From: Anaeromusa acidaminophila DSM 3853
GTDB taxonomy: Bacteria > Bacillota > Negativicutes > Anaeromusales > Anaeromusaceae
DNA length: 64,000 nucleotides
Reading direction: 5' to 3'
NCBI RefSeq assembly: GCF_000374545.1
Contig: NZ_KB894586.1
Coordinates: forward strand, 62,001 to 126,000
The notes under the pieces were generated by a model that worked only from the letters and a program-made list of their open reading frames with translations, was not told the DNA's origin and searched no databases. Positions within the stretch are counted from its first letter, which is position 1; each line of letters opens with the position of its first letter. The position numbers and the translations under genes are program-made. Shown here piece after piece: positions 1 through 64,000 of the stretch.

Positions 1-1
1 G

Positions 2-187
2 GATATGGCGGCGCGCAAAGAGATCTATAAGCAGATTGGCGCGCTTATGAACACGGATGTGCCGGTAATACCTCTTTATTTCCGCTGCCAGTTGGATGCG
101 AGCAAGACGGGTTTAAATGGCTTTAAGCCTAATCCGGTAGAGGGTAATTTATGGAACGCTTGGGAGTGGAACTGGGCAGCTCGTTAG
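2..187 (+). CDS. Peptide ABC transporter substrate-binding protein, C-terminal end only
   Basis: The window opens inside this gene, so only about the last 61 residues are present and the true start lies upstream. The visible tail has a run of the form DVPVIPLYFR followed by a Lys/Asn/Trp-rich end (GNLWNAWEWNW). This matches the C-terminus of family 5 (OppA/DppA-like) extracytoplasmic solute-binding proteins, which deliver peptides or nickel to an ABC importer. No permease genes follow: the next features are tRNAs. The ligand cannot be told from this fragment. Confidence 0.75.
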   Translation, partial: DMAARKEIYKQIGALMNTDVPVIPLYFRCQLDASKTGLNGFKPNPVEGNLWNAWEWNWAAR

Positions 188-204
188 TTTACTGCGGCGG
201 TGTG

Positions 205-232
205 TTGACAGAAGATTAGTTGTTATGATAAA
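205..232 (+). promoter_or_regulatory. Probable sigma-A promoter of the first tRNA-Leu array
   Basis: A consensus -35 TTGACA at 205-210 is followed after 16 bases by GATAAA at 227-232, with an overlapping TATGAT at 224-229. The first tRNA begins 21 bases downstream, a usual distance for a tRNA promoter. The -35 is strong, and the exact -10 is uncertain. Confidence 0.6.
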
Positions 233-253
233 GTAGGGACGTTCTTACTGTAT

Positions 254-340
254 GCGGTCGTGGCGGAATTGGCAGACGCGCTAGACTCAGGATCTAGTGA
301 AGGCAACTTCATGGAGGTTCAAGTCCTCTCGACCGCACCA
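254..340 (+). tRNA. tRNA-Leu (anticodon CAG), copy 1
   Basis: An 87-nt class II tRNA with a 7-bp acceptor stem (GCGGTCG/CGACCGC), a long variable arm, a T arm containing GGTTCAAGTCC and an encoded CCA end. The anticodon stem CTAGA/TCTAG closes loop CTCAGGA, giving anticodon CAG (codon CUG). It is identical over its full length to the copies at 1532 and 1639. Confidence 0.97.
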
Positions 341-351
341 ATCCTAATTAT

Positions 352-437
352 GCGGTAGTGGCGGAATGGCAGACGCACCAGCTTGAGGGGCTGGCGGGGG
401 CAACCTCGTGATGGTTCAAATCCATTCTACCGCACCA
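352..437 (+). tRNA. tRNA-Leu (anticodon GAG), copy 1
   Basis: An 86-nt class II tRNA with encoded CCA. Stem CCAGC/GCTGG closes loop TTGAGGG, giving anticodon GAG (codons CUU/CUC). It starts 11 nt after the CAG tRNA, so the two are co-transcribed. It differs from the second GAG copy (1741) in the D arm, variable arm and T stem, with compensating changes in the T stem (ATGG/CCAT here against a GAGG/CCTC-type stem there). Confidence 0.96.
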
Positions 438-446
438 AAAAAAATG

Positions 447-475
447 AAGCCTGCAAAATATTGCAGGCTTTTTTT
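447..475 (+). terminator. Intrinsic terminator of the first tRNA array
   Basis: A perfect 10-bp stem (AAGCCTGCAA/TTGCAGGCTT) with loop AATA is followed directly by a T tract. It lies 9 nt past the CCA end of the GAG tRNA. Confidence 0.9.
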
Positions 476-523
476 GTTTTTGTATTTTGCAACATTAAAA
501 AGGAAGAATATTGCGAAATATTG

Positions 524-532
524 TGGTATACT
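524..532 (+). promoter_or_regulatory. Extended -10 promoter element of the chemoreceptor-like gene
   Basis: TGGTATACT matches the extended -10 form (TG-N-TATAAT-like) and lies 41 bases before the start codon. No good -35 is seen at the right distance, which is acceptable for an extended -10 promoter. Confidence 0.5.
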
Positions 533-573
533 GGCGATGTAAAAAACTATCTTAATAGAAAAGAGGTGCGATT

Positions 574-1422
574 ATGACGCAAAATAGTTTTTTTAAAACG
601 AATGAGGAAATTCTTGAAGCTTTTAAATTGGTATTACCGTATATGAATCGAATTGTTCGGGAAGATATGGCGGTTGGTTTGACAGACTGTAAAGAATACT
701 TATCCTATTACCGGGCGAAGGAGTTTGAATTGGATCTTCCTACCGGAAAACCTGTAAAGGGGATTGAAACGATTGAACGTTGCTTGGCTACCAGGACGGA
801 TACCCTCGACGATATTCCTCCTTCGGTTTACGGACGGCCGATAAAAACGATTTTTACGCCCATCTATGGGGTTAATGGCGAGGTAATTGGTACATTAAGT
901 TCAGGTATTGACTTTCAAAACAGTGTACAATTAGTTAAAACCATTGAAGAACTTGCAGCGAATACCACACAAGCCTCAGAAAGCATTGAACAGGTGGCGA
1001 GAAGTGTTGGCGAGCTAGCTAGGGCCGGACAAGCGACGATTGCGCAAGCCCAGTCGTTAGGCGAAAAAAATCGGCATACAGCCAGTATTTTGGAGTTCAT
1101 TCGGAATATAGCCGCGCAAACGAACTTGTTGGGGCTCAATGCGGCCATTGAAGCGGCTCGCGCCGGAGAACACGGACGCGGATTTGCAGTGGTTGCGGAG
1201 GAGGTGCGCAAGCTGGCGGATCAATCCAATGAGGCTGTAAAAAAGATTCAGGAAACGTTGCAGCAGGTTAACGGTGCAATTGTGGAAATTAATCAGTCCA
1301 TTGAAACTACCGGAGCAATTAGTGAGGAGCAGGCTGCGACAACCGAGGAAATTGCTGTCATTTTGCGGCAAGTGCATGAGAACATGAAAAATTTGGAGAC
1401 CTTTGTTGAGCGATATAAATAA
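574..1422 (+). CDS. Soluble methyl-accepting chemotaxis-like protein
   Basis: A 282-residue protein without any membrane segment. Residues about 10-120 form a small sensor-like domain (Cache/PAS-like by appearance, not assigned). The rest is an MCP signalling domain with the conserved hairpin tip: [20 protein letters not shown], then [18 protein letters not shown]. Such proteins pass a ligand or redox signal to CheA through CheW, here from the cytoplasm. The signalling domain is short compared with full receptors. An AGAGGTG ribosome site precedes the ATG. No che or flagellar genes are in the window, so its partner kinase is elsewhere. It sits alone between two tRNA-Leu arrays. Confidence 0.88.
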
Positions 1423-1459
1423 GTAGAGGGAATTGCTGTTTTCTTAGGCAAAGATTTTC

Positions 1460-1488
1460 TTGCATTGGCGCTAGGTCTCTGCTATAAT
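1460..1488 (+). promoter_or_regulatory. Sigma-A promoter of the second tRNA-Leu array
   Basis: TTGCAT at 1460-1465, a 17-base spacer and a perfect TATAAT at 1483-1488. The first tRNA of the array starts 43 bases downstream. Confidence 0.85.
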
Positions 1489-1531
1489 AGCCAACGTGGG
1501 TAAGCTGCTATTTGTAATGGCGGTTGGCTTT

Positions 1532-1618
1532 GCGGTCGTGGCGGAATTGGCAGACGCGCTAGACTCAGGATCTAGTGAAGGCAACTTCATGGAGGTTCAA
1601 GTCCTCTCGACCGCACCA
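1532..1618 (+). tRNA. tRNA-Leu (anticodon CAG), copy 2
   Basis: 87 nt, identical to copy 1 at 254-340, with loop CTCAGGA and encoded CCA. It is the first member of the second array. Confidence 0.97.
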
Positions 1619-1638
1619 AACTCAATAGAATCCCTTTC

Positions 1639-1725
1639 GCGGTCGTGGCGGAATTGGCAGACGCGCTAGACTCAGGATCTAGTGAAGGCAACTTCATGGA
1701 GGTTCAAGTCCTCTCGACCGCACCA
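1639..1725 (+). tRNA. tRNA-Leu (anticodon CAG), copy 3
   Basis: 87 nt, identical to the two other CAG copies and only 20 nt behind copy 2. This tandem duplication raises the dose of the CUG-reading tRNA. Confidence 0.97.
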
Positions 1726-1740
1726 ACTTTATAGATCTAT

Positions 1741-1826
1741 GCGGTAGTGGCGGAATGGCAGACGCGCCAGCTTGAGGGGCTGGTAGGGGCAACTCTGTGG
1801 AGGTTCGAGTCCTCTCTACCGCACCA
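1741..1826 (+). tRNA. tRNA-Leu (anticodon GAG), copy 2
   Basis: 86 nt with stem CCAGC/GCTGG around loop TTGAGGG and encoded CCA. It follows the third CAG copy by 15 nt. The acceptor stem equals that of the copy at 352, but the variable and T arms have diverged. Confidence 0.96.
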
Positions 1827-1840
1827 ATTTATCAGTAACA

Positions 1841-1873
1841 AGCCTTCGGGAAATTCCCGAAGGCTTTTTATTT
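1841..1873 (+). terminator. Intrinsic terminator of the second tRNA array
   Basis: A 10-bp stem (AGCCTTCGGG/CCCGAAGGCT) with loop AAATT, then TTTTTATTTT. Confidence 0.9.
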
Positions 1874-1937
1874 TGTCTCCCAGCAAGGACTGTTTGTTAT
1901 ATAATGAAAGAAATTATTGACGCGAGGAGGCTGCGTA

Positions 1938-2711
1938 ATGAGGCAGCGGCGAGTAGGATTGGCTTTGGGAGCGGGAGGTTTGCGTGGGCTGGCTCATGTA
2001 GGAGTACTACAGGTTTTGGAAGAGGAAGGGATTGCCGTTGATTGTATCGCGGGCTGTAGTATCGGGGCTTTGGTGGGAGCGATGTATTGCGCCGGACATA
2101 AGCCGCAGGACATCTTGAAATTAGCTTGCCATTTACCCAAAGCTCATTGGCTGGATATGAATATGTCAAAGCTTGGCATGTTTTCGGGCAAGCGAATTTG
2201 GGGAACAATGGATGTATTGCTGCAAAAAAAGACTTTTGCGCAGTTGGATATTCCTTTGCGTGTCGTTGCCGCCGACTTAAAAAGCGGCAGAGAGGTCGTT
2301 TTTTCGGAAGGGCCTGTATCGGCGGCAGTTAGAGCCAGTGTATCTGTGCCGGGCGTGTTTCTGCCTTTTGAGTGGGAGGATATGCTTTTGGTAGATGGTG
2401 CAGTTTTAAACCCAGTTCCTAGCGACTTGGCGCGGGAAATGGGGGTGGACGTGGTGGTGGCGGTGGATTTAACGAGCAAGGAGGAAGCGCCGGAAGTAAA
2501 AAGTTTTGTGGATGTTATGCTGCGTTCGATTGATATTATGGAGCGGGAGTTACTAAGGCACAAGCATCGCGATTGGGATGTGTTGCTGCAACCTAATGTA
2601 GGCTATGTATCACCAAGCTCCTTTAACCATCTCAAGGAGTGCGTGGCCTTAGGACGCGTGGCGGCGCAGGCGGCTTTGCCCGCTATTCAGGAGCTGCTTT
2701 CTGGCACATAA
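1938..2711 (+). CDS. Patatin-like phospholipase family protein (RssA/YchK type)
   Basis: A 257-residue cytoplasmic protein of the bacterial patatin family, serine acyl hydrolases that act on lipids. The oxyanion stretch is GAGGLRGLAHVG (residues 11-22). The nucleophile elbow is GCSIG with Ser41, and the second catalytic residue is the Asp of VDGAVLNP (near residue 153), so the Ser-Asp dyad is complete. The ATG at 1938 has an AGGAGG site 7 bases upstream, so a longer reading from TTG at 1917 is not preferred. A TATAAT box lies at 1900-1905. The stop overlaps the end of the convergent tmcAL gene by 25 bases. The physiological substrate is unknown. Confidence 0.9.
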   Translation: MRQRRVGLALGAGGLRGLAHVGVLQVLEEEGIAVDCIAGCSIGALVGAMYCAGHKPQDILKLACHLPKAHWLDMNMSKLGMFSGKRIWGTMDVLLQKKTFAQLDIPLRVVAADLKSGREVVFSEGPVSAAVRASVSVPGVFLPFEWEDMLLVDGAVLNPVPSDLAREMGVDVVVAVDLTSKEEAPEVKSFVDVMLRSIDIMERELLRHKHRDWDVLLQPNVGYVSPSSFNHLKECVALGRVAAQAALPAIQELLSGT

Positions 2712-3922
2712 ACCGGGGAGCGAAGAAAATCCAGTCCGCTCGCCTGGCTGCTGGCGAAGGCATGCAAATCGGTAGAGCGGACGTCCCATTGCCAGGAAGC
2801 AAGAGGGGAGTTGCTTGCCAGAGGGGCCTCCTGGAGCGCTTTTGAGCGACTTAAGGATGCGCCGCGAGTAATGACGGGCAACGAAGCAGTTTTTTTCATT
2901 TGCTGAAGCAAGGTACGGCCTGTTGTATTAAAAGCGAGGACGCGCAGGTAGGCGGGGCCGTCAAGACTTACCTGCTTGGCGATCGCAGACGGAAATCGCA
3001 AAAGGCTATAGATCAGCAGTCGCTGCAGTCGGGTGCGAGTGTAACGTTTTGTTTTGAGTTTTGTTAGCAGTTCTTCCGCTGTTCGGGATGTGCGAGCGCA
3101 TTGTAAAAGACGCCATTCCAGCCCCAGTTCCATATCCGGCAAAAGAGCCAACTCCTCAGCATAGCTGCTGCGCAATTGGTGCAACAACGGAAGTTCAAGG
3201 GAGCGAAGGGTTACGGGGCGTCTAGGCGACGATAGAAGACGATGCCAAACAACAGGGGGGAAGAACGAAGATAGATCTTGCAGAGAGGAAAGGCATAACT
3301 GTTGGCGCAGGGCTGTTGCGCTGGCATAGCCGGATTCGGGAAGCGTTTCTTGGTGGTATTCGCTTCCTTGACGGGGCAGCGCAAGCGCTTGCAAAGTGGG
3401 GGCGTACTTGGATAGGGCGCTCAGATATTCCAGGGCGAGAATGTTGTTGGGTAAGGCAAGCGAGCTTGCGGTAGCTACAGTTTGCCCTAGAGCCTTTCCT
3501 AAAGCGGCCCCATAGGATAATCCTTCCTGCAAGGCATTTTGCAAGCGTTCTTGGGTTTGCGGCGCGTTTTTTTGCTGAGCTACTTGCTGCAGCCAGTTTA
3601 AGTCAGGCGTTTCAACGCTGAAAGCCAAAGTGGAAACTAGACCGGTTGCGGCGAGGAGACGTACACCTCCTTGGGCGAAGCTTTCTGCGCTACGGCAAGA
3701 AAAAGCGAAAGGCAGTTCCAAAACAAGGTCGGCGCCTCCTAAAACAGCCAATTCAGCTCGGAACCATTTATCGAAAATAGCCGGTTCGCCGCGCTGTACA
3801 AAAGAGCCGCTCATAGCGACGATGATCGGGGCGTTGCCGCCCAGACGGCGAGCTTCGGTAATTTGCCAGGCATGACCTGTATGAAAAGGATTGTATTCGG
3901 CGATAATACCAGTGACAGACAT
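2687..3922 (-). CDS. tmcAL: tRNA(Met) cytidine acetate ligase (TmcAL)
   Basis: A 411-residue member of the YlbM/TmcAL family. In Bacillus this enzyme makes N4-acetylcytidine at the wobble position of elongator tRNA-Met from acetate and ATP. The nucleotidyltransferase signature is near the N-terminus: IIAEYNPFHTGH with the HxGH-type histidines at 14 and 17. MSGSFVQRGEPA and DLVLELPF follow, all hallmarks of the family. Length fits (about 400). An AGGAGGT site precedes the ATG. It is divergent from ackA, whose acetyl-phosphate/acetate branch involves the same substrate, acetate. Whether that adjacency is meaningful is inference. Confidence 0.92.
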   Translation of the reverse strand: MSVTGIIAEYNPFHTGHAWQITEARRLGGNAPIIVAMSGSFVQRGEPAIFDKWFRAELAVLGGADLVLELPFAFSCRSAESFAQGGVRLLAATGLVSTLAFSVETPDLNWLQQVAQQKNAPQTQERLQNALQEGLSYGAALGKALGQTVATASSLALPNNILALEYLSALSKYAPTLQALALPRQGSEYHQETLPESGYASATALRQQLCLSSLQDLSSFFPPVVWHRLLSSPRRPVTLRSLELPLLHQLRSSYAEELALLPDMELGLEWRLLQCARTSRTAEELLTKLKTKRYTRTRLQRLLIYSLLRFPSAIAKQVSLDGPAYLRVLAFNTTGRTLLQQMKKTASLPVITRGASLSRSKALQEAPLASNSPLASWQWDVRSTDLHAFASSQASGLDFLRSPVYVPESSS

Positions 3923-4079
3923 GGGAGACCTCCTGCGTTAGTGTTCTGATTATCTGGAGTTTAGCATTTTTCTTGGCAAATTTGGTGATTTTCTGCAAAT
4001 AAATAATAAATTTTTCTATAGAAGAAGGGATGAGAAAAGTTTTGTCGAAGAATAAAAAATGAAAATCCGATAGAAATGA

Positions 4080-4103
4080 TGTTGTGGCTTTAAAGTCACA
4101 ACA
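4080..4103. promoter_or_regulatory. 24-bp dyad between tmcAL and ackA, probable operator
   Basis: TGTTGTGG-CTTTAAAG-TCACAACA is an inverted repeat that is symmetrical except for one G/T pair. It ends one base before a possible ackA -35 (TTGTTT, 4105-4110) with TAAAAA at 4129-4134, so it would sit near -49. It resembles CRP/FNR and Rex sites in its TTGTG...CACAA arms but not in spacing. It could also act as a transcription-ending hairpin. Confidence 0.5.
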
Positions 4104-4171
4104 TTTGTTTTTATTTAATAGGATTTCGTAAAAATTTAATTTATTCCATCAATTTAAGGGGGATTTCGAAG

Positions 4172-5368
4172 GTGAAAGTACTAGTTATCAATTGTGGCAG
4201 CTCCTCGTTGAAGTATCAGCTCTTCAACATGGCGGACGAGTCGGTGTTGGCTAAAGGTCTTGTGGAACGAATCGGTATTGAAGGCTCTGTGCTGAAACAT
4301 CAGCCTGGCGAAGCCGAAAAAGTGACCATTGAAACCGAGATTCCGGATCACAGCGTGGCAATCAAATTAGTTTTGAATGCCTTGGTTGATGCTAAACATG
4401 GCGTGATCAAAGATATGAATGAAATTTCGGCCGTAGGCCATCGCGTAGTTCATGGCGCTGAGAAGTTTGCTACATCAGTACGTATCAATGGTGCTGTTAT
4501 GGATGCCCTGGAAGAGTGCATTGAAATGGCGCCTCTTCATAACCCCCCGAATATTTTAGGCATTAAAGCTTGTGAAAAATTAATGCCTGGCGTAGCGCAA
4601 GTAGGCGTGTTTGATACCGCGTTCCATCAAACCATGCCGAAACATGCTTTCATTTACGGCCTGCCCTACGAAGTATATAAGAAACACGGCATTCGCCGCT
4701 ATGGTTTCCATGGAACTTCGCACAAATTTGTTTCTCAGCAGTGTGCGGAGATGATGGGCAAAAAACCGGAAGACATTAAAGTCATCACCTGTCATTTGGG
4801 AAATGGATCCAGCGTTGCTGCTGTTAAAAATGGCGCGGTAGTGGATACCAGCATGGGGCTGACTCCGCTCGAAGGGCTTGTTATGGGAACCCGCTGCGGC
4901 GATATTGACCCAGCTATTTTGCCGATGTTGATGAAAAAAGAAAACATGGATGCTGATGCGATCGACAGCTATATTAATAAAGAGTCCGGGGTACTCGGCA
5001 TTTCCGGCGTTTCCAGCGATTTCAGGGATATCGAAGGCGCTGCTGACGAAGGAAATGAAAGAGCGCAGTTGGCGCTGGACGTATTCGCTTATCGCGTGCA
5101 GAAATATGTGGGCGCTTATGCCGCCGCCATGAACGGTGTAGATGCGATTGTCTTCACCGCTGGCTTGGGCGAAAATTCCATTTCGATGCGTGAAAGCATT
5201 GCGGAAGCGTTTGGCTATTTAGGAGCGAAAATCGATAAGGATCGTAATAATGTTCGCGGCAAAGCCTGTGAAATTAGTACGGCCGATTCCAAAGTAAAGC
5301 TGTTCGTTATACCTACTAACGAAGAGTTGATGATTGCTCGCGATACAAAATCAATCTGCCTTGGTTGA
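4172..5368 (+). CDS. ackA: Acetate kinase
   Basis: A 398-residue enzyme, the usual length for the family. It interconverts acetyl phosphate plus ADP with acetate plus ATP, the ATP-yielding last step of acetate fermentation in the cytoplasm. Signatures seen: NCGSSSLKY near the N-terminus, the second family pattern [12 protein letters not shown] in the middle, HLGNGSS, and GTRCGDIDP. The start is GTG at 4172 behind AAGGGGGA. No phosphotransacetylase gene is adjacent, so the gene is probably transcribed alone. A weak GC hairpin (5392-5424) follows. Confidence 0.97.
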
Positions 5369-5391
5369 GTTTTTCTAACTTGCCTGAACTG

Positions 5392-5424
5392 GAAGCCGGC
5401 AGCGGTTTTTATCCTGCCGGCTTC
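5392..5424 (+). terminator. Hairpin after ackA, weak terminator
   Basis: An 11-bp stem, GAAGCCGGCAG/CTGCCGGCTTC, with an 11-nt loop, 23 bases past the ackA stop. The T-rich tail is poor (TGTCATGGTCTTTT), so termination may be partial. Confidence 0.55.
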
Positions 5425-5439
5425 TGTCATGGTCTTTTC

Positions 5440-5468
5440 TTGACAAGGCTCGCCTCGGTGGATATAAT
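5440..5468 (+). promoter_or_regulatory. Consensus sigma-A promoter of yceD-rpmF
   Basis: A perfect TTGACA (5440-5445), 17-base spacer and perfect TATAAT (5463-5468), 24 bases before the start codon of the DUF177 gene. Full consensus at both boxes fits constitutive high expression of ribosomal protein L32. Confidence 0.93.
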
Positions 5469-5492
5469 AGACGAAGGTTGAGGTGAGAAGTG

Positions 5493-5993
5493 ATGAAACT
5501 CAACGTTGTTTCACTCCGACATGCAACAGGCAAGCAATTTTCGTTTGCCTTCGAGGTGCCTGCGGCAGAAGAGTTTTTCTGGTTGCGGGGACCCATTTCC
5601 GTTTCAGGGATAGTTGCCAACAGTGGCGGCCATATGGTAGTTTCCGGTGCGGTTCGCGCCTTAGCTTCCTTTGAATGCCAACGTTGCTTGCGGGACTATG
5701 AAACCGAGCTTGTTGAAGAATTTCGACAAGAGTATCGGGAAACATCGCAAGAAAGCCCGTTGCCGGAAGACGCTGAATATAGCGTCTATGAAGGCGATGA
5801 GTTGGATTTGACTGAACTGGTACGGGATACGTTGTTGCTGGCGGAACCCATGAAGAAAGTGTGCCGACTGGATTGTAAGGGCTTATGCCCGGTGTGCGGC
5901 CAGGATCGCAATCAAAGTGACTGTCATTGCGATCATGAAGCCATTGATCCCAGGCTGGCTGCTCTCAAACAGTTGCTTGATTCTAAACAGTAG
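5493..5993 (+). CDS. yceD: YceD family (DUF177) protein
   Basis: A 166-residue protein of the DUF177/YceD family, nearly always found directly before rpmF and linked to large-subunit/23S rRNA maturation. Cys62 and Cys65 (CQRC) plus a C-terminal cysteine-rich stretch (CKGLCPVCG, then CHCD) suggest zinc binding, as is usual in Firmicute members. ATG at 5493 is chosen because AGGTGAG lies 5 bases upstream; a GTG at 5490 is also in frame. It forms a two-gene operon with rpmF, which starts 29 bases later. Confidence 0.9.
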   Translation: MKLNVVSLRHATGKQFSFAFEVPAAEEFFWLRGPISVSGIVANSGGHMVVSGAVRALASFECQRCLRDYETELVEEFRQEYRETSQESPLPEDAEYSVYEGDELDLTELVRDTLLLAEPMKKVCRLDCKGLCPVCGQDRNQSDCHCDHEAIDPRLAALKQLLDSKQ

Positions 5994-6022
5994 CCTACCA
6001 TTGAAGGAGGTGGAACCAGACC

Positions 6023-6199
6023 ATGGCAGTACCAAAGCGTAAAATGTCTAAAGCCCGTCGTGACAGACGGCGTGCAAACTGGAAACTGACGGCTCCGGGC
6101 TTCGTACCTTGCCCGCAGTGCCATGAGCCCAAAATGCCTCACCGCGTGTGCCCTGATTGCGGTCACTACAACGGAAAAGCGGTTGTCACCGTGGAATAA
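6023..6199 (+). CDS. rpmF: Large ribosomal subunit protein bL32
   Basis: A 58-residue basic protein opening [14 protein letters not shown], the L32 signature. It is the zinc-ribbon form, with CPQC and CPDC pairs in the C-terminal half. Start at ATG 6023 behind AAGGAGGTGG. It follows yceD in the standard order and ends before a strong terminator. The intact cysteine pairs mean this is the zinc-dependent paralogue type rather than the zinc-free form induced under zinc starvation. Confidence 0.97.
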
Positions 6200-6206
6200 T
6201 CCCGAA

Positions 6207-6256
6207 TGAAAGGAGCAAACTTGCGGCTTGTCTGCAAGTTGCTCCTTTCATTTTTT
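6207..6256 (+). terminator. Intrinsic terminator after rpmF
   Basis: A 10-bp stem (TGAAAGGAGC/GCTCCTTTCA) extended by 7 further pairs past a single bulged A, followed by six Ts. Confidence 0.92.
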
Positions 6257-6258
6257 GC

Positions 6259-6287
6259 TTGCCATTGCGTCATGTCTCCGCTATAAT
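6259..6287 (+). promoter_or_regulatory. Sigma-A promoter of the fapR lipid operon
   Basis: TTGCCA (6259-6264), 17-base spacer, TATAAT (6282-6287). The -35 overlaps the tail of the rpmF terminator. A FapR-box-like dyad lies 15 bases behind the -10, inside the initially transcribed region. Confidence 0.88.
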
Positions 6288-6302
6288 GAGGACGATATGT
6301 TT

Positions 6303-6319
6303 TTAGTACCAGTTTCTAA
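6303..6319. promoter_or_regulatory. FapR operator (autoregulatory)
   Basis: TTAGTACCAGTTTCTAA is a 17-bp imperfect palindrome that closely resembles the Bacillus FapR box as I recall it (TTAGTAC arms facing TACTAA). It sits between the fapR -10 and its start codon. FapR bound here would block transcription until malonyl-CoA rises. Confidence 0.78.
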
Positions 6320-6333
6320 GATTAGGTGATGAT

Positions 6334-6903
6334 ATGGCGCGCATGAACAAACGTATAAGACAAGAATTGTTAGCAGAAAAAATTTCTACTCATCCGTTTT
6401 TGCGTGATGAGGAATTAGCTGTGGAATTTGGAGTCAGCGTGCAAACTATTCGTCTGGATCGCATGGAACTGGGGATTCCCGAATTGCGGGAGCGAACCAA
6501 ACTTATGGCGCAGCGGGCTCAAAATAATTTGCGGGCTATCGCAGAAGATGATGTCGTAGGTGAATTAGTTGATTTGGAAGTAGGCCGGACGGCTATTTCT
6601 GTATTGAAAGTTACGGAAGACATGGTTCTGGCAAAGACGAAGATTGCCAGGGGACATTATATTTTTTCTCAGGCCAATTCGTTGGCATTGGCGGTTATGG
6701 ATGCGCCTGCGGCAGTAACCGGCGTGGCTAATATAAAATATAAGGTGCCGGTGCGGGCCGGTGAAAAACTGGTGGCCAAGGCAGAAGTGATTCGCATCCG
6801 CGGGAACAAAGTTTTTATTTGGGTAAAAACCCGTAATGAGCTAGAAGAGGTGTTCCGGGCCAAATTCATTATGGTTGCAGTGAACTCGGAGGGCGAAAAT
6901 TGA
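6334..6903 (+). CDS. fapR: Fatty acid and phospholipid biosynthesis repressor FapR
   Basis: A 189-residue repressor whose effector is malonyl-CoA. Residues about 20-50 form a helix-turn-helix (DEELAVEFGVSVQTIRLD), and a linker leads to a hot-dog-fold effector domain (about 80-185) with the family run FSQANSLALAVMD. Length matches Bacillus FapR (188). Start ATG 6334 behind AGGTGATG. Its stop overlaps the plsX start by one base, so it is the first gene of the operon it should repress through the box at 6303. Confidence 0.95.
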   Translation: MARMNKRIRQELLAEKISTHPFLRDEELAVEFGVSVQTIRLDRMELGIPELRERTKLMAQRAQNNLRAIAEDDVVGELVDLEVGRTAISVLKVTEDMVLAKTKIARGHYIFSQANSLALAVMDAPAAVTGVANIKYKVPVRAGEKLVAKAEVIRIRGNKVFIWVKTRNELEEVFRAKFIMVAVNSEGEN

Positions 6904-7925
6904 TGAAAGTTGCGATTGATGCCATGGGAGGCGATCATGCGCCGGAAGAAATTCTTTTAGGCGCCATGGCGGCTGTGAAAGACTATGGCTGTGATATTGT
7001 GTTGGTTGGCGACGAGACGTTGCTGAAGGAAGCCATGCGTAAGCATGGCGTGCGCGAAGGCGATCATATTTTTGTACACCATGCTTCGGAAGTAATCGAT
7101 ATGCACGAATCCCCCGGTGCGGCGGTTCGCAAAAAGCGAGATGCTTCTGTGGTGGTGGCTACACGCTTGGTGAAAGAGGGCGAGTGTGCAGCGGTAATTT
7201 CAGCCGGCAGTACGGGCGCTGCGGTAGCGGCCGCCTTGTTTGGCTTGGGGCGATTGCCTAAGATTGAGCGTGCTACAATAGCAACGCCCATTCCCAATTT
7301 AACGGGAACAACCATGCTGCTGGATTCGGGAGCTAATGTGGACAGCAAACCGAAACATTTAGTGCAAAGCGCTATTATGGGGTCTATTTACGCGCAATAT
7401 GTACTGGGGGTTGAAAACCCGCGCGTTGGTTTGCTGAGTATTGGCGAAGAGGAGACAAAAGGAAACGAATTGACTTTGTCGACGTATCCATTACTGTCGC
7501 AAGTGCAAAACATTAACTTTATTGGTAATGTTGAGGGACGGGATATTCCGAAAGGATCGGTTGATGTTGTAGTTTGCGACGGCTTTGTAGGGAACGTAGT
7601 ACTAAAGTTCGGCGAAGGATTAGCGAGCGCAATTATGCGTTTATTGAAAGATGCCGTTCAGCAAAGCGGTTTTTTTACGAAAATGGCTTCGTTGATGTTG
7701 CTGCCGGTTATGAAACGTTTACGAAAGAAATTAGATTATGCGGAATATGGCGGCGCGCCGTTACTGGGCGTAAATGGTTGTTGCATTATTTGTCACGGCA
7801 GCTCCAAAGCTAAAGCGATTAAAAATGCAGTTCGCGTGGCTAAGGAATTTACGGAGCAGCAAGTGGCGACTCATATTAGCGAGATGATTGCAAAAGAGGA
7901 GGTGCTGACGCATGGCGGAGACTAA
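6903..7925 (+). CDS. plsX: Phosphate acyltransferase PlsX
   Basis: A 340-residue enzyme that turns acyl-ACP and phosphate into acyl phosphate, the donor for PlsY in phosphatidic acid synthesis; peripheral at the membrane. The N-terminal DAMGGDHAP and the ESPGAAVRKKRDAS loop are family signatures. ATG 6903 shares its A with the fapR stop and has GGAGGG 9 bases upstream; a TTG one codon earlier is not preferred. Its end overlaps fabH by 14 bases, showing tight translational coupling. Confidence 0.96.
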   Translation: MKVAIDAMGGDHAPEEILLGAMAAVKDYGCDIVLVGDETLLKEAMRKHGVREGDHIFVHHASEVIDMHESPGAAVRKKRDASVVVATRLVKEGECAAVISAGSTGAAVAAALFGLGRLPKIERATIATPIPNLTGTTMLLDSGANVDSKPKHLVQSAIMGSIYAQYVLGVENPRVGLLSIGEEETKGNELTLSTYPLLSQVQNINFIGNVEGRDIPKGSVDVVVCDGFVGNVVLKFGEGLASAIMRLLKDAVQQSGFFTKMASLMLLPVMKRLRKKLDYAEYGGAPLLGVNGCCIICHGSSKAKAIKNAVRVAKEFTEQQVATHISEMIAKEEVLTHGGD

Positions 7926-8931
7926 GCTGTCTGCTGGAATCTTAGGTTTAGGCAGTTATGTGCCGGAACGCATTTTGACCAATGCCGATCTTGAAAAGAT
8001 AGTAGATACTTCTGATGATTGGATTGTTTCCCGGACGGGGATTAAACAGCGTCATGTGGCGGATGAAGAGACAGCCACTTCGGATATTGCTGCGGAAGCA
8101 GCTAGACGAGCTTTAGCTCATGCGGGCATTAGCGCAGAAGAGCTGGAACTGATTATTGTGGCCACAGCGACGCCGGATATGTTTTTTCCTTCAACGGCTT
8201 GCTTGGTGCAAGAAAAAATTGGGGCGACTCATGCAGCGGCTTTTGATTTAGCGGCGGGATGTTCTGGGTTCGTCTACGGCCTGACGGTGGCGACACAATT
8301 TGTGAAGGCGGGAATGTATCGTCGGGTGCTTGTTATTGGAGCGGAAACTCTTTCTAAAATTTTAGATTGGACTGACCGTAATACTTGCGTGCTTTTCGGA
8401 GATGGAGCAGGCGCTGCAGTAATCGGGCCGGTTCCGGCAGGATATGGCGTACTAGGTGTGGAATTAGGGGCAGACGGGCATGGCGGAGAACTTTTGAAAA
8501 TGCCTGCTGGCGGTTCAAGACGTCCGCCAAGCGCCGAAACGGTAGCGCAACGTTTGCATTTTGTGCATATGAACGGTAATGAAGTGTTCAAGTTTGCGAT
8601 TAAAGTTATGGGGGAAGCCGCTCAAAAAGCCTTGCAGAAGGCTGGCATGACCGATGAGGATGTGGATTATTTAATTCCTCATCAAGCAAACATTCGGATT
8701 ATCCAATCGGCTGCAAAACGCTTGCAGTTGCCGATGGAGAAAGTGCATGTCAATGTAGATCGTTATGGAAATACGTCGGCGGCATCGATTCCTATCGCCT
8801 TGGAAGAAGCAGTGCTTGAAGGCAAGGTCAAAAATGGAGACAAGCTGGTGCTCGTAGGTTTCGGTGCAGGGTTGACCTGGGCTGCCTGCGTGCTTCGCTG
8901 GTACAAGGAGGATTCATCTGTTGGTGAGTAA
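7912..8931 (+). CDS. fabH: Beta-ketoacyl-ACP synthase III
   Basis: A 339-residue condensing enzyme that starts fatty acid synthesis by joining an acyl-CoA primer to malonyl-ACP. The catalytic triad is complete: Cys117 in AAGCSGFVYG, His in LIPHQANIRI and Asn in DRYGNTSAAS. AGGAGGTG precedes the ATG. It overlaps plsX in front and fabK behind (11 bases). No feature shows whether acetyl-CoA or branched primers are preferred. Confidence 0.96.
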   Translation: MAETKLSAGILGLGSYVPERILTNADLEKIVDTSDDWIVSRTGIKQRHVADEETATSDIAAEAARRALAHAGISAEELELIIVATATPDMFFPSTACLVQEKIGATHAAAFDLAAGCSGFVYGLTVATQFVKAGMYRRVLVIGAETLSKILDWTDRNTCVLFGDGAGAAVIGPVPAGYGVLGVELGADGHGGELLKMPAGGSRRPPSAETVAQRLHFVHMNGNEVFKFAIKVMGEAAQKALQKAGMTDEDVDYLIPHQANIRIIQSAAKRLQLPMEKVHVNVDRYGNTSAASIPIALEEAVLEGKVKNGDKLVLVGFGAGLTWAACVLRWYKEDSSVGE

Positions 8932-9874
8932 TCAGATTTGCGAATTATTGAACATTAAATATCCTATTATTCAAGGGGGCATGGCTTGGGTAGCTACGGC
9001 TGAGTTGGCGTCAGCTGTTTCTAATGCAGGCGGTTTGGGGCTAATTGGCGCCGGACATATGCCGCCGGATGCTTTGCGCAAGGAAATTCGCCGTGCAAAA
9101 GAATTGACAACAAAAGTGTTTGGCGTCAATGTTATGCTGATGTCTCCTTTCGTCAAAGAGGTTATGCAGGTTGTTGTTGATGAGAAAGTGCAGGTTGTAA
9201 CGACAGGCGCTGGGAATCCGGGAGAATACATTCCTGCACTCAAAGGAATTGGGGCTCGGATTATTCCGGTGGTAGCTTCGGTTGCTTTGGCGAAGCGTCT
9301 GGAACGTACTGGGGTTGATGCTTTGGTGGCTGAAGGACATGAGAGCGGCGGCCATGTAGGCGAAGTATCGACCATGGCTTTAGTACCGCAGGTTGTGGAT
9401 GCGGTTTCTATTCCGGTTATTGCCGCTGGCGGCATTGCCGATTCACGCGGAGTTGTGGCGGCATTGGCTCTCGGCGCACAAGGGGTTCAAATTGGCACAC
9501 GTTTTGTGGCCACTACGGAATGCCTTGTGCATGAAAGATACAAGCAAGCTTTGGTAAAAGCTAAAGAACGTTCGACTATCGTTACCGGCGTGAGCACCGG
9601 GCATCCTGTACGCGTTTTGCAGAATAAACTGACTAAAGAATATATGGAACGCGAACGATCTGGCGCAACAACAGAAGAACTGGATCAAATGGGAGCCGGT
9701 AAACTGCGTTTAGCCGCACAAGAAGGCGACGTGGATTACGGGTCTGTGATGGTGGGCCAAATTGCCGGTATGATTCGTGAAGTTCAATCGGTAGAAGCGG
9801 TCATGCAAGATCTGGTTTCCGGCATTCCCGGCGTAATGGAGCATTTGCAACAGGCAACTCGCTTTAAGGCGTAA
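8921..9874 (+). CDS. fabK: Enoyl-ACP reductase II (FMN-dependent)
   Basis: A 317-residue TIM-barrel flavoprotein of the FabK/2-nitropropane dioxygenase family that reduces the trans-2 double bond of enoyl-ACP with NAD(P)H. The N-terminal IKYPIIQGGMAWV, GHESGGHVG and the phosphate-binding AAGGIADSRG are typical. Start is TTG at 8921 with AGGAGG 9 bases upstream; a GTG one codon later is possible. No FabI gene is present in this operon, so this is the likely main enoyl reductase. FabK-type reductases are known to resist triclosan. Confidence 0.93.
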   Translation: MVSNQICELLNIKYPIIQGGMAWVATAELASAVSNAGGLGLIGAGHMPPDALRKEIRRAKELTTKVFGVNVMLMSPFVKEVMQVVVDEKVQVVTTGAGNPGEYIPALKGIGARIIPVVASVALAKRLERTGVDALVAEGHESGGHVGEVSTMALVPQVVDAVSIPVIAAGGIADSRGVVAALALGAQGVQIGTRFVATTECLVHERYKQALVKAKERSTIVTGVSTGHPVRVLQNKLTKEYMERERSGATTEELDQMGAGKLRLAAQEGDVDYGSVMVGQIAGMIREVQSVEAVMQDLVSGIPGVMEHLQQATRFKA

Positions 9875-9913
9875 GACTCGGATAAATAACGAGACGGAAT
9901 GGAGGAACAATAG

Positions 9914-10861
9914 ATGAGCAAATTAGCATTCGTATTCCCAGGGCAAGGATCGCAAACCGTTGGCATGGGCAAAGATTTGTACGAGACATTTCCCGTTGCA
10001 AAAAAGATTTTTGCTGAGGCGGATGAAGCGCTTGGGTTTTCTATTACCGACATGTGCTTTCAGGGGCCTGAAGAGGAACTGAAAAAAACATATAACACGC
10101 AACCGGCGATTTTGACGGTAAGTGTGGCTTGTGCGGCTGTGCTCAAAGAAAAAGGAATTACTCCTGTTCTGGCGGCAGGGCATAGCTTAGGTGAATATTC
10201 GGCATTGGTTGCGGCGGGAGCGCTGGACTTTGCTGATGCGGTGCGTTTAGTGCGTAAAAGAGGGCAATTGATGCAGGAAGCCGTTCCCCTGGGGGAAGGT
10301 GCCATGGCGGCTATTTTAGGTCTTGATAGCGAGAGTATTGTCAAGACTTGCCAAGAGGTACAGACGGAGCTGGGTCAAGCAGTTCAAGCCGTTAATTTCA
10401 ATTGTCCGGGCCAAGTTGTTATTGCCGGTAAGACGGCAGCTGTTGAGGCTGCTGCGGCCAAGTTGAAGGAAGCTGGCGCCAAACGGGCCATTATGCTGCC
10501 GGTAAGCGCTCCGTTCCATAGCACGCTGATGGAACCTGCGGCTAAAGGACTGGCGGCGGAGCTGGATAAAATCACAGTTAAGGATGCCGTAATTCCGGTT
10601 ATTTCCAACGTAACCGGTAAGCCTATGACCAATGCTGCTGATATTAAGCGTCTGCTGGTGGAGCAAGCGGCAAGCCCGGTTATTTGGGAAGCCTGCGTGC
10701 AAACGCTGTTGGCTGAAGGGGCGGAATGTCTGGTAGAGGTCGGACCTGGCAAGGTATTAACAGGCTTTACGAAGAAAATTGCCAAAGAGACCGCCAGCGC
10801 TAATATTGAGGATTTGGCTTCTCTGGAAAAAAGCCTTGATTATTTCAAGGAGGTCCGCTAA
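9914..10861 (+). CDS. fabD: Malonyl-CoA:ACP transacylase
   Basis: A 315-residue acyltransferase that loads malonate on ACP. It shows FPGQGSQ at the N-terminus, the nucleophile Ser91 in GHSLGEYSAL, and the partner His in PVSAPFHSTLM near residue 200. GGAGGAAC precedes the ATG. The gap to fabG is a single base, so the fabG ribosome site lies inside this gene. Confidence 0.96.
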   Translation: MSKLAFVFPGQGSQTVGMGKDLYETFPVAKKIFAEADEALGFSITDMCFQGPEEELKKTYNTQPAILTVSVACAAVLKEKGITPVLAAGHSLGEYSALVAAGALDFADAVRLVRKRGQLMQEAVPLGEGAMAAILGLDSESIVKTCQEVQTELGQAVQAVNFNCPGQVVIAGKTAAVEAAAAKLKEAGAKRAIMLPVSAPFHSTLMEPAAKGLAAELDKITVKDAVIPVISNVTGKPMTNAADIKRLLVEQAASPVIWEACVQTLLAEGAECLVEVGPGKVLTGFTKKIAKETASANIEDLASLEKSLDYFKEVR

Positions 10862-10862
10862 A

Positions 10863-11609
10863 ATGCATGTAGACAATAAAGTGGCCTTGATTACAGGAGC
10901 TTCACGCGGCATTGGCCGGGCGACAGCGCTGGAACTTGCTAAGGCCGGAGCTAAGATTGTCATTAATTACGCCGGTAATGCGGCGGCGGCGCAGGAAGTG
11001 CTGAAAGCCATTCAAGAAATGGGCGGTCAGGCTATTGCAGTACAGGCTAACATAGCAGTGGCTGCTGAGGTAGATGAATTGATCCAGAAGACGGTAGAGG
11101 CATTTGGGTCGATTGATATTCTGGTTAATAATGCCGGAATTACCCGAGATACGCTCTTAATGCGGATGAAAGAGGCCGATTGGGATGCGGTGCTGGATAC
11201 CAACTTGAAAGGCGTGTTCTTGTGCACAAAAGCGGTGGCTAAATTGATGATGAAGCAGCGAAGCGGCAAAATCATCAATATGACGTCGGTTGTGGGACTG
11301 ACTGGCAATGCCGGTCAAGCTAACTATGCTGCAGCGAAAGCTGGCGTAGTGGGCTTTACAAAGTCAATGGCTAAAGAGCTGGGCAGCCGTGGGATTACAG
11401 TTAATGCTGTGGCGCCGGGCTATATTGCCACTGATATGACGGAAGTGCTGCCAGACAGTGTAAAAGAACAAATGACTAGTACTATTCCCCTTGGACGTCC
11501 AGGAACGCCGAACGATGTAGCGAAAGCCGTATTGTTCCTCTGTTCGGACGCTGCAGCTTATATTACAGGACAAACCCTTAACGTGGACGGCGGTATGGTC
11601 ATGTACTAA
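10863..11609 (+). CDS. fabG: 3-oxoacyl-ACP reductase
   Basis: A 248-residue short-chain dehydrogenase that reduces beta-ketoacyl-ACP with NADPH. It shows the nucleotide motif [16 protein letters not shown], the catalytic Ser in NMTSVVG, the YxxxK motif YAAAK, and the C-terminal [14 protein letters not shown] 10863 is used because it lies just after AGGAGG in the fabD tail; a longer in-frame reading would overlap fabD and lacks a ribosome site. Part of the fab operon. Confidence 0.96.
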
Positions 11610-11649
11610 ATTCCACTTTCTACGTGGGCTTTGGAAGGAGGTGAACTTC

Positions 11650-11886
11650 ATGTCGACATTTGACAAAGTAAAAGAAATCGTAGTTGAGCAATTGGGTGTG
11701 GAAGCTGCTGATGTAGCTATTGACTCCACCTTCATCGATGATCTGGGCGCTGATTCCTTGGACATCGTGGAATTGATCATGGCTTTCGAAGAGGAATTTG
11801 GCATCGAAATTCCTGATGAGGTTGCAGAAAAGATCAAGACCGTAAAAGACGCTGTTACCTACATTGACCAGGAAAAACAAGGCTAA
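11650..11886 (+). CDS. acpP: Acyl carrier protein
   Basis: A 78-residue acidic protein that carries growing acyl chains on 4'-phosphopantetheine. Attachment Ser36 lies in the canonical [15 protein letters not shown] 11650 follows AAGGAGGTG by 6 bases, one of the strongest ribosome sites in the window, fitting the high ACP demand. A three-residue N-terminal extension upstream is not supported. A hairpin follows. Confidence 0.97.
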
Positions 11887-11911
11887 AGATCGCGAAGCGG
11901 TCTGTCAACTG

Positions 11912-11945
11912 AGAAAGTCCCGTGAACTTGTTCGCGGGACTTTCT
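11912..11945 (+). terminator. Hairpin between acpP and the FabK-like gene
   Basis: A 15-bp stem with one G-T pair (AGAAAGTCCCG... / ...CGGGACTTTCT) and loop CTTG. It lacks a T tract (TAAAG follows). It may be an mRNA-stabilising or partial termination site that keeps acpP message above that of the downstream genes. Confidence 0.55.
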
Positions 11946-11984
11946 TAAAGATGATGACGCCCATGTGAATGGAGGAGTATTTTC

Positions 11985-12932
11985 TTGAAACTTCCAGAAC
12001 TTCGCATTGGCCAGCTTGTGGCCAAAGTACCAGTTATGCAAGGCGGCATGGCCATCCGTCTTTCTACGGCCCGCTTGGCTGCAGCAGTAGCCTCGCAGGG
12101 AGGCATAGGCCTGATTGCCGCATCTGGGATGACTTTTGATGAGTTACGATATGAAATCCGTCTGGCTCGTTCCCTGACGAAGGGGATTATTGGCATTAAC
12201 GCCATGGTGGCGGCTCGCGAATTTGCCGGTTTGGTAAAAACCGCAATTGAAGAAGGAATTGACCTTGTAGTTGCCGGAGCTGGCTTTTCCAGAGATATGT
12301 TTGGACTCGGACACGAATCGGGCACCCCGATTGTGCCGATTGTTTCATCGGTAAAATTGGCCAAGATTTCGCAAAAATTAGGTGCGGCGGCCATTGTGGT
12401 TGAGGGCAAGGAAGCAGGCGGGCATTTGGGCACCGACCAATCCATGCGTGAGATCATTCCCGATATTTGCAAAGCTGTCAATATTCCGGTCATCGCCGCT
12501 GGCGGCGTCATGAACGGTGCAGATATTGTAGAAGTCTTGAAACTGGGTGCAAGCGGTGTGCAAATGGGCACACGTTTTGCCGCAAGCGAAGAATCCAATG
12601 CGGCCCCAGCATTAAAAGAGTTCTATCTGAAGGCTAAACCGGAAGATGTTGTGCTGATTGACAGCCCCGTAGGTTTGCCGGGACGCGCAGTACGCAATCC
12701 TTTTGCGGCTCGCCTTTTAGCAGGGGATGCTCCGGCGCCGATAACCTGTGATGCTTGTTTGAAGCATTGCAAACGTAATTTCTGCATTATCCGGGCGCTG
12801 ATTCGCGCGCAGCAGGGAGATGTGGAGACCGGCTTGGTCTTTACTGGCGAGTACATTCATAAAATCGAGGAAATTCTTCCTGTAAAGGAAATTTTTGCGC
12901 GACTGCTCCGCGAAGCAGAAGCAGTTAACTAA
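11985..12932 (+). CDS. FabK/2-nitropropane dioxygenase family flavoprotein with cysteine cluster
   Basis: A 315-residue FMN TIM-barrel protein related to FabK and nitronate monooxygenase (VPVMQGGMAIR at the N-terminus, GKEAGGHLG, AAGGVMNGADI). Unlike the FabK at 8921 it has a cysteine-rich insert, CDACLKHCKRNFC, near residue 250-265, which could bind a metal or Fe-S cluster. Start is TTG 11985 behind GGAGGA. Its position between acpP and fabF suggests a link to lipid metabolism. Whether it is a second enoyl reductase, a nitronate monooxygenase or another flavin reductase cannot be decided from sequence alone. Confidence 0.82.
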   Translation: MKLPELRIGQLVAKVPVMQGGMAIRLSTARLAAAVASQGGIGLIAASGMTFDELRYEIRLARSLTKGIIGINAMVAAREFAGLVKTAIEEGIDLVVAGAGFSRDMFGLGHESGTPIVPIVSSVKLAKISQKLGAAAIVVEGKEAGGHLGTDQSMREIIPDICKAVNIPVIAAGGVMNGADIVEVLKLGASGVQMGTRFAASEESNAAPALKEFYLKAKPEDVVLIDSPVGLPGRAVRNPFAARLLAGDAPAPITCDACLKHCKRNFCIIRALIRAQQGDVETGLVFTGEYIHKIEEILPVKEIFARLLREAEAVN

Positions 12933-12947
12933 AGTGAGGTGTTTTAT

Positions 12948-14198
12948 TTGCATACTACTTCCAAACGCGTAGTAATCACCGGTTTGGGGGCTATTACCCC
13001 TGTAGGCAATACGGCGGCTGAATTTTGGCAGTCCTTAACAAACGGTGTTTCCGGCATTGGGCCGATTACTCGTTTTGACGCTACCGATTTTACAACGCGT
13101 ATTGCCGGTGAAGTTAAGGATTTTGAACCTACGCAATACATTGACAAAAAAGAAGCAAAACGCATGGACCGAGTAACGCAGTTTGCCGTTGCTGCTACGT
13201 CCATGGCCATTGAAGATGCGGCCTTGGATCTGGAGAAAGAAGACTTGGAGCGCATTGGTACGGTAATCGGCACCGGTATTGGCGGTATTGACACGCTGCA
13301 TGATCAATACAAAACCTTGTTTGATAAAGGACCTGGCCGTGTCAGCCCTTTCTTTGTACCGATGATGATTGCCAATATGCCTGCTGGTCAGACCTCTATC
13401 GCTTTTGGCCTGCGCGGACCATCGAGCTGCGTAGTTACGGCTTGCGCTACCGGTACGAATGCCGTAGGCGACGCTTTTAAAATCATTCAGCGCGGCGATG
13501 CCGACGTAATGGTGGCTGGCGGCGTGGAAGCTTGCATTTCTCCGGCGGCGGTAGCTGGCTTTTGCTCTATGAAAGCGCTGTCGACACGTAATGACGAGCC
13601 GACCAAAGCTTCCCGTCCATTTGATAAAGACCGTGCAGGCTTTGTTATGGGCGAAGGCGCAGGTATTGTGATTTTGGAATCCCTGGAGCATGCTCTGCAG
13701 CGCGGCGCACGGATTTATGCGGAAATCAGCGGCTACGGTTATAATGCGGATGCCTATCATATTACGGCTCCGGCTCCAGAAGGGGCTATGGCTGCAAAAT
13801 GCATGAACTTGGCTATTAAAGATGCTGGTTTAAAGCCGGAGGACGTTGACTATATTAACGCTCACGGCACTTCGACGCCATTGAATGATCGCAATGAAAC
13901 GCTGGCGGTTAAAGCTCTTTTCGGTGATCATGCCCAAAAGCTGTCCATCAGCTCTATTAAATCTATGACCGGCCATCTGCTTGGGGCAGCTGGCGGTATT
14001 GAAGCCATTGCTACTGCGTTGGCGATTACTAATGACCTGATTCCGCCGACAATTAACTATGAAAACGCTGAAGAAGGAATGGATCTTGATTATGTGCCGA
14101 AGGTAAAACGGCAGCGTACGGTCAATGTCGCCATTTCTAATTCCTTTGGTTTCGGCGGGCATAATGCTACTATTTTGCTCAAAAAGTACAAGGCGTAA
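12948..14198 (+). CDS. fabF: Beta-ketoacyl-ACP synthase II
   Basis: A 416-residue elongating condensing enzyme. The active site is Cys166 in [10 protein letters not shown], with the histidines in [11 protein letters not shown] and [12 protein letters not shown]. Start is TTG 12948, six bases after GAGGTG (12936-12941); the GTG upstream in frame lies inside that ribosome site and is rejected. It elongates malonyl-ACP through C16-C18. The rnc gene follows 6 bases after the stop. Confidence 0.96.
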
Positions 14199-14204
14199 TC
14201 GCGC

Positions 14205-14954
14205 GTGAGCAAGACAAGACAAACGGTGGATAAGGGTCGGCAGCAAGAACTTGCCTTATTGTGCAAGCGTTTGGGAACCGTATTCCAGGATCTATCTTTG
14301 TTACACCAGGCATTGGTGCATACTTCTTATGCCAACGAGACAAAGCATGAAACGATGGTTCATAATGAACGCCTCGAATTTCTTGGTGATGCTGTATTGG
14401 ATTTGATTATCAGCGACTATCTGTTTCGCAAATTTCCGCAACTGCCGGAAGGCGAGTTGACGAAAGCCAGAGCGGTATTGGTTTGCGAGACTACCTTGGC
14501 CCGTAGGGCAGGGGAGCTGCAAGTTGGCGAATTCCTTTATTTGGGACGCGGCGAAGAATTGTCTGGCGGCCGCCAACGCATTTCCATTTTGGCAGATGCT
14601 TTTGAAGCGATTATTGGAGCTATTTATTTGGACCACGGCATCCCTGGCGTAACGGATTTTGTTATGAAACAGTTAGCGCAGGAAATTAAGCTTGTCGAAC
14701 GTGGCAATTATCTAAAAGACTACAAGACTTTGTTGCAGGAATTAGTGCAGCGTAAAGCTGACGCGAAAATTCAGTACCAGCTGGTAGGTGAAGAAGGACC
14801 TGATCACGGGAAAATTTTTCACGTGGAAGTTTGGGTCAATGATCGTCTAGCAGGGCACGGCAGCGGCCGCAGTAAAAAGGAAGCGGAGCAGCATGCTGCT
14901 CAAGAAGCTTTTGCGGCTTTGCAGCCCAAAGAAAGCATGCACAAGTCATCTTGA
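14205..14954 (+). CDS. rnc: Ribonuclease III
   Basis: A 249-residue double-strand-specific endoribonuclease for rRNA and mRNA processing. The signature ERLEFLGDAVLDL and the second acidic cluster DAFEAIIGAIYLD give the metal-binding residues. The C-terminal 75 residues are a dsRNA-binding domain (GRSKKEAEQHAAQEAF). Start is GTG 14205 with only a weak ribosome site, consistent with coupling to fabF 6 bases before. It ends the lipid operon before a strong terminator. Confidence 0.96.
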   Translation: MSKTRQTVDKGRQQELALLCKRLGTVFQDLSLLHQALVHTSYANETKHETMVHNERLEFLGDAVLDLIISDYLFRKFPQLPEGELTKARAVLVCETTLARRAGELQVGEFLYLGRGEELSGGRQRISILADAFEAIIGAIYLDHGIPGVTDFVMKQLAQEIKLVERGNYLKDYKTLLQELVQRKADAKIQYQLVGEEGPDHGKIFHVEVWVNDRLAGHGSGRSKKEAEQHAAQEAFAALQPKESMHKSS

Positions 14955-14959
14955 AAAAG

Positions 14960-14997
14960 AACGATGCCGTAACAAATGCAGTTGCGGCATCGTTTTT
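14960..14997 (+). terminator. Intrinsic terminator after rnc
   Basis: A 14-bp stem (AACGATGCCG... / ...CGGCATCGTT, one G-T pair) with a 7-nt loop and a TTTTTGTGTTTT tail. Confidence 0.92.
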
Positions 14998-15045
14998 GTG
15001 TTTTCGAAAATATTATAGCGCTTCTGCTTGGAAGGAGGCAGATCG

Positions 15046-16107
15046 ATGAAAGTGCCAAGAAAGCGAATCATACCGTTGTTTATTCCTTTTTTTGGCTGTA
15101 GAAGTCAATGCGTTTTTTGCGATCAACGCATGCTGACGGGAACTGGAGATGCGAAACTGTCACCGGCAGATATCCAAGGAATTTTAGAAAATGCCTTGGC
15201 CTTGCAGCCCCCCGGCCAGAAAGTGGAGGCTGCCTTTTATGGGGGAAGCTTTACAGCGTTGCCGCTGCGGCAGCAAGAAGAGCTGTTGGCGCCAGCCCAG
15301 CATTTTCTGGCAACAGGGCAGTTAACAGGCATTCGTTTGTCCACCAGGCCGGATGCCATAGATGAAGAAGAGGCCAGATGGCTAAAGATGCAAGGCGTTT
15401 CCTGTGTGGAGTTAGGAGCGCAATCGCTCTGCAATTCTGTTTTGAACGCAGCCAAGCGGGGGTATGAATTTTCTTGTGTAGATAAGGCTGTTGCGGTGTT
15501 GCGACATGTTGGATTGACCGTAGGCGTACAGCTGATGCCGGGCTTGCCCGGAGAAACTCGGCTGTTATGGCAAAAAACATTGCAGCGTCTATGGAAGTTA
15601 GCTCCAGATTTCATTCGTTTATATCCAACGGTGGTTTTGGCAGGGACTGAATTGGCTTCCTCTTTCGCAAAGGGCGCGTATAAGCCGCTTGCGCTGGCGG
15701 AAGCGATCGAGCGTACGGCGTGGGCTGTAGCTGGTTGTCAACAGCGGAGAATAGGCGTGATTCGTATGGGATTGCAAGACAGTGAAGAACTGCATTCTGC
15801 TAAATTGCTGGCAGGACCGTATCATCCCGCTTTTGGCGAACTTGTGTGGTCTTTTTTAGTTCGCCAGCAGGTGGTGTGCGGCTTGGAGCAGCTTTCTTTT
15901 TCAGCTTGCCGTCTTGTCTATCATCCGCACGATTCCTCCAAGGTACGGGGCCATAAAAACGAAAACTTGCGCTACTGGAAAGAGGCCGGTTTTGGAGAAG
16001 TGTCTTTGCAGGCAGATGCGAGCGTTTATCCAGGCAGTCTGCAGCTAGAGGAAGTGCAAGGACAGAAAAAATTAAAACTAGGAATAATAGGAAGACTTTA
16101 TTGTTAG
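15046..16107 (+). CDS. Radical SAM protein, Elp3/MiaB/NifB-like
   Basis: A 353-residue radical SAM enzyme. Cys18, Cys22 and Cys25 (CRSQCVFC) bind the 4Fe-4S cluster, and FYGGSFTALP and STRPDAID are the SAM-binding strands of the Elp3-like subgroup. The acetyltransferase half of true Elp3 is absent. ATG 15046 follows GAAGGAGG; an earlier in-frame ATG lacks that. Genes of this type are common between rnc and smc in Clostridia and Negativicutes, which hints at RNA modification, but no reaction is known to me. Upstream is the rnc terminator, so it has its own promoter. Confidence 0.85.
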   Translation: MKVPRKRIIPLFIPFFGCRSQCVFCDQRMLTGTGDAKLSPADIQGILENALALQPPGQKVEAAFYGGSFTALPLRQQEELLAPAQHFLATGQLTGIRLSTRPDAIDEEEARWLKMQGVSCVELGAQSLCNSVLNAAKRGYEFSCVDKAVAVLRHVGLTVGVQLMPGLPGETRLLWQKTLQRLWKLAPDFIRLYPTVVLAGTELASSFAKGAYKPLALAEAIERTAWAVAGCQQRRIGVIRMGLQDSEELHSAKLLAGPYHPAFGELVWSFLVRQQVVCGLEQLSFSACRLVYHPHDSSKVRGHKNENLRYWKEAGFGEVSLQADASVYPGSLQLEEVQGQKKLKLGIIGRLYC

Positions 16108-16151
16108 AAAAACATAAATAAAATCTTTCCGGCAAACGACGCGTTAGGAGA

Positions 16152-16176
16152 AGGAGTTTTTCATAGAGAGCAGAAT
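16152..16176 (+). promoter_or_regulatory. Possible sigma-H promoter of spoVS
   Basis: AGGAGTTT at 16152-16159 and AGAAT at 16172-16176 are spaced like the AGGA...GAAT boxes of sigma-H promoters, 86 bases before spoVS. Bacillus spoVS is sigma-H dependent, which makes the match worth noting. The motif is short and could be chance. Confidence 0.4.
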
Positions 16177-16261
16177 AGAGGGGATAAAGGAAGACCTGAT
16201 AGGAATAACAAATGCTGGATGCCTTGCAGTTCAAAGCGACGTAGAAGGAGGTTCAGTAACT

Positions 16262-16522
16262 ATGGAAGTCCTCAAAGTGTCTGCTCAATCGAATCCCAAA
16301 GCGGTTGCCGGAGCATTGGCGGCGGTATTACGTGAAAACGGTGGCGCGGAAGTCCAGGCGGTGGGAGCCGGGGCGGTAAATCAAGCGATTAAAGCAATCG
16401 CGATTGCCAGAGGATTTGTAGCTCCTAACGGTATCAATCTGGTGACCATTCCGGCGTTTGCGGAAATTGAGATTGATGGCGAAGAGAGGACGGCCATTCG
16501 CTTTATTGTGGAGCCTCGTTGA
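16262..16522 (+). CDS. spoVS: Stage V sporulation protein S
   Basis: An 86-residue protein of the SpoVS/Alba-like family, with the typical opening MEVLKVSAQSNPKAVAGA and core VGAGAVNQAIKAIAIARG. In Bacillus it acts early in sporulation, and the fold is nucleic-acid binding. AAGGAGG lies in front of the ATG. It is a monocistronic unit closed by a terminator. Its presence supports a spore-forming ancestry, although SpoVS-like genes also occur in some non-sporulating bacteria. Confidence 0.94.
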   Translation: MEVLKVSAQSNPKAVAGALAAVLRENGGAEVQAVGAGAVNQAIKAIAIARGFVAPNGINLVTIPAFAEIEIDGEERTAIRFIVEPR

Positions 16523-16537
16523 ACCAAGTTATTTTAT

Positions 16538-16570
16538 AAGCCTGTTTGCTGTGGCAAGCAGGCTTTTTAT
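16538..16570 (+). terminator. Intrinsic terminator after spoVS
   Basis: GCCTGTTTGC pairs with GCAAGCAGGC (one G-T) around TGTG, followed by TTTTTATTTG. Confidence 0.9.
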
Positions 16571-16600
16571 TTGTTATTAGGTGGCTGATGATGGTACAAT
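16571..16600 (+). promoter_or_regulatory. Probable sigma-A promoter of smc
   Basis: TTGTTA (16571-16576) and TACAAT (16595-16600) are 18 bases apart, with TGG directly before the -10 (extended form). The smc start codon is 37 bases downstream. Confidence 0.65.
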
Positions 16601-16637
16601 AAGTAAGATATCTGCAAGAAATGTGGTGAATTAATTC

Positions 16638-19600
16638 GTGCTGTTACGAAAACTGGAAGCTCATGGCTTTAAATCGTTCGCAGACCGTACTGAATTGGAA
16701 TTTGACGAAGGAATTACAGCAATTGTCGGGCCTAATGGCAGCGGTAAAAGCAATATTTCCGATGCCATCTTGTGGGTATTGGGCGAACAGAGCGCTAAGA
16801 CACTGCGCGGCGCTAAAATGGAGGATGTAATTTTTTCAGGCAGTGCTGGGCGGCGCCCCTTGGGGATGGCGGAAGTGTCATTGACTTTTGATAATACGGA
16901 CGGTACCTTGCCGATCGAATATAGTGAGGTTATTTTCACCCGCCGCGTCTATCGCTCCGGCGAAAGCGAATATTATTTAAATAAGAGGCCTTGTCGCCTC
17001 AAGGATATTCATGAACTTTTGGCTCATACCGGTCTGGGCAAGGACTCTATGGTTGTTATTGGACAAAATCGCGTAGACGAAGTGTTGAATAGCAAACCCG
17101 AAGAACGACGCTTGTTATTCGAGGACGCCGCAGGAATTAGCAAATATAAGCAGCGTAAACGAGATGCCATGCGCAAGATGGAGGAAACAGAGCTAAATCT
17201 AACGCGTGTAGCGGACATTCGAGGTGAAATTGCTGCGAGATTAGAGCCTATGGCGGAGAGCGCCCGCAAAGCGAAGGAACATAAAGAACTGGCAAGACAA
17301 TTGCGCAGCCAGCAAGTTTCTATGCTGTGTCAGCGATTGGAGCAGGCGCAAGGTCATCAAGAACGTTGGCGCGGCGAAGCGGCTTCATTGCAACAGGAGT
17401 ACGAAGCAGGTCGTACGGCTTTGTATGCGGCTGAAAGCGAGGCTGCACGCTGCGGCGACTTGCGCAACCAAGCGGAAGCATCTTGGGAAGAAGCGCAGCA
17501 GCAGCTTCGCAGTTGTCAGGAAGAAGGAGATGCGCTGCAACAACAGCAGGCCGTTTTGGCGGAGCGCTCCTTGCAAGAAGAGGAACGTAATCGGCGTTTA
17601 GCGCAAGAACAGGTGGAATACTCGCAGTTAGCGCAACGCACTCGGGCACAGGGCGAAAACGTTTCCTCCGAATGGCAGCAACAAGCGGGAACTCTCTTGC
17701 AATGCACAAAAGAAGTCAAAGAACGGGAAGCAACGCTGCAACAATTACAAGAAGAGCTGACAGAATTGGAAACGCAGGTCTTGGCGGGCAAAGAAGCGGA
17801 AATGAGCCGGATGCAGAAATTGCTGCAATTGCGTCACGAAATCCAGCAGCAAGAGCAGGAAGGGCGGCGCCTGGAAGAGGATTTGGTAAGCGTTGCCGGC
17901 GAAGAAACCCAGCAGCAACAGCAAGTGGGCTTTGTAACGCGTCAAGAGGAAAAACTGAGGCAACAAGAAGACGAGCTGCAGCAGCGTATGCAGGAAGCGC
18001 GGCTGCGAGGGGAGCAATTACAGGAACAAAGTCAGCGTAAGCGCGAAGAAAGACAGCAGCGGCAGCAGGAAATGCAAAAACTGCAACTGCAACAGCGGGA
18101 ATGGACGACAAGGCGGCAAGTGTTGCAGCAGATGAAAGAAGCCCATGAAGGCTTTGGACGCGGTGTTAAAGCCTTGCTGCAGAGCAAGGCGGCTTGGCGC
18201 AGCGGTATCCACGGGCCGGTTGCAGAGCTGATCCGAGTTTCCTCCCGCTATGTGACCGCGGTGGAAACCGCTTTAGGCGGAGCCATGCAACATGTAGTGG
18301 TAGAACGGGAAGAAGTGGCGCGTGACGCGATCGCCTTTTTGAAAGCGCAGCGCCTGGGGCGCGCGACGTTTTTGCCGTTGAGCGCACTGCGACCCGCAGC
18401 TCCACGAGATGCGGAGCTGCGGGCAGTTAAGCTTTCCGGGGCGCTCGGCTTTGCATCCGATATGATTGAGTGCGCAGCCGAACACGAAGCAGCCGTAAAA
18501 TTTTTGCTGGGCCGTACGGTTATTGTTGAAACCTTGGACGAAGCCATTGCCATTGCCCGCCAGACCGGGCACAGTGTAAAATTGGTAACCCTAGACGGCG
18601 AAGTGCTCAGTCCGGGCGGAGCTATGAGCGGCGGCAGTCAACAGCGGCGTGAAAGCGGTGTGTTAGGGCGTGAAAGCGAACTGGAAGAGCTGAGTCGTCG
18701 CATTGCGGCAGGCGCAGAAAAACTCCAGGAAACGGAAATGCAGTTGGAAAAATTGCAGCAGGAAGGACAAGGGCTGCAATCTCAATTAGAGCAAATACGG
18801 CAGCAACTGCAAGCTCTGCAAGTAGAGCATACAGCTTGGACAGGGCAAAGCCAAGCTTGCCTGAAAGAAATGCAACGTTGGCAGGAAACTGGCGAAAATC
18901 TCAAAAGGCGTCGAGAAGAGCTGGAATTGGCGCTTGCACAGGTCCGCCAGCGGCGTCAGGAGTTGTCCGAATCATTGGCGGCGTTTGAAGCGGATGACCA
19001 CTTACAGCGAGAGGACGTATCTTCGCAGCAGGAACAGCAGGCTTTGATTACGCGCCGACGGGAAGAAGAGCAAAGTCGTCTTATGGCGGCTAAAGTGCGA
19101 CAGGCGGCTTTAGAGGAACAGCGAAGGCAAATGGAAGAACGTCTGCGCGGTATGGAAGCGGAACTGGAGCATGTAAAACGCAAACAAGAGCAGCTTCAAA
19201 CCGAACACGGCGTATTGCAGGCGCAACAGCAAGAAACGCAGCAAGCCTTAGCCGCGATTACTGGGGCGCAGGAAGCCCTTATCGCCAAGCGAGAGGCTGC
19301 GGAAGAAGCGGCGGCGATAACGCAAAGCGAGCGGGTGCAGCAAGAATCTGTTTGGCGCCAGGCGCTGGAAGCGCAGGAAGTTTGCCGGCGTCAGAGCCAG
19401 GAACTGGAGCGCAAGGTACACGCCATTGAATTGCAGACAGCGAAAGCGGACTATGAGGTGGAAGCGGCGCAGACCCAACTGTGGGAACAGTTTACGCTAC
19501 GTCCTCAAGAAGCGCAGGAATGGCGAGTAGAGGGGAACACCGCCTCTTTTAACGCGGCGATTGCTAGACTGGAAAAAGCGATCGAAGCCTTGGGGCCGGT

Positions 19601-20210
19601 TAATCTCAATGCAGAAAAAGAATATGCGGAGTTGTTGGAAAGACACGAGTTCCTAGAAGGACAGTTCGAAGATTTAGCGTCCAGTCTGGAGCAATTACGC
19701 CAGGTTATCTCCGAAATGGACGCGACTATGTCTAGTCAATTTAGGGAAGCCTTTCAACATATTAATGAATATTTTTCGGCATCCTTCCAAAGCCTGTTTG
19801 GCGGAGGCAAGGCGGAACTGCGCCTAACGGCGCCGGACAATTTATTGGAAACCGGTATTGAGATTTTTGTACAGCCGCCTGGAAAAAAAACGCAGCACTT
19901 GGCGCTCTTGTCCGGTGGCGAGCGGGCGTTAACTGTGATTGCGCTGCTGTTTTCCTTCTTGCGGCATAGACCAGCGCCGTTTTGCATGGTGGACGAAATT
20001 GACGCACCTTTGGACGAGGCCAACTTGCGTCGCTTCAGTCGCTTTTTGCGCGAATATGCGGCGCATACGCAGTTCCTGGTGGTGACGCACCGCAAGGGAA
20101 CGATGGAGTCTGCAGATCGGCTGCATGGTGTAACGCTGCATGAAAATGGCGTCTCTCGTATTATTTCCGTGGAGCTTGGCAATGAAGAAAAGCAATCTTC
20201 CGCCAGCTAA
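16638..20210 (+). CDS. smc: Chromosome segregation protein SMC
   Basis: A 1190-residue condensin ATPase, the standard length. Walker A is GPNGSGKSN at 31-39. Two very long Gln/Glu-rich coiled coils (about 170-500 and 680-1000) flank a hinge around 510-650 containing the glycine-rich GGAMSGGS. The ABC signature LLSGGERAL is near 1090 and Walker B CMVDEIDAPLDE near 1115. It works with ScpA/ScpB to compact and resolve chromosomes; those genes are not in the window. Start is GTG 16638 with a modest GGTGAA upstream. ftsY follows, as in Bacillus. Confidence 0.97.
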   Translation: MLLRKLEAHGFKSFADRTELEFDEGITAIVGPNGSGKSNISDAILWVLGEQSAKTLRGAKMEDVIFSGSAGRRPLGMAEVSLTFDNTDGTLPIEYSEVIFTRRVYRSGESEYYLNKRPCRLKDIHELLAHTGLGKDSMVVIGQNRVDEVLNSKPEERRLLFEDAAGISKYKQRKRDAMRKMEETELNLTRVADIRGEIAARLEPMAESARKAKEHKELARQLRSQQVSMLCQRLEQAQGHQERWRGEAASLQQEYEAGRTALYAAESEAARCGDLRNQAEASWEEAQQQLRSCQEEGDALQQQQAVLAERSLQEEERNRRLAQEQVEYSQLAQRTRAQGENVSSEWQQQAGTLLQCTKEVKEREATLQQLQEELTELETQVLAGKEAEMSRMQKLLQLRHEIQQQEQEGRRLEEDLVSVAGEETQQQQQVGFVTRQEEKLRQQEDELQQRMQEARLRGEQLQEQSQRKREERQQRQQEMQKLQLQQREWTTRRQVLQQMKEAHEGFGRGVKALLQSKAAWRSGIHGPVAELIRVSSRYVTAVETALGGAMQHVVVEREEVARDAIAFLKAQRLGRATFLPLSALRPAAPRDAELRAVKLSGALGFASDMIECAAEHEAAVKFLLGRTVIVETLDEAIAIARQTGHSVKLVTLDGEVLSPGGAMSGGSQQRRESGVLGRESELEELSRRIAAGAEKLQETEMQLEKLQQEGQGLQSQLEQIRQQLQALQVEHTAWTGQSQACLKEMQRWQETGENLKRRREELELALAQVRQRRQELSESLAAFEADDHLQREDVSSQQEQQALITRRREEEQSRLMAAKVRQAALEEQRRQMEERLRGMEAELEHVKRKQEQLQTEHGVLQAQQQETQQALAAITGAQEALIAKREAAEEAAAITQSERVQQESVWRQALEAQEVCRRQSQELERKVHAIELQTAKADYEVEAAQTQLWEQFTLRPQEAQEWRVEGNTASFNAAIARLEKAIEALGPVNLNAEKEYAELLERHEFLEGQFEDLASSLEQLRQVISEMDATMSSQFREAFQHINEYFSASFQSLFGGGKAELRLTAPDNLLETGIEIFVQPPGKKTQHLALLSGGERALTVIALLFSFLRHRPAPFCMVDEIDAPLDEANLRRFSRFLREYAAHTQFLVVTHRKGTMESADRLHGVTLHENGVSRIISVELGNEEKQSSAS

Positions 20211-20262
20211 GAGACAGTTCTAAGACGACGGTGTGAATTTTAGAGAAGAGGTGCAACGAGGA

Positions 20263-21177
20263 ATGGGTTTTTTTGATCGGTTAAAATCGGGCTTGGAAAA
20301 GACGCGTAAGTCTTTTACTGAGAAAATAGAGCAAGTCATTAAGGGCTATGCGGATATTGACGAGGAATTTTTGGATGATATTGAAATGGCGCTGCTGACC
20401 TCTGATGTTGGCGTAACGGTTACAACGCGGTTGATGCAGGACATCCGCACTGGCATAAAGGCAAAAGAAATCAACCAGCCCGATGATTTGCGGCCTTTTT
20501 TGGCGCAGCGCATTAGCTCTATGCTTAGTGAAGACGCTTCTTCGATGCAATTGCCGGAAAAAAGCGTAGGCGTTATTTTGGTGGTTGGCGTCAATGGCGT
20601 AGGCAAGACGACTACGATTGGGAAATTGGGGCATTTTTACGCAGCGCAAGGCAAGAAGGTGCTTTTAGCGGCGGCGGATACCTTTCGCGCGGCGGCGATT
20701 GACCAGTTGGAGATTTGGGGGCAGCGCATCGGCTGTGAAGTGATTAAGCATACAGAAGGTTCGGACCCGGCTGCGGTGGCGTTTGACGCTTTGCGAGCGG
20801 CCAAAGCGAGAAATTTTGACTTGGTGATTATTGATACCGCCGGAAGGCTGCATAATAAGGGAAATCTTATGGAGGAGCTGCGCAAGATTTACCGGGTTAT
20901 TGGCCGCGAAGTGGAAGGGGCGCCTCATGAAACCTTGTTAGTGCTGGATGCTACAACAGGGCAAAATGCTTTAAATCAGGCCCGAGTGTTTGGAGAAGTC
21001 AGCGATGTGACTGGAGTGGCGCTGACCAAACTGGACGGTACGGCTAAAGGCGGCGTAATCGTAGCTGTTAAGAGTGAATTAGGCGTGCCTGTTAAATGGA
21101 TTGGCGTTGGAGAAGGCATGGATGATTTGCGGCCTTTTGATGCGCAGGAGTTCGCGCAAGCATTATTTACCAACTAA
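20263..21177 (+). CDS. ftsY: Signal recognition particle receptor FtsY
   Basis: A 304-residue SRP GTPase that docks the ribosome-Ffh complex at the membrane. It begins with the membrane-binding amphipathic segment MGFFDRLKSGLEKTRK and has no long acidic A domain, as usual in Firmicutes. GTPase motifs: GVNGVGKTTT (near 108), DTAGRLHNKG, TKLDGTAKGG. ATG 20263 is preferred to the in-frame GTG at 20233 because GAGGTG lies about 9 bases in front and homologues start there. Confidence 0.96.
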   Translation: MGFFDRLKSGLEKTRKSFTEKIEQVIKGYADIDEEFLDDIEMALLTSDVGVTVTTRLMQDIRTGIKAKEINQPDDLRPFLAQRISSMLSEDASSMQLPEKSVGVILVVGVNGVGKTTTIGKLGHFYAAQGKKVLLAAADTFRAAAIDQLEIWGQRIGCEVIKHTEGSDPAAVAFDALRAAKARNFDLVIIDTAGRLHNKGNLMEELRKIYRVIGREVEGAPHETLLVLDATTGQNALNQARVFGEVSDVTGVALTKLDGTAKGGVIVAVKSELGVPVKWIGVGEGMDDLRPFDAQEFAQALFTN

Positions 21178-21200
21178 CAAAGAATGCCAAGTAAAAGCAC

Positions 21201-21229
21201 TTGACGCCTGACAGGGAAGTGCGTATAAT
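21201..21229 (+). promoter_or_regulatory. Sigma-A promoter of the ylxM-ffh operon
   Basis: TTGACG (21201-21206), 17-base spacer, TATAAT (21224-21229). It lies just after ftsY, so the SRP genes have an independent start. Confidence 0.9.
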
Positions 21230-21276
21230 AAAGCAGGTGTCAAGTAGTAGAGCTTGGCAAGAAGTTGGTGGTGAAC

Positions 21277-21636
21277 ATGTTGGAGAAAATCGTCCGTATT
21301 GGGCGTCTCTTTGATTTGTATAGCGCGTTACTGACGGAAAAGCAGCAGCGTTGCGTGGAGTTACATTATTTGCAGGATTTTTCTCTTTCGGAGATTGCCG
21401 AAGAGCTGTGTGTTTCGCGGCAAGCGGTGCATGATATGCTGCGCCGGGCGGAACATATTTTAGAAGAGTATGAAGGAAAATTGCGATTGCTGGAACGGCA
21501 GGAACAGGATCGGGAAATTTTGCGGCAGGTGCAACAGCTTTTAAAGAGCCTGCCTGAGAATATGCAAGGCATTCCCGCTCTTGGCGAGGCTAGGCGGCAA
21601 TTGAGTATGCTGTTGGAGGTTGCTCATGATATTTGA
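21277..21636 (+). CDS. ylxM: YlxM family helix-turn-helix protein (SRP operon)
   Basis: A 119-residue protein of the UPF0122/YlxM family, always next to ffh in Firmicutes. It looks like a sigma-70 region 4 helix-turn-helix: DFSLSEIAEELCVSRQAVHD (about 33-52), followed by a helical tail. In streptococci YlxM binds the SRP; whether this one binds RNA, protein or DNA is not known. ATG 21277 follows a GGTGGTG site, matching the usual MLEKIVRIGRLFDLY start. It overlaps ffh by 11 bases. Confidence 0.92.
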   Translation: MLEKIVRIGRLFDLYSALLTEKQQRCVELHYLQDFSLSEIAEELCVSRQAVHDMLRRAEHILEEYEGKLRLLERQEQDREILRQVQQLLKSLPENMQGIPALGEARRQLSMLLEVAHDI

Positions 21637-22975
21637 GGGCTTAGCCGATAAGTTGCAATCGACATTTAAAAAACTTCGCGGCCGAGGAAAGATTAACGAA
21701 GCAGATGTCACAGAAGCGCTTCGCGAAGTACGTATGGCCCTGCTGGAAGCCGACGTGCATTTTAAAGTGGTTAAGGATTTAATTGCACGGATAAAGGAAC
21801 GGGCTGTAGGGCAGGAAGTGCTGGAAAGCTTAACGCCAGCGCAGCAGGTCGTAAAGATTGTTAACGATGAGCTGACCGAGCTGATGGGCGGCACCCAAAG
21901 CCGCATTACGATTTCTCCTAAGCCGCCGACGGTGATTATGCTTGTAGGCCTTCAGGGCGCCGGCAAAACGACAACCGTAGGCAAACTGGGGCAATACTTA
22001 AAGAAACAAGGCAAAAATCCGTTGCTGGTTGCCGCTGACGTGTACCGGCCTGCAGCTATTAAACAGCTTCAGGTGCTTGGGGAACAACTGAGTATACCGG
22101 TTTTCACCATGGAAGAGCCTAAGCCGGTGGAAATTGCCAAACAGGCGCTGGAACATGCCAAATTATACGCTCGCGATGTGGTGATCATCGATACCGCAGG
22201 CCGCCTGCACATCAACGAAGAGTTGATGCAGGAGCTTAAAGATATTAAGAGTGCGGTCAAACCGCATGAAATCTTGCTTGTTGTCGATGCGATGACAGGT
22301 CAAGACGCCGTCAATGTGGCGGAAAGCTTTAATGGCGATTTGGGATTGGACGGTATCATTCTTACCAAACTAGACGGCGATGCCCGAGGCGGAGCCGCTC
22401 TTTCGGTAAAAGCCGTTACTGGCTGTCCGATAAAATTTGCCGGTATGGGTGAAAAGTTGGACGCACTGGAGCCCTTTCATCCGGACCGCATGGCTTCGCG
22501 AATTCTCGGCATGGGCGATGTACTGACGCTGATTGAGAAAGCTCAGGCCAGCATCGACTTGGAACAAGCCAAAGAGATGGAGCGAAAGCTGCGTAAAGAC
22601 GACTTTACGTTGGAGGATTTTCTGGATCAACTGCAGCAGGTAAAAAAACTTGGACCGCTGGATAAAATTATGGAAATGCTTCCAGGCATGAACCAGTTGA
22701 AAAAAAACCAGGATATCCAAATTGACGAAAAAGAAATCGCTCATGTAGAAGCCATTATTCGTTCGATGACACTGGCGGAGCGACGCGATCCTAATTTGAT
22801 TAACGGCAGCCGACGCAAACGCATTGCCGCGGGCAGCGGCACGCGCGTGCAGGATGTTAATAAATTACTGAAGCAGTTTGTTGAGGCGCGGAAGATGATG
22901 AAGCGCTTCAAGGACATGCAGAAAATGGGTAAAAATAAACTAAGCAGCATGTTTAAAATGCCGTTTATGAAATAA
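21626..22975 (+). CDS. ffh: Signal recognition particle protein Ffh
   Basis: A 449-residue SRP54 homologue that binds signal peptides and SRP RNA. It has an N-terminal four-helix domain, the GTPase with [10 protein letters not shown] (near 108), [10 protein letters not shown] and [10 protein letters not shown], then a methionine-rich M domain from about 300 ([20 protein letters not shown]). ATG 21626 lies inside the ylxM end with TTGGAGGT upstream. rpsP follows after 25 bases. Confidence 0.97.
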
Positions 22976-23000
22976 TGATTCTATAAAGGAGGTGATATCA

Positions 23001-23273
23001 ATGGCAGTAAAAATTCGTTTGAATCGCATGGGGGCCAAGAAAAACCCCTTTTATCGCATCGTTGTGGCTGACTCTCGTTCGCCCCGCGATGGCCGTTTCA
23101 TCGAAATCGTCGGTCACTATGACTCTACTCGCGAACCCGCAGTAGTCAAAGTGGACGAAGAAAAAGTCCTGGCCTGGTTGCAAAAAGGCGCTCAGCTTAC
23201 CGATACGGCGAAAAACATTCTCCGTAAAGAAGGCATCATGAGCAAATGGGATGAAATGAAGCGTTCGAAGTGA
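23001..23273 (+). CDS. rpsP: Small ribosomal subunit protein bS16
   Basis: A 90-residue S16 with the usual opening [20 protein letters not shown] and [14 protein letters not shown] 23001 follows AAAGGAGGTGATATCA, a near-perfect ribosome site; three extra upstream codons in frame are not needed. S16 is needed for assembly of the 30S body. It leads the ribosome-maturation part of the operon. Confidence 0.97.
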
Positions 23274-23292
23274 GAAAGAGTGTGATAACGTC

Positions 23293-23523
23293 ATGAAAGA
23301 AATCGTTGAAGTTATCGCCAAAGCCCTGGTACGGCATCCGGAACAGGTACGAGTCGAAGCAACGGATGACCGTAATGGCACCGTATACGCCTTGCGCGTA
23401 TCTCCTGAAGATATGGGTAAGGTCATCGGCAAGCAGGGACGGATTGCCAAAGCCATCCGCACTGTCGTGAAAGCGGCTGCAACGCGGGAAAATAAAAAAG
23501 TCAACGTGGAAATCAGCGAATAA
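23293..23523 (+). CDS. khpA: KH domain RNA-binding protein KhpA
   Basis: A 76-residue single type II KH domain with the GxxG loop in VIGKQGRIAKAIR. KhpA usually pairs with KhpB/Jag to bind RNAs and to influence cell division and elongation in Gram-positive bacteria. It sits 19 bases after rpsP in the conserved rpsP-khpA-ylqD-rimM-trmD order. Length is normal for the family. Confidence 0.95.
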   Translation: MKEIVEVIAKALVRHPEQVRVEATDDRNGTVYALRVSPEDMGKVIGKQGRIAKAIRTVVKAAATRENKKVNVEISE

Positions 23524-23538
23524 AGGTGGATTACCGAC

Positions 23539-23946
23539 ATGGACAGCATGACTCTGAAATGCCCTGTGACCATCAAGGCCAAGGTGACGGAAGAACTCAA
23601 GCAACGTTTGACCGCGGAAACCGAAGAAGCCCTGCAAGGGGTAGAATTGGAACTGCAGCAAATTGAGTTTCACGCCAAGCGCCTGCTGGCGGAACAAGCT
23701 AAGCAGGACGCCCAAGGACTTGTGGCTCTGCGTCAACAAATTGAGGCAGAAAAGCAAAAGCGCCTGGAATTCAAGAATGAAATGCTGGCCAAGCTCAAGG
23801 CCACGCAGGAACTCGAACTCGGCTCTGAGATTGTCAGAGGGCAGTTGGAGCGCGTCGTCGATGTGAAGGTGGGAGATGATCTGAACAAGATCATGGGCTC
23901 CGAGATCCTTCTGGAAGACGGCAAAGTTCTGACTTTCCGCAGCTGA
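23539..23946 (+). CDS. ylqD: YlqD family protein
   Basis: A 135-residue mostly helical protein of the YlqD family, found between khpA and rimM in many Firmicutes; function unknown. The middle third is a charged coiled coil (about 20-90, rich in Glu, Gln, Lys), followed by a short beta-rich end (VDVKVGDDLNKIMGSEILL). ATG 23539 follows AAAGGTGG; ATG 23548 is a less likely start. Confidence 0.85.
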   Translation: MDSMTLKCPVTIKAKVTEELKQRLTAETEEALQGVELELQQIEFHAKRLLAEQAKQDAQGLVALRQQIEAEKQKRLEFKNEMLAKLKATQELELGSEIVRGQLERVVDVKVGDDLNKIMGSEILLEDGKVLTFRS

Positions 23947-23953
23947 GACCAAG

Positions 23954-24469
23954 ATGACCATGAAACAGACTAACCGTATATTGGTCGGTCAGATTATTGC
24001 CCCGCACGGCGTGCGGGGTGATGTTCGTGTTAGCCCTTTGACCGATGAGGCGGGACGATTTTCTGCTTTGAAGTGCGTATATATGCACAGCGGCGCTGTT
24101 TTGACCTTAGAGCGCGCTGGTGTGCATAAAGGCTTAGCTCTATTGCATTTTCAAGGCGTAGACACGGTTGAAGCCGCTGAGAAGCTGCGGGGGCAGCAGC
24201 TGTATATTGACCGTAAAGATGCGGTTCCTTTAGCGGCAGGGCAATACTATACGGTCGATATCCTGGGACTTCGGGTGGTTGATGAGCGAACCGGCGAAGA
24301 ATTGGGAGAAATTGTGCAGATTTTGGAGACGGGCAGCAATGATGTCTATGTGGTACGCCGAAGCGGGCGCAGCCAAGATGTGTTGGTGCCGGCTCTTAAG
24401 AGTGTAGTATCCGAGGTTTCTTTGCAAGAAGGGCTGATGCGTGTGCGCTTGCAGGAGGTATGGGAATGA
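23954..24469 (+). CDS. rimM: Ribosome maturation factor RimM
   Basis: A 171-residue 30S maturation factor that binds S19 and helps fold the 16S 3' domain. The N-terminal domain opens with [21 protein letters not shown]-barrel follows ([27 protein letters not shown]). The ribosome site is weak and a second ATG at 23960 is possible. It overlaps trmD by four bases (ATGA), so the two are translationally coupled. Confidence 0.95.
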
Positions 24470-25206
24470 ATTCGCTCCATTTTTCCTTTGTGTCTCTTTT
24501 TCCAGAGATGTTTGCGCCTTTGGAACATAGCATTTTGAAACGGGCCCGCGACGCGGGCCTGCTTTCCTTTTCCCATATTAATCCCCGGGACTTCGCCTTA
24601 GATAAGCATCATATTGTAGATGATACGCCTTTTGGCGGCGGCGCGGGGATGGTCATGAAGCCGGATCCTATTTATAGGGCGGTAGAGTCTGCCAAAGAAA
24701 GCGGCGGAACAGGGCGCGTCCTGCTCATGTGTCCAGGGGGAACTCCTTTTTCACAAGCTAAGGCGTTGGAACTGGCTAAAGAGGAGCATCTTATTTTGGT
24801 GTGCGGTCATTATGAGGGGATTGACGAACGTGTTCGCCAACATGTGGTGGATGAAGTCATCTCGATCGGCGATTATGTACTTACAGGGGGCGAACTGCCG
24901 GCTATGGTTGTAGCGGATGCGGTGGCTCGTTTGGTGCCCGGGGTGCTGGGGTCCTGTGATTCTGCGCCGCATGATTCTTTTTATGATGGCCTTTTGGAGT
25001 ATCCTCAGTATACGCGACCACGCAGCTTTAATGAGTGGGAGGTACCAGAGGTGCTTGTCAGCGGTGATCATGCGAAAATCCAACGTTGGCGGCGCAAAGA
25101 GGCGTTGCGTAATACTTGGAAGCGGCGGCCGGATCTATTGGCGGGGCGTGAATTGGAACAGGCTGATGCGAAGCTGTTGGCGGAAGTCAAGGAGGAAGAG
25201 GCATGA
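24466..25206 (+). CDS. trmD: tRNA (guanine-37-N1)-methyltransferase
   Basis: A 246-residue SPOUT-fold methyltransferase that makes m1G37 and prevents frameshifts. Seen: [26 protein letters not shown], the knot region [11 protein letters not shown], and [17 protein letters not shown] 24466 is used: AGGAGG at 24453-24458 leaves 7 bases, while ATG 24460 would leave one. It overlaps both its neighbours by four bases. Confidence 0.97.
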
Positions 25207-25802
25207 AGGAAAAAGCCAAGGTTTATGTAGGGCTGGTGCATTATCCGATTTACAATCGCAACATGGACGTAGTAGCTACGGCTGTAACCAACTTTGATGT
25301 GCATGATTTGGCCAGAACCTGCCGGACTTATGATGTAGCGCGTTATTTTGTTATTCATCCCCATGAGAGCCAAGCTCGCCTTGTACAGGATATTATTGGC
25401 TATTGGCGGGACGGTTACGGCAGCGAATACAATCCGGATCGCAAGGAAGCTTTTCAAGTTCTGGAATTGGCGGCTTCGATTGAAGAAGCATGTAAGCGCA
25501 TTGAGGAAGTTGAAGGACAGCGGCCGCTGATTGTTACTACCGATGCCAGGGTATATCCCAACAGCATTTCTTATCGGCAAATGCGCAGCAAACTGCAGCA
25601 GGATTCTCAGCCCTGGCTGATTCTCTTTGGTACTGGCTGGGGTATTGAGGCGGACACGATGAGTCGCTTTGACGCCATCTTGGAGCCAATTTACGGGCCT
25701 GGCGAATACAATCATCTACCGGTGCGATCGGCGGTGGCTATCATTTTGGACCGCTTGCTGGGGGAAGCCTGGTATGAAACTGAAAATGCGCGTGACGATT
25801 AA
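25203..25802 (+). CDS. SAM-dependent RNA methyltransferase (PF09936-type)
   Basis: A 199-residue protein of the family annotated as SAM-dependent RNA methyltransferase (Methyltrn_RNA_4), which regularly follows trmD in Clostridia, Negativicutes and Thermotogae. Seen: [32 protein letters not shown], and the SPOUT-like knot segment [12 protein letters not shown] with [17 protein letters not shown]. The modified base is unknown to me. Start ATG 25203 overlaps the trmD stop (ATGA). rplS follows from its own promoter. Confidence 0.85.
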
Positions 25803-25810
25803 TTTTTCTC

Positions 25811-25839
25811 TTGAGTTAACTCGGGGAAGATGATATAAT
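25811..25839 (+). promoter_or_regulatory. Sigma-A promoter of rplS
   Basis: TTGAGT (25811-25816), 17-base spacer, TATAAT (25834-25839) with TGA before it (extended -10). About 64 bases of leader lie before the rplS start. An L19 autoregulatory leader is known in Bacillus; I cannot confirm that fold here. Confidence 0.88.
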
Positions 25840-25909
25840 TTTAATGTTTATAAGGCGGTCCTCTATACCTGAAGCAGGATACGAACGTCTTGATGAAGGA
25901 GGAAAACCC

Positions 25910-26251
25910 ATGAATCTCATTGAAGCTTTGGAAAAAGAACAACTCCGTACCGACATCCCTGATTTCAAACCAGGCGACACCGTTCGGGCCCACGTAAAAG
26001 TTGTCGAGGGTACTCGCGAACGTGTTCAGGTTTTTGAAGGCGTTGTCATTCACCGTAAAGGTACTGGCGTGCGTGAGACTTTCACCGTTCGCCGCATTTC
26101 CTACAATGTAGGCGTGGAACGTACTTTTCCGGTGCATTCGCCCCGTTTGGAGCGGATCGAAGTAGTGCGCCGCGGTATTGTCCGTCGTGCCAAACTGTAC
26201 TATCTGCGCAACCTGCGCGGTAAAGCAGCGCGTATCAGAGAAAAACGCTAA
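25910..26251 (+). CDS. rplS: Large ribosomal subunit protein bL19
   Basis: A 113-residue L19 protein at the 30S-50S interface. Typical runs: [42 protein letters not shown] and the basic C-terminus. ATG 25910 follows AAGGAGG; a longer frame starting at 25844 lies in the leader and is rejected. It ends in a strong terminator. Confidence 0.97.
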
Positions 26252-26259
26252 GCGACGAG

Positions 26260-26286
26260 AAGGGGACTGGCAGCAGTCCCCTTTTT
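26260..26286 (+). terminator. Intrinsic terminator after rplS
   Basis: A 10-bp stem AAGGGGACTG/CAGTCCCCTT with loop GCAG and a short T run. Confidence 0.88.
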
Positions 26287-26353
26287 GCATCGTAAAACAC
26301 AACTTGCTAAAAATTAGATATACGTTCAGAGGCCTTGAGGGGGTTTGTGGAAA

Positions 26354-26881
26354 ATGAGCCAAAGCAAACTGGGACAAGAAATTAAAGACTGGGTTGTATC
26401 AATCGCCATTGCGCTGATACTTGCTTTTTTCATTCGTTATTTTATTGTAGAGTTGTATTTAGTTGAAGGACCGTCTATGCGTCCGACGTTGATTAATAGC
26501 GAACGCTTAGTGGTCAATAAATTTATTTATCGTTTTCAGCAGCCTGCTAAAGGCGAGGTTATTGTTTTCCGTTATCCGCGGGATCCTAGTCGTGATTTCA
26601 TTAAGCGCGTTATTGCCGTTGCAGGCGATACGATTGAAATTAAAGATGGCCGGGTGTTCGTCAACGGACAGTTGCAGAATGAAGAGTACATTTTAGAGAA
26701 AACGCGTGGTTCTTATCCTTTGTCTACCGTGCCGGAAGGCCACATTTTTGTGATGGGCGACAACCGGAACAATTCGGAGGACAGCCGTTTCCGCGATGTA
26801 GGCTTTGTTTCCTTGGATATGGTGAAAGGCAAAGCGATTATGGTGTTTTGGCCTTTAGATCAGTTGAAACAACTGCCTTAA
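26354..26881 (+). CDS. lepB: Signal peptidase I
   Basis: A 175-residue membrane protease that cuts signal peptides from secreted proteins. One N-terminal membrane helix (about 14-34) is followed by the catalytic Ser41 in GPSMRPTL and Lys84 in RDFIKRVIAVAGD, and by the box GDNRNNSEDSR. The size fits the short Gram-positive type. ATG 26354 has GAGGGGG about 10 bases upstream; the TTG at 26345 is too close to that site. It lies between rplS and rbgA. Confidence 0.95.
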   Translation: MSQSKLGQEIKDWVVSIAIALILAFFIRYFIVELYLVEGPSMRPTLINSERLVVNKFIYRFQQPAKGEVIVFRYPRDPSRDFIKRVIAVAGDTIEIKDGRVFVNGQLQNEEYILEKTRGSYPLSTVPEGHIFVMGDNRNNSEDSRFRDVGFVSLDMVKGKAIMVFWPLDQLKQLP

Positions 26882-26906
26882 GAGCGTTAAAAACGCGGAG
26901 GATTTC

Positions 26907-27797
26907 ATGAAACAAAGACATATTCATTGGTTCCCGGGGCATATGGCCAAGGCGCATAGGGTCATCCGAGAACAGTTGAAGCTGGTAGATGTAGTGGTGG
27001 AATTACTGGACGCCCGTATTCCCAGAGGCAGCGCCAATCCGTTGCTAACGGAATGGACCACAGGAAAACAACGCCTTATTGTGTTGAATAAGGCGGACTT
27101 GGCGGACCCAGCGCTGACGGAAGAATGGCTGCGTTACTTTAAGGCGCAAGGATTTACGGCGATTGCCTTAGATTCTTCGGGTAAGAAGAATATTAAGCCT
27201 TTTATCCATCGCATTGAAGAAGCCGGCGCAGTCAAGGTGCAAAAGCTGGCGGCTAAAGGCATACGGAACCATCCGGTACGGGCGATGATTTTGGGAGTGC
27301 CCAACGTAGGTAAATCTTCCTTGATAAATCGCCTTTTGGGTGCGGCTACCGTGCGGACCGGCGATAAAGCAGGGGTTACCAGAGGTCAGCAATGGCTGAA
27401 AATCGGCAAGTCCGTGGAACTCTTAGATATGCCTGGCGTGCTGTGGCCGCGTATGGACGATCAGGATATTGCCATTTTGCTGGCTTTGACAGGGGCTTTA
27501 AATGATGACATTTACGATATGGAACTGGTAATCGGCTATTTTCTCAGCTGGATGCGAGAGCATCAACCGCAGTTTCTGGCAGAGCGTTATAAATTGGAGC
27601 TGCCGTTGCCTGAAGACCCTGAAGAAATCCTGCGGCAAATTGCTGTACGGAGGGGCTGTCTGCGTGCAGGCGGTATCGTGGACTTGGAAAAAGCGCGGCG
27701 GATTGTTTTGGGAGAACTGCGGGATGGCAAGCTAGGCAGATTGACATTGGAGTATCCTCCTTTGCAAGAACAGCCAAAGGAATTACCGACAGAATAA
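26907..27797 (+). CDS. rbgA: Ribosome biogenesis GTPase RbgA (YlqF)
   Basis: A 296-residue circularly permuted GTPase needed for late 50S assembly. The motifs come in permuted order: NKADL (G4), then GVPNVGKSSLINRL (G1, near residue 130), then DMPGVLWP (G3). The N-terminal HWFPGHMAKA and DARIPRGSANP are family marks, and an ANTAR-like C-terminal helical domain is present. It precedes rnhB, from which it is separated by a terminator. Confidence 0.96.
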   Translation: MKQRHIHWFPGHMAKAHRVIREQLKLVDVVVELLDARIPRGSANPLLTEWTTGKQRLIVLNKADLADPALTEEWLRYFKAQGFTAIALDSSGKKNIKPFIHRIEEAGAVKVQKLAAKGIRNHPVRAMILGVPNVGKSSLINRLLGAATVRTGDKAGVTRGQQWLKIGKSVELLDMPGVLWPRMDDQDIAILLALTGALNDDIYDMELVIGYFLSWMREHQPQFLAERYKLELPLPEDPEEILRQIAVRRGCLRAGGIVDLEKARRIVLGELRDGKLGRLTLEYPPLQEQPKELPTE

Positions 27798-27801
27798 TGG
27801 G

Positions 27802-27832
27802 AGAAAAACCGCTTTTGCGGTTTTTCTTTTTT
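27802..27832 (+). terminator. Intrinsic terminator after rbgA
   Basis: AGAAAAACCGC/GCGGTTTTTCT with a TTTT loop, then TTTTTTC. Confidence 0.9.
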
Positions 27833-27921
27833 CTTAAGCCTAAGCAAAAAGGATTTGTCCTAAGAAAATAGAAATGATACATAAAGCAATACGAAAGCGG
27901 TGCAGCGGGAAGGAAGAGCAG

Positions 27922-28710
27922 ATGGCGCAGAAAAAAACGATTACGGAAATTCGCGAATTGTTGCAGGCGGAGGAAATCGAGGCGCAGTTGTTGAAGGAAC
28001 TGCAAGGCGATCTTCGTAAGGGCGTCCAGCAGCTTTTGAACGCGAGAGAGCGCCGTTTGAAACGCCAGCAGGAGGAAAAAGAGCGGCTTTATGTAATGGG
28101 CCATTACGAGCGTCTTTGGCGGCAACAAGGCAAAGAATTGGTTTGCGGTGTTGATGAAGCAGGCCGGGGACCGCTGGCTGGTCCTGTAGCGGTAGCCGCT
28201 GTTATTTTACCGCTAAACTGCGTAATTACAGGTATTAATGATTCTAAGAAGCTGTCACCGTTGCAACGGGATCGGCTGTATGAAGAAGTACGTAAGCAGG
28301 CTGTGGCTATCTCGTTGGTATGGGTGGAGCCGGAAGAAATTGATCAATATAATATTTACCAGGCAACCGTGCGAGGAATGGAACGAGCGGTGCGCCAACT
28401 GCAGCCAGCGCCGCAGGCGGTGTTAGCGGATGCAATAGACTTAAAGCGTCTGGAGATTCCATGCCAAGCGTTGATTCATGGCGATGCCTTAAGCGCTTCC
28501 ATCGCAGCGGCTTCGATTATAGCCAAAGTTGAACGAGATCGTTTAATGGCTCGCTTGGATGAGCAATATCCAGGGTATTCTTTTCGGGAACATAAAGGAT
28601 ACGGCACGGCAGAGCATATGGAAGCTTTGCGGAAACTGGGTCCATCTCCGATTCATCGGAAAACGTTTGAGCCTATTCGCTCGATGCTGGCGGGGGAGGA
28701 TGCGCAATGA
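27922..28710 (+). CDS. rnhB: Ribonuclease HII
   Basis: A 262-residue enzyme that cuts RNA in RNA-DNA hybrids, including single ribonucleotides. Asp78 and Glu79 in GVDEAGRGPLAG start the active site; DSKKLSPLQR, LADAIDLKR and AAASIIAKVERD complete it. About 70 helical residues precede the catalytic domain, as in Bacillus RnhB. ATG 27922 follows GGAAGGA; the longer frame from 27874 lacks a ribosome site. It overlaps the next gene by four bases. Confidence 0.95.
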   Translation: MAQKKTITEIRELLQAEEIEAQLLKELQGDLRKGVQQLLNARERRLKRQQEEKERLYVMGHYERLWRQQGKELVCGVDEAGRGPLAGPVAVAAVILPLNCVITGINDSKKLSPLQRDRLYEEVRKQAVAISLVWVEPEEIDQYNIYQATVRGMERAVRQLQPAPQAVLADAIDLKRLEIPCQALIHGDALSASIAAASIIAKVERDRLMARLDEQYPGYSFREHKGYGTAEHMEALRKLGPSPIHRKTFEPIRSMLAGEDAQ

Positions 28711-29021
28711 ATGGCAAAAAAAGCGAAGAAGAACTGAAAAAAGAGGCGATTCAAAAACGCCAAGCCATTGCTATGCGCTACGAAGCCGACGTTACGACAG
28801 CGCCAAAAGTGGTTGCTAAAGGAGCCGGCTACTTGGCCGAGCAGATTTTGGATACCGCTCGTCGTCATGGCGTGCCGGTGTATCAGAATAAAACACTGAC
28901 GGCGATGCTGATGGCTGTTCATTTGGACCGGGAAATTCCTCCTGAATTATATCAGGCAGTGGCTGAAGTATTAGCATATGTTTATCGCGTCGACCAGCGC
29001 CTTGGTCGGCGGAGGGCGTGA
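28707..29021 (+). CDS. ylqH: FlhB-like C-terminal domain protein (YlqH)
   Basis: A 104-residue cytoplasmic protein matching the cytosolic domain of FlhB/YscU secretion switch proteins without the membrane part: AIAMRYEADVTTAPKVVAKG and GVPVYQNKTLTAMLM. The auto-cleavage NPTH motif of FlhB is replaced by VTTAPKV, so self-cleavage is not expected. Such stand-alone copies are common after rnhB in Bacillus-type genomes and their role is unclear. The ATGA overlap ties it to rnhB. Confidence 0.88.
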   Translation: MNGKKSEEELKKEAIQKRQAIAMRYEADVTTAPKVVAKGAGYLAEQILDTARRHGVPVYQNKTLTAMLMAVHLDREIPPELYQAVAEVLAYVYRVDQRLGRRRA

Positions 29022-29022
29022 G

Positions 29023-29382
29023 ATGGCCCGGCATTTGGCCTTTGGTTTATCAGGCGAAGAATGTGCTGCTAATTGGCTTGTCAAAGAAGGCTATATCATT
29101 TTAGAACGACGCTTTCGTTGTCAGATGGGGGAAATCGATATTATCGCTCGCCTGGGCCGCGTCATTATTTTTATCGAAGTGAAAGCAAGACGCAGTACAG
29201 AATATGGCAGTCCGGCAGAAGCCGTTACCTGGGGAAAACAACGGAAATTGCTGCGTACAGCGCAGTTATGGCTGCAGCAAAAAGGATTGACCGACGCAGT
29301 CTGCCGTATGGATGTAATTGAAGTACTGCAGCAAGAAGAAGCTCCAAAGATTCATCATATACCCAATGCTTTTGGCATGTAA
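29023..29382 (+). CDS. yraN: YraN family (UPF0102) nuclease-like protein
   Basis: A 119-residue protein with an endonuclease-like core: GEIDIIARLGRVIIFIEVKAR carries the Asp and Glu-x-Lys pattern of restriction-enzyme-like folds. Its function is unproven; it is often near DNA-uptake and recombination genes. ATG 29023 follows GGAGGG; an earlier frame from 28978 would overlap ylqH. It sits one base after ylqH. Confidence 0.92.
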   Translation: MARHLAFGLSGEECAANWLVKEGYIILERRFRCQMGEIDIIARLGRVIIFIEVKARRSTEYGSPAEAVTWGKQRKLLRTAQLWLQQKGLTDAVCRMDVIEVLQQEEAPKIHHIPNAFGM

Positions 29383-29396
29383 GGGGTAAAATAGTA

Positions 29397-29432
29397 AGGC
29401 CGGCTCTACGTCAACAGACGGAGAGCCGGCTT
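29397..29432 (+). terminator. GC-rich hairpin between yraN and yifB
   Basis: GCCGGCTCT pairs with AGAGCCGGC and continues with ACGTC/GACG pairs. No T tract follows, so it is a weak terminator at best. It lies directly before the yifB ribosome site and could also modulate translation. Confidence 0.45.
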
Positions 29433-29452
29433 CTCGCATGGGGGGATGTGTT

Positions 29453-30988
29453 TTGTACGCGCAAACTTTTGGTTGCGCCACCTGCGGTATTGAAGGCGTG
29501 CCCATTACCGTCGAGGTGGATTTATCGAATGGGCTGCCTGCCTTTGAAATTGTCGGTTTGGCGGACACGGCGGTACGGGAGGCCCGAGAGAGGGTGCGGG
29601 CGGCGGTGCGAAACGCCGGCTTTGAATTTCCGGCACGTCGAATTACGGCCAATTTAGCGCCTGCGGATATGCGTAAAGAAGGGGCTGCATTGGACTTGCC
29701 CCTGGCGTTAGGTCTTTTAGCGGGAACCGGGCAGTTGCAACCGGACGATATCCGCGGCATTGTTTCGATGGGCGAGCTGTCCCTTGAGGGCTTGGTGCGT
29801 CCTGTTCCTGGCGTGTTGGCTATGGTTGACGCCTGCCGCAAAGCGGGAATCCAGACCGTATACGTGCCGCAGGAAAACCTGCAGGAGGCGGCGCTGGTAA
29901 CCGGCGTACAGGCCTTTGGCGTAACCTCGTTGCAGGCTTTAATGGAGCATTTGCAAAAGAAAAAGCTGTTGATGCCGGCAGATGCAGTAGAGATGGCTCA
30001 AACTATGTCGCCTGTGTCGTCTGGAGGGGATTTTGCCGAGGTGCAAGGGCAGCAGGGTGCGAAACGCGCGTTAGAGATTGCGGCTGCCGGTAAACACAAC
30101 GTGCTTCTAAGCGGACCTCCAGGAACCGGCAAAACCATGTTGGCGCGGCGGCTTCCTTCTATTTTGCCGACTCTCACGGCCGCGGAGGCGTTGGAAGTAA
30201 CTCGTATTTATAGTATTGCAGGCCTTTTGCCCCGCGAAGCGGGTCTTGTGCAACAGCGCCCATTCAGACAGCCTCATCATACGATTTCTATGGCTGGCTT
30301 GGTAGGTGGCGGATCTGTGCCGCGTCCGGGAGAAATTACCCTAAGTCATCGAGGCGTACTATTTCTTGACGAACTGCCTGAGTTTTCGCGTCAGGTGCTG
30401 GAGGTATTGCGTCAGCCCTTGGAAGAGGGGCATGTTTCCATCGCTAGAGCTCAGGGGACTTACAACTTCCCGGCCTCTTTTTTGTTGATCGCTGCCAGAA
30501 ATCCCTGTCCTTGCGGCTGGTTCGGCTCACAAGGACCTCATATCTGCAATTGCAGTGACGGGGAAATTCGGCGTTATCAAAAGCGTCTTTCCGGCCCCTT
30601 GCTGGATCGCATTGATCTGCGTGTAGAGGTGGCGCCGCTTTCCTATGGGGAAATGAAGAGCAGTGTAAAAACAGAAAGCTCGGCTTGCATACGCCAGCGA
30701 GTAGAGAGGGCCAGAGCGCGGCAAAAAGAACGTTTTGGAGCTGGCGGGGCGCTAGTAAACGCAGCGATGACGCACAGCCAAATTTTGCAGTATTGTCATT
30801 TGAGTACCGAAGCGGAGCGCTTATTAGCGCAAGCTTTTCAAAAACTGGGGATGAGCGCCCGTTCTCATGATCGCCTGCTAAAAGTAGCTCGAACTATTGC
30901 TGATTTGGATTCCAGCGAAGGCATTGAGGTGCAGCATATCGCCGAAGCGGTGCAATTGCGAGGCGGCGAAGACGTGGAAGGCTTGTAA
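29453..30988 (+). CDS. yifB: YifB/ComM family Mg-chelatase-like AAA+ ATPase
   Basis: A 511-residue protein. The N-terminal domain (to about 170, ribosomal S5/Lon-like fold) carries GLPAFEIVGLADTAVREA. The AAA+ core has Walker A GPPGTGKTMLARRLP (near 221), Walker B LFLDELPEF, and the zinc-like CPCGWFG. Homologue ComM is a helicase that promotes branch migration in natural transformation. Start is TTG 29453 (MYAQTFG, the usual family start) with GGGGGA 7 bases before; ATG 29438 overlaps that site. No dprA or topA follows: the conserved run breaks here. Confidence 0.93.
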   Translation: MYAQTFGCATCGIEGVPITVEVDLSNGLPAFEIVGLADTAVREARERVRAAVRNAGFEFPARRITANLAPADMRKEGAALDLPLALGLLAGTGQLQPDDIRGIVSMGELSLEGLVRPVPGVLAMVDACRKAGIQTVYVPQENLQEAALVTGVQAFGVTSLQALMEHLQKKKLLMPADAVEMAQTMSPVSSGGDFAEVQGQQGAKRALEIAAAGKHNVLLSGPPGTGKTMLARRLPSILPTLTAAEALEVTRIYSIAGLLPREAGLVQQRPFRQPHHTISMAGLVGGGSVPRPGEITLSHRGVLFLDELPEFSRQVLEVLRQPLEEGHVSIARAQGTYNFPASFLLIAARNPCPCGWFGSQGPHICNCSDGEIRRYQKRLSGPLLDRIDLRVEVAPLSYGEMKSSVKTESSACIRQRVERARARQKERFGAGGALVNAAMTHSQILQYCHLSTEAERLLAQAFQKLGMSARSHDRLLKVARTIADLDSSEGIEVQHIAEAVQLRGGEDVEGL

Positions 30989-31017
30989 ATTTGATAGAAC
31001 TGAGGTGAAGGGGGAGC

Positions 31018-31911
31018 TTAACTAAGAGACTTAACGCAGTTTTTTCCGCTTGCCTTGGCCAAGTATAAACTTTGATCAGCTCGGAGAACTAGCGTTGTGA
31101 CAGTATCTCCAGCTTTTAGGTGACTAAGGCCCAAGCTTGCGGTTATGCTGAGATGAGCGTCTGCATGGTCTTGTTTGACATGAAAGGAGTTATTGGCGAT
31201 AGAGGTGCGGATTCGTTCTGAAATATCCCAAGCTATAGTTGGGGTTACGTCGGATAAGGCAACAATAAATTCTTCGCCGCCATAACGACCAACAATATCT
31301 TGCGAGCGGGTTGAAGCAGTTAGGATTGCAGCAACTTGCTGAAGAACCAGGTCGCCAGCTTGATGGCCAAGATGATCGTTGACCGCCTTAAAATTATCCA
31401 GATCAATCATTAATATTGAAAAAGGAGCGTTAGTGCGTTGTGCACGGTCAAACTGTTTTTGGATTAACAGATCCGAATAGTGACGATTGCAGATTTTGCA
31501 AAGGCCGTCCTGTTGGGCTTGTTCTTTCAATTTTTGGCCTTCGAATTTTTCGGTGACATCCATGCAACTGCCGATATAGCCGCAAAAAACACCCTGTGAA
31601 TAATAAGGAACACCGCGGTCGTTAATCCAACGGTATTCTCCGTCATGACGTCGCAAACGGTAGTCCATTTCAAAGCGCTGTCTTAAATCAAAAGCAGAAG
31701 AATAGATATCAGCGCAGTCCTTTATGTCATCAGGATGAACATTGCTAAGCCAGCCATTTCCAAGTTCCTGGTCCATCGTACGGCCAGTAAACTCTAACCA
31801 TGTCTTATTAAAGTAATTGCAAAGCTTATCGGTACCTGCACGCCAAATCATATTTGGCGAAGATTCGACAATGAGCTTATACTGCTGATAATCAAGGGGA
31901 GAAAACTTCAC
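31018..31911 (-). CDS. PAS-GGDEF diguanylate cyclase
   Basis: A 297-residue cytoplasmic protein. Residues about 8-125 form a PAS/PAC sensor (IVESSPNMIWRAG ... HDGEYRWINDRG), and about 135-297 a GGDEF domain with an intact GGEEF active site (GRYGGEEFIVAL) and an RSQD inhibitory I-site exactly five residues before it. It should make c-di-GMP and be feedback-inhibited. No membrane helix, so the ligand is cytoplasmic. Start is GTG 31911 behind AGGGTG. It is convergent with yifB and divergent from the second GGDEF gene. Confidence 0.92.
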   Translation of the reverse strand: MKFSPLDYQQYKLIVESSPNMIWRAGTDKLCNYFNKTWLEFTGRTMDQELGNGWLSNVHPDDIKDCADIYSSAFDLRQRFEMDYRLRRHDGEYRWINDRGVPYYSQGVFCGYIGSCMDVTEKFEGQKLKEQAQQDGLCKICNRHYSDLLIQKQFDRAQRTNAPFSILMIDLDNFKAVNDHLGHQAGDLVLQQVAAILTASTRSQDIVGRYGGEEFIVALSDVTPTIAWDISERIRTSIANNSFHVKQDHADAHLSITASLGLSHLKAGDTVTTLVLRADQSLYLAKASGKNCVKSLS

Positions 31912-32221
31912 TTGTAATCACCCTTTCGAAAAAAGAAAAAGAAGCAGAAGGCTAGCATTAATAATTAGTGGAAAAATACGACAGTATGTTGAAAAAACCT
32001 TTATCCATAGAGGCGTGAGCGCTAATTAATTACTATTATAAGGAAATCCGAACAAGCTTTTAGTGCAGAAAAGAAAAAAGTGAGAAAAAAGATAATTTAT
32101 TTTTGAGTAAAATGAAAATAGATTACCCTTTGGCAAATATAAAATGTTATAATATCCACTATCCAGAGCGTGCAAGGAGTATTCGCGCGTGTAAGCTACA
32201 GTTGCAGACAAAGAGGGTTAT
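31912..32221. other. 310-base divergent intergenic region between two GGDEF genes
   Basis: An AT-rich stretch without an ORF. On the plus strand, TGTTATAAT at 32145-32153 is an extended -10 for the gene at 32222. On the minus strand a TATAAT-like box (plus 32034-32039) could serve the gene ending at 31018. No clear hairpin or operator is seen. Confidence 0.5.
32145..32153 (+). promoter_or_regulatory. Extended -10 promoter of the membrane GGDEF gene
   Basis: TGTTATAAT with a consensus hexamer at 32148-32153, 68 bases before the ATG. No convincing -35. Confidence 0.6.
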
Positions 32222-33994
32222 ATGAGATATTGGATAGAGATATGGTGTAAAAGAATTTTGGTAGCATTGGTCTGGGGATTGGTGCTGCTTGGGAGTCAAG
32301 CTTCTGCTAATCCTGTAGAAAAGCATATTTTGATTTTAAATGGATTTTCCCCTGAGGTTACTGCGGTAGAAGAGTTTAATAGCGGTTTAAAAAGAGAATT
32401 TCAACGGCAGCCGGACTATATTGCTTCATATTCTTATGAGTATCTTGATATAACACGCTTTAATCAAGAGGGATATTTAGAAGAATGCGCCAGACATTTT
32501 CAAGTGAACTATGAAAAACAAAAACCGGATCTGATTGTCGCTGAAGATACAGTAGCACAATTCTTGGGGGACTATGCGCAGCAGATATTTCCTGACGTAC
32601 CTATTGTCGCTTTGCAACCGCGCGAACCCCAAGCGACAGCAGCCAATATAACCTGGGTAGGTGATGCTCGAGACGACCTGAGGAGAAATATCGAACTCAT
32701 TTTGCAATTAAAGCCTTCTACGAAAAGGATCGTGATTATTGCTGGAGATTCGATTTTGGAACGTGAGGCTATTGAAGCGTTTTTGCCCTTGGCGAGTCAA
32801 TATGAAGGTCAGGCGGAGCTGGTATTTACCAATAAGCTATCTCGAGAAGCTATGGTGGCTGAAGTAGAAGAGAGCGGCGAAGATAGCGCGATATTATTTT
32901 TGAGCTGTCTTGTGGATATAACGGGGCAACGCTACGCTTCGGAGCAGGTGTTAAAGGAACTATATCAAGTAGCTAAGGGGCCGATCTATACAAGCGATTC
33001 CTCACTTCTCGGGCAAGGAGCGGTAGGCGGATATCAGCGAAACTGGATTGCCGCGGGGGAAGAAGCGGCCCGAGCAGGCGTGGCGGTTCTTAAAGGTGAA
33101 GAATATCTGCCAGAGGAACCTTTGTTGAACACGTATGCCTTTGATGGGCGGGAATTAAAAAAATGGCATATTGATAAAGCTCTTTTACCGGCAGATAGTG
33201 TGGTACAATATAAAGAGCCATCGTTCTGGGAACGTTATGAAGGTTGGCTCTTTAGCGGTGGAGCCATTCTTTTCGCAAGTGTTTTTATCTTATACCTGTT
33301 GTTTAAGCATTCACGGAGAAACGCGGCGGAAGAAAAAATTAAACAGATAAACCGAATGCTGGAGAAAAAAATTCAAGAGAGAACCGTGGAACTGCAAAAG
33401 ATGGAAGCCGAATTAGCGCGTTTCAAAATAGCGCAGGAAGCGGTCAAGGAAAATAGCGCCGAAGTTAACTATGAACTGGATTTTGCCGCGAAGACGGACC
33501 AACTCACGGGAATTTATAACCGACGCTATATTCTAAAACGAATTGAAGAAGAGTTAGCACAGTTTTCACAAGGAGCTTGCACTTTTTCCTTAGCCCTTGC
33601 AGATGTTGACTTTTTCAAAAAAGTCAACGACGAATATGGTCATGAGGTAGGAGATAAGGTTCTTTTAATGGTTGCCGGTATGTTGAAAAGCTCTCTTAGA
33701 AAACAGGATGTTGTTGCTAGATGGGGCGGGGAAAAATTCTTGATCTTGCTGCCTGAAACTACTAGCGAGCAGGCGCAGCAGCTGCTAGAGGGCGTACGTG
33801 AACAAATCGCTCAAACTGGATTGTGGGATGAAGGGCGCAATATACAGGTTACAGTGACCTTAGGGATTGCAGCGATGCAGAAAGGAGAAACGATTGATGC
33901 AGTCATGAATTACGCGGATATTGCGTTGTATAGAGGAAAGAAAAATGGTCGAAATTGTGTAGTTGTAAATAATGGAACAATGAAAGATTTTTAA
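32222..33994 (+). CDS. ABC_sub_bind sensor-GGDEF membrane protein with degenerate GGEKF site
   Basis: A 590-residue protein. A signal peptide (1-30) is followed by an extracytoplasmic domain of the ABC substrate-binding type (about 35-335, PF04392-like), one membrane helix (about 345-365, GGAILFASVFILYLLF), a coiled coil (about 370-410) and a GGDEF domain (about 425-590). The active-site motif reads GGEKF: Lys replaces the fourth-position Glu, which may weaken or abolish cyclase activity. The I-site RKQD is exact, five residues upstream, so c-di-GMP binding may remain. ATG 32222 follows AGAGGG. A 116-residue ORF follows 14 bases later. Confidence 0.85.
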   Translation: MRYWIEIWCKRILVALVWGLVLLGSQASANPVEKHILILNGFSPEVTAVEEFNSGLKREFQRQPDYIASYSYEYLDITRFNQEGYLEECARHFQVNYEKQKPDLIVAEDTVAQFLGDYAQQIFPDVPIVALQPREPQATAANITWVGDARDDLRRNIELILQLKPSTKRIVIIAGDSILEREAIEAFLPLASQYEGQAELVFTNKLSREAMVAEVEESGEDSAILFLSCLVDITGQRYASEQVLKELYQVAKGPIYTSDSSLLGQGAVGGYQRNWIAAGEEAARAGVAVLKGEEYLPEEPLLNTYAFDGRELKKWHIDKALLPADSVVQYKEPSFWERYEGWLFSGGAILFASVFILYLLFKHSRRNAAEEKIKQINRMLEKKIQERTVELQKMEAELARFKIAQEAVKENSAEVNYELDFAAKTDQLTGIYNRRYILKRIEEELAQFSQGACTFSLALADVDFFKKVNDEYGHEVGDKVLLMVAGMLKSSLRKQDVVARWGGEKFLILLPETTSEQAQQLLEGVREQIAQTGLWDEGRNIQVTVTLGIAAMQKGETIDAVMNYADIALYRGKKNGRNCVVVNNGTMKDF

Positions 33995-34008
33995 AAAGGA
34001 GAGTCAAT

Positions 34009-34359
34009 ATGCAGTTTCCGAGACAACAAGAAAGACAAATGCAGCTTACTGCAAAAACATTAGTTAAAGGGGATAATCGAATCTATCGGGTTCAAAATCC
34101 TTTTCGTACCGAATTTTCGTTGTCTGTCTATTTCTTTCTTAAATTTCATTTGTCTAAATCTATAAAAAAAGTATCCGAGGCGAACCCCAAGGCCAACATT
34201 CTTTTTGGAAGGATTGGCGGTTCCTGGTGGAAGCCGCAGTTCCATGTTATTATTGGCGGCAGAACGAAGAAAACGGTATTGGCTGCTGCCGAGATGCTGC
34301 AGAAAGAATTAAATGGCAAGAAAGATAAAAAAGAGGATAAAAAAGAAAACGCAAAATAA
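34009..34359 (+). CDS. Hypothetical protein with Lys/Glu-rich tail
   Basis: I do not recognise this 116-residue protein. It is soluble and basic, with a central part containing NPFRTEFSLSVYFFLKFHLS and FGRIGGSWWKPQFHVIIGG, and an end that is almost only Lys, Glu and Asp (KKDKKEDKKENAK). A strong AAAAAGGAGAG site precedes the ATG, and it starts 14 bases after the degenerate GGDEF gene, so the two are probably one operon. A terminator follows at once. Codon use looks like that of real genes. A role with the upstream sensor is inference only. Confidence 0.65.
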   Translation: MQFPRQQERQMQLTAKTLVKGDNRIYRVQNPFRTEFSLSVYFFLKFHLSKSIKKVSEANPKANILFGRIGGSWWKPQFHVIIGGRTKKTVLAAAEMLQKELNGKKDKKEDKKENAK

Positions 34360-34632
34360 AAAGTAAGCCGGCAGTGAACATACTGCCGGCTTACTTTTCT
34401 TATCCTGATTTCAGCCGCTTGGGAAGCACCATAAGCGTTTGCTTTTTGGATCTTTTCCCTGCAAGAATTTAACGGTTGCTTGCAAACGGCTCATACCATG
34501 CGTGGCTCGCCTTCTCTGCTGGTATGACGGCCTTACCTGCCGCTCAGGATGCAGAGATGCCGGACGAGAGAGCTGGAAGTGGACGATCTGATCCTCCATC
34601 CCAGTTTGCTGGAACCAAATGGTCCTCTTCTT
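34353..34632 (-). ncRNA. Candidate structured non-coding RNA, unknown class (6S-like rod)
   Basis: On the minus strand a promoter (TTGACT, 17 bases, TATTAT) is followed by about 230 bases without a credible gene, then a perfect 15-bp terminator with TTTATTTT. By eye the transcript folds into nested helices in the right order: 34608-34616 with 34407-34415 (8 of 9 pairs), 34599-34603 with 34420-34424, 34590-34594 with 34448-34452, 34550-34557 with 34456-34463 (8 pairs, one G-U), 34539-34542 with 34487-34490, and an apical 8-bp stem TCATACCA/TGGTATGA at 34520-34527 and 34491-34498. Paired ends and a long rod recall 6S RNA, but I see no sequence match to it, nor to RNase P, tmRNA, SRP RNA or a riboswitch known to me. 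Confidence 0.6.
34361..34399. terminator. Bidirectional terminator
   Basis: A perfect 15-bp stem AAGTAAGCCGGCAGT/ACTGCCGGCTTACTT with loop GAACAT. T-rich sequence follows on both strands (TTTTCTT on plus, TTTATTTT on minus). It ends the hypothetical gene at 34009 on plus and the candidate RNA on minus. Confidence 0.93.
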
Positions 34633-34638
34633 AGTTAA

Positions 34639-34667
34639 ATAATACTGCCGTTAAAAATAAAAGTCAA
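34639..34667 (-). promoter_or_regulatory. Sigma-A promoter of the minus-strand candidate RNA
   Basis: Read on the minus strand: TTGACT (34667-34662), exactly 17 bases, TATTAT (34644-34639). Predicted start near 34632. Confidence 0.75.
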
Positions 34668-34766
34668 CATGAAAAAAACAGCAATAACAAAAACAAAAGA
34701 ATATAATGCGTTAAATCAAAGAAGTGAATATTTAAAGTGACTTAAAACAAATGGATAATTATTTTC

Positions 34767-34795
34767 TTGCAATTTTTTGTGTTATATGATATCCT
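34767..34795 (+). promoter_or_regulatory. Possible promoter of the 56-residue ORF
   Basis: TTGCAA (34767-34772), 17 bases, TATCCT (34790-34795); an alternative TATGAT lies at 34785-34790. It would give a leader of about 145 bases. Confidence 0.45.
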
Positions 34796-34801
34796 TAACA
34801 A

Positions 34802-34946
34802 GATCATTAGCAGGAATTTCCAAAAAACGTGAAGCAGATGCTGGAACTCTTCTCGTCGTGACTGGTAGCAATGTGAGATGGTCTCGGTAAAGAAAATGGT
34901 TTAGCCCGACCATGTTACCACAAGCACGCATAAAGGAGGAGAGAGA
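34802..34946 (+). promoter_or_regulatory. Structured leader before the small ORF
   Basis: Two stacked stems are visible: TGGTA/TACCA (34863-34867 with 34916-34920) and ATGGTC/GACCAT (34878-34883 with 34908-34913), closing a 24-nt loop with a possible TCGG/CCCG-type inner pairing. No T tract follows, so it is not a terminator. I cannot assign it to a known riboswitch. It could control translation of the small ORF just downstream. Confidence 0.4.
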
Positions 34947-35117
34947 ATGGATCATCGCATTCAACAAATGCAGCAGAAGTTAGCATTTTTGGGATACCGA
35001 CGCTTTCAGATTCAAAGAATCATGGAAGAAAGCAATGGCTCGCATGAACAGTTACTTTTGGATTTGCAAAAATATGAAGTTCTTGGCGCGGATTACGTGC
35101 AAGGCTACAGTAAATAA
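34947..35117 (+). CDS. Small hypothetical protein, 56 residues
   Basis: The ORF begins MDHRIQQMQQKLAFLGYRRF and ends in VQGYSK. It has a nearly ideal ribosome site (AAAGGAGGAGAG) 6-8 bases before the ATG and is closed by an intrinsic terminator, which makes it a real transcription unit despite its size. It is soluble, helical in appearance, Gln- and Leu-rich. I do not recognise the family. Neighbours give no direct hint: the candidate minus-strand RNA lies on one side and pfkA on the other. Confidence 0.7.
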   Translation: MDHRIQQMQQKLAFLGYRRFQIQRIMEESNGSHEQLLLDLQKYEVLGADYVQGYSK

Positions 35118-35137
35118 CGATCCCTGTATAAAGGGAA

Positions 35138-35168
35138 AAAGAGTTAGCGCAAGCTGACTCTTTTTTTA
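35138..35168 (+). terminator. Intrinsic terminator after the small ORF
   Basis: AAAGAGTTAGC pairs with GCTGACTCTTT (one G-T) around GCAA, followed by more Ts. Confidence 0.9.
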
Positions 35169-35207
35169 TAGACAAGTATGCCTGGGGAGAGGAAATTTGA
35201 AAATAGT

Positions 35208-35236
35208 GTGACACAGTTCTGTGGAAACGGTATAAT
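35208..35236 (+). promoter_or_regulatory. Sigma-A promoter of pfkA with internal dyad
   Basis: GTGACA (35208-35213), 17 bases, TATAAT (35231-35236). The spacer holds the palindrome CACAG-TT-CTGTG (35212-35223), a possible repressor site. Confidence 0.7.
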
Positions 35237-35274
35237 AAAATTAAATTGACTTGAAAAGACAAGGGGGCAAGAAT

Positions 35275-36234
35275 ATGCTCAAAAAGATTGCAGTGATGAC
35301 TAGTGGCGGCGATTCGCCGGGCATGAATGCAGCTATTCGTTCTGTGGTGCGTGTAGCGCTTCATGAAGGAGCGGAAGTTTGGGGCATTTATAATGGCTAT
35401 GCCGGGATGCTGGCGGGCGAAATGGAACAGCTGACATCCCGTTCCGTAGGGGATATTATTCAAAGAGGCGGTACGTTTTTGGGTACGGCTCGCTGTGAAG
35501 AGTTTCATACCGAAGCAGGACAGCGAAAAGCGATAGAAAATGTACGCCAACAAGGGATTGAAGGTTTGGTGGTTATTGGCGGCAACGGCTCTTTAACTGG
35601 CGCGATGAAGCTGGCGGAAATGGGGCTGCCTGTAGTTGGTCTTCCGGGCAGTATTGACAACGATATTTGGGGTACCGATTATTCGATCGGCTTTGACACG
35701 GCTATTAATACGGTGGTGGATGCGATTAACAAACTGAGAGATACGGCTTCAGCGCATCGCCGCGTCATTGTTGTGGAGGTAATGGGGCGTAAATCCGGTT
35801 GGATTGCGATGACTACCGGTTTGGCCGGCGGGGCGGAACATATTTTAATTCCAGAAATGGAGTATGATCTTCAGGACATATGCAAGCAGCTTGTCGCCTC
35901 TCGGGATAGCGGTAAAAAGTATAGTATTATTGTTGTTGCAGAAGGTGCTGGGAGCGCGATGGAAATTGGCAAAGTTATTGCAGAGAAGACAAATTTTGAG
36001 ACAAGGGTGTCCATTTTGGGGCATATTCAACGTGGAGGATCTCCTACGGCTATGGATCGGCTGCTGGCGAGCGCTTTGGCTGAAAAGGCTGTGTTGGCGC
36101 TTTTGCAGGGACTCTCTAATATTATGTTTGGCTATCGTACGGGAACGATCTGTTCCGTCTCGCTGAAAGATGCGGTAACGTGCCAAAAAACAATAGAACC
36201 TTCCTTGTTTCGTCTTTCAACGGTGCTTTCTTGA
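35275..36234 (+). CDS. pfkA: 6-phosphofructokinase
   Basis: A 319-residue enzyme, the typical length for the ATP-type PfkA that phosphorylates fructose 6-phosphate. Seen: TSGGDSPGMNAAIRS, GTARCEEF, the catalytic base region PGSIDNDIWGTD and the effector/substrate segment EVMGRKSGWIA. The metal-binding motif, usually GGDGS, reads GGNGS here, so Asn stands where E. coli has Asp103. ATG 35275 follows AAGGGGG; a longer frame from 35251 is not supported. It is transcribed alone. Confidence 0.94.
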   Translation: MLKKIAVMTSGGDSPGMNAAIRSVVRVALHEGAEVWGIYNGYAGMLAGEMEQLTSRSVGDIIQRGGTFLGTARCEEFHTEAGQRKAIENVRQQGIEGLVVIGGNGSLTGAMKLAEMGLPVVGLPGSIDNDIWGTDYSIGFDTAINTVVDAINKLRDTASAHRRVIVVEVMGRKSGWIAMTTGLAGGAEHILIPEMEYDLQDICKQLVASRDSGKKYSIIVVAEGAGSAMEIGKVIAEKTNFETRVSILGHIQRGGSPTAMDRLLASALAEKAVLALLQGLSNIMFGYRTGTICSVSLKDAVTCQKTIEPSLFRLSTVLS

Positions 36235-36257
36235 AGAAACGTCTTTACTGGTAAGAG

Positions 36258-36300
36258 AAGAGGACTGTGGAATTTTCCACAGTCCTCTTTGATTTTTTTA
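36258..36300. terminator. Bidirectional terminator between pfkA and the SIMPL gene
   Basis: A 15-bp stem AAGAGGACTGTGGAA/TTCCACAGTCCTCTT with a two-base centre, then GATTTTTTT on plus. It serves pfkA and may also serve the convergent minus-strand gene. Confidence 0.9.
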
Positions 36301-36313
36301 CGGGTTTTTAATT

Positions 36314-37033
36314 TTAGTCCAATTCGACCACCAGATGAACGGTGGCATTTAGTTTTAGCAAACCTGCGGAGATTGGAGTAGGCGGAGCCGCTTCAGCCAG
36401 GGCTTTCATTCGGTACATCTGGTTGGTTGAGTCAGGATTTTGGACGCTGATGCCGCTTTCCGTGATGGTTTTAATTCGGACAACGCGCTTGTTCAAGGCA
36501 GAGGCAATGGCATTGGCTTTATTGAGACCATTGCGTACGGCCTGCGCCAGAGCAGCGTTTTTTACAGCGTCATCATCTTTCTTGCCGAATTGCAGATGAT
36601 TTACTTGATTGCAGCCGGCAGCAAGAGCTATGTCGATTGCCTCGCCCGCTTTGTCCGGCGTAGTGGTTACGGTGATGCTGTTTGTGACCTGGTATCCCTT
36701 TATTACATAGTTGTGACGGCTGTCATCATTTTTGTAGAGCGGGGTTACGGTGTATTGGGAGGTTTTTATATGCTCTGTCTTGATGCCGATGCGTTCTAGC
36801 TGTTGCTGGACATGGGAGGATATTTCCGCGTTTTTGCTCTGGGCTGCACCTACGGTGTCGGCTTCAGTCAAGGTGCCTAAGTTGATGTAGACGACATCCG
36901 GTGAGATTTCCTCCTGGTAGACGCCGCTTACCTGAACTTCTGTGGCTGAAGGGACTTCTGCAGCCAATGCGGTGGGACCAAGCAACGCGACAAACAAAGC
37001 GAGGGAACAGAACGTTTTAATTATTTTTGACAT
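36314..37033 (-). CDS. SIMPL domain (DUF541) exported protein
   Basis: A 239-residue protein with a signal peptide ending near ALAAEV and a SIMPL/DUF541 domain. VQVSGVYQEEISPDVVYINLG at the N-terminus, GYQVTNSITVTT in the middle and PISAGLLKLNATVHLVVEL at the end are typical. The family lies outside the cytoplasmic membrane and is linked to stress, but no activity is defined. ATG 37033 has AAGGAG 9 bases upstream; a TTG three codons earlier overlaps that site. It follows the crr terminator, so it has its own promoter. Confidence 0.88.
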   Translation of the reverse strand: MSKIIKTFCSLALFVALLGPTALAAEVPSATEVQVSGVYQEEISPDVVYINLGTLTEADTVGAAQSKNAEISSHVQQQLERIGIKTEHIKTSQYTVTPLYKNDDSRHNYVIKGYQVTNSITVTTTPDKAGEAIDIALAAGCNQVNHLQFGKKDDDAVKNAALAQAVRNGLNKANAIASALNKRVVRIKTITESGISVQNPDSTNQMYRMKALAEAAPPTPISAGLLKLNATVHLVVELD

Positions 37034-37087
37034 GTATATCAACTCCTTTGCTTATATAAACGCTTCCAAGAGAAAAAGGTAACGGAG

Positions 37088-37153
37088 AAAAATAAAAAAA
37101 ATCTGGAGCGTTAAGGAACCCAAGGTTCGAGAGGTTCTTACGTCTCCAGATTT
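37088..37153 (-). terminator. Intrinsic terminator after crr (minus strand)
   Basis: AATCTGGAG and CTCCAGATT close a long imperfect hairpin with inner arms GGAACC/GGTTC. On the minus strand TTTTTTTTATT follows (plus 37088-37100). Confidence 0.85.
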
Positions 37154-37180
37154 AATTGGACTAAGAGCAGGTCTATCTCT

Positions 37181-37660
37181 TTATTTTAATGTCAGGCAGC
37201 AAGGCGCTTTCGCATTAGCGTTGGCGGAAAAAACAGCTTTTTGTACCTTGCTGGCGCTGTTGGTAACTACAACCGGTGTAATAGAAGATTTATTATGCGC
37301 TGCCAGCACGCGGGGATCGAAGGAGAGAAGTAAGTCTCCTTTGCTAACTTTTTGATCGACTTGCACATGGATTTCAAAACCTTCGCCATTAAGCTCCACT
37401 GTATCTAAACCGACATGGATGAGAATTTCCAGACCGTTTTCCGTTGTGAGTGCGATCGCGTGCTTGGTCGGGGCAATCAAGGCGATCAAGCCGTCGCAAG
37501 GCGAAAAAATTTGATGTCCTTCCGGTTCGACGGCGAAACCTTCACCAAGAAGATTTCCGGCAAAAGCGGCATCAGGAACATTGGCTAAGGGAAGTACGTT
37601 GCCCGGAGCCGGGGCATGCAACTGAAACGATTTGGCATTGCGTTGCAAGAAAGAAAACAT
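37181..37660 (-). CDS. crr: PTS glucose-type EIIA component
   Basis: A 159-residue stand-alone EIIA-Glc domain that accepts phosphate from HPr and passes it to a sugar-specific EIIB. The active His82 lies in ILIHVGLDTVEL and the helper His67 in TKHAIAL, both in family context (GEGFAVEPEG, SPCDGLI). AAGGAG precedes the ATG. It starts 24 bases after nagA ends, so nagA-crr is one operon. A link to N-acetylglucosamine uptake, with an EIIBC elsewhere, is a fair inference. Confidence 0.93.
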   Translation of the reverse strand: MFSFLQRNAKSFQLHAPAPGNVLPLANVPDAAFAGNLLGEGFAVEPEGHQIFSPCDGLIALIAPTKHAIALTTENGLEILIHVGLDTVELNGEGFEIHVQVDQKVSKGDLLLSFDPRVLAAHNKSSITPVVVTNSASKVQKAVFSANANAKAPCCLTLK

Positions 37661-37684
37661 GCAGACAACTCCTTTGCTTATAGT

Positions 37685-38845
37685 TTAGTTAGGCTGAGGT
37701 GCGCAACAATCGATTTTTCGATGGAAGACGCTGCGGCCAGCTACATAGGTTGTTTCAACGGTAAAATCATCATGAAAGAGAACAAAATCGGCATCTTTAC
37801 CAGGGTGTAAACTGCCTTTGATTGCGAATGCGCCGACGCTTTGTGCGGCGGTGCTGGTTACGGTGCGCAGTAAGGCTGGTAAAGAGAGTGTGGTCGCCGC
37901 TTGGAAATTTCGCAGCTCTTGGGGCAAAGAAGTAATACTGCCGGCAAGAGTGCCATTATCCAAGCGCGCAGCGCCGTCGCTTACATTGACTGCTTGTCCG
38001 CCCAAATCATAGCGGCCTTCGTCAAGTAAGGCGGCTCGCATAGAATCGCTTACAAGCAGCAGGCGGTCTACGCCTTTTTGGCGAAGGAGAAGACGCTGCA
38101 TAGCTGGGTGGACATGGAGATTATCAGCGATAATTTCGCAATATACATGTTCGAGGTCTAACGCAGCCGCTATGGCGCCCGGCTGACGATGATGCAGGGG
38201 CGGCAAAGCGTTGAAAGTATGTGTGAGATGAGAGGCTCCGGCCGCGAAGGCTTGGCATGCTTCCTCATAGGTTGCGTTGCTATGACCAATAGAAACGCTG
38301 AGACCGGCGTCGCAGCAGCGGGAAATGAATTCCAAGCCGCCGGGCTCTTCTGGAGCTATAGTAATGAGGCGTAGCTGCTTTAGATAAGGCGTAAGCAGAG
38401 AGAAATCCAAAGGTCGCAGATGCTGCGGCGCTTGTGCTCCTTGCCGTGCAGCACTGAGGAAAGGTCCTTCCAGGTGACACCCTAACGAGCAGGCGCCTGG
38501 CCAGGAGGCTTGATTCAAACTTTGCAGAGCGGCTTCAATTTGCTGCCAATCCATAGTCATAGTGGTGGGTAAAAACGAGGTAACTCCCTGAGATGCCAGC
38601 AGAAGGCTGATGGTATCTAAGGATTTCGGCAAAGCGTCCATTACGTCGCAACCGCCGCACCCATGAATATGGGCGTCAATCCAGCCCGAAGAAACATAAA
38701 GTCCTGCGGCGTCAATGCAAGGCATATCAGAAGGCAGGTTTGCCTGCGGCAGGAGAGTTACAATACGGGAATGATGGAATACTAAGGCCCACTGAGAGAG
38801 TATGGAATCGGTGGTGACCAGGCGGCCATTAACTATGGCTTGCAT
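37685..38845 (-). CDS. nagA: N-acetylglucosamine-6-phosphate deacetylase
   Basis: A 386-residue amidohydrolase that deacetylates GlcNAc-6-phosphate in amino-sugar recycling or catabolism. Metal and substrate motifs: WIDAHIHGCGG, GCHLEGPFLS, SIGHSNATYEEA, HTFNALPPLHHR, and the catalytic Asp in LLVSDSMRA. ATG 38845 follows AAAGGAG; a 16-codon longer frame lacks a site. nagB is not adjacent. It shares a transcript with crr and is divergent from aroE. Confidence 0.94.
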   Translation of the reverse strand: MQAIVNGRLVTTDSILSQWALVFHHSRIVTLLPQANLPSDMPCIDAAGLYVSSGWIDAHIHGCGGCDVMDALPKSLDTISLLLASQGVTSFLPTTMTMDWQQIEAALQSLNQASWPGACSLGCHLEGPFLSAARQGAQAPQHLRPLDFSLLTPYLKQLRLITIAPEEPGGLEFISRCCDAGLSVSIGHSNATYEEACQAFAAGASHLTHTFNALPPLHHRQPGAIAAALDLEHVYCEIIADNLHVHPAMQRLLLRQKGVDRLLLVSDSMRAALLDEGRYDLGGQAVNVSDGAARLDNGTLAGSITSLPQELRNFQAATTLSLPALLRTVTSTAAQSVGAFAIKGSLHPGKDADFVLFHDDFTVETTYVAGRSVFHRKIDCCAPQPN

Positions 38846-39007
38846 GACTGGCTCCTTTCGACGGACTTGATAGGTACGGCCTGAGAGTACCACATTTGTC
38901 GGAATATCTCAAGATGAAAAGAGTCCTTTCTTTTACTGATAGGGGCAGGAAATGCGAAACCATTGCAGAAGAAAACATAAAAAGACATAGAAAGGCTGGA
39001 GCAGAGC

Positions 39008-39877
39008 ATGACAACGATAACAGGTCATACGAAATTATACGGGCTTCTTGGCTGGCCAGTGGGGCATACAGCTTCCCCGGCTATGCAAAATGCTGCTTTT
39101 GCAGCGATGCAAATTGATGCCGCCTATGTTCCTTTGGCGGTGGAGCCGGCTAAGATTGCCAATGCTATAAATTCCTTAGTCACCTTAGGTTTTGCCGGGG
39201 CGAACGTTACGGTGCCTCACAAGGTGGAGATCATGTCCTTTGTGGATGAACTAGACGAAATGGCCCGGCGCATTGGCGCTGTGAATACCCTTGTGTTTCA
39301 AGAAGGGCGTGCCAAAGGGTATAATACTGATGCTCCGGGGTTTGCGGCATCTTTGGCAAGAAGACAGGTGGCGGTTAGAGGACGGCGAGTAGTGCTGCTC
39401 GGCGCAGGCGGTGCGGCGAGGGCGGTTGCGGCCGGACTGGCGGAGGCTGGCGCCGCAAGTATAGCGGTGGCGGCCCGGCGGCCGGAGCAGGCAGATTGGT
39501 TGGAAGCGGCCACTGGTAAGGCAGGGAGCGCGGTGGCTCTTGGCGCAGCGGCTGAAGTCGGAACGCTGCTGGAAGAATGTGATTTGCTTGTGCAATGCAC
39601 TTCTTTGGGAATGGCTGGCAAATCGCTGGGGCAGTGTCCTGAGATTTCCTGGGATCGCCTAAAGAAGGACGCTGTTTGCTGTGATATTGTCTATCGGCCT
39701 TTGCAGACGGCTTTCTTGCGGGAAGCGGCTAGACGAGGACATAGGACGGTGACCGGCGAAGGCATGCTGGCAGAGCAGGGAGCGTTAGCTTTTGAGCTGT
39801 GGACAGGACAAGCGGCGCCGCGTGAGGTGTTTTACGCTAAACTGCATGATTTTTTGCAGGAGTCTGGGCCGGGTTAG
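39008..39877 (+). CDS. aroE: Shikimate dehydrogenase (NADP+)
   Basis: A 289-residue enzyme of the aromatic amino acid pathway that reduces 3-dehydroshikimate. Seen: LGWPVGHTASPAMQNAAF (shikimate binding), NVTVPHKVEIM with the catalytic Lys, NTDAPGF, the nucleotide loop GAGGAARAVAAGL, and GEGMLAEQGALAFELW. AAGGCTGGAGCAG precedes the ATG. Other aro genes are not nearby. Confidence 0.95.
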   Translation: MTTITGHTKLYGLLGWPVGHTASPAMQNAAFAAMQIDAAYVPLAVEPAKIANAINSLVTLGFAGANVTVPHKVEIMSFVDELDEMARRIGAVNTLVFQEGRAKGYNTDAPGFAASLARRQVAVRGRRVVLLGAGGAARAVAAGLAEAGAASIAVAARRPEQADWLEAATGKAGSAVALGAAAEVGTLLEECDLLVQCTSLGMAGKSLGQCPEISWDRLKKDAVCCDIVYRPLQTAFLREAARRGHRTVTGEGMLAEQGALAFELWTGQAAPREVFYAKLHDFLQESGPG

Positions 39878-39939
39878 AACGAGATCGCTTGGGAAAGCGC
39901 TTTTAATTAGAGAACCGCTATTTTAGGGAACGATTCGCT

Positions 39940-39966
39940 AACGGCGCTGTAAAGCGCCGTTTTTTC
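39940..39966 (+). terminator. Intrinsic terminator after aroE
   Basis: A 9-bp stem AACGGCGCT/AGCGCCGTT with loop GTAA and a T6 tail. Confidence 0.93.
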
Positions 39967-40003
39967 TATGTTGGCGAAATTCTAGAAAAAGGAGGCGTTG
40001 GCA

Positions 40004-41230
40004 GTGCGAGAGGGTGTTTTAGCATCGATGCAGTTTCGCCCTGAGAAGCAAAAAGAGTTGGCGATGCTGCCTGTACCTCAATTAGTCGATGCATTATTGC
40101 AGCAGGCTCTGCAGGAAAGGGCTAGTGATATTCATATTGAACCTGCGACGCAGGGCGTGCGAGTGCGCTTTCGAGTCGACGGCATGCTTCGCGAAAAGGA
40201 GCAGTTGCCCTTAGAACTACAGGCGGCGGTTATATCGCGCATCAAGTTGTTGAGCGCGCTTGATATTGCCGAAAAGCGCTTGCCTCAAGACGGACGCTGG
40301 CGGGTGAAGGACGAGAAGAGGGATATTGATGTGCGGGTATCAACCTTGCCTGTGCAGGGCGGAGAAAAAGCGGTGCTGCGAATTTTGCCGTTTCGTGGCA
40401 TGCAGCGGAATATAGAAACCTTGGGGTTCAGCAAAGTGGCTTTGCAACGTTACCAACTGCTGTACAAAAAACCGCAAGGAATAGTGCTTGTTTGCGGACC
40501 GACCGGGAGCGGCAAGACAACCACCTTATATGCGACTTTGGCGGAATTGAATCGGCCAGAGAGCAATTTAGTGAGCATTGAGGACCCGGTAGAAATGCAG
40601 TTAGCGGGCATGAATCAAGTGCAGGTTAATACGAAAGCCGGACTTACTTTTGCTACGGCTTTGCGGGCGATTTTGAGGCAAGATCCCAATATTATCATGG
40701 TGGGTGAAATTCGTGACGCTGAAACGGCGGATGCAGCTGTGCGGGCTGCCATGACAGGCCATTTAGTTTTCAGTACGCTCCATACCAATGACGCCGCAGG
40801 GGCGATTGTGCGGCTGTTGGATTTGGGTGTTCCTCCGTTTTTGGTCGCAACTTCGCTTTTGGGAGTGGTAGCACAGCGTTTAGTTCGCCTTGTTTGCCCG
40901 AAGTGCCGGCAGGCCTATCGGCCGGCAGAAGATACAGCGGAACAGATGCTGCTTAAAGATGCGCCAGAAGGCAACAGATCCTTTGTAAAGGGCTGCGGTT
41001 GCGACGCTTGCGGTCAAACTGGCTATCGGGGACGGCAGGCGATTTACGAAGTGATGCCGCTGACATCACGGCTGCGCCAATTGATTCAAGAAAGAGCGGC
41101 TGCCTATGAAATCGAAGCGATGGCGAGGCAAGAAGGCATGCATACCATGAGTGAGGATGGAGTTGCCAAGGCCGGAGCCGGCTTGACTTCCTTAGCGGAA
41201 GTGGTGCGTGTGGTTGCCGATATGGCGTGA
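40004..41230 (+). CDS. pilB: Type IV pilus assembly ATPase (PilB/GspE family), short form
   Basis: A 408-residue secretion ATPase that drives pilus polymerisation. It starts almost at the catalytic part: ASDIHIEPATQGVRVRFRVDG, then Walker A GPTGSGKTT (near 165), the Asp box EDPVEMQLAG, Walker B IIMVGEIRDAET, the His box TLHTND and the zinc tetracysteine CPKC/CGCDAC. Typical PilB is about 560 residues: the N-terminal MshEN/GspE-N domain, which can bind c-di-GMP, is absent. GTG 40004 lies 8 bases after GGAGG; the TTG at 39998 is too close to it. Confidence 0.92.
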   Translation: MREGVLASMQFRPEKQKELAMLPVPQLVDALLQQALQERASDIHIEPATQGVRVRFRVDGMLREKEQLPLELQAAVISRIKLLSALDIAEKRLPQDGRWRVKDEKRDIDVRVSTLPVQGGEKAVLRILPFRGMQRNIETLGFSKVALQRYQLLYKKPQGIVLVCGPTGSGKTTTLYATLAELNRPESNLVSIEDPVEMQLAGMNQVQVNTKAGLTFATALRAILRQDPNIIMVGEIRDAETADAAVRAAMTGHLVFSTLHTNDAAGAIVRLLDLGVPPFLVATSLLGVVAQRLVRLVCPKCRQAYRPAEDTAEQMLLKDAPEGNRSFVKGCGCDACGQTGYRGRQAIYEVMPLTSRLRQLIQERAAAYEIEAMARQEGMHTMSEDGVAKAGAGLTSLAEVVRVVADMA

Positions 41231-41245
41231 AGGTGGTGACTGAAT

Positions 41246-42289
41246 ATGGTTGAGTTTTGGAACCAATTGTTGTGGGAGGCGCGGGCCGCGCAAGCTTCCG
41301 ACTTGCATCTTACAATTGGTGCGCCTCCGCTTGTGCGTTTGCAAGGCTGCCTAAGTCCGTTGGCAATACAAGAAGTCTTGACGGCGGATCGGACGGCAAG
41401 TTTGCTGCGGTCGTTTGTCAATGAGGAGCAATGGCAACAGTTTTGCCAGCTCGGAGAACTGGACTTAATCTATGTAGTGGAGCAGAAGCGTTATCGGATT
41501 CACGCGTTTCAACAGCATAATGGAACGGCGTTGGCGGTGCGGCTGGTTCCAGATACGCTGCCGACGCTGGCGCAGTTGGGGCATCCGGAAGTGCTGCGCC
41601 AATTGACCTACAAGCGCCGTGGCCTGGTTATTATTTGCGGTCCTACCGGCTGCGGCAAATCGACCACGCTGGCGGCAATGGTACATCAAATTAACTGCGA
41701 GCGTTGCTGTCATGTGATTACGTTAGAGGAGCCAATTGAGTATGTGCATACGCATCGGAGCAGCATTATCAATCAAAGAGAGGTTCCGCGCGATACGCCG
41801 ACTTTTCCGCAGGGACTGCGGGCGGCTTTGCGCGAAGACCCGGACGTAATTTTAGTAGGGGAGATGCGGGATGCCGAAACAATGCAAACCGTTTTGACCG
41901 CAGCGGAAACAGGCCATTTGGTGTTGGCGACCCTTCACACTAACGAAGCCGCACAGGCCTTGGATCGGATTATTGACGGGTTTCCGCCGCATCAGCAACA
42001 GCAGGTACGGCAACAGCTGTCGATGGTGCTGGAAGCGGTGGTGGCGCAGCAATTGCTTCCGTTGCTTGCAGGGCAGGGGCGGGTAGCTGCTTTGGAGATT
42101 TTATTAGCTACGCCGGCGGTGCGCACCTTAATTCGCGAGGGCAAGACGCATCAATTGGTCTCGGTTATGCAGACAAACGGGAAAATGGGCATGCAGACTA
42201 TGGATATGGCCGTGGCGGTTTTGTGGAGGCAAGGTTTGATCGCGCGGGAAACGGCCAACGCTGGAGTGAAAGACTTAAACTTGCTTTGA
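41246..42289 (+). CDS. pilT: Type IV pilus retraction ATPase PilT
   Basis: A 347-residue hexameric ATPase for pilus retraction and twitching. Seen: ASDLHLTIGAPPLVRLQG at the N-terminus, Walker A GPTGCGKSTT (near 131), EEPIEYVHTHRSSIINQRE, ALREDPDVILVGEMRDAET and TLHTNEAAQALDRIIDGFPP. AAGGTGGTG precedes ATG 41246, 15 bases after pilB. Its presence beside pilB suggests dynamic pili. Confidence 0.94.
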   Translation: MVEFWNQLLWEARAAQASDLHLTIGAPPLVRLQGCLSPLAIQEVLTADRTASLLRSFVNEEQWQQFCQLGELDLIYVVEQKRYRIHAFQQHNGTALAVRLVPDTLPTLAQLGHPEVLRQLTYKRRGLVIICGPTGCGKSTTLAAMVHQINCERCCHVITLEEPIEYVHTHRSSIINQREVPRDTPTFPQGLRAALREDPDVILVGEMRDAETMQTVLTAAETGHLVLATLHTNEAAQALDRIIDGFPPHQQQQVRQQLSMVLEAVVAQQLLPLLAGQGRVAALEILLATPAVRTLIREGKTHQLVSVMQTNGKMGMQTMDMAVAVLWRQGLIARETANAGVKDLNLL

Positions 42290-42309
42290 AACTGGAAGTG
42301 GCGAAAGAA

Positions 42310-43524
42310 ATGCAGGAAATAAATGAATACGCCTATCGCGCTCGCGATCGCGACGGGCGGGAGGTATGCGGTGTTTTACAGGCGACTGGAGAGGAGGAGG
42401 TAGCCGCCTATATTCGGGCGCGCCAGTGTTATTTGACATCGATAGTTCCCTGTGCGTCGCATAAGGAAAAACATTGGGAACGGCGTCCGGCGGACAAGGA
42501 ATTAGCTGTTTTTTGCCGCCAGTTTTCTTTGTTGATAGATGCAGGGGTGTCCTTTGCTTCTTCTTTGCAGGTGCTGCGACGTCAGGCAGGAAAGCGGCGC
42601 TGGCAAATGGTTTTGGAGGAAGTAGAAAGACAAATTGAGGCAGGAAGTTCTCTAGCCGGAGCCTTAAGCAAGCAGCCTGCATTTTTCCCTCCGTTGCTGT
42701 TAGGTATGGTGGAAGCAGGGGAAGCTTCCGGTGCTATGGATGAAATCTTGGGGCGTTTAGCAATTTACTTTGAAAAAGAGCATTCTCTGAAGCAAAAAAT
42801 AGTTTCGTCATTGTTATATCCTGCCGTGGTATTGGTGATGGCGTTAGCTTTAGTTTTTTACATGCTTTTGTATGTATTGCCGGTGTTTGCAGATTTATTT
42901 ACTCAAATGAATTTGGAACTTCCGTGGTTGACGCGAGCATTGGTGCGGAGCAGTTCTTGGCTGAGGAGAGAAGGGCTCATTGGGGGAGGATTTTTTGCAA
43001 TTGTGGCGTTTGGTTTGCGTTTTTGGAAGGGAAAATCTTTCTGGTTGTACTGGAGGGATAAGCTTGCCTTAACGTTTCCCGTTTTGGGCGTTCTTTGGCG
43101 TAAAGCCGTGATCGCCCGGTATTGTCGCACGTTAGGAACGCTGTTGGGTAGCGGCCTTCCTTTATTGCCGGCGTTGGATTTGGCGCAACGGACGACAAGC
43201 AATCGATACTTTTTAGAACGTCTGCAGACGGTACGAAGCTGCATGAGCGCAGGAGAGTCCTTGACGGTTTCTTTGAGCGCTAGTGAATTGTTTCCGCCTC
43301 TTGTATTGCAGCTGGTAGCGGTAGCCGAGGAAACAGGCAAGCTAGAAACGATGCTGGCAAAGGTTGCTGATTTTTATGAGGCTGACGTAGAAGAAGCGGC
43401 TGTACGGCTGGGAGTATTGCTGGAACCATTCGTGATTGTTTTTCTGGGCCTGTTGGTCGGGACCTTGGTTTTGGCGGTTATGTTGCCTGTGTTTGAGTCT
43501 GTCGGAGCTATTGGGTCTTTTTAA
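42310..43524 (+). CDS. pilC: Type IV pilus inner-membrane platform protein PilC
   Basis: A 404-residue member of the type II secretion F family. Two T2SF domains (about 80-200 and 285-400) each carry membrane helices, for example VVLVMALALVFYMLLYVLPVF and a C-terminal FVIVFLGLLVGTLVLAVMLPVF. The N-terminal YAYRARDRDGREVCGVLQA is typical. ATG 42310 with GGAAGTGG upstream is chosen; GTG 42298 is an alternative. A longer frame would overlap pilT. Confidence 0.92.
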   Translation: MQEINEYAYRARDRDGREVCGVLQATGEEEVAAYIRARQCYLTSIVPCASHKEKHWERRPADKELAVFCRQFSLLIDAGVSFASSLQVLRRQAGKRRWQMVLEEVERQIEAGSSLAGALSKQPAFFPPLLLGMVEAGEASGAMDEILGRLAIYFEKEHSLKQKIVSSLLYPAVVLVMALALVFYMLLYVLPVFADLFTQMNLELPWLTRALVRSSSWLRREGLIGGGFFAIVAFGLRFWKGKSFWLYWRDKLALTFPVLGVLWRKAVIARYCRTLGTLLGSGLPLLPALDLAQRTTSNRYFLERLQTVRSCMSAGESLTVSLSASELFPPLVLQLVAVAEETGKLETMLAKVADFYEADVEEAAVRLGVLLEPFVIVFLGLLVGTLVLAVMLPVFESVGAIGSF

Positions 43525-43556
43525 TAAGACGGTATGGCGAAAGGAGTGACGTGCTG

Positions 43557-43997
43557 ATGAGACGATTTTGCCAATGGGGAAAATGCTGGCGTCTAGAAGG
43601 CGGTTTTACTTTAATCGAATTGATGGTGGTTATCGCCATTATCGTGACCTTAGCGGGGATTGGACTATTAAAGTATGAAGATTCGCAAGCTATGGCGCGC
43701 GGCGCCAAATTGGCAGCTGATATGCGGAATATGGATACGGCGTTGGTAATGATTAAAGCGGAAGGAACGGCTGCGCCAACGTTGGCTTTGATTCAGGAAC
43801 GGTTGACGCCGGATCCAGTGGTTTCCCTGCAAAAGATGCAGGCTACGAAGATTCGCGTAGGCGGTGCTGTGTATACAAGCGAACAAACCGGAGCGTTGGC
43901 GTATGGCATTAATACGGCTAAAGGACAGGTGACAGTAAAAATAGACAGCCGAGATTTGACAGTGGACCAACTGTTAGGATTGACGGCGTCGCAGTAA
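43557..43997 (+). CDS. Type IV pilin-like protein
   Basis: A 146-residue prepilin. The class III leader reads RLEGG, then FTLIELMVVIAIIVTLAGI, with Phe+1 and Glu+5 in place; the hydrophobic helix continues to about residue 40. The globular part is small and lacks a cysteine pair. AAGGAG lies 10 bases before ATG 43557; a GTG at 43551 is possible. It is the only pilin in the cluster; no prepilin peptidase or pilMNO genes follow. Confidence 0.9.
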   Translation: MRRFCQWGKCWRLEGGFTLIELMVVIAIIVTLAGIGLLKYEDSQAMARGAKLAADMRNMDTALVMIKAEGTAAPTLALIQERLTPDPVVSLQKMQATKIRVGGAVYTSEQTGALAYGINTAKGQVTVKIDSRDLTVDQLLGLTASQ

Positions 43998-44069
43998 GTA
44001 AAACGAGCGGAATAAACAAGAAGAACGAAATAAAATTAAGGCTCGGCGAGATTGAGGATGGAGCAAAGA

Positions 44070-44116
44070 AAAAGCAGGCAAACTCCGTTGGCATGTAGGA
44101 GTTTGCCTGCTTTTAT
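44070..44116. terminator. Bidirectional terminator between the pilin and hydG
   Basis: A 16-bp stem AAAGCAGGCAAACTCC/GGAGTTTGCCTGCTTT with an 11-nt loop, with a T-rich tail on plus and AAAG runs giving Ts on minus. Confidence 0.9.
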
Positions 44117-44128
44117 AAATCGTAGCTA

Positions 44129-45568
44129 TTAGAAATACAAATCGCGTGTACCGCTTTGGATTTTTTCCAGCTCGCGGCGGGTGGCGTCCCGGACGTCGGC
44201 CTGAGGAATCGAGGCTAACTGCTCGGCGATTACTTTTTCTCCAACACTGCGAGTTTCTTCATCCGCATAGTCAAGCAGATATTCCTGGAGTGTTAAAAGA
44301 GCGTTGGGGAGACAGACATTCTGAATTTCGCCAGTTTTAGCCAGCGCCATGAAGCGGTCCCCTGTGCGGCCTTGGCGGTAACAGGCGGTGCAATAGGAAG
44401 GCACATAACCTTGGGCGCAGAGCATGCGGATAATTTCGTTAGGCGAGCGGCCGTCGCTGGGCTCAAATTGCATCCCGCTGCTTTCTGGATCCAGGCGCTC
44501 GTCGGGGTGCGCTTGCAATTGGGCATACCCGCCGACGCCAGTACAGGAACCGGCGCTGATTTGAGAAATACCGTAGCGAATAAGGCGGTCTCTTGTGCCC
44601 GGTTCTTCCCGGGTGGATAGGATCATGCCTGTGTAAGGAACTGCCAGACGGATGATGGCGATGATTTTGGCGAAGGCTTCATCGTCGACTAAATAGGGGA
44701 AGGTTTCGAGATTGATGCCGCTGGCCGGACGCATGCGCGGTACGGAAATTGTATGCGGGCCGACGCCGAAAGTGCGTTCTAAATGTTCGGCGTGCAGGAA
44801 AATAGCCACGGTTTCATATTTATAGTCATATAGGCCGTAGAGTACGCCCAAGCCTACGTCATCAATGCCAGCTTTCATAGCGCGGTCCATGGCAGTGGTG
44901 TGCCAGTTGTAGTCCTGTTTTGGCCCGCCTGGATGAAGGGCGGCATACGTAGGCCTGTGATAGGTTTCCTGGAAAAGAATATAAGTGCCAATGCCGGCTT
45001 CTTTTAGTTGACGATATTCGTCAATGGTCGTGGCGGCAATGTTGACATTGGCCCGGCGTATGTTGCCGTTACCGCTTTTGCTGGCGTAAATTTCTTTGAG
45101 CATGTCAGTAACATAGCTGATAGGGCAGTTGACCGGATCCTCGCCAGCCTCGACGGCCAGACGTTTATGGCCCATGTCCTCCAGAATTTCCGCTTCGCGG
45201 CGGACTTCTTCGGCGGTAAGCCGGCGGCGCAACTGCTTTTCGTTGCTGCAGCGGTAGCCGCAGTAGGTGCAGTTGTTAACACAATAGCTGGAAAGATAAA
45301 GCGGCGCAAAAATGACGATACGCTGGCCGTAAATGTCCTTTTTTACTTGTTCCGCCGTTTGAAATAATTCTTCTTGCAGCTTTGAATCGTCAACTTGAAG
45401 CAAGACGGCCACTTCCGCTGCGGTTAGTCCTTGGTGGCCAGCAGCTTTGGCGATGATGGCGCGTACCTGATCGACATCTTGGGCTGTTTTTTTTCCTGCA
45501 GCCAACAATTCTTCTATGCGGGCCTCGTCGATAAAGGCGTCGCTGGTACGTTCTGCATTGCTAATCAT
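44129..45568 (-). CDS. hydG: [FeFe]-hydrogenase maturase HydG
   Basis: A 479-residue radical SAM enzyme that splits tyrosine into p-cresol, CO and cyanide, and builds the Fe(CO)2CN synthon of the H-cluster. The SAM cluster cysteines are 96, 100 and 103 (CVNNCTYC). The C-terminal auxiliary cluster motif CxxC-x22-C (CTAC ... NVC) separates it from ThiH. ATG 45568 follows AAGGAGG by 9 bases; a 14-codon longer frame runs into the upstream gene. It overlaps the TM1266-like gene by 8 bases. HydE, HydF and the hydrogenase are not in the window. Confidence 0.94.
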   Translation of the reverse strand: MISNAERTSDAFIDEARIEELLAAGKKTAQDVDQVRAIIAKAAGHQGLTAAEVAVLLQVDDSKLQEELFQTAEQVKKDIYGQRIVIFAPLYLSSYCVNNCTYCGYRCSNEKQLRRRLTAEEVRREAEILEDMGHKRLAVEAGEDPVNCPISYVTDMLKEIYASKSGNGNIRRANVNIAATTIDEYRQLKEAGIGTYILFQETYHRPTYAALHPGGPKQDYNWHTTAMDRAMKAGIDDVGLGVLYGLYDYKYETVAIFLHAEHLERTFGVGPHTISVPRMRPASGINLETFPYLVDDEAFAKIIAIIRLAVPYTGMILSTREEPGTRDRLIRYGISQISAGSCTGVGGYAQLQAHPDERLDPESSGMQFEPSDGRSPNEIIRMLCAQGYVPSYCTACYRQGRTGDRFMALAKTGEIQNVCLPNALLTLQEYLLDYADEETRSVGEKVIAEQLASIPQADVRDATRRELEKIQSGTRDLYF

Positions 45569-45830
45569 GAGCAGGGGCCTCCTTTTTTGCTGTAAGAGCT
45601 GATTTGACAATTACGCCGGGCAGATTTCCAAGACGGCCGGTGAAGGCGCCTACGTCGTCGGTGGAGCCTTCCACAATCAAGGCGATGACGCCTGAATCAG
45701 TGCCGTGATGGGGAATTCCCATGCGGCCAACGATAAGATGACGGTACTGGCTGATTAACTGGTTGACTTTTCCGGCGATAGTCTCAGGAGATTCTACGAC
45801 AATACCGATGACGCCAATTCGTTTTTCCAT
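45561..45830 (-). CDS. TM1266-like iron-only hydrogenase system regulator
   Basis: An 89-residue small protein of the TM1266/ACT-like family found beside hydrogenase maturation genes. Seen: RIGVIGIVVESPETIAGKVN, GRMGIPHHGTDSGVIALIVEG and GNLPGVIVKSALT. It resembles a NikR-type ACT domain without the DNA-binding part, so any regulatory role is indirect or unproven. ATG 45830 lies 6 bases after AAGGAGG. It leads the hydG operon behind a 195-base leader. Confidence 0.88.
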   Translation of the reverse strand: MEKRIGVIGIVVESPETIAGKVNQLISQYRHLIVGRMGIPHHGTDSGVIALIVEGSTDDVGAFTGRLGNLPGVIVKSALTAKKEAPAHD

Positions 45831-46030
45831 ACACAACCTCCTTCGGAGTCCAGGCTGAAAAAATGCAAAAGCCTCTCTTTAGACACAATTTAAGAGAGGC
45901 GCAGAAAACAAAAAAAGCCTCTCCGACCGCGCAGGCAGAAACCCTTGCGTTCACAGCAGGACCACATGTATGTTCCTTGACAGCTTGTTTAAAAACAGGC
46001 AAACATTCTGTCGCAGAATTACTTTTTTCT
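45831..46030 (-). promoter_or_regulatory. Leader with terminator/antiterminator pair before the hydG operon
   Basis: On the minus strand GCCTCTCTT (45900-45892) pairs with AAGAGAGGC (45879-45871), followed by TTTTGCATTTTTT: an intrinsic terminator before the first gene. The same GCCTCTC can instead pair with GAGAGGC at 45923-45917, which would break it. Upstream is a symmetrical two-tier hairpin, GACAG..TGTTT / AAACA..CTGTC. The layout is that of an attenuator or riboswitch, but I recognise no known aptamer. Confidence 0.6.
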
Positions 46031-46031
46031 T

Positions 46032-46061
46032 ATTATACACCGAATAGATTGAATTCGTAAA
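46032..46061 (-). promoter_or_regulatory. Promoter of the hydG operon (minus strand)
   Basis: Minus-strand TTTACG (46061-46056), 18 bases, TATAAT (46037-46032). The leader would start near 46025. Confidence 0.65.
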
Positions 46062-46085
46062 GAACGCACTCTTTGGCTCGTCTTG

Positions 46086-46094
46086 TGCTATAAT
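46086..46094 (+). promoter_or_regulatory. Extended -10 promoter of trmL
   Basis: TGCTATAAT with a consensus hexamer at 46089-46094. It diverges from the hydG operon promoter 50 bases away. Confidence 0.65.
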
Positions 46095-46172
46095 ATATAA
46101 GTTATGGACTGAGACTCACTGCAGGAGCAAGAAAAATGCTTGGCAGTTTGTTGACGGGGAGGAATCTTTGCC

Positions 46173-46631
46173 ATGCATATTGTTTTGTATCAACCGGAAA
46201 TACCTGGAAATACAGGAAATATAGCGCGTCTTTGCGCAGCTACAGGCTGTACGCTTCATTTGGTGCATCCTCTTGGGTTTTCCGTGGATGATCGCCATTT
46301 AAAACGGGCCGGTCTGGACTATTGGCACTTGCTTTCCATTCATCATCATGAAGATTTTGCATCGGTAGAGCGGATGCTGCAGCCGAGGCGGTTCTTCTTT
46401 AACACGACAAAGGCGCATAAAGCGCACAGCTCGATTCAATACGAGGCGGAGGATGTGCTTGTGTTCGGCAGGGAAACCGCAGGGCTGCCGCCGGAAGTGG
46501 TGGCAGGCAAAGAAGAGCAGTGTCTGCGCATTCCTATGATTCCAGACGCTCGTTCGTTGAATTTGTCTAATGCGGTGGCCGTGGTTGTCTATGAGGCATT
46601 GCGCCAAATTGGCTACCCGGAGATGAAGTAA
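46173..46631 (+). CDS. trmL: tRNA (cytidine/uridine-34-2'-O)-methyltransferase TrmL
   Basis: A 152-residue minimal SPOUT methyltransferase that 2'-O-methylates the wobble base of certain tRNA-Leu species. Seen: MHIVLYQPEIPGNTGNIARL, VFGRETAGLPPEVV and the knot IPMIPDARSLNLSNAVAVVVYE. GGGGAGG precedes the ATG. The known substrate, tRNA-Leu, is also abundant in this window, but the genes are 44 kb apart, so that is no evidence of linkage. Confidence 0.94.
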   Translation: MHIVLYQPEIPGNTGNIARLCAATGCTLHLVHPLGFSVDDRHLKRAGLDYWHLLSIHHHEDFASVERMLQPRRFFFNTTKAHKAHSSIQYEAEDVLVFGRETAGLPPEVVAGKEEQCLRIPMIPDARSLNLSNAVAVVVYEALRQIGYPEMK

Positions 46632-46659
46632 TACTGCAAGAAAAACAATGAGGTGCCAG

Positions 46660-47535
46660 ATGACGGTAAGAAAAGAACCTTGGTTTGGCTCGGCTGGAAA
46701 TCCAGACGCTTTTTATGAAGCCGGAGGTAAAGCAAGCGTTGCTATGCCTGCATGGCTGGCGGCGCAAGGTCTTGATGCTTATGAATATCAATGCAGCCGG
46801 GGAGCTTCAGTCAAGGAAGAAACGGCGCGCAAGATAGGCGAAGCTGCAAAAGAACATCAGGTGGCGCTAAGCGTTCATGCGCCCTATTATATTAGCTTGG
46901 CGGCGGAAGATGAGACTGTGGTAGGTAATACACAGGAGCACTTTCGTAAATCTTTGCGCGTAGCCCATTGGTTAGGGGCGGATCGGGTGGTTTTTCATAT
47001 CGGCGGCGCTGGCAAGAAGGAACGCGTTGCAGCGTTGGAACGGGCGCAAAAGGCCTTGATGCGAGTGTTGCAGCAATGCAGTGAAGAGGGCCTGCTGGAT
47101 GGAGTTTGGCTGTGTCCGGAAACGATGGGCAAGAAAAATCAACTGGGTACGCTGGCGGAAGTGCTTGGTTTTTGTCTCTTAGCGCCTCAGTGGCTGCGTC
47201 CGGCTGTCGATTTTGGTCATTTGCACGCAGTGGCGGGGGGCGCTTTCGATACCAGGGAGGAATATGAAGCCGTTTTTGCGGCTGTGGAAAAGGCTTTGGG
47301 AGCAGAAGCGGCTAAACAACTGCATATTCATTTCAGCAAGATTGAGTTTACCGGCGCTGGAGAAAAGCGCCATTGGACGTTTGCAGATCCTTTTGGTCCG
47401 CCGCATGAACCCTTGCTGGAATGCTGTGCGCGAGGGGGCTACACGCCCCGTATCATTTGCGAATCAGCCGGTACGCAGGCGTTAGATGCGCGGCAGATGC
47501 ATGTCGAATATCGGCGTCTCACGAACGGTTTATAA
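46660..47535 (+). CDS. Endonuclease IV-like TIM-barrel protein
   Basis: A 291-residue protein of the AP endonuclease 2/Nfo superfamily (xylose isomerase-like barrel). Likely metal ligands appear in SVHAPYYISL, VVFHIGG, CPETMGK, AVDFGHLHA, QLHIHFSKIEF and ICESAGTQ. True Nfo repairs abasic sites; this branch is more distant, so an exact activity is not assigned. GAGGTG lies 4 bases before ATG 46660; ATG 46648 overlaps that site. It is 28 bases behind trmL. Confidence 0.82.
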   Translation: MTVRKEPWFGSAGNPDAFYEAGGKASVAMPAWLAAQGLDAYEYQCSRGASVKEETARKIGEAAKEHQVALSVHAPYYISLAAEDETVVGNTQEHFRKSLRVAHWLGADRVVFHIGGAGKKERVAALERAQKALMRVLQQCSEEGLLDGVWLCPETMGKKNQLGTLAEVLGFCLLAPQWLRPAVDFGHLHAVAGGAFDTREEYEAVFAAVEKALGAEAAKQLHIHFSKIEFTGAGEKRHWTFADPFGPPHEPLLECCARGGYTPRIICESAGTQALDARQMHVEYRRLTNGL

Positions 47536-47586
47536 TGAATGCTAGAGGTGGTTCGAGCCTGATGCTTTCCGAAAAATACCCAGCCG

Positions 47587-47595
47587 TGCTATAAT
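47587..47595 (+). promoter_or_regulatory. Extended -10 promoter of murB
   Basis: TGCTATAAT with TATAAT at 47590-47595, 37 bases before the murB start. Confidence 0.65.
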
Positions 47596-47631
47596 AAGGG
47601 AGAATTTTGAAGGGAGTAGGCTAAAAGGTTT

Positions 47632-48555
47632 ATGATAGAGCATATGCAAAGCGTATTTCAGGAACTGCAACGTGTGATTCATGTGGGGCGATTATTGGCG
47701 GAAGAGCCGTTATCGCAGCATACAACCTTTGCTATAGGCGGCCCGGCTGATATTTTCGTACAGCCTGGCAGCATGGGAGAACTGGCGGCGACTATGCAAG
47801 TGCTGCATGCGCACTCGGACGTGCCTGTTACCATTTTAGGCAACGGCTCTAATGTGTTGGTGCTGGACCGGGGCATACGCGGCGTCGTAATTAAGCTAGG
47901 CGATTTTTTAAGCTCTTTGCGCCGGGATGGAAATCGTATCTTTGCCGGGGCGGGCTCGCTTTTGAGTGAAGTGTCAGGTTTTGCTGCAGCCCAAGGGCTG
48001 GAGGGCATGGAGTTTGCAGTAGGCATTCCCGGCAGTATCGGCGGCGCTGTCTTTATGAACGCCGGAGCCTATCAAGGGGAGATGAGCTGTGTTGTTGACG
48101 CAGTTACAGCCGTTTCTCCTGCAGGAGGAGTGCGCCGATTTTCCCGTGAAGAATTGGAGTTTTCGTATCGGCATAGTATTTTTCAGGATAATGGACATAT
48201 TGTGTGCGAAGTGGAATTGTTGCTGGAAGCGGGAGAGAGCAACACCATTGAAGCTCGCATGCAGGAGTTGACCCAGCGGCGTGAAAGCAAGCAGCCCTTG
48301 GAGTTACCGAGCGCCGGCAGTACCTTCAAACGTCCGCCGGGACATTTTGCCGGCACTTTGATTGAACAGAGCGGTCTAAAAGGTTTACGCGTGGGCGGAG
48401 CCGAAGTGTCGCAAAAACATGCCGGTTTTATTGTTAATGCCGGCGGCGCTACGGCGCAGGATGTCTTAGCGTTGATCTCTGAAGTGCAGCGGCAGGTGCA
48501 GCAGCAGTTTGGCGTATCATTACAGCCGGAAGTGCGCATTTTGGGCGAAGCCTAA
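47632..48555 (+). CDS. murB: UDP-N-acetylenolpyruvoylglucosamine reductase
   Basis: A 307-residue FAD enzyme that makes UDP-MurNAc for peptidoglycan. FAD motifs: TTFAIGGPADIFV, GNGSNVLV, GIPGSIGGAVFMNAGAYQGE. The catalytic Ser is in LPSAGSTFKRP and the late Glu in QPEVRILGE. The length is that of the short type II MurB. ATG 47632 or 47644 could start it; the first is nearer to AAAAGG. It stands outside any mur cluster here. Confidence 0.95.
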   Translation: MIEHMQSVFQELQRVIHVGRLLAEEPLSQHTTFAIGGPADIFVQPGSMGELAATMQVLHAHSDVPVTILGNGSNVLVLDRGIRGVVIKLGDFLSSLRRDGNRIFAGAGSLLSEVSGFAAAQGLEGMEFAVGIPGSIGGAVFMNAGAYQGEMSCVVDAVTAVSPAGGVRRFSREELEFSYRHSIFQDNGHIVCEVELLLEAGESNTIEARMQELTQRRESKQPLELPSAGSTFKRPPGHFAGTLIEQSGLKGLRVGGAEVSQKHAGFIVNAGGATAQDVLALISEVQRQVQQQFGVSLQPEVRILGEA

Positions 48556-48577
48556 TAGCGACAGGGAAGAAAGCATG

Positions 48578-48649
48578 ACACAGAGCAGGCGGGAAAGTAC
48601 GAAGCCGGCGAAGCAAATGCCGGCTTTCGGAACCTACGTGGCTCTGTGT
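48578..48649. repeat. Two-tier inverted repeat between murB and the beta-CASP gene
   Basis: An outer perfect 9-bp arm pair, ACACAGAGC (48578-48586) and GCTCTGTGT (48641-48649), encloses an inner hairpin GAAGCCGGC/GCCGGCTTTC (48601-48609 with 48619-48628). There is no T tract next to the outer stem. It may end murB transcription through the inner hairpin or act as a processing or attenuation structure. Confidence 0.6.
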
Positions 48650-48703
48650 TCGACGTTTTAGTACTGGGAGAATAAAACTCAGGTCGAGAGGAGACGTGCT
48701 TAT

Positions 48704-50308
48704 ATGCGTTTGACGTTTCTGGGAGCCGCCAGAATGGTAACCGGCTCCAGCTATCTTTTGGAAATTGGCAAGAGTCGTGTTTTAGTGGATTGCGGCATGT
48801 TCCAAGGGGGCAAAGCGATTGCGGCGTTGAATCGCCGGCCTTTTGCCGTAGAGCCGGGCAGTATTGATTGTGTGTTGCTGACCCACGCTCATATCGATCA
48901 CAGCGGTTTATTGCCGAAATTGTGTAAAGAAGGCTTTAAAGGTCCCATTTACAGTACAAAAGTGACGAATGAACTATGCCGCATTATGCTTCCCGACAGC
49001 GCACATATTCAGGAATCAGATGCTGAGCTGACGACGAGAAAAGGAAAACGTTCGGGTATGGCGGAAATTCAGCCGCTGTATACCGTGGACGACGCATTCC
49101 AGTGTCTGCAGCAATTTCGGTCTGTAGCTTACGCGGAAGACCTGCGGCCGGTTCCTGGTTTACGGGTGCGTTTTCAAGAAGCAGGACATATTTTGGGTTC
49201 TTCGGTATTGGAGATTTGGGGCGAAGAAAACGGAAAAACGGAAAAGCTTCTTTTTACCGGAGATCTAGGTCAGCCGGAACAGCCGATTATTCGCGATCCG
49301 GCGATTATTGAGACGGCGGATTACATCATCAGCGAGTCTACCTACGGCAATCGCAATCATGAACATTACGACAAGGAAAGCCGCCTGGCGGAAATTGTCA
49401 ACGAAACAGTAGAACGAGGCGGCAATATCATTATCCCCGCCTTTGCGGTCGGCCGTACTCAAACGCTGTTGTATCATTTTTACAAGCTCTGGAAGGCGGG
49501 ACGTATTCCGGAAATTCCGGTGGTTATCGATAGCCCGTTGGCTATTTCAGCTACCAATATCTTCTTTAATAACGTCCAAGACTTTGATGAAGAAACCAAG
49601 GCTCTTGTGCGATGCGGCGGCAAGCTGCTGGAGTTGCCGCAACTGCGTTTTGTGCATACTGCGGACGAGTCCAAGGCGTTAAACGAGGATCTGCAACCGA
49701 AGATCATTATTTCCGCCAGCGGCATGGCTGATGCCGGACGCATTTTGCACCATCTCAAACATAATTTGTGGCGTCCCGAATCGAGCGTGCTTTTTGTGGG
49801 GTACCAAGCGCAGGGCAGCGTAGGGCGTCGTTTGGTAGATGGCGCTAAACGGGTGCGCATGATGGGCGAGGAAATTGCCGTTAAGGCTCAGATTCACAAT
49901 TTAGAAGGTTTTTCCGCCCATGCGGATCAAGAACAAATGATGACCTGGCTGAGCTCTTTTAAAGAGAAGCCTGCCTGTATCTTCCTGGTCCACGGAGAAA
50001 TTGAAATGTCCGAGCCCTTCAGCGAGCGGATTCAGTCTCAGCTGGGATGGCCTGTATATATTCCCCGTTTTGCCGATGCGGCTCTTTTAAAAGGGCGTGA
50101 ATGGGAAATCGTCGAGTCCGACGTGGTGGTTCTGGATCCGGCCATGCGCCAACTGGACGAGTATTTGGATCAAATGGAGGGGGACTACCGGGCAATGCGT
50201 CGCCGCATTGCCAAAGTGGTGGCTACCCAACCAAGCAAAGCCAACGAAATGCTGCGGCGGCTTAGCAAAATTTCTGCTTACTTTAAAAAAATGTTTAATG
50301 ACGTCTAA
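48704..50308 (+). CDS. Metallo-beta-lactamase/beta-CASP RNA nuclease
   Basis: A 534-residue protein of the CPSF/YSH1-like beta-CASP family. The zinc motif is [16 protein letters not shown] with His61, His63, Asp65 and His66. Further signatures are [21 protein letters not shown], the beta-CASP block [39 protein letters not shown] and [17 protein letters not shown]. Such enzymes cut or trim RNA. It is longer than the roughly 450-residue core because of a C-terminal helical tail (about 470-534). ATG 48704 is used; typA follows 22 bases later. Confidence 0.92.
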
Positions 50309-50330
50309 GAGCGTCCCATAAGGAGGAACT

Positions 50331-52136
50331 ATGGAAAGAACAGACATTCGTAACGTGGCTATTATTGCCCACGTTGACCACGGTAAGACTACATTGGTGG
50401 ATGCTATGCTGCGGCAGAGCGGCGTTTTTCGCTCCAACGAACAGGTGGCGGAGCGGGTTATGGACTCCAATGATTTGGAGCGGGAACGCGGCATTACTAT
50501 TTTGTCCAAGAACACAGCAGTACTTCATGAAGGCGTTAAGATCAACATTGTTGACACCCCTGGCCATGCCGATTTCGGCGGCGAAGTAGAACGCGTATTG
50601 AACATGGTTGATGGCGTACTGCTTTTGGTAGACGCTTTCGAAGGCCCTATGCCGCAGACAAAATATGTTCTGCGCAAAGCCTTGGAACAGAAATTGAAAC
50701 CAATCGTGGTTATCAACAAAATTGACCGGCCGGACCAGCGCGTGGATGATGTAGAGGACGAAGTGTTGGAACTGTTCATGGAACTGGACGCCGACGATGA
50801 TCAGCTTGATTTTCCCGTTGTCTATGCTACGGCTCGGGATGGCATTGCTAAGCTGAACATGGCGGATGAGAGTTCTAATTTGGAGCCGTTGTTCAAGCTA
50901 CTCATTGAAAATATTCCGGCGCCTAAAGGCGATATTGACGGTCCTTTGCAGGTTATGGTTACGACCCTGGATTATGATGAGTATGTAGGACGCATTGCGA
51001 TCGGGCGTGTTGTACGCGGACGCGTTAGGAACGGCCAAAACGTGACGGTCTTGGACGGAGAAACGCAGCGCAAAGGCCGCATTGGCCGCCTGTACGGTTA
51101 CGAAGGTCTCAAACGCCGGGAAGTGGAAGAAGCGGCGATGGGCGATATTATTGCCGTTACCGGTTTAGATGACGTCAATATTGGCGACACCATCGCTGAT
51201 ACGGAAAACCCAGAAGCCTTGCCGACGATTGCCATTGACGAGCCTACTCTTTCCATGCTTTTCAGCGTCAATACCAGTCCTTTTGCCGGACGCGAAGGCG
51301 ATTTTGTTACGTCACGTCATTTGCGGGACCGCCTGTTCCGGGAAGTGGAAACCAATGTCAGCTTGCGTGTGGATGAAACCGACAGCCCTGACAGCTTCAA
51401 AGTATCGGGTCGCGGTGAACTGCACTTGTCCATTCTGATTGAGACTATGCGCCGGGAAGGCTTTGAGTTTCAGGTGGGTAAACCGGAAGTTATTTATAAG
51501 AACATCCAGGGGCAGCGCTGCGAGCCGATGGAGCTTTTGACAGTAGACGTACCGCAGGACTTTATGGGTGCGGTTATGGAGAAATTGGGCACTCGTAAAG
51601 CCGAACTCATCAACATGGGCGAAATTTCCGGCTATCTGCGGATGGAATTTGTTATTCCCGCTCGTGGTTTGATCGGTTTCCGCAATGAACTGCTGACCAG
51701 CACCAAGGGCAATGGCATCATGAACCATGTTTTCCACGGTTACGCCCCTTACAAAGGAGATATCCAGGGACGTACGCGTGGCGCGCTGGTGGCCTTTGAG
51801 CCAGGCGAAACCACAGGTTACGGCATTTACAGCGTGCAGGATCGCGGCGTCATGTTTGTTACTCCGGGCCAGGAAATATATACCGGCCAGATTGTTGGCG
51901 AGAATGCCCGGGAGCAGGACATGGATGTGAATCCCTGCAAGAAAAAGCATGTAACCAATATGCGTTCCAGCTCGGCGGATGAAGCTATCCGTCTGACTTC
52001 GCCTCGCATTCATAGCTTGGAACAGGCGTTGGAGTATATTAATGACGATGAATTAGTAGAAGTTACACCTAAAAGCATTCGTTTGCGCAAGGCGATCTTG
52101 GATCGTACGGCGCGGGCGCGGGCGAAAAAAGGATAA
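50331..52136 (+). CDS. typA: Translational GTPase TypA/BipA
   Basis: A 601-residue ribosome-binding GTPase linked to stress and 50S assembly. G1 is [15 protein letters not shown], the switch I region [13 protein letters not shown]3 [14 protein letters not shown] and G4 [14 protein letters not shown]-like domains and the specific C-terminal domain ([25 protein letters not shown]) follow. AAGGAGG precedes ATG 50331. It probably shares a transcript with the beta-CASP gene. Confidence 0.97.
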
Positions 52137-52222
52137 AATTTTTTGGAAGCCTGCAGGAATTGCGGAATTTAGCTCGAATTAGCATAAAGAAGTGACAGTA
52201 TCTGCAAAAGGAGGAATGCCCC

Positions 52223-52645
52223 ATGGCGGCAAGCTTAATGGAAAAGCTGACCAATTTTTTAATGCCTTTGGAGGAAGAGGAAGAAGTTGCTGCAGCAGCA
52301 CCTGTGCGGCAAAGCAAAAACCAGCCTCAACTGACCGTGCATGAAGGCGCTGCCAGACGGGGGGAAGAGTTTTCCATTACCGTGGTAGTCCCGCGGGCTT
52401 ACGAAAATGTTTGTTCCTATGCAGATTTCTTGTTGCAGGGTAAAGGCCTAATTGTTAATTTTTCTTGCTTAACCGCAGAGGAACAGCGTTCTATGGCTGA
52501 TTTTCTCGAGGGAGTTTGCGCTGTATGCGAGGCGGGTTCTTTGATGGTAGAAGAACGTCTCATTATTTATGCACCGCAGCAAGTAGAGATTGAAAAGCAG
52601 CTTTTTGGCGGATATTCCGTTCCTGCTTATGGCAAACACGCTTAA
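52223..52645 (+). CDS. sepF: Cell division protein SepF
   Basis: A 140-residue protein that tethers and bundles FtsZ filaments at the septum. The N-terminal amphipathic helix (SLMEKLTNFLMPLEEEEE) is the expected membrane anchor, an Ala/Gln linker follows, and the SepF/DUF552 domain covers about 50-135 (VVVPRAYENVCSYADFLLQG, VNFSCLTAEEQRSMADFLEG). AAAGGAGGAATG precedes the ATG. No other division gene is nearby, unlike the usual ylm-cluster position. Confidence 0.9.
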   Translation: MAASLMEKLTNFLMPLEEEEEVAAAAPVRQSKNQPQLTVHEGAARRGEEFSITVVVPRAYENVCSYADFLLQGKGLIVNFSCLTAEEQRSMADFLEGVCAVCEAGSLMVEERLIIYAPQQVEIEKQLFGGYSVPAYGKHA

Positions 52646-52657
52646 AAAACGGGTACG

Positions 52658-52686
52658 AAACCTCCCCAATAGGGGAGGTTTTTTTA
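52658..52686 (+). terminator. Intrinsic terminator after sepF
   Basis: AACCTCCCC/GGGGAGGTT with loop AATA and a T7 tail. Confidence 0.94.
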
Positions 52687-52723
52687 CTTCATTTTTCAAC
52701 AATGCATGAAAGGCGGTTTTTTT

Positions 52724-53107
52724 ATGAAACAAGTTGTATTTACTTCACAAGCCCCCGCGGCGATTGGACCCTACTCTCAGGCAATTCGCGCAGGAGAATG
52801 GCTTTTCTTATCTGGACAGATTCCTGTGGACCCGGCAACCGGCGAAGTTGCAGGCACTGATGTGCGCACGCAGGCTCGCCAAGTTTTGAAGAATATACAA
52901 GCTGTTTTGGCGGAGGCAGGCACTACGGTACAGGCGGTTGTCAAGACGACGGTATTTTTAAAGGACCTTCAGGACTTTCAAGCTTTTAATGAGGAGTATG
53001 CTAAAGTATTTGCCAGCGAAGCTCCTGCGCGGTCCTGCGTAGAAGTGGCGCGATTGCCGAAAGACGTGCTGGTAGAAATTGAAGCGGTTGTTATTATTAA
53101 GCCATGA
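52724..53107 (+). CDS. ridA: 2-iminobutanoate/2-iminopropanoate deaminase RidA
   Basis: A 127-residue trimeric enzyme that hydrolyses reactive imines released by PLP enzymes. Seen: PAAIGPYSQAIRAG, FLSGQIPVDPATGEV, the Arg in APARSCVEVARLPKDVLVEIEAV. It overlaps the threonine deaminase gene by four bases (ATGA). This coupling makes direct sense: IlvA releases 2-aminoacrylate and 2-aminocrotonate, and RidA clears them. ATG 52724 follows AAAGGCGG. Confidence 0.95.
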   Translation: MKQVVFTSQAPAAIGPYSQAIRAGEWLFLSGQIPVDPATGEVAGTDVRTQARQVLKNIQAVLAEAGTTVQAVVKTTVFLKDLQDFQAFNEEYAKVFASEAPARSCVEVARLPKDVLVEIEAVVIIKP

Positions 53108-54336
53108 GCGGAGAAATTCAAAAAATGAAGCCGGAATTGACGCTTCCGGAAGTTTATACGGCGGCTAGACGCCTTAAAGGCGTCATTCACCGAACTTTAT
53201 TGGATCATAGCCATACTTTCAGTTCCATCACAGGTTGTGAAACCTATTTGAAGCTGGAAAATCTCCAGAAAACAGGCTCCTTTAAGATCCGGGGCGCTTA
53301 TAATAAAATTCAGACTCTCACGCCGGAGGAGCGAGCCTGCGGTGTAATTGCGGCGTCTGCTGGCAATCATGCGCAAGGGGTGGCCTATGCGGCGGCGCAG
53401 GCTGGCATTCCGTCTGTCATTGTTATGCCGGAGCATGCGCCTTTGGCGAAAGTGGTAGCTACTAAAGGCTATGGTGCAGAAGTTGTCTTGGCTGGAGCAA
53501 CTTATGACGAATCTTATGAACATGCCTGCCGCCTGCAGCGCGAGCGGGGGCTGGTCTTTGTACATGCCTTCAATGACCCCTATGTCATGGCGGGACAAGG
53601 TACGATCGGTTTGGAAATTCTGGAAGATTTGCAGGATCTCGAGGCCATTGTGGTGCCTGTGGGCGGCGGCGGTCTGATTGCCGGCATCGCTCTGGCGGTT
53701 AAACAAGTGGCGCCTCATGTTAAAGTGTATGGCGTCCAAGCTGCAGGAGCGCCGGCTATGCATTTATCGAAAAAAGCCGGCTGCTATCAGACTACAGAAT
53801 GCGCTGTAACGATTGCGGACGGCATTGCCGTGAAGCAGCCAGGCAATTTGACGTATGATATTGTCCAAAAGTACGTGGACGATGTAGTCGTAGTAGAAGA
53901 TGAAGAGATTGCAGAAACGATCTTATTGCTCTTGGAACGCTCCAAATTGATGGTAGAAGGCGCTGGCGCTACTTCGTTAGCCGCGCTGCTGTTCCAGAAA
54001 CTCTCCTGCAAAGGTAAAGTTGCCGCGGTTCTTTCGGGCGGCAATATTGACGTGAATTTCATTTCCCAGATTATCGAGCATGGTCTCGTCAAGTCGGGGC
54101 GGCGAGTGAAAATTCTGACCCGTATTGCGGATCGTCCCGGAGAACTAAGTCGTTTGCTGGACCGCATTGCGCAGCTCCACGGCAATGTTATGCAGGTCTT
54201 TCATGACCGCGCTGAGCGCTGCCTGCCGTTAGGACAGGCGGTGGTGGAAATCAGTCTGGAGACGCGGGATGAGGCTCATTGCCAAAGTATTTTGGAAGAG
54301 TTGACAGCACGGGGTTATGCGGTAGAGCGGGATTAA
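53104..54336 (+). CDS. ilvA: Threonine ammonia-lyase
   Basis: A 410-residue PLP enzyme that deaminates threonine to 2-oxobutanoate. Lys61 in TGSFKIRGAYNK binds PLP; the phosphate loop is VGGGGLIAG. The C-terminal 80 residues form an ACT domain (ILTRIADRPGELSRLLDRIA). The length and single ACT domain put it in the medium TdcB-like class often used for catabolism or isoleucine synthesis. Coupled to ridA. Confidence 0.94.
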   Translation: MSGEIQKMKPELTLPEVYTAARRLKGVIHRTLLDHSHTFSSITGCETYLKLENLQKTGSFKIRGAYNKIQTLTPEERACGVIAASAGNHAQGVAYAAAQAGIPSVIVMPEHAPLAKVVATKGYGAEVVLAGATYDESYEHACRLQRERGLVFVHAFNDPYVMAGQGTIGLEILEDLQDLEAIVVPVGGGGLIAGIALAVKQVAPHVKVYGVQAAGAPAMHLSKKAGCYQTTECAVTIADGIAVKQPGNLTYDIVQKYVDDVVVVEDEEIAETILLLLERSKLMVEGAGATSLAALLFQKLSCKGKVAAVLSGGNIDVNFISQIIEHGLVKSGRRVKILTRIADRPGELSRLLDRIAQLHGNVMQVFHDRAERCLPLGQAVVEISLETRDEAHCQSILEELTARGYAVERD

Positions 54337-54382
54337 AAAAAGCCGGCAAGTACTCGTTAAAAGAGAGCTTGCCGGCTTTTTA
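54337..54382 (+). terminator. Intrinsic terminator after ilvA
   Basis: AAAGCCGGCAAG/CTTGCCGGCTTT with a 17-nt loop and a short T run. Its right arm is followed at once by the ribosome site of the epimerase gene. Confidence 0.85.
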
Positions 54383-54396
54383 AGGAGGATATAAAA

Positions 54397-55485
54397 TTGA
54401 AAATTCAACAGATTCGCTTGGGGAAAGTGCGTATTCCTTTAAAAAAGCCTTTTAAAACCGCCCTGCGAGAAGTTTTTTTTGCCGAGGATATTATTGTGCA
54501 GGTCGTGGCGGATACTGGCGAAGTTGGCTTTGGCAATGCCCCGCCTACGCTGGTAATCACTGGCGACGGCCAGCAGTCGGTTGCGGCGGCGATACGAGAG
54601 GTATTAGCTCCTAAGCTGGTGGGGATGGATGTGGACAATCTTGAAGGAATTATGACGACCATTCAAGGGGCGCTGCATCAAAATTATTCGGCGAAAGCCG
54701 CTATGGATATTGCAATCCATGATTTGTTTTGCAAACGCTATGGCATGCCGTTGCATCGCTTTCTGGGCGGTTATCGTCAAAGTCTGCAGACGGACCTGAC
54801 TATCAGCGTTAATGCGCCGGAAGAAATGGTGGAAGACTCTTTGGCTGCTGTCGCGGCAGGATACCGGGAACTGAAAATCAAGGTAGGCACCGATGCGGCC
54901 TTGGATTTGAAGCGCGTCCAAGCCATCCGCCAGGCCGTAGGGAATGAGATTCGCCTGCGTTTAGATGCAAATCAAGGGTGGAAAGCGAAAGAAGCGGTGC
55001 GAACCATTCGGAGTTTTGAAGATAAAGGGCTTGATATTGAACTAATCGAACAGCCGGTGGCGGCGCATGACTTTGCTGGACTCAAATATGTTACTGAGAA
55101 TGTGGAAACTAATATTATGGCGGATGAAGCGGCTTTTGGTCCGGTAGAGGTGTTTCAGCTCTTGTCTATGCGAGCATGCGATCTGATCAGCATTAAGCTG
55201 ATGAAAGCCGGCGGTATTTATAATGCCGTAAAAATTCTTAATTTAGCCGAAACCATGGGCGTAGAGTGCATGATGAGCTGCATGCTGGAAAGCAATGTAG
55301 GCATTACTGCTGCGGCCAGCCTGGCTGCTGCCAGAAAGAACATTACTAGAGCCGATTTGGATGCGGCGGTGCTGCTGGCGGAAGAACCGGTAGCGGGCGG
55401 CGTTTCTTACGCCGGCAATCAAATTCTGCTCTCAGAAGTACCCGGACTGGGTATCACGGAAGTAGTTGGCTGGGAAGAGATTTAA
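54397..55485 (+). CDS. L-Ala-D/L-Glu epimerase (dipeptide epimerase)
   Basis: A 362-residue enolase-superfamily enzyme. All catalytic positions match the Bacillus epimerase pattern: Lys160 and Lys162 (ELKIKVG), Asp190 (RLDANQGW), Glu218 (LIEQP), Asp243 (MADEA) and Lys267 (SIKLMKAGG). It would epimerise dipeptides such as L-Ala-D-Glu released from peptidoglycan, allowing their recycling. Start is TTG 54397, 7-8 bases after AAGGAGG. Other dipeptide specificities are possible within the subgroup. Confidence 0.9.
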   Translation: MKIQQIRLGKVRIPLKKPFKTALREVFFAEDIIVQVVADTGEVGFGNAPPTLVITGDGQQSVAAAIREVLAPKLVGMDVDNLEGIMTTIQGALHQNYSAKAAMDIAIHDLFCKRYGMPLHRFLGGYRQSLQTDLTISVNAPEEMVEDSLAAVAAGYRELKIKVGTDAALDLKRVQAIRQAVGNEIRLRLDANQGWKAKEAVRTIRSFEDKGLDIELIEQPVAAHDFAGLKYVTENVETNIMADEAAFGPVEVFQLLSMRACDLISIKLMKAGGIYNAVKILNLAETMGVECMMSCMLESNVGITAAASLAAARKNITRADLDAAVLLAEEPVAGGVSYAGNQILLSEVPGLGITEVVGWEEI

Positions 55486-55521
55486 AAAAGGAACCGCTGC
55501 AGGAGGCAGCGGTTCCTTTTT
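55486..55521. terminator. Bidirectional terminator
   Basis: AAAAGGAACCGCTGC/GCAGCGGTTCCTTTT around AGGAG, with T and A runs outside. It closes the epimerase gene and the convergent DUF3298 gene. Confidence 0.93.
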
Positions 55522-56212
55522 AATTGTCCAAAGCCAGTTCGGGCACCAATATGTCCTTGAGGGCGTCAAAGGGGACGACAAAACGCAGGATGCCATCGCT
55601 GGCAGGACTAATTTCACAAGGTTCGTAGTAAAGCACAAGCCCTTCGGGGGTCAAGTAGAAAGCCTTTTGATTGGTTATTCCTCGGAAGTCCCAGTGAGAG
55701 CCGCTGCGGCGGTTAATGTCGTCCCGAATCCATTGCTCGAGGCGGTCGCGATAGGCGGCTTGGGGAATAAATAAATCCTTTAATTCTAGAACCTGCCCTT
55801 TTTGATAACGCAAGGTCATAGTATGAAATTTAACCAAATCAGGAGAAGCGTCAAAAATTGCGTAGCTTTTTTGGGTGAGGCTAAGTACGTCTGCGCCATT
55901 ATAGGCTACATAGTATTCCGAGAAAAAATGGTTGCGCTGGTTGTATTCCAAAGGAAGCTGGCCGTCTGCGGTCATACGGTGGATTTCCAACTGATATTTT
56001 TCCCAGTCTTTTTGCACTTCTAGCAGCAGCAATTGGTTGATTTGAAATTCCAGCTTAGGCCGCTGGGTTCGCTGCAGCTGCGGGATGAAGGCGCTGCCTT
56101 TTGGGGTTTCGGCAAACGCTTGAGGGACAACTTGAAAGAAAGCGTCGGCCTTGGCTGTAGGAAATACGCTTAGACAGGCAAGCAGTAAAAACGCAAAGCA
56201 GGCTTGTTTCAT
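55520..56212 (-). CDS. Exported DUF3298/DUF4163 protein (RsiV-like)
   Basis: A 230-residue protein with a signal peptide (about 1-22, FAFLLLACLSVFPTAKA). The C-terminal half has the DUF3298 pattern (LELKDLFIPQAAYRDRLEQWI, FYLTPEGLVLYYEPCEISPASDG, VPFDAL), as in the outer part of anti-sigma RsiV and of PdaC. It has no catalytic deacetylase domain and no cytoplasmic part. Its role is likely extracellular binding; the ligand is unknown. A start at ATG 56212 has AGGAGGT-like sequence upstream. Confidence 0.85.
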   Translation of the reverse strand: MKQACFAFLLLACLSVFPTAKADAFFQVVPQAFAETPKGSAFIPQLQRTQRPKLEFQINQLLLLEVQKDWEKYQLEIHRMTADGQLPLEYNQRNHFFSEYYVAYNGADVLSLTQKSYAIFDASPDLVKFHTMTLRYQKGQVLELKDLFIPQAAYRDRLEQWIRDDINRRSGSHWDFRGITNQKAFYLTPEGLVLYYEPCEISPASDGILRFVVPFDALKDILVPELALDN

Positions 56213-56356
56213 CAGAGGACCTCCTTTGAAGTCAGTTCTTGTAGGAGTAATTCGCTGTCTAGATGCTAAAACCTTCTGGGCGTGAGGAGCAAAGAGAAAG
56301 CAAAAAGGAGAGGGAATTTTTCAAGAGCATTATGAAGACAAATGGATCAGAATCAA

Positions 56357-56412
56357 AAAATCAAAGCCTTCTCGGACGGCATTGCGCATGTCCAAGAAGG
56401 CTTTGATTCATG
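56357..56412 (-). terminator. Intrinsic terminator after the class III aminotransferase (minus strand)
   Basis: On the minus strand AATCAAAGCCTTCTTGGAC pairs with GTCCGAGAAGGCTTTGATT around an 11-12-nt loop, followed by TTTTGATT. Confidence 0.92.
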
Positions 56413-56423
56413 TTATAAAGGTC

Positions 56424-57716
56424 TTAGCGGCAGATCTTTGTAAGAGAGTCGTCCAGGGCGTCAAGGAGCCGGGCGAGGTCGCTTTCCTCAATAACCAGAG
56501 GAGGCTGGAAGGCCAGTACATTACGGCCCGGGCCATTTTTGCCGATCAAGAAGCCTTTGTTTTTGAGGTCTTCTAAAATAGCATCTACCCAGTCGCTGGC
56601 GGCAGAGCCGTCTGGTAGGACAATTTCTGCGCCGAGCATTAAGCCTAGGCCGCGTACGTCGCCGATAGCTGGATGGCGCTGTTGCAGTTCCTGCAGTCCT
56701 TTTTTTAGGTAAGCCCCAAGTTTGGCGGCGCGTTCGGGCAGATTATGCTCCTTGAGATAGCGTAAAGTAGCCAAGGAGGCGGTGGCGGTCACTGGGTTGC
56801 CGCCCAGTGTAGAGGCACCGGGGCGGGTGTAGCTGTCGGCGACAGCAGCGGTAGCAGTGAACGCTCCCACCGGGGTACCGTTGCCGAGGGCTTTAGCCAT
56901 GGTCATGATATCCGGGGTAATGCCATAGTGCTCGCAGGCAAACCATTTGCCGGTACGGCCAAAGCCGGTCTGTACTTCATCAATGACCAGAAGAATGCCG
57001 TAATGATCCAGGATTTCCTTAACGCGCTGGAAATAACCGGCAGGCGGCGTGATGATGCCGCCGTTGCCCTGGATGGGTTCGGCAAAAAAAGCGGCGACTT
57101 GTCCGGAGGTAGAAAACTTGATAACATTTTCTATTTCGTCGGCGCAGGCCAGATTGCATTCCGGATGGCGCTTGCCCAGAGGACAGCGATAGCAATACGC
57201 GTTAGGCGCAAAGTGGATGCCGCCTACAGGAGCCGGATCGGTGCGCCACATGCCGATGCCTGTGAGACTCATAGTCAGTTTCGTGCGTCCATGCAGGCCT
57301 TGCCGCAGCGCGATGAATTCATGGCGGTTTGTATGTAAGGTTGCCAGCAAAGCGGCGCCTTCATTGGCTTCGGTGCCGGAGGAGCAAAAGAATGTTTTTT
57401 GCAGTTCCCCAGGCGTTACTTGCGCTAAGGATTCTGCTAAATTGACAATGGGCTCGGTAAGATAAATAGTGCAGGTATGTTGGAGCGTTTCCACCTGCTT
57501 GCAGATTTCTTTGGTGATTTCCGGATTGCAGTGGCCGCAGTTAACGACAGACACTCCGGCAAAACAGTCCAAATACTCTTTGCCGTTCTGGTCGTAAAGA
57601 TGCTGCATACTGCCGCGTACCAGCTGCATGGGCTCCTGGAAAAAATGGTAGACACAGGGAATCATATATTCTTTCTTTTTGCGAAGAATTTCCTCTGGAC
57701 CGATAAACTGACTCAT
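56424..57716 (-). CDS. Class III PLP aminotransferase (AGXT2-like)
   Basis: A 430-residue class III aminotransferase. Seen: CFAGVSVVNCGHCNPEI, FFCSSGTEANEGAALL, the cofactor Asp in LVIDEVQTGFGRTG and the PLP Lys in MTMAKALGNG (near 274). The inserted YCYRCPLGKRHPECNLACA cysteine block is usual for the alanine-glyoxylate/aspartate aminotransferase-family branch. Amino donor and acceptor cannot be fixed from sequence; alanine-glyoxylate or omega-amino acid transamination are candidates. AAAGGTGG precedes the ATG. A 242-base structured leader lies upstream. Confidence 0.88.
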   Translation of the reverse strand: MSQFIGPEEILRKKKEYMIPCVYHFFQEPMQLVRGSMQHLYDQNGKEYLDCFAGVSVVNCGHCNPEITKEICKQVETLQHTCTIYLTEPIVNLAESLAQVTPGELQKTFFCSSGTEANEGAALLATLHTNRHEFIALRQGLHGRTKLTMSLTGIGMWRTDPAPVGGIHFAPNAYCYRCPLGKRHPECNLACADEIENVIKFSTSGQVAAFFAEPIQGNGGIITPPAGYFQRVKEILDHYGILLVIDEVQTGFGRTGKWFACEHYGITPDIMTMAKALGNGTPVGAFTATAAVADSYTRPGASTLGGNPVTATASLATLRYLKEHNLPERAAKLGAYLKKGLQELQQRHPAIGDVRGLGLMLGAEIVLPDGSAASDWVDAILEDLKNKGFLIGKNGPGRNVLAFQPPLVIEESDLARLLDALDDSLTKICR

Positions 57717-57958
57717 AAAACAACCACCTTTCTTTTAAGGAAATACTGCTTTATTCGCAGCTCACGCTAAAAAGGTCTTGATTCGGCGCTCTCATGAAAG
57801 CAGTGGGTTTATGTACGGCAGCCGACCCGTAAACGGGCCGGCTCCTTTGGTTATGATAAGCAAAGTAAGCATTTGCTTTTTTATATATCTTTCACAACCC
57901 TCATTCGTGCCCTCCGAGTACTCCCTTTACTCTTGTTTAAAGACTGGTTTCTCTGACT
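57717..57958. promoter_or_regulatory. Hairpin-rich region upstream of the aminotransferase
   Basis: No gene. A 10-bp hairpin AGCCGACCCG/CGGGCCGGCT (57820-57843, one mismatch as G-T), a CTGC/GCAG hairpin near the start codon on the minus strand, and AAGCAAA/TTTGCTT (57859-57877) followed on the plus strand by TTTTTTATAT. The last looks like an intrinsic terminator for plus-strand RNA, although no plus gene is present. No known riboswitch was recognised. Confidence 0.4.
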
Positions 57959-59890
57959 TTAACGAGAAATACGGTAACGGAAAGCGCCAATGCCCAAGGG
58001 GCGTGGGCTGGCTTCGCTTAAGGCGGTTAAAGCGTCAGCAGAGAACGCATACGCTTCTTTTTTTGCAGCCAGTTCGTCAAGTTCTTTGCGGTAAGCTTTG
58101 GTGATTTTCCCCACCAAAGCTGGAGCGTAATGCTGGCCTTCAATACGATAGCTGCCGACAGAGGTCAACGCGGATAGGAAGGGCAGCAGGCAAAGATCTT
58201 TAGCGAAGAGAACATGATTGCGCTCATACTGATCGATGGCAATGGGGTGAATCTGCCCGGCGGTGTCCAGCAGTCCGTAGGAACGGTCAGCGTTCGCTTT
58301 TTCCAAGCCAAGGATAGCTTCCGGCAAATGGTGGTCCATGATCATGGCTTCTAACGGTCCGTGGACAATCATTTCCAGCGGCAAGGGGGTGTGTTGGCAA
58401 AGATCCCAAATCTGTTCGCAGGTTGCTTCTGCGGAGACGGTTCCTTGGCGTAGGCCGTTGTCTTGCAGCCACTTGGCGGTAACGCCGTTAAACAGATTCA
58501 AAGAAAGATCGCCATAGATCGGCAAGACGGCATGTTCCTTTGCTAGACGAAGCATGCCGATGCTGCTGACCATCAGGCCGTCAAGGCCCAACCCAGCGGC
58601 ATGTTTGAACAAATGAGACCATTCGCTGCACTCTCGTTCCAAGGTAATACGGGGGGCTGCAACAACCACTTTAGCGTTTGCCGCATGCGCTTCTTGGGCC
58701 AGGGCTTTTAAATTTTCTTTCGTCCAAGGACGGTGGGGCAGAAAGCTTTCGCCGCCTACATACAAGGTATTGGCGCCGTTTTCCAAAGCTTCTGCCGCAG
58801 CGGCGCGGTCCGCTACGCGTACGGACAACTTTGGATTATGAGGGAAATCGGCGGCGTTTGGCTGCTTCGGCAAAGCGATTGGCGTATCGAGACCGGGCTC
58901 TACAACGGCTTGACTGAAAAACCGCGGCTCTCGTTCGCCTGTGTAGCCGATGGCGGCGGCGCCGGGATTGCCGAAGGAATAGCAGGTGGAAAGATCGCGG
59001 GAACGGTTTTCCTGCATCTCCTGCCACTCTTTTTCGGTTAAGTAATAGCCGGTGGGATCGTCAAAATAACGATCAATGGCGCTGCTGTAGAGTCGGACAA
59101 TGTTGCTCACAAAGTCGGCGGTGCGCATGCGTCCTTCGATCTTAAAGGAGCATACGCCGGCTTGAATGAGTTCCGGCAGGTGATTATACAGGCACATGTC
59201 TTTTAAAGCCAGCTTGTAGGGTCCCTGCTCGCCGGACTCCAAGACGTCGCCGGTTTTGGCGTCAACCAACTGATACGGCCAGCGGCAGGGCTTGAGGCAG
59301 CGGCCGCGGTTGGAACTTTGTCCGAAGAGTACGCCGGAGTGAATGCATTGACCGCTTTGGGCGATGCACATGTCGCCGTGAATGAAGTACTCAATTTCAA
59401 TGCCTGTGCGTTCTTTAAGAAGACGCAGCTGATCCAGCGTCATTTCCCGGTTGGTAACAACGCGGGTCAGGCCGTAAGCTTGCAATTGCCGCACGGCATG
59501 CTCGTTATGGGTGTTCATCATGACCGAGGCATGCAAGGGAACCGTAAAGCCGGTTTCCTTGGCCAACTGCAGAATGGACAGGTCCTGTACGATCAGGGCG
59601 TCAGGCTGCAGCTTTTGCAATAGTTCCAAGTATTGGCGCATGCCTGGCATTTCCCGGTCACTGATCAAATTGTTTACGGTTACATACAGCTTGACATTGC
59701 GTTCGTGGGCGTAGGCAATGGCTCGAGCCAGTTTTTCATCATCGAAATTGGTGTCAGTGCGGTGCATACGCATATTAAAGCGTTTGCCTCCGAGATATAC
59801 AGCATCCGCACCGGCGCCGATGGCGGCTTCCAGTACATCCCAGTTGCCGACAGGGGCAAGAATTTCCACGCTTTGACGAGTCAGTTCCAT
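57959..59890 (-). CDS. Peptidase U32 family protein
   Basis: A 643-residue U32-family protein, close in length to E. coli RlhA (YdcP), which hydroxylates C2501 of 23S rRNA. The N-terminal half has the family core LAPVGNWDVLEAAIGAGADAVY and the four cysteines 175, 182, 198 and 202 in CIAQSGQC ... CLKPC, likely Fe-S or metal ligands. The C-terminal half repeats a barrel-like region. Protease activity of U32 members is doubtful; RNA hydroxylation or tRNA modification is more likely. ATG 59890 has GGAGAG 8 bases upstream; TTG and ATG codons before it lack a site. Confidence 0.88.
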   Translation of the reverse strand: MELTRQSVEILAPVGNWDVLEAAIGAGADAVYLGGKRFNMRMHRTDTNFDDEKLARAIAYAHERNVKLYVTVNNLISDREMPGMRQYLELLQKLQPDALIVQDLSILQLAKETGFTVPLHASVMMNTHNEHAVRQLQAYGLTRVVTNREMTLDQLRLLKERTGIEIEYFIHGDMCIAQSGQCIHSGVLFGQSSNRGRCLKPCRWPYQLVDAKTGDVLESGEQGPYKLALKDMCLYNHLPELIQAGVCSFKIEGRMRTADFVSNIVRLYSSAIDRYFDDPTGYYLTEKEWQEMQENRSRDLSTCYSFGNPGAAAIGYTGEREPRFFSQAVVEPGLDTPIALPKQPNAADFPHNPKLSVRVADRAAAAEALENGANTLYVGGESFLPHRPWTKENLKALAQEAHAANAKVVVAAPRITLERECSEWSHLFKHAAGLGLDGLMVSSIGMLRLAKEHAVLPIYGDLSLNLFNGVTAKWLQDNGLRQGTVSAEATCEQIWDLCQHTPLPLEMIVHGPLEAMIMDHHLPEAILGLEKANADRSYGLLDTAGQIHPIAIDQYERNHVLFAKDLCLLPFLSALTSVGSYRIEGQHYAPALVGKITKAYRKELDELAAKKEAYAFSADALTALSEASPRPLGIGAFRYRISR

Positions 59891-59941
59891 TTTTTTCATC
59901 TCTCCATATCTTTCAACAATCTCACTCAAAGGAGGCTGGCT

Positions 59942-60814
59942 TTATTCAAAAATCTCCCGCGCTTCTGCCTGCAGGTCGGCTGCGAGCTCCAAGCCGAGAT
60001 TCATGGCGGCAAAGGAATTTAGCAAAATATGAGGTTCTTTTACGATGTCTACCGCAATGCTGCCGGCCGGGGTTCCGTTAAGAATGGCAGCGGCTTTGGC
60101 AGCGCAGGCTTTGCCTAATTGGCGGTGGTCCGCAACAAGCGCGCCTAAAGCGCCGGCAGGGACGTTGGGAGCATGGGAAGCAACAATCGGCAAGGATAAC
60201 GCATCTGTATAGTAGACAATGGAGGCGAAATTATCCTCAAGGGCCTTGCCGATGGGCAAAAAGACCGCGTCCAAACCTTCCGGCAGCAGCTGCGGCAAGG
60301 AAGAGATATCTTCGGCTTTTTCCAGGGGAATTTCTACGCAACACAGGCCTGCAGCGGACGCCGCCTGGCGGAAATGCTTCATTTCTAATTGGGCGTTGGT
60401 ATCCTGGGTGTGAAATAAAATACCCAAGCGAGACAGGTTGGGCAGCAAACGGCGCAAAAAAGTAATTTTTTCTGCAGCGGAAACCATACCGGAAACACCG
60501 GTGGCGTTGCCGCCTGGTTGCTCGAGAGAGGCGGCTAGGCCAGCGCCGACCGGATCAAATACAGGCGTGTAGACGACAGGTATAGCCGCAGGCAATGCGA
60601 TCGCCGCCAAGGCGGACGGAGTGGTGCAGGCGAAGATTAAGCTTACATCGGCTGCCGCCAGTTCCGCCGCTAACTGCGGCAGCCGGGAGGGCTGGCCGTC
60701 AGCATTGCGATAAATAAATTCCGCCTTTACGTTCAAGGCCTGGAGTCCTTCTTGAAAGCCTTCTACGGCATCATCAAGCATCTGGGTTAGTTGTAAAATT
60801 CCAATACGGATCAT
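59942..60814 (-). CDS. ABC substrate-binding family protein without signal peptide
   Basis: A 290-residue protein of the PF04392 (ABC_sub_bind) family: GILQLTQMLDDAVEGFQEGL, LIFACTTPSALAA, VVYTPVFDPVGAGLAAS, LGALVADHRQLG. Normal members are exported lipoproteins with an adjacent permease and ATPase. This one starts directly in the domain without signal peptide or lipobox, and no transporter genes are nearby, so it is probably cytoplasmic. GAGGTGG lies 3-4 bases before ATG 60814; ATG 60832 in the same frame overlaps it and adds no signal peptide. It is 51 bases ahead of the U32 gene, likely the same transcript. Confidence 0.82.
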   Translation of the reverse strand: MIRIGILQLTQMLDDAVEGFQEGLQALNVKAEFIYRNADGQPSRLPQLAAELAAADVSLIFACTTPSALAAIALPAAIPVVYTPVFDPVGAGLAASLEQPGGNATGVSGMVSAAEKITFLRRLLPNLSRLGILFHTQDTNAQLEMKHFRQAASAAGLCCVEIPLEKAEDISSLPQLLPEGLDAVFLPIGKALEDNFASIVYYTDALSLPIVASHAPNVPAGALGALVADHRQLGKACAAKAAAILNGTPAGSIAVDIVKEPHILLNSFAAMNLGLELAADLQAEAREIFE

Positions 60815-60845
60815 AATCCACCTCGTATTCATAGAAAAATAAGCG

Positions 60846-60864
60846 GCCTCCCTTTTGGGCAGGC
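60846..60864. other. Small hairpin upstream of the orphan binding-protein gene
   Basis: GCCTCCC/GGGCAGGC with a TTTT loop and one bulge, followed by TTTCTCTTT on plus and CGCTTATTTTTC on minus. It lies between a possible minus-strand promoter (TAATTATAAAG region, plus 60873-60885) and the start codon, so it may affect expression, or it may end read-through from copA. Confidence 0.4.
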
Positions 60865-60926
60865 TTTCTCTTTATAATTATGCTGCAGTCGGGATAAAAA
60901 AACAAGAGATGAATGAAGCTGGCGGG

Positions 60927-63323
60927 TTACCACTTGCTTTTTTTGAGGCGCAGCGCGTTCAATACTACGGAAATGGAGCTAAAAGACATGGCGGCTCCGG
61001 CCATAATAGGAGACAAAAAGCCGGCAGCGGCGGCAGGAATGCAAATGGAGTTGTAGAAGAGCGCCCAAAAAAGATTTTGCTTAATGTTACGCAAGGTAGC
61101 GCGGCTGAGACGTATGGCTTGGATGACGCCTTGCAAATCGCCGCTGATCAGGGTAATGTCCGCCGCTTCCATGGCTACGTCCGTACCGGTGCCGATGGCA
61201 AAGCCAATGTCGGCGCGGGCCAGGGCCGGAGCATCATTAATGCCGTCTCCTACCATGCCGACGACATGCCCTTGCTGCTGCAGTTTAGCTACTTCAGCCG
61301 CTTTGTTTTCAGGCAGAACCTCCGCCAGGACATGCTTGATGCCGAGGGAGGAGGCGACATGGTTGGCGGTGCGGGTATTATCGCCGCTGAGCATCCAGAC
61401 TTCAAGGCCTATGTCCTGTAGAGCGGCGACGGTAGCGGCGGAATGTTCTTTTAGCGTATCCGCCAGCGCGATGAGTCCCAGAAGCTGATTTTCCTGGGCG
61501 GCTAAGATTACGGTTTTTCCCTGAGCTTCTAGTTCGTGCATAGCTTCCTCCAGCGAAGCGGCATCGACTTGCTGCGTAAGAAGCCATTGACGCGTGCCTA
61601 GAAAAAGCTGTTTGCCTTCAACGGTGACAGCTTCAATGCCAAAACCGGGAATGGCCCGAAAGGCTGCCGGAGACAGCACCGGCAGCCTTTGGGCGCGGGC
61701 GTGCCGGACGATGGCCTGCGCCAAGGGATGCTCAGAGCTGCTTTCTCCTTGCGCGGCAAGGAGCAGCAATTCCTGGGGCGTTACGCCGGCAACCGGCAAA
61801 ATATCAGTTACTTCCGGCAGCCCTTTGGTCAGGGTGCCGGTTTTATCGAGGACAATGGCCGTAAGGCGGTGGGCTGTTTCCAGGTGCTCGGCGTTGCGGA
61901 TTAAAATTCCTCGCTCGGCGCCAATGCCTGTGCCGACCATGATGGACGTAGGCGTGGCCAGACCTAACGCGCAAGGGCAGGCGATAACCAGGACCGCTGT
62001 AAAGTGGGTTAAGGCGGTGGCAAAGTCGCCTGGAACCACTAGCAGGTACCAGACTAGAAAGGTAGCCAGCGCCAGCAATAACACAGCCGGAACAAAATAG
62101 GCGGACACCTTGTCGGCAAAACGCTGTATCGGCGCTTTGGAGCCTTGCGCTTCTTCGACAATGCGCATAATTTGCGCCAGCATGGTGTCCTTACCAATTT
62201 TAGTGGCTTGGAAGGTAAATGCGCCAAAAGTGTTTAAGGTGCCGCCGATAACCGTGTCGCCTGCCTTTTTATCAACAGGCAGGCTTTCGCCGGTCAGCAT
62301 GGACTCATTTAAGGCCGAGGCGCCTTCTAAGACCACGCCGTCTACAGGCACTTTTTCACCGGGACGTACCCGCAGAACGTCGCCAGGAAGGACGGCTTCC
62401 ACCGGCACATCGGCTTCTTCTCCTTGCGACAAGCGATGGGCTGTTTTGGCCTGGAGGCCCATCAGCGCTTTTAAGGCTTCCGATGTGCGTCCTTTCGCGG
62501 TGGCTTCTAGGAACTTACCCAAAATAATGAGGGTAATCAAGACGGCGGAGGTCTCGAAATATAGCTGCGGCTGAGCTTGCAGCATATTGGCGAGGCTGTA
62601 GAAATAGGCGGAGGAGGTGCCTAAAACGACTAAAACGTCCATGTTAGCGCTGCCGCTGCGCAGGGCGTGATAAGCGCCGCGGTAAAAAGCCCAGCCGGCG
62701 CCGAATTGCACTGGCGTAGCCAATAACAGCTGCACATACGGGTTCATTAGCCAATGAGCCGCTTCCCATTGCAGGGTATGAAAAATCATGCCCAGCAGCA
62801 ACGGCAGTGATAAGGCTGCTGCAAAAAGCAGACGCTGTTTCTGAGTGCGCAGCTCCTTTTGACGCAGCTGCTTTTCTTGATCTAAGGACGCTCTTTCGGT
62901 GACAAGGGTTGCTTCATAGCCAAGGCGCCGTATTTTTTCCTGCAGGTCGTACGCGACAAGAACGCTGGTATTATATTGAATGCTGGCTTTTTCCGAGGCG
63001 AAATTAACCTGGACAGAGTGAACGCCGGGAACTTTGGCCAGCATTTTTTCAATGCGGGCGGCGCAGTTGACGCAGGTCATGCCGGATATCTTAAAATCCG
63101 CCTTTTCCAGAATTACCTGGAAGCCTAGGGCTGCCACTTTTTCCGCTAATTGAGGTTCAAGGACTTTGGCGGTGTCATAGGTGACACTGGCGGCTTCGGT
63201 GGCGAAATTGACTTGCGCCTGGGTGACGCCGTCCAGGCGGGAGAGCCCTTTTTCAATGCGCTTGGCGCAGGCGGCGCAGGACATGCCGGAAATTTTCAAG
63301 GTCGTTTGCTGTTCAGCAGACAT
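60927..63323 (-). CDS. copA: Copper-translocating P-type ATPase CopA
   Basis: A 798-residue P1B-type ATPase that exports Cu(I). Two N-terminal heavy-metal domains carry GMSCAAC (Cys16, Cys19) and GMTCVNC (Cys84, Cys87). Eight membrane helices are expected; the transport motif is CPC in [15 protein letters not shown] (near 449), the phosphorylation site DKTGTLTKG (near 493), the HP motif [12 protein letters not shown] and the hinge [15 protein letters not shown]. It is 13 bases after csoR, forming a csoR-copA operon. AAAGGATGTG precedes the ATG. No CopZ chaperone gene is present. Confidence 0.96.
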
Positions 63324-63336
63324 ACGCTCACATCCT

Positions 63337-63606
63337 TTAGCGATTAAACTGTTTGAGAACGGTCATGAGTTCGGCAATGCTTTCGTCGGCGTGATCCGCT
63401 TTGATGGCGTTGACCACGCAACTTTTGGTATGGCTTTCCAAAATAAGCAGGGCGACTTGGTTTAGCGCCGCCCGAGCGGCGAGAATTTGCTGCAAAATAT
63501 CTACGCAGTAGCGGCCGTCGTCGATCATTTTATCGATGCCGTTAATTTGACCGGAGACTTTTTTTAAACGTTGCTGGAGATTTTTCTTTTCCTTTTCATT
63601 CAGCAT
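63337..63606 (-). CDS. csoR: Copper-sensing transcriptional repressor CsoR
   Basis: An 89-residue all-helical DUF156 repressor. The Cu(I) ligands Cys34, His59 and Cys63 ([15 protein letters not shown]) form the exact Cys-His-Cys triad of CsoR, which distinguishes it from RcnR, FrmR and CstR relatives. ATG 63606 lies 9 bases after AAGGAGG; the longer frame from 63627 overlaps the operator and is rejected. It should repress csoR-copA until copper binds. Confidence 0.94.
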
Positions 63607-63626
63607 AAAACGTCCTCCTTTATGCA

Positions 63627-63643
63627 ATACCCCCGTATGGTAT
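63627..63643. promoter_or_regulatory. CsoR operator
   Basis: ATACCCCCGTATGGTAT: an inverted repeat with ATACC/GGTAT arms and a C/G-rich run, like known CsoR sites (TACC...GGGGGTA on the other strand). It lies between the csoR -10 and its ribosome site, where a repressor would block initiation. Confidence 0.75.
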
Positions 63644-63647
63644 ATTA

Positions 63648-63676
63648 AGCATACGTCTATCTGGAAAAATAGTCAA
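63648..63676 (-). promoter_or_regulatory. Sigma-A promoter of csoR-copA
   Basis: Minus-strand TTGACT (63676-63671), 17 bases, TATGCT (63653-63648). Confidence 0.8.
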
Positions 63677-63743
63677 GGAAATCAATTTGACAAGACCCGA
63701 GGATTGAAGGAAAATGAGACAAGAAGAACTTCGGGAGGTTGCT

Positions 63744-64000
63744 ATGTCCAAGGTACCGTTTACGCACTTGCATGTGCATACTGAATATAGCTTGCTTGAC
63801 GGCGCTAGCCGTATTAAAAATCTGGTAGCCAGGGCCAAGGAACTGGGCATGACATCGTTGGCGATTACCGATCATGGGACCATGTACGGGGTCGTTGATT
63901 TCTATAAAGAAGCGAAAAAACAGGGCATTCACCCTGTAATTGGCTGCGAAGTCTATGTGGCGCCGCGCTCGCGGCAGGAAAAAGCCAGCGTGGATGGTGA
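63744..64000 (+). CDS. dnaE: DNA polymerase III alpha subunit, N-terminal part
   Basis: The first 85 codons of a gene cut by the window end. The opening MSKVPFTHLHVHTEYSLLDG and ITDHGTMYGVVDFYKEAKKQ, then GIHPVIGCEVYV, are the PHP domain that begins DnaE-type replicative polymerases. GGGAGG lies 5 bases before ATG 63744. A TTGACA at 63687 may be its -35. Whether the full gene is DnaE1 or DnaE3 type cannot be told; PolC is excluded because it does not start with a PHP domain. Confidence 0.93.
   Translation, partial: MSKVPFTHLHVHTEYSLLDGASRIKNLVARAKELGMTSLAITDHGTMYGVVDFYKEAKKQGIHPVIGCEVYVAPRSRQEKASVDG

Follow-up and report, generated by a model that had tools for sequence, protein, structure and literature searches.

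We found a structured RNA gene on the minus strand of the window, i.e., the whole stretch of 64,000 nucleotides of Anaeromusa acidaminophila DSM 3853 that was analyzed, at a place where a gene caller would not show such a gene. It is nearly certain that the gene represents a real structured RNA family with the fold described below. Our main reading is that it is a free-standing noncoding RNA gene of approximately 275 nt, from a family outside Rfam, whose product, as we infer from its sequence, would act in trans, probably through binding to either a protein or a small ligand; we hold this statement as a whole to be true with a probability of roughly 55%. A sequence-only reading of the region had already proposed that a promoter and a terminator here frame a structured RNA from a family not yet described, and this is borne out by conservation, by compensatory changes in paralogues, by a separate promoter and terminator at every locus, and by no match in Rfam, whereas the fold offered with it was for the most part wrong and the 6S analogy is not supported. 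The gene is well supported and missing from Rfam; besides, it offers three kinds of loci for comparison, and its fold is defined precisely enough for probing. Narrow RNA families remain hard to find in genome-wide surveys because they have few representatives, as one such survey states (PMC11109978).

Transcription unit and conserved fold

The unit (34358-34667) consists of a promoter, a body of approximately 230 nt without a conserved reading frame, and a terminator (Table 1). The minus-strand promoter TTGACT-N17-TATTAT that had been read by eye was present, and the hexamers TTGACT and TATTCT were retained in three congeneric orthologues, in which sequence comparison showed a diverged spacer and diverged upstream DNA. 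A 17-nt spacer and 10 to 11 of the 12 consensus bases were found at each of the three kinds of loci, i.e., copy A (the locus in the window and its orthologues), copy B (a diverged paralogue), and copy C (a tandem pair, C1 and C2, in genome G134). In copies A, B, and C, the predicted start lies approximately 7 nt past the -10 box, at (A)AGAAGAGG or AGGAAGAGG. The terminator with its T run had also been recognized, but as a perfect hairpin of 15 bp; it comprises 18 pairs. Copies B and C have long perfect terminator hairpins as well, unrelated in sequence to the copy A terminator. At the sequence level, all loci thus carry the promoter and terminator of their own that a free-standing RNA requires. 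Folding against shuffled sequence, the check suggested earlier, gave z = -5.2 with the terminator and only -1.96 without it, and single-sequence folding is weak evidence for the RNA.

Table 1. Predicted features of the RNA gene (positions are those of the window)
Feature	Position	Strand	Description
Sigma-70-type promoter	34667-34639	minus	-35 TTGACT (34667-34662), 17-nt spacer, -10 TATTAT (34644-34639); 10/12 consensus positions
Predicted transcript, ~275 nt	34632-34358	minus	Likely +1 at 34631/34632; predicted 3' end in T run at 34358
P0, 5' hairpin domain	34630-34576	minus	GAAG/CTTC, GGAC/GTCC, ATTTG/CAGAT
PK2, outer pseudoknot helix	34568-34563 with 34511-34506	minus	CUCGUC with GGCGAG; 6-9 bp in all copies but A_G002
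PK1, inner pseudoknot helix	34556-34551 with 34519-34514	minus	CUCUGC with GCAGAG; 98% of cells paired
P1, long-range helix closing the junction	34550-34544 with 34408-34402	minus	AUCCUGA with UCAGGAU; 6/7 pairs invariant in 10 sequences
P2 hairpin	34543-34527	minus	GCGGC/GCCGU; 100% paired; G-C to A-U double change in copy B
P3 hairpin	34526-34492	minus	CAUACCA/UGGUAUG; 100% paired; A-U to G-C double change between copies
P4 stem	34491-34413	minus	AGCCGUU/AGCGGCU; variable branched interior, P4a (34483-34479/34465-34461) and distal arm
Terminator hairpin and T run	34399-34358	minus	18 bp; common to the convergent 116-aa gene ending at 34359

The predicted conserved fold is a 5' hairpin (P0) followed by helices P1 to P4, which are crossed by a pseudoknot (PK1 and PK2), almost without unpaired linkers. 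Indeed, zero unpaired bases separate PK1, P1, P2, and P3 in the sequence, and the same is true of P3 and P4; the sole junction strand is the 4 nt between P4 and P1, mostly GNAA. The 3' strands of the pseudoknot are contained in the P3 loop, and PK1, with CUCUGC just 5' of P1 and GCAGAG in that loop, crosses both P1 and P3. P0 is located at the start of each transcript, and it shows paired changes from GGAC/GTCC to GGGC/GCCC in copy B and from A-U to G-C in the orthologue of G002. PK2 is re-formed from other letters in each kind of copy, with AUCUCAUCC/GGAUGAGAU in B and CCCCGUUU/GGGCGGGG in C1 (a 1-nt register shift in both), and is imperfect only in A_G002, where two of its six pairs are broken. 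The outer pair of PK1 appears as C-G, U-A, or A-U, and its inner pair changes from C-G to U-A. Two-sided changes were also seen in four of the six counted pairs of P4. P1 hardly varies, and thus covariation is uninformative on this helix.

A junction was first proposed by RNAalifold from the four orthologues. When ten cores were aligned by MAFFT without structure and then submitted to RNAalifold, P1, P2, P3, and P4 were recovered. Of 310 pair cells in this structure-free alignment, 99.0% form pairs, pseudoknot included, versus 24 to 51% in slid-partner controls. Covariation, which had been named earlier as a check, was found: 8 of 31 pairs have two-sided changes (2 of them in the pseudoknot), and the two-sided-change cells number 27 against 10 in shuffles (0/500), counts in which the effectively independent lineages are four (A, B, C1, and C2) and a few compensatory events recur in several genomes. 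The invariant columns lie almost solely in the helices and the pseudoknot. Enforcing the conserved nested part gave +2 kcal/mol relative to the best nested fold, with the pseudoknot not yet counted.

One element of the earlier fold survives, namely, the apical stem of 8 bp, TCATACCA/TGGTATGA (34527-34520/34498-34491). This stem is real, and 7 of its pairs are conserved as P3. The 8-pair helix joining 34550-34557 to 34456-34463 is possible in the window's own sequence but was discarded because it is not conserved; according to the alignment, orthologues G001 and G003 do not retain its outer pairs, and the paralogues are unable to form it at all. The 34550-34556 side belongs instead to P1 and to the pseudoknot with 34514-34519. 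The two ends of the RNA, which nested helices had been supposed to bring together, are not mutually paired, and the 5' end forms a separate hairpin. In place of a rod with paired ends recalling 6S RNA, we thus obtained a pseudoknotted multihelix junction.

Occurrence of the family

A BLASTN search of 61 genomes, a check of the kind suggested earlier, detected the element at 87 to 90% identity in three other congeneric genomes and nowhere else; the matches in the 57 other genomes were short and attributable to chance. Loci L005 and L006 from the nucleotide search, which were inspected, do not have such an element. Core identity among the four congeneric genomes, one of which is catalogued under the name 'Negativicutes bacterium isolate INTA.CYC.032', was approximately 95%, versus 72% in the adjoining intergenic DNA.

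In a search of 301 genomes of the class, a covariance model based on the four congeneric orthologues detected copy B in all four congeneric genomes (56 to 63 bits; E, 1e-12 to 1e-15). It also detected a tandem pair in G134, which belongs to a different family within the class (scores of 70 and 60 bits; E, 6e-17 and 5e-14). A second, wider model built from all ten copies returned exactly the same ten sites in 381 genomes of the class, and in 399 genomes of the phylum it returned just the two copies of the own genome and one weak match within a protein gene. In the five host genomes, this model with lax filters found no third copy above 13 bits. When up to 3 mismatches were allowed, a degenerate pattern of 24 bases recovered the same ten sites, all at 0 mismatches, together with one chance site. 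Several weak covariance matches were rejected as members, including those in G275 and G586 (inside protein genes), those in G041 and G098 (at most 20 bits with the wider model and many pairs broken), and those in G301 and other genomes. Plasmid, phage, and viral collections yielded no copy. Within the genomes searched, approximately half of known species, the family is real and narrow, and it is confined to two lineages.

The two consecutive cores of G134 have a single promoter and a single 5' hairpin in common. The same stem, GATAATCCGC, occurs in the hairpin between these cores and in the final terminator (L037, 1463-1730, minus strand), a trace of tandem duplication. Direct repeats of the GAGUCA type, varying in number, are present in the tip of the 5' hairpin of copy B (L047, 1400-1480, plus strand; also L043, L044, and L046), and the length of copy B therefore differs between species.

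Comparison with known RNAs and possible function

In accord with the earlier impression that the RNA shows no apparent sequence similarity to 6S or another known class, no Rfam 15 covariance model (raiA, OLE, ROOL, GOLLD, HDV-like, tmRNA, RNase P, and SRP included) matched it in a cmscan of the window, the paralogue, and the G134 loci. Sub-threshold matches (Thr_leader and microRNA families) fell mainly on terminator hairpins or on DNA outside the RNA. For 6S RNA (RF00013), there was no match in the window at the gathering score or at E up to 10, and the genome's single regular 6S RNA lies elsewhere (G000:C10, 97 bits). Some Firmicutes carry two 6S paralogues. The new RNA is like 6S RNA in being free-standing and structured, in its size, and in having a housekeeping promoter and a terminator, but 6S RNA is a rod with a central bubble, whereas the new RNA is a pseudoknotted junction. 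It shares with raiA, OLE, ROOL, and GOLLD, whose functions are unknown or partly known, a free-standing, elaborate, and conserved character; it differs from all four in having no covariance-model match and in its confinement to two lineages, and it is smaller than OLE, ROOL, and GOLLD. The latter three occur as ornate RNA assemblies (PMC12286853). The Negativicutes motifs that a keyword search located in two structured-RNA surveys (gltD, ldh2, ilvD, potE, and SLH) are all described upstream of genes, and none of them resembles the new RNA (PMC8632094, PMC6429828). The same kind of search gave no mention of Negativicutes in a third genome-wide structured-RNA survey (PMC11109978), and a text search under the suspected genus names returned no paper on small RNAs there.

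In our main reading, the RNA would be transcribed independently from a housekeeping-type promoter, would fold into a 5' hairpin and a compact pseudoknotted junction (P1-P4, PK1, and PK2) ending in a long terminator hairpin, and would act in trans as a folded object, its nearly invariant P1-P2-P3-PK1 core probably binding a protein or a small ligand. Action in trans as a folded object is suggested because the invariant bases are almost all in the core, because there is no conserved single-stranded seed, and because no downstream gene is common. The shape of the RNA and the missing seed together would favor protein or ligand binding over mRNA pairing, since the copies have no seed in common. A riboswitch or cis-acting leader is unlikely, since the three loci share no downstream gene and the terminator directly follows the core.

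It is possible, although we think it rather unlikely, that the gene encodes a base-pairing sRNA, in which the core would be a scaffold for stability and the variable unpaired parts (the 5' hairpin tip or the P4 arm) would pair with mRNAs by way of Hfq. Hfq is encoded in G000, G001, and G134, the RNA has a Rho-independent end with a U tract, and the 5' domain of copy B contains repeated, poorly pairing segments of the GAGUCA type. However, no unpaired segment is kept across copies A, B, and C as a conserved seed would be, and the usual pairing sRNAs have a core that is less elaborate and less conserved than that of the new RNA. The compactness of the junction also raises the improbable case of a catalytic RNA, e.g., a ribozyme that cleaves itself and contains nested pseudoknots. 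Small ribozymes show this sort of geometry, in which helices cross in a junction that has no linkers. In the nested-pseudoknot topology of HDV-like ribozymes, a strand from upstream enters the junction by base pairing and thereby crosses P1, and the new RNA has this feature as well. It differs from them by an extra helix, P3, that crosses the pseudoknot and by matching no Rfam ribozyme family. Besides, the catalytic C of HDV-like ribozymes sits in the strand that corresponds to the P4-P1 strand, which here is 4 nt without a conserved C, and the gene continues to the terminator at every locus.

The convergent 116-aa gene overlaps with the terminator at its last codon, and both genes could use this terminator, which would suit a cis-acting element, i.e., antisense or terminator DNA for that gene. 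The RNA body, however, does not overlap with the 116-aa gene, and paralogues of the same fold adjoin wholly different genes; this very unlikely reading is largely refuted by copies B and C. We give equally little credence to a non-autonomous mobile or repeated element, to which the two loci per genome and the tandem pair in G134 might point, given that synteny is kept around copy A in four genomes and around copy B in both of those examined, that no transposase occurs among the neighbors examined, that plasmids, phages, and viral contigs are without a copy, and that the paired changes indicate selection at the RNA level. It is hardly to be expected, finally, that the locus encodes a small protein (in the 62-codon frame spanning 34411-34599) or a dual-function RNA comparable to Bacillus subtilis SR1. 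The frame persists in the A copies and, altered, in C1, but its length varies from 35 to 62 codons through frameshifts (35 to 46 codons in the congeneric relatives, via small indels), its start has no Shine-Dalgarno sequence, and the 62-codon frame is absent in the paralogues, the corresponding frame in copy B ending after 5 codons. A Pfam search with it did not give the family hit that would have spoken for a protein. No credible ORF was found in the approximately 230 bases, in line with the earlier reading. SR1 is a CcpN-controlled dual-function small RNA, and copy B lies just 3' of ccpN-ppsR-ppdK, a link seen at one locus only; the new RNA has no conserved small ORF and differs from SR1 in structure and size.

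Neighboring genes

The neighbors of copy A are the 116-aa gene and a 56-aa gene with pfkA, those of copy B are ccpN-ppsR-ppdK and an ankyrin gene, and those of the G134 pair are genes for an M16 peptidase and an aspartase-like lyase. The ccpN-ppsR-ppdK set, directly 3' of which copy B stands (L065, 5870-10433, plus strand), belongs to gluconeogenic control, and copy A adjoins pfkA. We may consider a new, compact double-pseudoknot RNA class with its own ligand-binding or ribonucleoprotein function. In view of these positions and of a pyrophosphate-dependent phosphofructokinase gene a few genes away from the G134 pair, this function might be connected with the decision between breaking down and synthesizing sugars. 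This reading as a whole is doubtful, and the sugar-metabolism neighbors of copies A and B are suggestive, but there are only three loci in all.

The 116-aa gene (34009-34359, plus strand), convergent with the RNA, has no Pfam or NCBIfam match, and a scan of 84,980 species gave only one relative, in a congeneric genome. The leader (34795-34946, plus strand) of the 56-aa gene (34947-35117, plus strand), which lies upstream of pfkA, is 96 to 98% identical in the four congeneric genomes, an identity above that of the surrounding coding sequence, and is genus-restricted among 61 genomes searched. It has no Rfam match and holds a 34-codon frame whose ATG falls within the -10 box. The leader may represent another conserved RNA element besides the one described above. 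Pairing of the new RNA with this leader was considered and rejected, as the duplex energy was ordinary (10 of 100 shuffles were as low). Farther away in the window (254-1823, plus strand), there are five tRNA genes of 83 to 84 nt in two groups, three of which score identically (55.8 bits) and look like repeated copies.

Follow-up and report, generated by a model that had tools for sequence, protein, structure and literature searches.

How does a cell adjust transcription of a hydrogenase maturation operon whose first gene stands behind a long leader? The question is raised by a locus of Anaeromusa acidaminophila DSM 3853 (class Negativicutes, phylum Bacillota), which lies in a stretch of 64,000 nt (GCF_000374545.1, contig NZ_KB894586.1, positions 62,001-126,000, forward strand), hereafter called the window. 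The minus strand of the locus carries, in this order, a sigma-70-type promoter, a leader some 190 nt long, a TM1266-family gene and hydG; trmL diverges from this operon on the opposite strand. A preliminary description of this DNA had the leader control hydG. hydG does belong to the operon, but as its second gene, and the TM1266-family gene (TIGR03959) comes first. The protein encoded by the latter scores 42.8 bits against PDB 2nzc. The hydE and hydF genes of the same genome are located on contigs other than that of TM1266-hydG, and a weak TM1266-like paralogue (28.5 bits, G000:C9:136358-136588) is seen about 9 kb from hydF. Elsewhere in the window, five tRNA-Leu genes (CAG, GAG, CAG, CAG, GAG) lie within about 1.6 kb at 254-1826, which suggests local duplication. 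The operon is built from the following elements.

46032..46061, minus strand: sigma-70-type promoter TTTACG-18-TATAAT, from a pattern scan; its -10 box lies 11 nt from the motif start
45837..45843, minus strand: Shine-Dalgarno sequence AAGGAGG of the TM1266-family gene, from the sequence
45561..45830, minus strand: TM1266-family gene, operon gene 1 (TIGR03959, 99 bits, cut-off 60.8)
44129..45610, minus strand: hydG, operon gene 2 (TIGR03955, 664.6 bits, cut-off 312)

Between promoter and first gene, the leader contains two hairpins and, downstream of them, a terminator with a competing pairing.

45919..46020, minus strand: conserved two-hairpin RNA motif, the putative sensor (covariance model R1, 76.5 bits, E 1.3e-15)
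45974..46017, minus strand: hairpin A, UCU-GC (usually GA)-variable stem-loop-AA-GGA, with double-sided changes in 10 of 13 pairs over 39 leaders
45922..45961, minus strand: hairpin B, UCC..GC-AA-GGG..CCU-GC-GC..GGA, its core nearly invariant in 39 leaders
45917..45924, minus strand: antiterminator 5' strand GGAGAGGC, overlapping the sensor 3' end (sequence, forced folds, pairing test)
45893..45900, minus strand: antiterminator 3' strand GCCTCTCT, which is also the terminator 5' arm (sequence, forced folds, pairing test)
45871..45900, minus strand: intrinsic terminator hairpin, GCCTCTCTT..12 nt..AAAGAGAGGC (sequence, folding)
45870-45858, minus strand: TTTTGCATTTTTT, directly 3' of the terminator hairpin, from the sequence

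The preliminary description had proposed a promoter ahead of an intrinsic terminator at 45900-45871 of the minus strand, together with an upstream copy of the terminator 3' arm, GAGAGGC at 45923-45917. All three are found exactly there, the promoter boxes at 46061-46032, and the copy extends to GGAGAGGC at 45924-45917. An initial terminator scan by pattern allowed loops of up to 8 nt and therefore did not list this terminator with its 12-nt loop. The terminator hairpin has a folding energy of -13.9 kcal/mol, reached by none of 200 shuffles, and the alternative antiterminator hairpin one of -12.3 kcal/mol, reached by 4 of 200. The two states had also been described as mutually exclusive, and GCCTCTCT is indeed common to both pairings; when a 152-nt leader is forced into either fold, energies of -48.0 kcal/mol (terminator) and -45.9 kcal/mol (antiterminator) are obtained, so that the two states lie close in energy. 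The unconstrained minimum-energy fold of the whole 196-nt leader is the antiterminator form, and its stability relative to shuffles (z = -2.12) is weak evidence by itself. A single sequence proves little here, and the decisive evidence is comparative. Seven T at 45916-45910, directly after GGAGAGGC, give the antiterminator a U-rich loop, possibly a pause site or a weak extra terminator.

TM1266 relatives were found in 39 of 60 genomes searched, and in 15 of the 18 closest loci (L005-L022, at least 57% identity) a shared leader motif was recognized by eye; it is absent from the leaders of the other three (L009, L015 and L017). A covariance model, R1, was built from ten of these 15 leaders. The window sequence is among its seeds, so that the window score of 76.5 bits holds by construction. 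Across 380 genomes of the same class, R1 found one match in each of 27 genomes, 26 of them directly before a TM1266 gene; the one match placed otherwise (L179) scores lowest, with 25.6 bits. Across the phylum, 2 of 398 genomes matched, namely that of the window and one more, likewise before TM1266-hydG. A second model, R2, built from 29 leaders, was run over the class of Solidesulfovibrio (297 genomes) and gave 12 matches, all before TM1266-hydG. A pattern scan of genome contigs returned at least 117 stretches, of which 117 were scored with R1 and six bear the real motif (L053, L055, L091, L107, L121, L122). The matches listed include Desulfovibrio sp. DV, Solidesulfovibrio aerotolerans and a Geobacter metagenome-assembled genome, all before TM1266-hydG, the first two being among the 12 matches of R2; the other stretches listed look like chance by their R1 scores. 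Altogether, the covariance models identify 40 motif leaders (26 in the class of the window, one elsewhere in the phylum, 12 in the Solidesulfovibrio class and one in the Geobacter genome). A TM1266-family gene lies directly downstream of every one, followed by hydG in 39 and by hydE in one (L171, 379.8 bits). For the window's class, a -10 box (TATAAT or TATACT) was located at the motif start or within 15 nt of it in the 26 leaders, from which it is inferred that the RNA begins at or just before the sensor.

An upstream hairpin had been suggested as the sensor, and the upstream hairpins turn out to be the most conserved and covarying part of the leader. The 39-leader consensus consists of hairpin A (UCU-GA-variable stem-AA-GGA), a linker and hairpin B (UCU..GC-AA-GGG..CCU-G(C/A)-GC..GGA). 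Most relatives have UCUG..CAGGA in hairpin B, and the genus of the window diverges at UCUG and AGGA; the UCC:GGA base of its hairpin B was inferred by eye. Covariation was measured on MAFFT alignments of 29 and of 39 leaders, which leave out L179 (no TM1266 gene) and L156 (a near duplicate of L157), as well as the divergent leaders L026, L027 and L213, which resemble those of the window's TM1266 lineage. The covariation score is 0.413 against 0.156 in shuffled data for 29 leaders and 0.436 against 0.168 for 39 (0/500 shuffles), and it falls to at most 0.134 when pairing partners are slid. Consistently, 91.7% of paired cells can pair in the 39 leaders, against 76.4% after shuffling, and the basal U-A pair of hairpin A is replaced by G-C in 12 of 39. 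Eleven pairs have double changes, a count that 40 of 500 shuffles also reached and that is a weak measure alone. Because hairpin B is almost invariant, with one pair being G.U in 35 of 39 leaders, covariation says little about it. A version of hairpin B with a two-nucleotide bulge leaves 96.6% of cells paired and was set aside for a symmetric 2x2 loop, which does slightly better (99.3%). The motif thus has an aptamer-like structure, conserved and covarying, as is asked of a riboswitch.

Attenuation demands a terminator between promoter and first gene and a conserved, mutually exclusive antiterminator. The first is present in the window and, between motif and start codon, in 36 of 40 leaders (26 of 30 in the first set, 10 of 10 added). 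No terminator was found in L165, L166, L169 and L175, where the motif 3' end lies directly beside the Shine-Dalgarno sequence; this arrangement suggests translational control, and these four leaders are probably a translational version of the same device. For the second, the 3' tail of each motif was paired with its own terminator arm and with arms permuted between leaders, the four terminator-less leaders being omitted. In a first run on 26 leaders, matched tail:5'-arm duplexes reached -11.63 against -9.83 kcal/mol (2/20000 permutations; 167/20000 for 16 non-redundant leaders). After later leaders were added, the window's class gave -12.56 against -10.09 kcal/mol in 22 leaders (0/20000; 3/20000 for 13 non-redundant leaders), and the test over all 36 terminator leaders gave 50/20000 (429/20000 for 19 non-redundant ones). 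A lack of conserved alternative pairings among relatives had been named beforehand as the outcome that would refute attenuation, and the 22 leaders of the window's class passed this test. The GG of the motif could be located in 22 of 36 leaders; in 19 of these, it takes part in the pairing of the best duplex. In the Solidesulfovibrio class, the tails of the 12 leaders pair with the 5' arm no better than permuted ones (7870/20000), and for them the second demand is fulfilled only with the 3' arm (36/20000), a post hoc test chosen after the sequences had been seen. As a general rule, 3'-arm pairing is ruled out for the window's class (17331/20000). GCCATG occurs closely 3' of the motif in the Solidesulfovibrio-class leaders L055, L122 and L239-L248.

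A conserved structure, a fixed gene context, a terminator and, in the window's class, a co-varying antiterminator are thus shown by comparison. We consider it probable, in the absence of any experiment, that the leader RNA acts in cis and controls the TM1266-hydG operon by sensor-driven transcription attenuation. Transcription would start at or just before the motif, and the sensor would consist of two hairpins folded by the nascent RNA, each with a UCU..GGA base. Its final nucleotides (..GGA and the G.. that follow) would, in the window's class, double as the 5' strand of the antiterminator, with the terminator 5' arm as partner. As one strand closes the sensor and opens the antiterminator, a folded sensor and read-through are mutually exclusive in this class, and an OFF switch is indicated. 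A signal, the existence of which is inferred, may stabilize the sensor and block the antiterminator, which leaves the terminator free to fold and end transcription; in the absence of the signal, the antiterminator would form and the operon would be read. The OFF direction is likewise an inference. The preliminary description of an attenuator or riboswitch-like leader is supported in that the pairings co-vary in the window's class, the hairpins are conserved and the element is linked to [FeFe]-hydrogenase maturation operons, and sensing of a ligand has not been shown.

H-cluster assembly produces and handles CO and cyanide. As the effector, a small molecule or a metal species from this pathway (such as a product of HydG, iron or a substrate) seems to us more likely than a protein, the signal itself being inferred. 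No second credible copy of the motif was found in the window's genome with R2 at E up to 10, and hydE and hydF lie elsewhere, so that in this genome the RNA appears to serve the TM1266 operon only; this fits a pathway ligand as well as the TM1266 protein as effector. A bolder proposal is that H-cluster assembly itself supplies the ligand, one of its products or intermediates (such as the Fe(CO)2(CN) synthon, or CO or cyanide from HydG) being sensed directly by the RNA, and that the K, M and M2 leaders, the latter two described below, form one superfamily that also governs nitrogenase-like TM1266 operons. This remains speculative and rather improbable as a whole. If true, an organometallic cofactor would for the first time have an RNA switch.

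That the TM1266 protein instead binds the leader and regulates its own operon, in the manner of ribosomal-protein leaders, is unlikely but a possibility to be taken seriously. TM1266 is the only constant partner of the motif (40 of 40 leaders, whether hydG or hydE comes next), NCBIfam names it a putative regulator, and the isolation of the operon from hydE, hydF and any further motif copy fits such autoregulation. As in protein-binding autogenous leaders such as the L10 leader (RF00557), the RNA is placed before the gene of a possible regulator. However, a leader always precedes whichever gene opens its operon, and constant adjacency to TM1266 is therefore expected either way; the three close TM1266 genes without the motif count against autoregulation. 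In addition, no DNA- or RNA-binding domain has been identified in TM1266, and the single relative with a solved structure that was found is labelled 'hypothetical protein'.

Terminators in 5' untranslated regions can merely set an expression level, and no experiment shows switching here. The leader could accordingly be an ordinary structured untranslated region that serves RNA stability or constitutive partial termination. We regard this as very unlikely, because the antiterminator co-varies species by species (0/20000 in 22 leaders), one motif is backed by two kinds of expression platform, and its gene specificity is strict. Attenuation by a ribosome on a leader peptide could draw on an ATG in the window that opens 25 codons 6 nt downstream of the AAGGA in hairpin A. 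This explanation is scarcely tenable and was rejected for want of a conserved peptide: a frame of at least 8 codons is present there in only one of 35 scored leaders, that of the window (five were unscored, their AAGGA not being located), and in 12 leaders AAGGA is changed to AAGGC, paired to GCU. Chance repeats beside an unrelated terminator, for which only the moderate z-score of the whole leader speaks, are refuted by the class distribution of R1 matches, the covariation and the tail:arm pairing, and their likelihood is next to nil.

A scan against known RNA families had been proposed at the outset. With the covariance models of Rfam 15, no family matched the window leader at the gathering threshold; lax filters gave two matches only, both far below gathering, and nothing was found on this motif at gathering in the leaders of 15 relatives. 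A T-box model is present in Rfam, and none of these searches of the window leader or the 15 relatives gave a T-box match. In the literature that could be searched, which lacked most subscription papers and included passage searches of PMC8632094 and PMC10418091, no description of such a leader and no RNA regulation of the HydE, HydF or HydG maturases was found. As far as these searches reach, the leader may thus represent a new, so far undescribed class of attenuating RNA on hydrogenase maturation operons. Like riboswitches with intrinsic-terminator platforms, it has a compact aptamer-like fold at the transcript start, the 3' strand of which is common to the antiterminator, and it uses a terminator or a Shine-Dalgarno platform depending on the lineage; unlike them, it has no known ligand and matches no Rfam family in sequence and structure. 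The ldh2 riboswitch candidate, linked to malate/L-lactate dehydrogenase genes, is comparable in that it, too, is a structured RNA of Negativicutes that comparative work turned up as an orphan (PMC8632094); that text contains no 'hydG' and no word beginning 'hydrogenase'. With a conserved leader on maturation operons of several bacterial groups, what the cell senses becomes directly testable. The leader also offers a lead on the 'putative regulator' TM1266 and is a possible biosensor part.

TM1266 genes occur in 119 of the 380 genomes of the window's class. In this analysis, K-type denotes the TM1266 lineage of the window and M-type a second lineage, which precedes a canonical hydG (932.8 bits in L202) and has conserved leaders that differ from those of K. 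By pattern, 64 distinct upstream regions divide into 23 M, 9 M2 and 32 others, including further variants and the K leader L255. The M-type leader, UCUGACGGUAAACC..AUCGUNCUGA..GAGAAGGCGAG, is conserved and attenuator-like (L181-L184, L186, L188, L191, L193, L200, L202, L214-L219, L223, L228, L250). Its overall sequence differs from the window motif, and R2 has no significant match in it. Shared with that motif are the position before TM1266 and a conserved tail:terminator pairing: M tails pair better with their own terminator arms than with those of other leaders (23 leaders, 17/20000). No credible Rfam 15 match was found in the M-type leaders scanned. An assignment to the L10 leader family was rejected, as its scores of 28.3 and 25.9 bits, seen only on L030 and L228, are far below gathering (44); the window motif has no such match. 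That the sister TM1266 lineage has an attenuator of a second type makes general attenuation of this operon class more plausible.

The M2 leaders carry the K-type hairpin-B core, GCAA[AG]G..CUGCGC. This pattern, which was chosen post hoc, is present in 9 of 63 non-K leaders (seven M2 and two others), against 0.005 expected from shuffles. The matched antiterminator test was not significant for the nine M2 leaders (19018/20000), the sequences of which hardly vary.

At one locus with an M2 leader bearing the hairpin-B core (L196, 2-1470, minus strand), a TM1266 gene is followed by NifH-like and NifE/D-like genes. The open reading frames of L194 are arranged similarly.
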